Below, in pieces: positions 1 through 22,570 of a DNA stretch of 22,570 nucleotides (its first letter is position 1; each line of letters opens with the position of its first letter). The stretch lies in the IMG/VR virus record IMGVR_UViG_3300008448_000718, positions 1-22,570 of that record, one strand, 5' to 3'. The position numbers and the translations under genes were made by a program. The stretch is from a virus. The notes beneath the pieces are model-generated. The model worked only from the letters and a program-made list of their open reading frames with translations. It made no database searches and was not told the DNA's origin.

Positions 1-3000
1 GTCGTTGCAAACGCTTGCTCAATCCATCCAACAGATTCATATTTCAAAGTTACTGCCTGTCCTGTTTTTTGAACATTTGGATCCAGTAACTCAAAATTTT
101 CTAATAAATCTAACTCATCATCAATAATAGAAATTGCTGGGGCAATTTGAGACTTAAGTGAATTTCTACTAACAATAGGAGTTAGTTCATTTGCGCCAAC
201 ATTGATTCTAATAGAAGATAACCCTCTATTAATAAAACTATAATTTTTAAAATCATCTACAAAAAATCCACTTTTAAATCTATTATTTCCATCCGCATCT
301 TGGATTTGTAAAGTCTGCGTATTTACTTCAAGTAATGATAAAGAAGTAACTCTTTCTAAATTTTCAACTCTATCTTCAATTAATCCAATATCCCTCATCG
401 TATATCTTCTATTATCCATTAATGTAATAATAGCATTTGCTGAATTATAAAGATATGGAGGTAATTTAATAGTTGCAATTTCCATCACAGCATCATTTTT
501 ATTTGGTGCCTTAGGGTCTTTTGAGGGCACTCCTTTTTCGAGAATAAAATTTCCAAGTTTATCTAGATACAACTTATCAATTCTTGCTAGATAATATTCA
601 TATCCAAGTAAAGAACTTTCATTTGGCGATAAAATACGTGTTGGTTCTGAATTGGCAGTAAAATTTCTTGAGGAGAAGTCAAATGGTGATGAAGAGGATG
701 AAGTAAATACTGGTACTCTTGGTCTAAAATCTAAAGTATCCGAAGCTCTTATAGACCTTGGACCAATAAAAGGAATATCATGTGCAAATCTATCACTATC
801 ATAACTTAAGACTGTCAGAACGTCTCCAGAGTCATTAGATGGCACTGAATAATAATCAAACACTATCAAAAGTTGCTTAGAAGGTTCTATGGTGTCTTTT
901 TTTCTAATAATTTTGGAATAATCATAATATTGATTTTTTTGCCCTTTGTCTAAACTATATGAATTTGTAATATCTTTATATTTTCCTAAAGTAATAGACT
1001 CAATCTCCGTAGTTATATTTGAGTCTCCAAATGTTACTGTTTCTCCACTTAAAAATCTTTCAGAATTTAAATATACAATACCCAAGACATTTGTTGAGGG
1101 TTTTGAAACAATTCTGGCGATTGTATTATTAGTAGTTCCAAAAATATTTTCCCCAATAATTGCATTTGTCGATACATTAGCACTAGAACTAAATTGTATC
1201 TGATCCAAAGAAGGTGCAGATGAATCAAACGATTCATATATCGATATAATTTTCACTACATCGGGATAATTTAACGATATTTCTTCATCCTGAATTCTCA
1301 ATCCATAGTATTGATTATATGTAAGACCATCTCCAATTGAAGAACTAATGCCAGTTCCTGATTGAGGATATTTTGATTTTTGTACTGTTAGAGTCTGACT
1401 TCTATTATAATTTTTTACTTTGCTTTGAATTCCATTTTTAATTAAAGTTACATTTACGACAATATTTGTTTCATTAGGACTTAAACCTCCAATAGTTACA
1501 GTATTTCCACTGAGAGAAAATTGGTCTGAAGTTAATGGCGCAATACTTCCATCGTTATAATGTATTGAATATCTCTCTTCATCAAATGCTGCATAAAATG
1601 CACTGGAAATACCAAGAATACTTGATGAATTAAATACCAATACACCATTGGCGTCTGTAGATTCTCCAGTTATTTGATCGGAAATTGTTAATAATGAATC
1701 CGAAAGATTTACCGAAGAAATATTAGAATCCGGTAATTGAGCATATAAGAATGATGCATTTTCATTTCTTATAATTGGTGCTCCAATAAAAATATTACTA
1801 TAAGTTCCATTTGTAACAGAACCAGAATATACTCCAGAAATTCCGGGAGTTGAGCTAATAGTTAATGACGTTCCCGTAGGAGAAACTGCCGTTACTCTAT
1901 TAAATGATTCATCTCCAGAAGTAGTTTGATATCTAATAATTGAACCAACTTTTATACCGGTAAAAAACTTTCCAGGACTTGATACGGTGTTTCCTCCAGA
2001 AATGGTTATTTGAGTTATTCCATTTGGAAATCTAAATCTTTCAAGTAAACAATCTGCAGTAAAATCAATTGGAAGTCCGGATATTGCAGTTGTTTGCTTT
2101 ATTGATTTAATATCTTCTGTAGAATACGAAGTTACTGTTTTAATAGTTCTTGGAAAGTCAAGACCATTAATAATTAACTGTTCTCCTACTGAAAATGTAC
2201 CAGAAGTTTGTCTTAAACTAATAGTATCTGATGCTCCACCAGCAACAACCGCATATCCACTGGCTCCACTACTCTTTCCTTTTACAAAAGATGTTGCCGG
2301 TAATTCTGTATTTGATACTGTAGAATTTAAAACAAGAGTAGTGTATGTTTGAATATCATAAAGATATAAATCCCAATTAGTTGTAGCATCAATATAAGAT
2401 GCGTCGGTCAAGTTAAAGTTATATACTCGTGCATTACCAATTATAGTTCCGGTAGAATTAAGTTGATTATATAAATCTACCGTATATTTTTGCTTTGGGG
2501 CTCCAGATACATTGTTAACTCTTATAATACTTCCCATTTCAAAGGGAATATTGACATTTTGAATAGACTCAGTATCTCTTGGCTTTTGAACGTCTATGAT
2601 AGTTGTTGAAATCTTATCTACATCATATCCCCTCACATAAGCTTTTCCGGGAGATATTTTCAAACACATTAAATCTTCTGATGGAATATTTCCTTGCTCA
2701 GTCGTCTCAGTATTAAAAAATAATCCGTTATTGCCCAATCCATCGTTCAATGAATCATTTGCAGATACATTAAATGGCTCAACCGTATAGTCCCCAGACT
2801 CATCATAAGTTCTTTCTGCCATATAATCTTTGATTATATTATATTGAGTTTTTGTTTCAATTATTTTAGTCTTTCCATTTTCAACTCTCAATAATTCTAC
2901 AAAATCGGTGTCATTAACATCAGATATTAATTTTTTTGTTAGGGTTAATTCAATCTTAAATCTATCAGCTCCAGGGGCTGCGTAATTTGTAAATCCTTTT

Positions 3001-3713
3001 GAAGGATCATATAGTGAAGTGTCATCTTTTGCATTAATAATCAATTCATCAATTTTCAATCCAACTCTATATGAAGGCGTATTTGTATAATTATCTAAAA
3101 TTATAGTTTGTTTAGATACATTGACAAAATAACCTCGGATAAAGTAAACTCCATCTCCAATAGATGCTGCAGAACCTATTGACGTTGCATTTAGAGGTGC
3201 TAATGATGCGAATGGAGTTCCTGCATTAATTGTGGTGTTTCCATAAGTTACACTTTCTTCCGCAATTAATGATTCACCATCTTCAAATGGGTTAAATTCA
3301 AAGTTGTTATCAGAATCTAAATATTTTACGTATATTGTTAAATCTTCAACATTTATATCATCCACAAAAGCAACATATTGTATTATTGCAGTTGTTCCGG
3401 ATATTTGACCCGTTATTTTTTTACCAATAAAATTATTAATATATAGAGAAATATCAACTCCAAAATTAGTAGGATTAAGTTTTACGGCATTAAAATTTCC
3501 ATCATAGGCAATATTGCCGGGAATCACCATCGATCCTTCTTTAAATATATGGCTCCCAAAAGATTTTACTTGGTCTTGTAAAATTGATTGAAGAGTTGTT
3601 AATTCTCTTGCTTGTACTGGGTATCCTGGCTTAAATAAAACTTTATAAAAATTTTTTTGAGAATCAAAATCATCATAATATGGATTAATATTTAAATCTG
3701 TTTTTTGTGCCAT
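1..3713 (-). CDS. DUF4815-type virion structural protein (partial, C-terminus off the window)
   Basis: This frame stays open from an ATG at 3711-3713 to the left edge, giving about 1237 codons with no stop. The N-terminus reads MAQKTDLNINPYYDDFD, followed by PGYPVQARELTTLQSILQ and FKEGSMVIPG, which I recognise as the conserved start of the DUF4815 structural protein of T4-like cyanophages. Further on are GDGVYFIRGYF (about residue 180) and DNRRYTMRDIGLIEDRVEN (about residue 1100), the latter looking like a short helical or coiled segment. The ATG lies 4 bases after the gene 8 stop, so the two are probably co-transcribed. The slot downstream of gene 8 is occupied by genes 9 and 10 in T4, so a role in the outer baseplate or fibre attachment is plausible, but this is inference from position. 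No enzyme motif was seen. The true C-terminus is not visible. Confidence 0.88.
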   Translation of the reverse strand, partial: MAQKTDLNINPYYDDFDSQKNFYKVLFKPGYPVQARELTTLQSILQDQVKSFGSHIFKEGSMVIPGNIAYDGNFNAVKLNPTNFGVDISLYINNFIGKKITGQISGTTAIIQYVAFVDDINVEDLTIYVKYLDSDNNFEFNPFEDGESLIAEESVTYGNTTINAGTPFASLAPLNATSIGSAASIGDGVYFIRGYFVNVSKQTIILDNYTNTPSYRVGLKIDELIINAKDDTSLYDPSKGFTNYAAPGADRFKIELTLTKKLISDVNDTDFVELLRVENGKTKIIETKTQYNIIKDYMAERTYDESGDYTVEPFNVSANDSLNDGLGNNGLFFNTETTEQGNIPSEDLMCLKISPGKAYVRGYDVDKISTTIIDVQKPRDTESIQNVNIPFEMGSIIRVNNVSGAPKQKYTVDLYNQLNSTGTIIGNARVYNFNLTDASYIDATTNWDLYLYDIQTYTTLVLNSTVSNTELPATSFVKGKSSGASGYAVVAGGASDTISLRQTSGTFSVGEQLIINGLDFPRTIKTVTSYSTEDIKSIKQTTAISGLPIDFTADCLLERFRFPNGITQITISGGNTVSSPGKFFTGIKVGSIIRYQTTSGDESFNRVTAVSPTGTSLTISSTPGISGVYSGSVTNGTYSNIFIGAPIIRNENASFLYAQLPDSNISSVNLSDSLLTISDQITGESTDANGVLVFNSSSILGISSAFYAAFDEERYSIHYNDGSIAPLTSDQFSLSGNTVTIGGLSPNETNIVVNVTLIKNGIQSKVKNYNRSQTLTVQKSKYPQSGTGISSSIGDGLTYNQYYGLRIQDEEISLNYPDVVKIISIYESFDSSAPSLDQIQFSSSANVSTNAIIGENIFGTTNNTIARIVSKPSTNVLGIVYLNSERFLSGETVTFGDSNITTEIESITLGKYKDITNSYSLDKGQKNQYYDYSKIIRKKDTIEPSKQLLIVFDYYSVPSNDSGDVLTVLSYDSDRFAHDIPFIGPRSIRASDTLDFRPRVPVFTSSSSSPFDFSSRNFTANSEPTRILSPNESSLLGYEYYLARIDKLYLDKLGNFILEKGVPSKDPKAPNKNDAVMEIATIKLPPYLYNSANAIITLMDNRRYTMRDIGLIEDRVENLERVTSLSLLEVNTQTLQIQDADGNNRFKSGFFVDDFKNYSFINRGLSSIRINVGANELTPIVSRNSLKSQIAPAISIIDDELDLLENFELLDPNVQKTGQAVTLKYESVGWIEQAFAT

Positions 3714-3717
3714 TTTT

Positions 3718-5274
3718 TTAGAATTCCAGGATAATTTTAATGTCTTCTTTTTGTCTAATGTCTCTTGTTACCAGGGGTCTATTATCAATATAAATTATAT
3801 CTCCTGTCTTTTTATTTATCTCGGGATTTGCAAGACCTGCTGTAAAAGTTACTCCCAAATCTATAACTTTACTTCCAACGGTAACTTTATTTGTTGGTGT
3901 AGGAGATCCAAAACTGGTATCAATAGACCCCGCAAATGGTTGAATAGGTTCTGCCGAAGATTCAAAACTATAAACAGGAGAATCTGCCGTAATTGTATTA
4001 TAATCAGTTTGGTCCAACCCATTAATAAAGTATAAGGACCTATCTCTGAAATACTTCAATACCTTAGTATCACTATCATATGATGCCACGTATCCTTTTG
4101 CTGTTTCGCCATTTGCTAAATTTTGAGTAATTTCTTCCCCAATGACTGGAGATCCACTAAAATTTTCAGTTAATTTAATAGAGTATAGTGATGAATACTG
4201 ATTTTCTGTAAAAACAATAGTATCTGAAGAAAATGTAGTTGGATTTTTAATAATTCCAACTTGAGAAAATTTAGTATCTGTCGGAAAATCTTTAGTTGAA
4301 TCATCAAATCTTGCATATGCTAATACCTTATCCGTTCCCAATTCGGTGTATATGTCATATCCATGACCTTTGGAAGGTGGGATAATTGGTATTAATTTTG
4401 CTGGGTTTGGGATGCTTCCACTGGGTTGAAGACTTCCCAAATCAACTATTCCCCAAGTGTATCCATAACCTCCAGCAACAACAGTAGTAGAAATTATTGA
4501 CCCACTACTATCAACACTGACTGACACTCTTCCGCCAGTGCCATCACCCACAATATCAACTACTCCTGAACTATATCCTGTTCCTCCGTTAGCAATATAT
4601 ACCTTTTTAATTTGATTTGGATTTGTGATACTGGAATTACCATTCTCCCTTACACTTACAATCTGTGCATCTGCAGATGTTGCCCAATTATTAGGAACAA
4701 CAACATATTCTGTTGAGTCAAATTTTATAATATCACTTGGAGAAACTGTAAATAAGTATTTCCATATATACCCATCTCCACTTGTTCCTGCAGCGGAAGG
4801 TTCTAAATCCGTAAATGTAGGTTCATCTTGTGATTTATTTCCCTTTAAATTTGTACTTGAAGATCCATTATCTATACAAATATAAACTCTATAATCGCTA
4901 TTAATGGTATAGTAATTTGCATCATATAATCTGCTTAAATCTGAATTTGGTGCCCTGTTAATGCTACTATAATCATGCCTATACATATCATAAGATGTAT
5001 TGGAAGTCCAAGTAACTTTTCTTATTAATCTTCTAATATTACTGCTTGTTATTTTTTTACCAAATAAAGAGGTATCCCTATAATGTGAAGAATATTCAAA
5101 ATTGTCTGTTGGGTTTGGAACATTAGTATTCCAATCAGTAGTTCTACCAAATCCAACTTGAGATGGGTTGTCTAATCCCAAAAAAATATAATAAGAATCG
5201 CTATCATTCGTTACCGAATTTATAAAATTGCTCGCGTTTAATATTCTAAACTGATCTGTTACTATTGCTGCCAT
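3718..5274 (-). CDS. 8: T4 gp8-like baseplate wedge subunit, enlarged
   Basis: The protein has 518 aa from the ATG at 5272-5274. Its ends match T4 gp8 as I remember it: AIVTDQFRILNASNFINS at the N-terminus (T4 AIVTSKFR..), GDGYIWKYLF at 167-176 and EYVVVP at 189-194 (T4 GDGYVWEYLF, EYIVVP), and GDIIYIDNRP at 491-500 near the C-terminus (T4 GEMIYMENRP). T4 gp8 is about 334 aa, so roughly 180 residues have been added, mainly between 200 and 480. The insert contains GGTGY (230-234) and GGYGY (268-272), the same repeat type as in the giant neighbour. The frame is open upstream to 5376, but that extension overlaps the end of the neighbour, and the conserved gp8 start and a late promoter octamer both point to 5274. 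gp8 binds the wedge beside gp6 and gp7 in the virion. Confidence 0.92.
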   Translation of the reverse strand: MAAIVTDQFRILNASNFINSVTNDSDSYYIFLGLDNPSQVGFGRTTDWNTNVPNPTDNFEYSSHYRDTSLFGKKITSSNIRRLIRKVTWTSNTSYDMYRHDYSSINRAPNSDLSRLYDANYYTINSDYRVYICIDNGSSSTNLKGNKSQDEPTFTDLEPSAAGTSGDGYIWKYLFTVSPSDIIKFDSTEYVVVPNNWATSADAQIVSVRENGNSSITNPNQIKKVYIANGGTGYSSGVVDIVGDGTGGRVSVSVDSSGSIISTTVVAGGYGYTWGIVDLGSLQPSGSIPNPAKLIPIIPPSKGHGYDIYTELGTDKVLAYARFDDSTKDFPTDTKFSQVGIIKNPTTFSSDTIVFTENQYSSLYSIKLTENFSGSPVIGEEITQNLANGETAKGYVASYDSDTKVLKYFRDRSLYFINGLDQTDYNTITADSPVYSFESSAEPIQPFAGSIDTSFGSPTPTNKVTVGSKVIDLGVTFTAGLANPEINKKTGDIIYIDNRPLVTRDIRQKEDIKIILEF

Positions 5275-5290
5275 ATTGATATTTTTTAGA

Positions 5291-5298
5291 TATTTATA
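5291..5298 (-). promoter_or_regulatory. T4-type late promoter octamer before gene 8
   Basis: The minus strand reads TATAAATA, the full T4 late promoter -10 octamer, with its last base 17 bases before the gene 8 ATG. It overlaps the stop codon of the giant upstream gene (5294-5296). T4-like late promoters need no -35 box because the phage sigma factor and sliding clamp recognise them. In so AT-rich a genome, chance occurrence is possible, but the placement is right. Confidence 0.6.
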
Positions 5299-8200
5299 AT
5301 AGTTTTGGAAGAGCTCCAGTATTTCTAAGACCAGTACCTCTCCGCTGAATCGTTGCAAAAGTTGACAACCCAACATCTACCGTATTACCAGTTACTCCTA
5401 TTGAAATTGGAGAATTAGATCTAGTAAATCCAGATAGTCTTCCCCAGGAGTATTTTCCAATTGGTTTTATTATACTTCCGGTAGATACTAACCCAACAAT
5501 AGATGTATTAGATTGTATGTTACAAGTAATAATTCCAACGGTTCCACTCGAAGAGAACTGATGAACATAGTAAATATTATCTATAAAGGTTGTTCCAATT
5601 CCAACTATTGAAGAATTAGAACTGTCAATAGAAGTGACCCCATTTCCAACTCTGGTGTCAAATACATAAATTGGATATCCAGTCTGCAATCCAACATAAG
5701 ATGCCGAATTTAAATAAAATTTAAGAGCTAATGGATTTCCATTACTTCCGACACTGGTTGTAATTCCTGTAATAATTCCAGAAAATCCATTAACTAATCC
5801 AATATTAGAAATTTTTTCTACTGAACCAGTTGCAGTCGTTGAAATTCCATTAACGATTAAAGCATCAAAAGTATTTGGATTATCAAAATCAAAAAATTCT
5901 GCATTATCTACAAATATCTCAGTGTCTGTAGTTGAAAAATCTTTGATAATTCTTGATGTTGGATATATTAACGACTCAATAGAATCTCTAGTTTTGTAAA
6001 CATTTTCTCCATTAATTTTTCTATCAATTTTTTGTTTAGTCCAACTTAATGGCTTATAATTTTGAATATCTATTCCTTGCCCAGAATATAAATTAGTTTC
6101 AAATTTGTCCGAAAAAGATAAATCAAATATAATTCTATTATTTTGAGTAACCGTCGTTGGGAATTGATTGTTTTTTAAAACTTGTACGGTATCCCCTTTT
6201 TTTAAAGTTTCATTTATATCAGTAATTAATTCACTATCGTCACCTGCGGTCCCCCTATAAAAGAAGATTGCAATATTATCTTCTACTTTTGGTGCAGTTG
6301 TAAATACAAAACTAGTTCCCCCATCAAATTCATATGCCACTCCAGGATCTTGAATTATCCCATTTATTATAATTAATAATGCATTAGAAAGATTTACCTG
6401 AGAACCTTCTAAAATTTCAAAACTTAATAATTCTCCATTATAATATAATGGAAATCTTGTTCTAATTCCATCTTGATAGTTTTTAATAGTATCAATATAA
6501 TCAAATTCTCCAAACTGCCAGGCAGCAAAAGAATCTGTAAAAGTATTAAGGACAGTTAATTGAAATTCGGATAATGGAGATGCCAATCCTTTAGCGGTGA
6601 CTAATCCAACAGGTTTAAATACATCTCCTCTTTGGAATGAATACCCTTGCCTCGAAATACTAAATTTAGACACCTCAAAATATGTTGACCCTATTCCTGT
6701 TGTGGAACTTGCACCAACTTCAACATTAAGTAAAAGACCAATTCCAGTATCTGTTGTTGCACCAACGCCCAATCTAGAAACTCCAACTATTTCTAAATTT
6801 TCATACGAGGGTTCAGATACAAATATTTGAGGATTTGTATATCCAGTGCCTCCACCAACAACAGTAAATGATAGGGTTCCACCTGCTCCAACTGTTGCCG
6901 ATATCGTTGCCGCCGCTCCCGTGTGGCCACTTTGATATACTGAAACTCCTATAGAAACAATTCCATTGTATCCAGACCCAATATTATCAGTTGTTCCCAA
7001 CCCTACTGAAACAATGCTGCCACCAGGCCCAACGACAGCAGTAACCGAAGCACCGACAAGAGTTGCATATCCAAGACCTATGGAAGAACCCAACGAAATA
7101 ATTATCCCTCCTCTAGGAGTTTGATTTTGATTTATATCAAATTCTGAAGTGATAATATCATCCGTTACTGGATTTCTAATACCCGAAAATACTACGCTAG
7201 ATATTCCAATAGTGGAATTTTCAATAATTTTAAAATTATTTTGTGGATTATTAGTAGTTGTTGGAGTTTGGAAAACACTGTTTATAAAAAGAATTCCATT
7301 ACCCCCCGAAGTACCTAACCCCACGGTGTTCGCTCCACCAACAGTTAATGTAAAAGTTCTTCCAATCCCAGTAAATTTGTTTGAAATATCATCATATATT
7401 TGATTTGATGTATAATCATTTCTTAAGAATACTCTTCCAGTAAAATCGGAGGTTTCAAAAACTAAATTTCTAGAATCTCTTTCTATTTGTGGATTTCCTC
7501 TAGGAGACTCGCTAAAGAAAATATTATTGTCAACAATATTATAAGAACCCCTATAAACTCTGGCTTCTTTAGAGTCTGTATGTATTGTTGCAGATGATCC
7601 AACAAATCCCCTATTTACTTGAACCAAATTAATATTTCCACTATTTGTAATTGGTCCAATATTAGTCGTGCCCAATCCGACATTAAGTACTCCCATATAT
7701 TCGTTATCAATTTTTAGAATATCTTTTGGTACTATTGTAGATATCCCACTCAAAGCAAAAATTGAAGATCCAGCACTAATTTGTCCACCATTTCCAGATA
7801 AAGTATGGTATATTGGAGTGAATAGTAGCGGATATTGAACTAAATTATCTATTGTAATAATTACCTTTTCATTTTTCTTAAACATTTCAAGTTGATGTGC
7901 ATTTCCCTGTCCATATGATGTAAATGTAACCCCTATTCCTAGGGATGCATAGTCTTTTCGTGTAGATAACTTAAAAGAATCATTCGATAGTCTAATCACA
8001 TAGACTTCAGAAGGCAGTAATGTAGTTACAACTCCAACAGAATTTAAAGTCGCACCAATTCCAAGTGGACCTGTACCAACTCCAATAAATGTTGATTTTG
8101 GTGTGTATATAAGTCTTTCTTGCGGGCTAAAGAAATGGTTTTGTATTGTAAATATACCAGTCTCTAGGTTTAACACGGATGAGTCTGATGGATTAAATAT

Positions 8201-11200
8201 TTTTGCAAAAATTGGATTCCCATCGGAGGTCAAATTAAATTCTGTTTTATTAATTCTATCTCCATTAATTGCATTATAAAATAAAATATCGATAGATTCA
8301 GTAACACTTCCATAATTGAGATTTGGTGGATTATTTTCCACATCTAAAAATGTATATAAACATTGATTGAATGATGAAATTTTTATTTCGGTTATTATTG
8401 ATGGGTCTGGATAGAATTTTAATTCAAAATTATCCCCAATGTATTCTCCACCAAAAGTTCCAATTCCAGTATTATTTTCAGCAGAAAGAAAAGCAGCCTG
8501 CTGAACGTAAATATTGTTTACATCTTGCACTAACATAATCTGATGAAGTGCGCTTGTTGATCCGATACTAACCTCTACCAAGGATTTGACAGCATTAAAA
8601 TTAAATTTATTCAATGATATAATAGTTGATGCGGAAGAAACTGTAGACGAATAAGTTGATCGATATACTGCACTTCTTTCATTTCCAGGTATTTCGCCTG
8701 AAGATATAAATCTATACTCACCAGTGCCTACTGATGTTGTGCCAAATCCAACAATCTTTGATCTGATATTTACTGGATTTGGTGAATTACTAGTATATTT
8801 TAATGATAAAATTCCAGAGGAAATGTTGGCACTAAATGTTCCTATAAAATTTCCCGAATAATTATTACTTAAAAATTCAGAATCAAAGTAATATTCTGAA
8901 ATAAAAGTATCAGTTCCATTATGGTTCAAATAAACTTCAACAAAGTTCATTTGATTTGTTACAGAATCGACAATATGTATATTTGAATATAATGAAGAAA
9001 ATTTATTTGATTCTACGGATATAATTGAAGTTTGTATTCCGGTCGTCGTGGTTTTATTAGATCCAGTTAAATTAATAAATCCAATCGATGTTGTACCAAT
9101 TCCAGGTAAAGATGAGATAAAATTACTTTTAATTAATTTAACATTATAGTCAATATTAAATGGATCTTTAGGATTAAATCTTAAATAATTATCACCAGTT
9201 GCATCTTCAACTAGTAAAAATGTTCCAAATTCTTCTTCAGAAGTATGGGTAAATCCAATGCCAGCATTAATCAAAGTTCCCTTTTCTGCCAAAAATAAAT
9301 TATTACCATCATTAAGAATTACCAATTCGGATAATTGAATTTGGGAATTATCAGAATTTGAAACTCTAACCAATACATTATCATAAGATATTCCCGAATT
9401 TAATTCAAGTAAATTTACAAATTCACTTGGTTCCCCATCCAAATTAGAAAATTCTCTGTTTATATCATCTATTTTTAAAACTACATTCGTTCTACATTCA
9501 GTATAATCTGTTAATTTTTTATTTTTTAATTTTAAAAATTTAGAAGAAGATCCGATAACATCAATATCTTGTACTAAATCAAAATTATAAATCGTATCTA
9601 CCCTTTTTTCTTCGATTACATCATAAACTATAGATGAAATATTACTAAAACTTGAAATTCCACAATTTGATGTTGATGTAATTCCAGTATCGGCAAAATT
9701 TTTAAGACCACTGGCATGAAGTAAACTATTAACCGGGGTTCTTTGATCTTGATAAGTGATAGGGCTCTTCACAGTATATGATAGATTCTGATAATAATCA
9801 TTATTGGGAATTACTTGATTATCTTGATTTAATTTTCCAGTATCATTTATCCATCCAAGAGATTTTTTGACCGAGTAATCAACTTCAAATACTCCAACTC
9901 CATCTTCAATTTTATCAATAGTTGCTATAGTTCCAGATTCTTTTCCTACGATAACTTCTCCAACAGATAATTGGTATGTTCCAGATACTTTAATGAATGA
10001 ATTATCATATGAAGAAATTTCTAAATCTCTTTCTGTATTGTTAGAAATAATTTTTTCACTAACAATAAACGAAGATGAAATTTGAAACACGTCAAATGAT
10101 GGATAATCAGTTTTTTTTATAATATTTCCAAGAGAATCTTGGATGGTTTTTGCTATTCCAGTATTCGTTGTTAAATCGGAAATATCAATTGTAACTGCGT
10201 CTAGAACTCCAGTATTGTCATAGTTACTAATAGTAAAAAATTTATATCCATAGTCTTCAGAATTAAACCCAGAACCTTCAGAATTGAATTTTTGAATTCC
10301 TTCTACAAATACTTCATCCCCAATATCAAACGGATTGGATATAAATCCTAAAGTTGGTGTTGTTATATAACAAGTGAAAGATGTAGCAGAATTAGATTCT
10401 ACTTTTTGAATGCTAATCCCGTTTGTATTATTTGTAGAGAATAACTGTACGGTTGTTTCTGGAAGACCTTTTGGTTCTTGCAAAATATTAACAGAATTGA
10501 TGGAACTTCCAACTAAATTTGCTTCTAATATTCCACTGTTAATTTGTTCCCCGGTTGCAGAATCTACAATTGCAATTGATGGGGCATCAATATAACCCTT
10601 CCCACCATCAGTAACCGTAATAATTCCAATTGTATTTGAGTTTTTAATTGTAATTAGTGGAGATACATAAGCAATTGGATGTAAAGTTTTATCAGAAGAA
10701 TATTCAAATCCTTCATTAATAATTCTTATTTCCTTTGCATTACCTATATTTTTTGATTTTGCAATAATATATGCATCCTTACCAGTAATAGAATTAGATC
10801 CAGTAAATGTAGGAAGTTTTTTATATCCAGATCCTCCAGAAACAATATTAATTTTACTAATAGATCCCTGTGTAGACAATGAATTTGTAATATATTCTAA
10901 AATATCACATTCATTTTGCGAATATGATAATTTTTCTGGCAATTCGGATAAGCAAATATTAAATGTTGTTGAACCAATACTTGAAATTTTATATTTCGAA
11001 TTATATTTACTGTCCGTAAATAGTATTTCGGAATAATTATTTACAGATGTGTCGGAAGTGCTGATACTACCAGATTTTTCTAAGTTATAATATAATTTAG
11101 TTGGTAATTTATTATCATAATTTATAGTAAGAGATGCGTTGGTGGAAACACCGACCGTTCCTATCCCAGACAAAGTAAATGATGCAGAATCTGAAGTAGA

Positions 11201-14200
11201 CACAAATTCATTATAATAATTCTTATCATAATAAAGTTTAAAATTATATCCTAAAAGTGAAGTATCTGATAAATTAAATACTAGGTTATTATTTTTAATT
11301 GATTGAATTTGTGGATTTATCAAAGAGATAGTTTGACTTGATCCTCCAGTACTTTGAATATTTACTGTATTTGGTGGGATACTTATAGAATCAATATATG
11401 TTTCCGAAAGTTTTATGGTATTATTGCCTGTTTTATATACATAATAATTTCCAGTTGATAGACCGGATGCAACTACATTTGCCGAATATAAAACTTTGTC
11501 CCCAGTTTTAAAATTATGAGAATTAATTGTTATCGTATTATTTACTGTATTGATACCAATTGAACTAAATCCAATTGGATTAATTATAATATTTCCAGTA
11601 GTTATATCCCTTTTTACGTAAACTGATATTGAAGTTCCAATTCCAACTGAAATATTTGGTCTTATATTTAAATCAATCGTATCTCCATTAGATAATTGAT
11701 GAAAAGTTGATACTGAAACTACAGACTTAATGTTTTCGACTTTTCCAGTTATTTGTTTATAGGTACTTTCAAATGAATATTTGCTATTATCACTTCCATT
11801 AGTAATAAAATATACTTCCGAAGAATTGAGATTGGTTTTTATTCCAATAATATTTTTATTTTTATTGGTTACATATACATTTTGAGGTAAATCAAACTGA
11901 GTTGCAGTTGGTGAGGTAGAAACAGAAATATTTGATCCATTATTTGTAAATATTACTGGTTGATTACTTGTAAATGGATGATTTTCGATATAAATCCCCT
12001 GCGTTGGAATAATTCTTGTAATATCAGAATCTCCAAGTTTAAATGTAATGGAATTTGTAATTCCGGCAGTAGTGCCGACTCCCACCGATTGTCTTGGATT
12101 AAAATAAACTTTATTATTAATTTTAGAGTTAAAATAATCTACATTTCCAAAAATAGTAAATGAATCTGGAATAAAATTTATTTGAGTCGTTGCCGTATGA
12201 GATACACCAGTAGACCCTCTTTCAACTTTAAGTATATTGAGATTTTTAATTATTTCCAATACTGATAATGTTTCACTACCAATTACAATACTACTTCCAA
12301 CCGACACCTTTGGTGGAAGTTGAGATAGATATATTTCTGTGGTTAATCCGGATGTTGACGAAGGAATATCTTTTAAAAGATTAGAATAATAAGAAGATAC
12401 CCCGATTCTATATGAATTATTTAATTTACTTAAATTAGTTGAAAATCCAGAAATTGTTACAAAGTCGTTATTTAATAAATTGTGATATGGCAATATAGTA
12501 ACATCTACCTCTCCCTCCCTACCAAAAGTAAAAATAGAATTTTCATATGTTTGTACCGAAGTATTTAATTGTACAATATCTTTTCCACTTATTGATTCTA
12601 CTTTAGCAATCAATCCCCCACCTTGAGTATTAGTGCTATTAAAGGTTAAAATATCACCTACTCTATAATTAGATCCAGAACTAATAATATCAAAATCATT
12701 TACATTACCTTCGGTTACGGAAACGACAATAGATTGTTGTTTTGTAAAGTCATTAGTTTCAATTATAAAATCATTACTAGCATAATTATCAGAAACTTTA
12801 TATGGTAAAGTATTTCTAAGTAAATTAGAGCCGTTAAAATTAAATGACTGATCAAGAGTAGAATTTTCTTCTAAAGTATTAGACCTATATTTGTTTCCAA
12901 TAAAATATGGAAACTGCGGTTCTAAAGAATCGGGATTAATAGTTGCAAAATATGCATATACTCCATTAGGAAATTCTGGCGTTTTTCCAAATCTTCCATT
13001 ATTTTCGTCTAAATCTCCAGAATTTGTGTATTTGTAATCTTCAATAAAAAATCCTTCAGAAAATTGTTCGGGCCTATTAACTACATTAGATGTATTTGAG
13101 GTATATCCGGAAGTTAATAATTTAAGATTTGATTCTACTTCTGGATCGGAATATCCATATGGTCCGTATATTGGATTTCCATCATATGCCCATCCGATTA
13201 TATTTGAAGCACTATTTCCAATATCATTAAATACTGTCCTTAGGTTCTCAAAATATCCACATACTGAATATTGTAGTTTATTTTTACCTTCTTTTAAAAA
13301 TTCATTTCCAAATCTGACATTGTTGTTAATAGTTAGTGATCTAATATTGGTATTTAAAAATGCATTAGATCCTGCAGGTACTACTTTTATTGAGGTTGTT
13401 TCGCTTAAATACCCAATTCCGCCATTTATAATTTTTATGTCTATTATTTTTCCATTGGAAATAACGGGTCTTAAATCTGCTCCAACCCCAACACCAGATG
13501 AATCAATTACAATTATATCTGGTGTCGAATAGTATTCAACCCCACTATATTGAATATTTACAGAATTAATTATACCATTTATAATTATGGGTTGTAACTT
13601 TGCCTCTCTACCATTTTTTATTGATATTAGAGGTTTTCTTTCGAGATTTATTATTGTGGAACCATACCCAAGTCCATTATCATATAAGTAAATATCAATA
13701 ATATTTCCTCTAACTACCGGAGTTGTTACAAGAGATTTATATTCTTGAGTTGTCGTGCCAAACCCAACAGGAGTATATTGTATTGAAACGGAAATATCAG
13801 GATAACTGAAATATTGATATCCAGATCCAATAGAGGAGAATTTAATATAATTTTCTCTTCTGTAGTTTGATATATCTGTTCCCCCAATTCCAGCATCACA
13901 TAATCTGAAGGAATCATTATCATTCTTTAAAATATAGAATTGGGATAGCGTAGAAATTCCTATTGAAGATGCTTCAAAATCATAAGTTACCAATTCTCCA
14001 CTATTAAATCCATGATTTACGAAATTAACAGTATGATTAATTGTAGATATTCCAGATGGGGAAACTATTAATTTTCTATGAGTATATCCATTTCCACCAT
14101 CAATTACTTTAATTTCTGATACTGTATTTTTATATGAAGCAGTATAAAATTTATGAATTCCTGTAGTATTACTTCCATTAAAATTTATTGTATTGATTCC

Positions 14201-16900
14201 AGAAGAATAATCTGAAGCGGATGGATAAAGTCTGATAGTTCTATTATTATCAACTTTGGCATAATATATTGCATTATTAATTAAAGTTAAATTAGTAGTT
14301 CCAATACCAATAGAAGAATTTCCAAGAGAATTATAAATTATAGATTCCCCATTATTTAAAAAATGGTCGGTTAAGAATACTAATTGTGATGTTGTAGTAC
14401 TAATTCCTCCAGAATTTGTAGTTAGTCTTCCATCAAATAAAATATCTCTTTGTCTCTTGGTAATAATCGGTTTTAGATTTGCTCCAGAACCATTACCACC
14501 ACTTACACCAATAGATACAATTTTATCAATATCATAGTCTTGTGAATCTATATAAACTTTTTTAATAGATCCACTGACTACTGGTTGAACTAGCGCGGTT
14601 GATTGATTTCCTGGAGAAATTGTTATTAATGGGGGATTAATAACATCATAGTTAGTTCCTCCGTTCAAAACTTCGACAGATTTTAATGGACCATAATAAA
14701 CTTTATCTTCAGACTTATAGTTACTAATCTCCACACCATTAATCAACATTCCAGTTGATCCTGGAATTGTCACCTCTGCCATTCCATTATCAATAGTATT
14801 AGTGTTTTCTATTAATGTAAATTTTTTAAATAATTTTTGAGCGCCAATTATTTCAGATTTTTGAGAATATAGTGTAAATTTATGTATTTGGTTATTAAAA
14901 TTGGAATCTAAAAATGTTAGAAAACTATTAGTTCCAATAAATGATTTTGATGAGTATAATCTTATGCCGTTATTCGGATTTTGAACTTCGACATAATAGT
15001 CTCCAGTATCCAATCCAACAATAGGTGTTCCGGAGGGTTGATAATAAATTCTATCTCCAGTAATAAATGGAACACCACTTCCAAATAATATAGTAGTATA
15101 ATTACCATCTATTACATTGGACAAAGCAGTGGCATTTGAGGTCTTAATATTTTTTTCTATTTCATATGTGTAATTACCAGTAAATTCACTCCTTCCGGAT
15201 GGTAAAGAATTTGAGGCAACATAGGCATATTCATCATCAACATCGATATATAAATTTTGTATATCGGATAGCACAACATTATTTCCGAATTCAATAGGTA
15301 CAGTTAAACTGCGAGATGTATTAATTTTTCTTCTTAAATCATATTTTACTCCAGACTCCGGAGTAAAGACCAAATTATCTAAAATGACTCTATTTTCTAA
15401 AACATTAATATCAGAAATATAAGCTATATTTGTAAAAGAAGAAGATATGATATTAGTGTCTCTCTCTAAGATTTCAACTCTATCTCCTATTTTTAAACTA
15501 GATCTATCAATTGGACTTAGTAGTATGAAATTATTAATATCCTTTATCTGATATCTTGAACTTGTATTGTATATCCAAGAATTTGCAAAAATTTCCTTAT
15601 ATTTTCTATTATTTTTTGGATTATCGATTACATTGCCAATACTTTTAACCGAAATAATCTGATTTTCATCTAAATTCAAAGTATCAGATACTTGTGCAAA
15701 TTTTGATAATACTCCAGTAAATCTAAGTTCAACTTTTTTAGTAAGATCTCCATTTTCATATCCATAATAAGTTTCGTCGGATCTTATGTTATCTGCTAAA
15801 ATAATTTCATCTTCAATTCCCGTGCATCCAAAAAATTGATTTATACTCTTACTGGTATATTCAATTTCATTATTTCCGGATATAAGTTTTCCTTGCTCCA
15901 AAAATCCAATCGTAGAATCAACCGAAATCACAGATGCTCCGGGAGAAACATTTTCCAAACATCTAGTGCTAGAAGTAATTGAAAATTTTCCTTCAACAGA
16001 TGAGGTATCATTATACCCAACAAAAAGTGAAATTTTAAAATATTGTATATTATTCCTAGTGAATGGTTCTACTTCTGAAATTGAAGCACTAGTGTCATCA
16101 TCATTAGATTTTTTAATTGTTTGTCCAACTAAATTTAAAGGATTTCCAGAGATTTTTTCTGCGATTACAATTTCTCTTCTGATAAATTCTGCAGAAGAAG
16201 CTTTAATCAAAAAATCTTCTAAATTTACAACCTGTGGGGTAACTCCATAAAGAATATTAAATAGAATTCTAAATGATTCGTCAGTTCCTTTTGCCTGATA
16301 AAAAGACCTTGCTTCTTTTATAAAATTTCCAACATTTAAATCGGAAACGAAATCAATATTTTCTAATCCTGGAGTAAATGTATATTTTATTTTTTTGTAA
16401 AATTCTTTTAAAAATAAAGAACTTAGATTTTGTACGGAAGATCCACTAACATGAGATGCAGATACTGATTCTGAAAATACTAACTCTTCCTGATTTAAAT
16501 TTGAATGGTAATTAGTAATGCCACTAAATCCACGAATACAACCGATAAATGTATTTGTGGTTATTCCAGTATATGTAATAATTTCATCATCAATTTTTAA
16601 TAATCCATAATTTTGCGGAAATCCTTTAGTACTGCTAACATTAATTACATTATCACTGGAAGAAATTTGAGAAGTGGTATGTGTACTATCTACTACTACT
16701 TCTGGCGTTAAATTATCTAATTTTAGGTATTGATCTAAATTTTCTGCTATGTCAACAGGTCCACTTTGATATTCTTGAGAAATATAATATTGTTTTAAAA
16801 ATTCTAACGCATTTGGACTTTCATCCAAAATAAAATCTGGAAGTTGATTATTAATAACTTGCTGAATCTTAACTCTAGATTCGAACCCAGTTTGTATCAT
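5294..16900 (-). CDS. 7: Giant gp7-like baseplate wedge protein with modular beta repeats and a YHYH-type segment
   Basis: At 3868 aa this is the largest gene in the window. It occupies the T4 gene 7 slot between 6 and 8. The segment at about residues 195-262 (EARSFYQAKGTDESFRILF, then LVGQTIK) resembles the T4 gp7 segment SRSYDFYSTKGIEASYKFLF ... LVGQTIY, which lies toward the C-terminus in T4 (about 1032 aa). After it come some 3600 residues rich in Ser, Thr, Asn, Gly and Ile. These hold several repeat types: GGxGY repeats (near 745, 932, 1157, 2018, 2098, 3304, 3348); NHxFxxGxxVxY repeats (near 605, 838, 957, 1635, 1792, 2917); and IDxExIxYT...RGFxG repeats (near 105, 340, 3045). GWAYDGNPIYGPYGY (about 1235-1250) looks like a YHYH-domain segment. 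Near 3470-3550 is a phage fibre-like INGIIQDPGVAYEFDGG module. ATG 16898-16900 follows the gp6 stop by one base, with AAGAG upstream. The wedge role is inferred from position and N-terminal similarity. Confidence 0.82.
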   Translation of the reverse strand: MIQTGFESRVKIQQVINNQLPDFILDESPNALEFLKQYYISQEYQSGPVDIAENLDQYLKLDNLTPEVVVDSTHTTSQISSSDNVINVSSTKGFPQNYGLLKIDDEIITYTGITTNTFIGCIRGFSGITNYHSNLNQEELVFSESVSASHVSGSSVQNLSSLFLKEFYKKIKYTFTPGLENIDFVSDLNVGNFIKEARSFYQAKGTDESFRILFNILYGVTPQVVNLEDFLIKASSAEFIRREIVIAEKISGNPLNLVGQTIKKSNDDDTSASISEVEPFTRNNIQYFKISLFVGYNDTSSVEGKFSITSSTRCLENVSPGASVISVDSTIGFLEQGKLISGNNEIEYTSKSINQFFGCTGIEDEIILADNIRSDETYYGYENGDLTKKVELRFTGVLSKFAQVSDTLNLDENQIISVKSIGNVIDNPKNNRKYKEIFANSWIYNTSSRYQIKDINNFILLSPIDRSSLKIGDRVEILERDTNIISSSFTNIAYISDINVLENRVILDNLVFTPESGVKYDLRRKINTSRSLTVPIEFGNNVVLSDIQNLYIDVDDEYAYVASNSLPSGRSEFTGNYTYEIEKNIKTSNATALSNVIDGNYTTILFGSGVPFITGDRIYYQPSGTPIVGLDTGDYYVEVQNPNNGIRLYSSKSFIGTNSFLTFLDSNFNNQIHKFTLYSQKSEIIGAQKLFKKFTLIENTNTIDNGMAEVTIPGSTGMLINGVEISNYKSEDKVYYGPLKSVEVLNGGTNYDVINPPLITISPGNQSTALVQPVVSGSIKKVYIDSQDYDIDKIVSIGVSGGNGSGANLKPIITKRQRDILFDGRLTTNSGGISTTTSQLVFLTDHFLNNGESIIYNSLGNSSIGIGTTNLTLINNAIYYAKVDNNRTIRLYPSASDYSSGINTINFNGSNTTGIHKFYTASYKNTVSEIKVIDGGNGYTHRKLIVSPSGISTINHTVNFVNHGFNSGELVTYDFEASSIGISTLSQFYILKNDNDSFRLCDAGIGGTDISNYRRENYIKFSSIGSGYQYFSYPDISVSIQYTPVGFGTTTQEYKSLVTTPVVRGNIIDIYLYDNGLGYGSTIINLERKPLISIKNGREAKLQPIIINGIINSVNIQYSGVEYYSTPDIIVIDSSGVGVGADLRPVISNGKIIDIKIINGGIGYLSETTSIKVVPAGSNAFLNTNIRSLTINNNVRFGNEFLKEGKNKLQYSVCGYFENLRTVFNDIGNSASNIIGWAYDGNPIYGPYGYSDPEVESNLKLLTSGYTSNTSNVVNRPEQFSEGFFIEDYKYTNSGDLDENNGRFGKTPEFPNGVYAYFATINPDSLEPQFPYFIGNKYRSNTLEENSTLDQSFNFNGSNLLRNTLPYKVSDNYASNDFIIETNDFTKQQSIVVSVTEGNVNDFDIISSGSNYRVGDILTFNSTNTQGGGLIAKVESISGKDIVQLNTSVQTYENSIFTFGREGEVDVTILPYHNLLNNDFVTISGFSTNLSKLNNSYRIGVSSYYSNLLKDIPSSTSGLTTEIYLSQLPPKVSVGSSIVIGSETLSVLEIIKNLNILKVERGSTGVSHTATTQINFIPDSFTIFGNVDYFNSKINNKVYFNPRQSVGVGTTAGITNSITFKLGDSDITRIIPTQGIYIENHPFTSNQPVIFTNNGSNISVSTSPTATQFDLPQNVYVTNKNKNIIGIKTNLNSSEVYFITNGSDNSKYSFESTYKQITGKVENIKSVVSVSTFHQLSNGDTIDLNIRPNISVGIGTSISVYVKRDITTGNIIINPIGFSSIGINTVNNTITINSHNFKTGDKVLYSANVVASGLSTGNYYVYKTGNNTIKLSETYIDSISIPPNTVNIQSTGGSSQTISLINPQIQSIKNNNLVFNLSDTSLLGYNFKLYYDKNYYNEFVSTSDSASFTLSGIGTVGVSTNASLTINYDNKLPTKLYYNLEKSGSISTSDTSVNNYSEILFTDSKYNSKYKISSIGSTTFNICLSELPEKLSYSQNECDILEYITNSLSTQGSISKINIVSGGSGYKKLPTFTGSNSITGKDAYIIAKSKNIGNAKEIRIINEGFEYSSDKTLHPIAYVSPLITIKNSNTIGIITVTDGGKGYIDAPSIAIVDSATGEQINSGILEANLVGSSINSVNILQEPKGLPETTVQLFSTNNTNGISIQKVESNSATSFTCYITTPTLGFISNPFDIGDEVFVEGIQKFNSEGSGFNSEDYGYKFFTISNYDNTGVLDAVTIDISDLTTNTGIAKTIQDSLGNIIKKTDYPSFDVFQISSSFIVSEKIISNNTERDLEISSYDNSFIKVSGTYQLSVGEVIVGKESGTIATIDKIEDGVGVFEVDYSVKKSLGWINDTGKLNQDNQVIPNNDYYQNLSYTVKSPITYQDQRTPVNSLLHASGLKNFADTGITSTSNCGISSFSNISSIVYDVIEEKRVDTIYNFDLVQDIDVIGSSSKFLKLKNKKLTDYTECRTNVVLKIDDINREFSNLDGEPSEFVNLLELNSGISYDNVLVRVSNSDNSQIQLSELVILNDGNNLFLAEKGTLINAGIGFTHTSEEEFGTFLLVEDATGDNYLRFNPKDPFNIDYNVKLIKSNFISSLPGIGTTSIGFINLTGSNKTTTTGIQTSIISVESNKFSSLYSNIHIVDSVTNQMNFVEVYLNHNGTDTFISEYYFDSEFLSNNYSGNFIGTFSANISSGILSLKYTSNSPNPVNIRSKIVGFGTTSVGTGEYRFISSGEIPGNERSAVYRSTYSSTVSSASTIISLNKFNFNAVKSLVEVSIGSTSALHQIMLVQDVNNIYVQQAAFLSAENNTGIGTFGGEYIGDNFELKFYPDPSIITEIKISSFNQCLYTFLDVENNPPNLNYGSVTESIDILFYNAINGDRINKTEFNLTSDGNPIFAKIFNPSDSSVLNLETGIFTIQNHFFSPQERLIYTPKSTFIGVGTGPLGIGATLNSVGVVTTLLPSEVYVIRLSNDSFKLSTRKDYASLGIGVTFTSYGQGNAHQLEMFKKNEKVIITIDNLVQYPLLFTPIYHTLSGNGGQISAGSSIFALSGISTIVPKDILKIDNEYMGVLNVGLGTTNIGPITNSGNINLVQVNRGFVGSSATIHTDSKEARVYRGSYNIVDNNIFFSESPRGNPQIERDSRNLVFETSDFTGRVFLRNDYTSNQIYDDISNKFTGIGRTFTLTVGGANTVGLGTSGGNGILFINSVFQTPTTTNNPQNNFKIIENSTIGISSVVFSGIRNPVTDDIITSEFDINQNQTPRGGIIISLGSSIGLGYATLVGASVTAVVGPGGSIVSVGLGTTDNIGSGYNGIVSIGVSVYQSGHTGAAATISATVGAGGTLSFTVVGGGTGYTNPQIFVSEPSYENLEIVGVSRLGVGATTDTGIGLLLNVEVGASSTTGIGSTYFEVSKFSISRQGYSFQRGDVFKPVGLVTAKGLASPLSEFQLTVLNTFTDSFAAWQFGEFDYIDTIKNYQDGIRTRFPLYYNGELLSFEILEGSQVNLSNALLIIINGIIQDPGVAYEFDGGTSFVFTTAPKVEDNIAIFFYRGTAGDDSELITDINETLKKGDTVQVLKNNQFPTTVTQNNRIIFDLSFSDKFETNLYSGQGIDIQNYKPLSWTKQKIDRKINGENVYKTRDSIESLIYPTSRIIKDFSTTDTEIFVDNAEFFDFDNPNTFDALIVNGISTTATGSVEKISNIGLVNGFSGIITGITTSVGSNGNPLALKFYLNSASYVGLQTGYPIYVFDTRVGNGVTSIDSSNSSIVGIGTTFIDNIYYVHQFSSSGTVGIITCNIQSNTSIVGLVSTGSIIKPIGKYSWGRLSGFTRSNSPISIGVTGNTVDVGLSTFATIQRRGTGLRNTGALPKLL

Positions 16901-16901
16901 A

Positions 16902-18791
16902 TTACGCTCTTATTAAATTCCCGTTTGAATAACTTGATGTATAATAATCTCTGGAAAATACTGTTCCAGAGATTTCATCGCCAGAGGCAATTACATCTCT
17001 TACCATATTTATTGTGCTTTCTGAAATGCTAAAATTCAAATACAAGTCCTTTAATCCAATAACATCATTTGATTCTGGAAATGCCTGTATTTCAATAATA
17101 TTATTTTCTTTGGATGTTGAAATGATATTTAAGGTTCCTAGTTTTATTTCGCCTTTTGAATAATCAACAGTTCCAGCAGACTTTGATATGACCCTAGCAG
17201 TTCCATCGGGCAAAGGTTTTACTATTGATAAAATTCCAGTTTTTCCATCTGAATTTGGAACATCTGTAAAATATACCGTATCAGATTCTCCTGAAATTTT
17301 AAATCCGGTAGATTTAATATTATATCCATTACCAGTTATGTGAAATTTATTTCCAAAACACAGTTCATATTGGGTAAACTGGTTTATAAGTGCCTTTAAA
17401 TCTCTTCTTATTCTAACTTTAGTAATATTGGATGTTATAGAATTATCCGTATTGTCAATTATTTGTAGAACTTTGCTATATTTAAATCTTCCTCCAAATC
17501 TATTAAGATCTAAAGAATTCGAATATTCAGTTAATGAGTTAATTACCTTTGTTTTTAGTGATTCTACAGCAAATACTTGAGAATAATTATAATAAATTGA
17601 AGAATCAATTTCAACATACAATACTTTAAGATCAATTATTTTTTGATTGATTCCAGAAATACTATATTTTTTTAACTGAGATAAAATTCTTGATTTTGAG
17701 AAATCAGAAACATAGGTTCCATTTTTTGGTTTAATACTAATGGATACTGTTCCAAACTCTGGGGGATCTAATTCCTCACCACCAATTACGGCGACTGATT
17801 CGGTGTCTGGATAAATGTTTTTAATGATGGATTCATAATCTCTGGACGTTACTGCTCTATACTGTGAAGAATATATCCTTGGTGCAAAATATTTAATTGA
17901 ATCGATTGACTCTATTTCCGAACCATTTTGCGATGATTGGGATGTTAAAATTGATACGGAACCCGTATCAACAAATCCATTATCCGCACTTCTAATGCTT
18001 CCGGCAAAAGAAAATGAAGATGCACCATTACCTTCTTTCCCGTCAGTAACAATATAATTTACAGTAATTACGGCATTATTTTCTAATTTTTTGCCGATAA
18101 GTCCATCACCGAAAAGTAATTCATATTTTTCATCTTGAACTTCTTGTAAAAGATAAATTGTTGATGTTGAATTTACATCTAGGATATTATCAACCAAAGA
18201 ATATTCTAAACCAAGGCCACTGTCATTAATTCCTTTTACATATACGGTTATTGTAGAAGTATCAATAAATGAATTGTCCAGTATAAATCTTTGGTCTAAA
18301 GATCCATCAACCGTAAATTGTTTTGTTAAAAATGTTCCCTGATAAATGTCAATGTCATTGAATGATGCGATTCCATCGACAACATTTGCCGATATATTAT
18401 CTGGAACTGAAAATGTATATGAACTATTATTAACAGATCCAACACATACTAATCCTGCCTTAAGTGTTAGAGTTGGTGTATTTGATGTAGTGATGACATT
18501 AAAGGATACTTGTGCCTTTGCTGCCGTTCTGGAGCGAGGTACATATCCAATATTTCTTGCCAGCGAAACCACATTTTCTCGGAGAGTTGCAGAATCCAAG
18601 AAAGATTCATTCACAATCATATTCGAGTTAAATGCCGTAATATAAGTGTTATACGCTAGGGTGTCTATCAGTACCGAAAAATTAGACCCCTCAAAGTCAA
18701 AATCCGTGAATGTGGAGTTAGCACGGAGATAATCCTTAATAGAGGTCTTTATCTGGTCAAAGTCTAGATTTGTAAATTTAGTAAAAGGCAT
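16902..18791 (-). CDS. 6: T4 gp6-like baseplate wedge subunit (Baseplate_J family)
   Basis: The protein has 629 aa, close to T4 gp6 (about 660). It begins MPFTKFTNLDFDQIKTSIKD and continues with FEGSNFSVLIDTLAYNTY and LARNIGYVPRSRTAAKA, the typical N-terminal pattern of cyanophage gp6 and of baseplate J-like proteins. The stretch around residues 305-360 (SSQYRAVTSRDYESIIKNI, then DPPEFGTVSISIKP) matches the J-family pattern in which T-x-x-D-Y-E precedes a beta strand. gp6 forms the dimeric core of each wedge and the inner ring of the baseplate together with gp25 and gp53. The ATG lies one base after the gene 25 stop (TAAAATG), with GAGG about 12 bases upstream, so translational coupling is likely. 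No signal peptide or membrane segment is seen. Confidence 0.95.
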   Translation of the reverse strand: MPFTKFTNLDFDQIKTSIKDYLRANSTFTDFDFEGSNFSVLIDTLAYNTYITAFNSNMIVNESFLDSATLRENVVSLARNIGYVPRSRTAAKAQVSFNVITTSNTPTLTLKAGLVCVGSVNNSSYTFSVPDNISANVVDGIASFNDIDIYQGTFLTKQFTVDGSLDQRFILDNSFIDTSTITVYVKGINDSGLGLEYSLVDNILDVNSTSTIYLLQEVQDEKYELLFGDGLIGKKLENNAVITVNYIVTDGKEGNGASSFSFAGSIRSADNGFVDTGSVSILTSQSSQNGSEIESIDSIKYFAPRIYSSQYRAVTSRDYESIIKNIYPDTESVAVIGGEELDPPEFGTVSISIKPKNGTYVSDFSKSRILSQLKKYSISGINQKIIDLKVLYVEIDSSIYYNYSQVFAVESLKTKVINSLTEYSNSLDLNRFGGRFKYSKVLQIIDNTDNSITSNITKVRIRRDLKALINQFTQYELCFGNKFHITGNGYNIKSTGFKISGESDTVYFTDVPNSDGKTGILSIVKPLPDGTARVISKSAGTVDYSKGEIKLGTLNIISTSKENNIIEIQAFPESNDVIGLKDLYLNFSISESTINMVRDVIASGDEISGTVFSRDYYTSSYSNGNLIRA

Positions 18792-18792
18792 T

Positions 18793-19194
18793 TTATCTGG
18801 TTGCCTCTAGTATGAATGAATATTCTTGAGTTGGAAATTCTTGCCCGATAATGTCAAAAATAATTGTTACATTAAATGTATTATCATCCGGAATAGGATC
18901 TACCTGAACTATTACATTATCAACTCTCGGTTCGAAGTTATTAATCGATATTTCAATTTGACTTTGTATTACTGATGCAGTACCAAAATCAACAAATTCA
19001 AATAAACTTTTTGTAATATCGGATCCTAATAATGAATTGAAGAATCTTTCCGTTGGAATAGTTTCTACAATATTTCTTACGGATCTACGAATTGCATTTT
19101 CATTTTTTAATACGGGCAGATCCTTTGTCACTGGATGCGGTTCAAAGGATAAACTGATATCTTTAAATGATCTGGATATCCTTTGAATTGCCAT
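18793..19194 (-). CDS. 25: T4 gp25-like baseplate wedge protein
   Basis: The protein has 133 aa, the family's usual length (T4 gp25 is 132). The central ENAIRRSVRNIVETIPTERF and the later IEISINNFEPRVDNVIVQV match the GPW/gp25 family, in which the NxEPR motif is the most conserved feature (T4 NYEPRIDKL). Although the family was once described as lysozyme-like, gp25 is a structural wedge protein that contacts gp6 and the sheath start. The ATG at 19192-19194 is the only sensible start. It lacks a clear Shine-Dalgarno sequence but sits 19 bases after a perfect late promoter octamer, so the leader would be very short. It is the first gene of the 25-6-7-8 run. Confidence 0.95.
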   Translation of the reverse strand: MAIQRISRSFKDISLSFEPHPVTKDLPVLKNENAIRRSVRNIVETIPTERFFNSLLGSDITKSLFEFVDFGTASVIQSQIEISINNFEPRVDNVIVQVDPIPDDNTFNVTIIFDIIGQEFPTQEYSFILEATR

Positions 19195-19213
19195 CGAACA
19201 AAAGTTTTTTATT

Positions 19214-19221
19214 TATTTATA
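19214..19221 (-). promoter_or_regulatory. T4-type late promoter octamer before gene 25
   Basis: TATAAATA on the minus strand lies directly after the stop codon of the 58-aa gene and 19 bases before the gene 25 ATG. The exact match to the T4 late consensus, in the gap before the first baseplate gene, makes this the best supported late promoter in the window. It would drive the 25-6-7 run. Confidence 0.72.
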
Positions 19222-19222
19222 C

Positions 19223-19399
19223 TTACTTCCAGGAAGAACCATAGCTTGGTTCTGTTCCATATGACCAATCATCATAGTCCTCATCATTACGAATTTTTTC
19301 GTGTAGTTCGACCTGTTTTTTTAAATTGTGTTTTGGTGCAAGGTCATAAACAACTTCTTGAATGACTCTTTTTTGATTTTCGTCTGATTCGAATAGCAT
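19223..19399 (-). CDS. Small acidic hypothetical protein (58 aa)
   Basis: This short gene starts at ATG 19397-19399 and ends at TAA 19223-19225. Its Shine-Dalgarno sequence is among the best in the window: AGGAG six bases before the ATG. The protein begins MLFESDENQKRVIQEVVYDL, continues through a charged helix-prone stretch (KKQVELHEKIRNDEDYDD), and ends in an aromatic, Ser/Gly-rich tail (WSYGTEPSYGSSWK). I do not recognise a family. It lies between speD and gene 25, in the same direction, with two or three small hairpins just upstream of its ribosome binding site. The good initiation signal, the fit between neighbours and the late promoter placed just after its stop argue that it is real. 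Confidence 0.72.
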   Translation of the reverse strand: MLFESDENQKRVIQEVVYDLAPKHNLKKQVELHEKIRNDEDYDDWSYGTEPSYGSSWK

Positions 19400-19467
19400 T
19401 TGAAACTCCTGTTTTAATGAATAAAACAGAAACTTTTATGAAGGAGGTTTCTATCTCCTGTTACTAT
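19400..19467 (-). promoter_or_regulatory. Hairpin cluster between speD and the 58-aa gene
   Basis: This 68-base gap holds overlapping inverted repeats. On the minus strand, CTGTTTTA/TAAAACAG forms an 8-bp stem with a 5-base loop at 19409-19429, ending beside the AGGAG of the 58-aa gene. Just upstream, AGGAG/CTCCT and AGAAAC/GTTTCT can form alternative stems, with AGGAG in one arm. ACAGGAG occurs twice. A role in ending speD transcription or in controlling translation of the small gene is possible. None is shown. Confidence 0.4.
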
Positions 19468-19794
19468 TTAACGATTTATTTCACGAAGTCTAAAATTATT
19501 CGAATCTAAGTATTTTAACAATTCAATGGCAATTAATTTTGGATTTCCATCACCACAAGTATACACATCAATGGCAATAGAACCGTTTTCTGGCCAGGTG
19601 TGGCAAGAAACATGACTTTCAGAAAGTGCGATAACAATAGTACATCCTTGCGGTAAAAAACAATGAGAAAAAATATTCAAAATTGACATTTGAGCGCGTT
19701 TGATTCCACGCTCCATCGTTTCCTGAAGGGCAATACCATCATTTAAGAGGTCAAATTTAACATCATACACCTCTAGTAACAGGTGTTTGCCCAT
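19468..19794 (-). CDS. speD: S-adenosylmethionine decarboxylase proenzyme (SpeD)
   Basis: This enzyme decarboxylates S-adenosylmethionine to give the aminopropyl donor for spermidine synthesis. It is made as a proenzyme that cleaves itself to form a pyruvoyl cofactor. The diagnostic motif LSESHVSCHTWPE is present. Counting from the ATG at 19792-19794 (108 aa), cleavage would fall before Ser60, with His65 and Cys80 (in VYTCGDG) as the other catalytic residues of the short prokaryotic class. The protein opens MGKHLLLEVYDV, like the family start MGRH. The frame extends five codons further to a TTG at 19807-19809, giving 113 aa. That start also fits family spacing (B. subtilis SpeD has three residues before MGRH), so the start is not settled. 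speD is a known auxiliary metabolic gene of cyanophages. Here it sits next to the baseplate genes. Confidence 0.93.
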   Translation of the reverse strand: MGKHLLLEVYDVKFDLLNDGIALQETMERGIKRAQMSILNIFSHCFLPQGCTIVIALSESHVSCHTWPENGSIAIDVYTCGDGNPKLIAIELLKYLDSNNFRLREINR

Positions 19795-19834
19795 TGAAAT
19801 CTGTTTCAATTACTCTAAGTTATTTTTAAAAATT

Positions 19835-19842
19835 TATTTATT
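19835..19842 (-). promoter_or_regulatory. Possible late promoter octamer before speD
   Basis: The minus strand reads AATAAATA within an AATAAATAAAT run, matching the late octamer at 7 of 8 positions. It overlaps the stop of the 201-aa gene and lies about 40 bases before the speD ATG. The run is simple and AT-rich, so it may be chance. Confidence 0.33.
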
Positions 19843-20443
19843 TGATTAAAAAACCAAATCTTTTATAATCCATATCCTTTATTAATTTATATTCAGACAT
19901 ATCTATTTTATTTAATTCTTTTTCATTCCATATTGGAATTGCTACTCTATTTCCATATCTAAAGTCCGGATTTTGGCGAAAATGAACCTCAATTAAATTT
20001 CCATCAATAAATTCACAGTTAATATACTCATAATTTCCCCCTAAATCTTTTAAAATATCAGGAAATTTAACTTTTCTATCAATTTTTTCCCATTTTTCCC
20101 ATTTATAGTAAGGATCTTCTTCATTTTTAGTACCCAAAACAACCAATTCTGACTCTTGATATTTAAAATCCACACTTAGGTGTTCTCCTGTAAAAATTTC
20201 ACACCAAAATTCTGCAGGATGAATATGGTCCGTATACTTTTCTATCCATTCTTTACGAGCGAATCGCCCCATTCCAAGCAAATTAAAAGATGGCCGCACA
20301 ATATAATAGTCGGATTTGGGAACAGTAGTACCAACGGGACCACATGTATAACCCAATATCCGACTTAAAAATAATTTATTGTAAATCCAGAGGTCGGATG
20401 AATGAATATTATTCCATTCATCGTTTCCATCCAAAAGATACAT
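19838..20443 (-). CDS. Conserved-looking cyanophage protein of unknown function (201 aa), possibly ATP-grasp-like
   Basis: The start ATG at 20441-20443 follows the stop of the 48-aa gene with no gap, so the two are probably coupled. I do not recognise a named family. Some segments recall ATP-grasp ligases: PKSDYYIVRPSFNLLGMGR (42-60) like a nucleotide-binding K/R-P..G strand and loop, CEIFTGEHLSVDF (81-93) like the E-x-F-x-G-x-x-x-S-V-D strand, and LIEVHFRQNPDF (150-161) like the terminal E-x-N/H-x-R metal site. At 201 aa it is shorter than complete ATP-grasp enzymes and would lack the N-terminal domain. The resemblance is weak and is offered as a hypothesis only. The sequence is rich in Trp and Tyr, with no membrane segment. 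Confidence 0.8.
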   Translation of the reverse strand: MYLLDGNDEWNNIHSSDLWIYNKLFLSRILGYTCGPVGTTVPKSDYYIVRPSFNLLGMGRFARKEWIEKYTDHIHPAEFWCEIFTGEHLSVDFKYQESELVVLGTKNEEDPYYKWEKWEKIDRKVKFPDILKDLGGNYEYINCEFIDGNLIEVHFRQNPDFRYGNRVAIPIWNEKELNKIDMSEYKLIKDMDYKRFGFLIK

Positions 20444-20590
20444 TTATTTTCCCTGACCTCTGTATTTCTTACGAGCTTTATTACGAGAAGACGCGGCATA
20501 CTTAGTATGAGCACCACAACCTTGTCTGGTCTTTTTGGGAAGAGATTCGATTACCTGCTTTCCACCACCCGATGATTTTTTAATCGCCAT
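20444..20590 (-). CDS. Small basic conserved cyanophage protein (48 aa)
   Basis: This short gene has its ATG at 20588-20590 and TAA at 20444-20446. The protein starts MAIKKSSGGGKQVIESLP and ends SRNKARKKYRGQGK. It is strongly basic throughout, rich in Lys, Arg and Gly, with one Cys and one His in the middle (RQGCGAHTKYAAS). Near-identical short proteins occur in T4-like cyanophages as I recall, always without a known function. The charge suggests nucleic-acid binding, but that is inference. Its ATG overlaps the stop of the preceding 54-aa gene by one base (TAATG), and its stop abuts the next ATG. This compact arrangement supports both starts. Confidence 0.8.
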   Translation of the reverse strand: MAIKKSSGGGKQVIESLPKKTRQGCGAHTKYAASSRNKARKKYRGQGK

Positions 20591-20754
20591 TAGTTTTCTC
20601 CTATAATTTCAGTTTCAAGTTCGTTTGGATTTGGAGAACCAGACTGATAGAAATTATCTGCCAAATCCTCCATAATATCGAAGTATTCTTCTTCTGTAAG
20701 ATTGGAATAAATTTTACGACCCTTACAGAGTATGTTGTAAAATTCGTTAGACAT
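20590..20754 (-). CDS. Small acidic hypothetical protein (54 aa)
   Basis: The frame is open from 20805, but the start that fits is the ATG at 20752-20754, which overlaps the stop of the upstream glycosyltransferase-like gene by one base (TGATG), with AAGAG just upstream. The product begins MSNEFYNILCKGRKIYSNLT and is then acidic (EEEYFDIMEDLADNFYQSG), ending ELETEIIGEN. It looks helical at its centre. No family is recognised. The acidic product sits directly before a strongly basic 48-aa product in a coupled pair, so the two might interact, but nothing in the sequence proves it. Confidence 0.72.
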   Translation of the reverse strand: MSNEFYNILCKGRKIYSNLTEEEYFDIMEDLADNFYQSGSPNPNELETEIIGEN

Positions 20755-21512
20755 CAAATCACTCTTGTTTTTTCGTGCCCAACTCTGATACGAGGATCGC
20801 ACCAAATTTCAAATCCTGCTTCTTTTGCATCTAAACAGAATGATACATCTTCTCCACACATATCCTGAACTTCTCCGGATTCAAAAACTTGCATCTTGGG
20901 AGCAAACCAGGGATACTTCATTTCGGAGTGTTCAAATACTCCATGTTTAATAAGTAACCATCCAAATCCCGCATAATCAACTGTAAATGGTTTACGGCGC
21001 TTACTGATTGACTCAACGGTTTCATGATTCATAACACCGCCATTATTGCGGAAGTCATCCTCCTCCATCCAGTGAGCAACTGATGTAGTGTGACCATCTT
21101 CTGTTGCATACCATCCCGAGGAAATGTCTTTGTCCATCAGAACGAGTTGCCAGAATTTTTCGGTATTAAAGACAATATCAGAGTCAATCCAAAGTTGCCA
21201 ATCATACTTAAGTTTTCCATCCCAAGGAAGTTGGTCGGGTCCGCGAAGAACATTTGCGCCGAGGCATTTGCATCTTGCAAAGTTCACCATGGAAGAATAG
21301 TCTTGGGAGATTTGAATACTTGCTCCGGACTGAACAAGATCGAAACAAAGTTGAACAAAACTTTTTAGATATGTATAGGAGACTCCTCTTCCAGGAAGGC
21401 AAAAGACAATTGATTTGCCCCTCACCATTTCTTTTGCAAGTTCGTAGTCCCATTCTAATTCTTTATTTGATGCCACCGGGGCATTTGCTTTAACGGTAAA
21501 TCCTTTAGCCAT
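20754..21512 (-). CDS. GT-A-like glycosyltransferase
   Basis: The protein has 252 aa from the ATG at 21510-21512. It shows the landmarks of a metal-dependent GT-A glycosyltransferase in order: a first beta strand GKSIVFCLPGRG (32-43), DYSSMVNFARCKCLGAN (71-87) like the nucleotide-sugar-binding region, the DxD motif in LWIDSDIVF (Asp110, Asp112), GFGWLLIKHGVF (182-193), an acidic GEDVSFC (220-226) where the catalytic base would lie, and DPRIRVGHEK (239-248) whose His could hold the metal. Donor and acceptor cannot be told; virion or host glycan modification are both possible. It is the first gene after a strong sigma70-type promoter and is coupled at its end to the 54-aa gene. No signal peptide or membrane segment is seen. 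Confidence 0.83.
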   Translation of the reverse strand: MAKGFTVKANAPVASNKELEWDYELAKEMVRGKSIVFCLPGRGVSYTYLKSFVQLCFDLVQSGASIQISQDYSSMVNFARCKCLGANVLRGPDQLPWDGKLKYDWQLWIDSDIVFNTEKFWQLVLMDKDISSGWYATEDGHTTSVAHWMEEDDFRNNGGVMNHETVESISKRRKPFTVDYAGFGWLLIKHGVFEHSEMKYPWFAPKMQVFESGEVQDMCGEDVSFCLDAKEAGFEIWCDPRIRVGHEKTRVI

Positions 21513-21534
21513 AATAGAAAGTAATTACTTCAGT

Positions 21535-21563
21535 ATCATACAACATTATATATCAGTTGTCAA
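21535..21563 (-). promoter_or_regulatory. Sigma70-type promoter before the glycosyltransferase-like gene
   Basis: On the minus strand a perfect TTGACA (21558-21563) is followed after exactly 17 bases by TATGAT (21535-21540), a 5/6 match to the -10 box. The -35 box starts directly after the stop codon of the 56-aa gene. Transcription would begin near 21528, leaving a leader of only about 15 bases before the ATG. This is the form expected of an early or middle phage promoter read by host RNA polymerase. Confidence 0.78.
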
Positions 21564-21734
21564 TTACTCCTTTTCTGAGAGAATGACTTCTTCTCCATCC
21601 AATGTGAATTTAATCTCAGTATCTTCATACCAAGAAAGTTCATTGATGATTTGTTCGGGAATAATCACAAAATATTTCCCAGTAATTGGATCGACTTGTA
21701 GGGGCTCAAAAATTTCTCCGGAATTTTTTTTCAT
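21564..21734 (-). CDS. AbrB/MazE-like small regulator (56 aa)
   Basis: The gene runs from ATG 21732-21734 to TAA 21564-21566. The product reads MKKNSGEIFEPLQVDPITGK and then YFVIIPEQIINELSWYEDTE, ending in a short strand and an acidic tail (LDGEEVILSEKE). The pattern K-Y-x-V-x-I-P-x-x-I-x-x-E-L-x-W-x-x-x-T-x-I-x-F-x-x-D-G is that of the swapped-hairpin AbrB/SpoVT/MazE fold, which binds DNA as a dimer. Similar tiny proteins are found in cyanomyoviruses as I recall. No toxin partner is visible next to it, so a regulator is more likely than an antitoxin. Its stop touches the -35 box of the next promoter, so it is well placed to affect that promoter, which is inference. Confidence 0.75.
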   Translation of the reverse strand: MKKNSGEIFEPLQVDPITGKYFVIIPEQIINELSWYEDTEIKFTLDGEEVILSEKE

Positions 21735-21853
21735 CTTCGTGTTTATAAAACCTTATTTTATTTTTTATATAGCGAAAAAAATTTTTATGTTTGAGGTTTA
21801 TATATCTCTCGCTTCCGTAACACTTTGTAGGTTAGGGGGACCCGTTGTTTTTA

Positions 21854-21861
21854 TATTTATA
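21854..21861 (-). promoter_or_regulatory. Late promoter-like octamer at the junction
   Basis: TATAAATA on the minus strand lies about 120 bases before the 56-aa gene, inside the loop of an inverted repeat. It matches the T4 late consensus exactly, but the distance from the gene and the unusual setting lower confidence. Confidence 0.35.
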
Positions 21862-21924
21862 TACGGGGTCGCGGACCCCCGGCGACGCACCAAGGGGACT
21901 GTCCTGGCACGAACGACCAGACTG

Positions 21925-21942
21925 CCCCCTCACGAACGGGGG
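21925..21942 (-). repeat. GC hairpin with the CACGAAC heptamer in its loop
   Basis: CCCCC at 21925-21929 pairs with GGGGG at 21938-21942 around the loop TCACGAAC. It lies just downstream of the stop of the 68-aa ORF. A second, weaker hairpin, CTGG/CCAG at 21904-21920, also has CACGAAC in its loop. A terminator role is possible, but no T-run follows. Confidence 0.45.
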
Positions 21943-21955
21943 AGGGTCACCCCTC
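21942..21955 (-). repeat. Hairpin holding the TGA stop of the 68-aa ORF in its loop
   Basis: GAGGG (21942-21946) pairs with CCCTC (21951-21955), leaving the loop TCAC, which contains the TGA stop (21947-21949 on the minus strand). It shares one base with the neighbouring 21925-21942 hairpin, so the two could compete. Confidence 0.45.
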
Positions 21956-22153
21956 TTGAACCCACCCGCTAATGGGGCAACGGTGGGCGGCGGCGTGAGA
22001 CTCAGAAAACTGTGCGGCGATGGTGGCAGCGGGCACCCCCCAGTGGATGAACTGAGAGGGGAGGGAACCGTCCTTCATTTGGTCGGCACGGGAAATCCAT
22101 TTGATTTGACGGGTCTTCAGGTCGGAGCAGGCAGCGTAGGGGTAGAGTGCCAT
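21947..22153 (-). CDS. Small hypothetical protein in the GC-rich region (68 aa)
   Basis: The frame is open from 22216, but the start at ATG 22151-22153 is preferred because it lies directly after a leader module that also precedes the next small ORF. The product begins MALYPYAACSDLKTRQIKWI and continues with SRADQMKDGSLPSQFIHWGV and an Ala-rich stretch, ending CPISGWVQEG. I recognise no family and no motif. Codon use is GC-rich (CTG, GCC, CCC), unlike the phage genes to the left. The stop TGA lies in the loop of a GC hairpin. Support comes from the shared leader and the shared TGA-plus-CCCGTTCGTG ending. Without these, the ORF could be chance. Confidence 0.5.
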   Translation of the reverse strand: MALYPYAACSDLKTRQIKWISRADQMKDGSLPSQFIHWGVPAATIAAQFSESHAAAHRCPISGWVQEG

Positions 22154-22192
22154 CGGTTGGGGTTGGTTGTGAACTGAGAGAATCATAGCACG
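22154..22192 (-). promoter_or_regulatory. Repeated promoter/leader module, copy B
   Basis: These 39 bases on the minus strand begin CGTGCTATGATT, continue CAGTTCA and ACCAACC, and end at the ATG of the 68-aa ORF. They share CGTGCTA..ATT, CAGTTCA and ACCAACC in the same order with copy A. TATGAT at 22182-22187 could be a -10 box, with TGC just before it as an extended -10 element. No clear -35 box is seen. Confidence 0.55.
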
Positions 22193-22225
22193 AATGGGGC
22201 AGGGCACGAACCCCACCCCACGAAC
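22189..22225. repeat. Triplet of CACGAAC/T heptamers
   Basis: On the plus strand CACGAAT (22189-22195), CACGAAC (22205-22211) and CACGAAC (22219-22225) follow at 16- and 14-base steps between the two small ORFs. The first overlaps the start of leader copy B. CCCC-ACGAAC-GGGG at 22216-22229 is a perfect small hairpin around the third copy. Confidence 0.55.
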
Positions 22226-22240
22226 GGGGGTCAGTCCCCC
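22226..22240 (-). repeat. Hairpin holding the TGA stop of the 60-aa ORF in its loop
   Basis: GGGGG (22226-22230) pairs with CCCCC (22236-22240) around the loop TCAGT. The stop TGA (22231-22233 on the minus strand) lies in the loop. The GGGG arm is shared with the CCCC-ACGAAC-GGGG hairpin to its left, so only one of the two can form at a time. Confidence 0.45.
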
Positions 22241-22413
22241 ATCGCTTCCTTCAATGCCTCAAACGCTGCCATCCAATGGGCGGCGTCGGCGTGTTTGCCA
22301 GCGAGGCGCTCATCGACGGCAAAGCAGAGCACGGCAGTTCGGATGGTGCCCCAAGTCCCATCGGGCAGGGTCAGGGTGGTAAGGTTCTCAGCGTTCCAGG
22401 GAGTGGCAGTCAT
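22231..22413 (-). CDS. Small hypothetical protein in the GC-rich region (60 aa)
   Basis: The ATG at 22411-22413 is chosen because it lies directly after the repeated leader module; the frame is open upstream to 22449. The product begins MTATPWNAENLTTLTLPDGT, continues WGTIRTAVLCFAVDERLAGK, and ends in an amphipathic-looking helix (HWMAAFEALKEAMGD). The composition is protein-like: a short beta-prone first half, then an Ala- and Glu-rich helix. I recognise no family. Codon choice is GC-rich and differs sharply from the phage structural genes. The shared leader, the TGA inside a GC hairpin and the neighbours in the same direction argue for a real gene. Confidence 0.58.
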   Translation of the reverse strand: MTATPWNAENLTTLTLPDGTWGTIRTAVLCFAVDERLAGKHADAAHWMAAFEALKEAMGD

Positions 22414-22450
22414 GAGAGGCGGTTGGTTGAACTGGGTTAATTGTAGCACG
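22414..22450 (-). promoter_or_regulatory. Repeated promoter/leader module, copy A
   Basis: These 37 bases on the minus strand begin CGTGCTACAATTAACC, continue CAGTTCA and ACCAACC, and end at the ATG of the 60-aa ORF. TACAAT at 22440-22445 is a 5/6 match to the -10 box, and lies 26 bases from the ATG, against 28 for copy B. No Shine-Dalgarno sequence is seen in either copy. Confidence 0.55.
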
Positions 22451-22455
22451 TAACG

Positions 22456-22485
22456 GGGGTCAGACCATATGGTCCGCCAGACCCC
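22456..22485 (-). repeat. Nested inverted repeats over the end of the partial ORF
   Basis: GGGGTC (22456-22461) pairs with GACCCC (22480-22485). Between them is the perfect 12-base palindrome GACCATATGGTC (22463-22474). The stop TGA of the partial ORF (22460-22462) overlaps the end of the outer left arm. Confidence 0.45.
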
Positions 22486-22570
22486 AGTTAATCACAATCA
22501 GGTCGGGGTTCAGGCGAGCGCAAGTGTCCCATGCCTGCTGGGCGGTTTCTGCCATATAGGACAGGGTGAC
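22460..22570 (-). CDS. Small hypothetical protein, cut by the window edge
   Basis: An open frame enters from the right edge and ends at TGA 22460-22462, leaving 36 visible residues. It reads LSYMAETAQQAWDTCARLNP and then DLIVINWGLADHMV. The pattern is a charged helix followed by a hydrophobic strand, as in a small folded protein. The ATG of MAETAQ (22553-22555) could be the start, which would make it only 31 aa, or the gene may continue beyond the window. No family is recognised. Its stop is followed by CCCCCGTTACGTG, matching the pattern after the other two ORFs of this region. Confidence 0.5.
   Translation of the reverse strand, partial: VTLSYMAETAQQAWDTCARLNPDLIVINWGLADHMV

Follow-up and report, generated by a model that had tools for sequence, protein, structure and literature searches.

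Small early genes of T4-type phages are reportedly separated by promoter-early stem-loop (PeSL) cassettes, as is said in work attributed to Arbiol et al. 2010 and Comeau et al. 2014, and exchange of genes through these cassettes has reportedly been proposed for T4-type coliphages and vibriophages. The T4 early promoters are sigma-70 promoters, conserved beyond the two hexamers, and drive many small early genes. PeSLs are composites of promoter and stem-loop implicated in gene shuffling in T4-like phages (PMC4503421). PeSL-mediated exchange has been judged unlikely for the "ORFanage" region of S-PM2 (~5-17 kb), and the gain and loss of hundreds of cyanomyovirus ORFans is an open question (PMC4503421). 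The organisation of early transcription in cyanomyoviruses is described as unsettled: these viruses lack alt, modA and modB, their early genes are assumed to be read by unmodified host RNA polymerase, early and middle transcription are called unclear, and host-like sigma-70 early promoters have been predicted 5' of the T4 early-gene homologues of S-PM2 and Syn9, with no repeated cassette bearing a conserved leader described in that early-promoter literature (PMC2984593). The cyanomyovirus hyperplastic region (Millard 2009) lies between g15 and g18 and carries host-derived metabolic genes (PMC2984593).

Two modules in a small-gene array beside the baseplate genes

The window, by which we mean the whole 22.6-kb virus record analysed (22,570 nt), resembles T4-like cyanophages, with S-SKS1 (over the baseplate wedge genes) and S-SRM01 as its closest annotated relatives. 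Most of it has ~30% GC and codes for baseplate proteins, and its right end, at 59% GC, carries an array of small minus-strand ORFs adjoining gp25-gp6; S-SRM01 has a small-ORF array at the equivalent place, likewise adjoining gp25-gp6. The rise in GC content at the array (21820-22570) would fit small genes that derive from, or are shared with, viruses of GC-rich hosts. All features of the array described here are on the minus strand. The first gene is cut by the contig end, leaving its 3' end (22460-22570; stop TGA 22462-22460), and is followed by small ORF 1 (22231-22413, 60 aa, behind module 1), which had no Pfam or PHROG match and belongs to a 14-member family in the module set (dN/dS ~0.14), and by small ORF 2 (21947-22153, 68 aa, behind module 2), one of the 47 LxTRQxxW-family members in the module set (family dN/dS ~0.13).

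A first-pass annotation had proposed that the ATGs of these two unrelated ORFs, at 22413 and 22153, are preceded by the same blocks in the same order, with a -10-like hexamer at a matching place. On re-reading the sequence, the blocks, their order and their coordinates proved correct, and the ORFs indeed fall in different protein families. In module 1 (22414-22450; CGTGC-TACAAT(-10)-TAACC-CAGTTCA-ACCAACCGCCTCTC, then ATG), CGTGCTA lies at 22450-22444, TACAAT at 22445-22440, CAGTTCA at 22434-22428 and ACCAACC at 22427-22421. In module 2 (22154-22192; CGTGC-TATGAT(-10)-TCTCT-CAGTTCA-CAACCAACCCCAACCG, then ATG), the corresponding positions are 22192-22186, 22187-22182 (TATGAT), 22176-22170 and 22167-22161. 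The -10 hexamers, identified from the sequence and for module 1 also from a -10 profile over 386 unique modules, are both extended by TGC (22448-22446 and 22190-22188). Set in register from the -10, the two modules read CGTGC-TACAAT-TAACC-CAGTTCA-ACCAACC-N7-ATG (22450-22411) and CGTGC-TATGAT-TCTCT-CAGTTCA-CAACCAACC-N7-ATG (22192-22151); the stretch from the -10 to CAGTTCA is ungapped in both, and ACCAACC ends 7 nt 5' of each ATG. Smith-Waterman alignment of the two 45-nt leaders scored 30, above all 500 dinucleotide shuffles (mean 12.9, maximum 23), which upholds the claimed likeness against shuffled sequence.

Two features are absent from the first-pass annotation: a GC hairpin directly 5' of each -10, and the hundreds of copies elsewhere. 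The hairpin at the module 1 promoter (22456-22485; fold z-score -2.29) has a 3' arm that overlaps the preceding ORF's stop codon. The one at the module 2 promoter (22194-22221) has a 12-bp stem and, together with a small hairpin covering the 3' end of ORF 1 (22226-22240; stop TGA 22233-22231), folds at -32.5 kcal/mol (z-score -3.21). The window hairpins are without the T-run of a textbook terminator. Both leaders thus have a common layout, consisting of the GC hairpin, TGC-TACAAT or TGC-TATGAT as extended -10, a 5-nt variable stretch, CAGTTCA, an unstructured A/C-rich leader and the ATG; no Shine-Dalgarno site was found in the window leaders.

The array ends in a hairpin cluster (21845-21950) followed by a late-type promoter, TATAAATA (21861-21854), the sequence that late genes in the window have in place of the cassette promoter. 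Between the array and the next gene block lies a conserved non-coding element, AAAGTGTTACGGAAGCGA / CCTAACCTACAAAGTGTTACNNAAGCGA (21809-21826), which may mark an early/late boundary; CCTAACCTACAAAGTGTTACNNAAGCGA is present in 67 of 315 loci (e.g., L314 2512-2529, L315 1511-1528, L002 17389-17406), as well as in P-SSM2, S-SRM01 and S-H9-2. Directly after this element, a 56-aa protein is encoded (21564-21734, minus strand) that has a PHROG 661 match and weakly matches the MazE/AbrB type, short of the Pfam cut-off.

Recurrence and anatomy of the module before independent genes

The module is real, widespread and functionally coherent: it recurs, with a common anatomy and interchangeable leaders, independently of the gene behind it. 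The exact pattern TATGATTNTCTCAGTTCA was found in 31 IMG/VR contigs, every match shortly 5' of an ATG, and the pattern TACAATTNNCYCAGTTCA gave at least 120 IMG/VR matches, a handful among those listed being chance matches in other contexts. An ORF start fell within the search window for 373 of the 386 unique module-like sites, mostly 9-17 nt downstream. Viral contigs recruited by the module itself contain 464 copies at 131 loci, 6-21 nt 5' of start codons, a count whose recruitment biases prevalence upward, the 45% of a protein-recruited set (below) being fairer. The densest locus (L064) holds 15 copies in 11.3 kb, and all copies are on one strand in each of the 102 multi-copy loci. Module 1 as such is also present in L029, L049, L057 and L154-L161. 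Behind the module stand 83 sequence-unrelated ORF families, 43 of them singletons, with a median ORF of 63 aa; purifying selection acts on the larger families, most of which have a median dN/dS of 0.11-0.15 (one family stands at 0.52), and because dN/dS is ~0.13 in most families, the module-led ORFs are, by their substitution pattern, real genes. Further copies directly 5' of short ORFs in related genomes, on which the first-pass annotation had made its proposal depend, are therefore numerous, and its central idea that one control cassette is re-used for different small genes gains support from the 83 families and from an alignment score above every shuffle.

When CAGTTCA alone was required, the commonest hexamers 11 nt earlier were TACAAT, TATACT, TATGAT, TATAAT, TAGAAT and TAGGAT, therefore a -10 profile, in which T1, A2 and T6 dominate (unfiltered CAGTTCA sites before ORFs). 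TTGAC is nearly confined to a spacing of 17-18 bp 5' of the -10 (39/341, vs ~1 per position elsewhere), often within the hairpin loop, as in S-PM2 (GGGAGCAGG-TTGA-CGCCTGCTCCC), and TGn lies directly 5' of the -10 in 126/341. With TGn in about a third of copies and TTGAC in about a tenth, some promoters look weak by consensus. From its elements and their spacing, the cassette is read as containing a host sigma-70-type promoter, with the transcript start predicted, from the usual -10 distance, at the A of CAGTTCA. The mean composition 5' of the -10 has one G-rich and one C-rich arm, and folding of 341 unique regions gave a mean z of -1.05 and a median of -0.95, with 26% below -2; hairpins are weak in many copies, and a stem-loop by the promoter, present in both window modules, is not found in every copy. 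The stretch from CAGTTCA to the ATG is A/C-rich and unfolded, with a Shine-Dalgarno-like site in 7%.

Near -37 from the -10, and tied to it in position, 88 of 265 de-duplicated modules carry a box, TGNCACA, with a weaker inverted partner, TGTGNCA, 17 bp further 5' (e.g., in L062, in L064 and in S-CAM7, L153 14580-18550). An RNA hairpin was considered for this pair and rejected, the pairing being no better than for independent columns. Since its halves lack RNA-stem covariation, the box is likelier a putative protein-binding site.

Carriers of the module

Because gp23 is present in 13 of 15 large records and a PF00124 photosystem gene (psbA/psbD type) in 9 of 15, the module-bearing contigs are, judged by gene content, T4-like cyanophages. 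S-PM2 has 7 forward matches, all within 2.5 kb (22.07-24.60 kb), among them two pairs that are nearly identical and stand in front of unrelated genes. Three module-led S-PM2 ORFs of 55, 71 and 89 aa are missing from the annotation (plus strand; L152 531-698, 1937-2152 and 2223-2492, or 22097-22264, 23503-23718 and 23789-24058 of the record), and the cassette thus offers a means to find missed small genes, three of them in this reference record. The third, homologous to DUF7249 proteins, overlaps the opposite-strand annotation S-PM2p070, which is probably wrong. S-PM2p068 (L152 747-1208), annotated as an anti-restriction protein, has a weak, sub-threshold ArdA match; as it lies directly behind a module copy, some of the cassette cargo may be counter-defence genes.

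S-CAM7 carries a sister cassette, composed of box, hairpin, TGCTACAAT, TGATTCATACCAAACAAAGGAACC and ATG, in 11 copies within 5 kb, with 0 expected from shuffling; the exact type is rare in IMG/VR, where the 21-base form of its leader was found in 3 contigs only. The annotated start of BOW86_gp116 (S-CAM7, L153 19596) falls inside a cassette promoter, ATGGTCTACAATTCATTCATACC, so that the gene probably starts further downstream than annotated. Another cassette-like repeat, TATACTAATCACATCAACACA, is present in 6 copies at L153 12397-14348 of the same phage, and S-SRM01 (L002 17990-18560) has, 5' of small ORFs, intergenic hairpins of the form GGGGNGA...TCNCCCC with T-rich stretches behind them. 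When the 17-base core plus ATG was run against 84,980 bacterial and archaeal genomes, 5 matches were returned, none with cassette context; three of them lie in unrelated bacteria and two in a pair of filamentous cyanobacteria, and a host origin of the module was rejected.

Interchangeable leaders, alternative explanations and comparison with PeSLs

Homology to the two window proteins recruited 160 loci with 107 unique upstream regions, of which 48 carry the CAGTTCA module in register with the -10, and in most others this -10 is followed by a different leader that also recurs (ACTCTCAACCGCAACNGACC, TCATTCGTTCTCAACC, TTCCAAAGCAACCGAC, ATGGGAACCAAAGCAAACGA, GATCACATCAACC or ACTCAAGCAACC). With several leader types obtained by protein-based recruitment, the idea of CAGTTCA being universal in the arrays was discarded as an artefact of motif recruitment. 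Of 1336 unique genes, 1035 have a -10-like hexamer upstream, for the most part 27-34 nt 5' of the ATG; CAGTTCA occurs with 82 families and the other named leader types with up to 14. For pairs within a family at 90% amino-acid identity or more and with a named leader type, the two leaders are of one type in 479 cases and of different types in 130, the latter spread over 12 of 34 families (the pairs are non-independent and the counts descriptive). In the type-differing pairs, identity is 88% over the first 60 coding nt and 54% over the 60 nt upstream, vs an unrelated baseline of 50%. In addition, 79 same-locus pairs of unrelated genes have common exact upstream runs of 28-56 nt (again non-independent pairs), the longest of which includes the hairpin, the -35, the -10 and CAGTTCA. 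Within contigs, leaders are modestly more alike than between contigs (distance 0.513 vs 0.569).

The explanation that we consider probable, with some confidence, is that the cassette is the cyanophage counterpart of the T4-type PeSL, which drives each small gene alone via host sigma-70 RNA polymerase and forms a seam at which genes are exchanged. Early timing, termination, the transcription start and recombination at the cassette are what we infer within this explanation. Where the upstream gene ends, the GC-rich stem-loop would terminate or protect its transcript. The sigma-70-type promoter would then act through its -10 hexamer, aided by the TGn extension or by a TTGAC -35 possibly held in the hairpin loop, and transcription beginning at the predicted A would yield a 20-25 nt A/C-rich, unfolded leader, free of a Shine-Dalgarno site, before the ATG. 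Every small gene would thereby form a separate transcription unit, read early by unmodified host polymerase; common regulation of the array genes as early genes, as the first-pass annotation had suggested, is plausible because the promoters are sigma-70-like. Since the cassette is nearly identical before unrelated genes, homologous recombination at it could exchange genes or leaders, as the swaps suggest, and re-use of the cassette probably lets cyanophages swap genes without losing control of them.

Conservation that runs past the -10 to the predicted mRNA 5' end (AGUUCA...), in leaders that are A/C-rich, unfolded and devoid of a Shine-Dalgarno site, could instead mean that the leader is chiefly post-transcriptional, being read by the ribosome, a small RNA or a phage RNA-binding protein, for which RegA, present in cyanomyoviruses (PMC2984593), is a candidate, with the promoter secondary. 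We regard this as unlikely, because the -10 is kept where the leader type differs, making the promoter the constant part, and because type switches between near-identical genes argue against a gene-specific RNA signal; nor did any Rfam covariance model match at E <= 1 in the window (19000-22570). Comparably doubtful is a further proposal, that the discrete leader types (CAGTTCA, TCAACCGCAAC, ATTCGTTC, CAAAGCAA, GATCACA, ATTCATACCAAA and others), whether or not the upstream TGTGNCA-N10-TGNCACA box accompanies them, serve as regulatory addresses for different host or phage factors, so that a gene could be re-timed by a cassette swap and the arrays would embody a combinatorial expression code more than a recombination seam.

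A little less probable again is that the likeness reflects host polymerase demand only, a host-type promoter consensus having been selected gene by gene, with no cassette exchange. The -10, TGn and TTGAC spacing does fit host sigma-70 requirements, and the copies within a contig are only slightly closer than those between contigs. However, sigma-70 does not require CAGTTCA or ATTCATACCAAA 3' of the -10, several discrete leader types occupy one place and differ between near-identical genes, unrelated genes have common runs of up to 56 nt with the hairpin included, and the scan of 84,980 bacterial and archaeal genomes did not turn up the 17-base core as a module. A short mobile element (MITE- or REP-like) inserting between genes by itself would account for many dispersed copies of a hairpin-bearing sequence, but it is highly improbable given the fixed orientation to the gene, the fixed distance to the ATG and, in the copies inspected, a module that runs straight into coding sequence; no unoccupied site bearing target duplications came to light.

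For the counterpart of the PeSL that we favour, the several hundred natural cassette variants provide a ready consensus for cyanophage promoters, the cassette offers a concrete seam for gene exchange, and the cultured S-PM2 and S-CAM7 make the reading testable. The first-pass annotation had stated that no described element has this form, which is too strong, since the T4-type PeSLs are the same kind of thing. Like them, the cassette is a composite of stem-loop and host-type promoter, repeated between small genes of T4-like plastic regions, and it may likewise be tied to gene swapping; its many copies, up to 15 per locus, lie between small genes in T4-like cyanophage contigs. Because architecture and genomic setting agree, it would work like a PeSL. 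The cyanophage cassette probably differs in sequence. Its -35 may lie in the loop of the hairpin, and TGn often takes its place; the cassette extends to the ATG with no Shine-Dalgarno site, and it has a strongly conserved initially transcribed block and several interchangeable leader types, two features that PeSLs are not known to have. The T4 early promoters resemble it as sigma-70 promoters conserved beyond the hexamers and placed before small genes; they are, however, a promoter class, whereas the cyanophage hairpin, promoter and leader travel as one unit to the start codon. With the predicted early promoters of S-PM2 and Syn9 the cassette has in common the phage family and the assumed type of polymerase, and the assumption of a host polymerase (PMC2984593) fits the proposed reading. 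Both the window array and the hyperplastic region are plastic gene insertions adjoining structural modules, but the array consists of small ORFans with promoters of their own, next to gp25. The S-PM2 cassettes found here lie in another region (22.1-24.6 kb) than the ORFanage. If the favoured reading is true, PeSL-like shuffling extends from coliphages and vibriophages to cyanophages.
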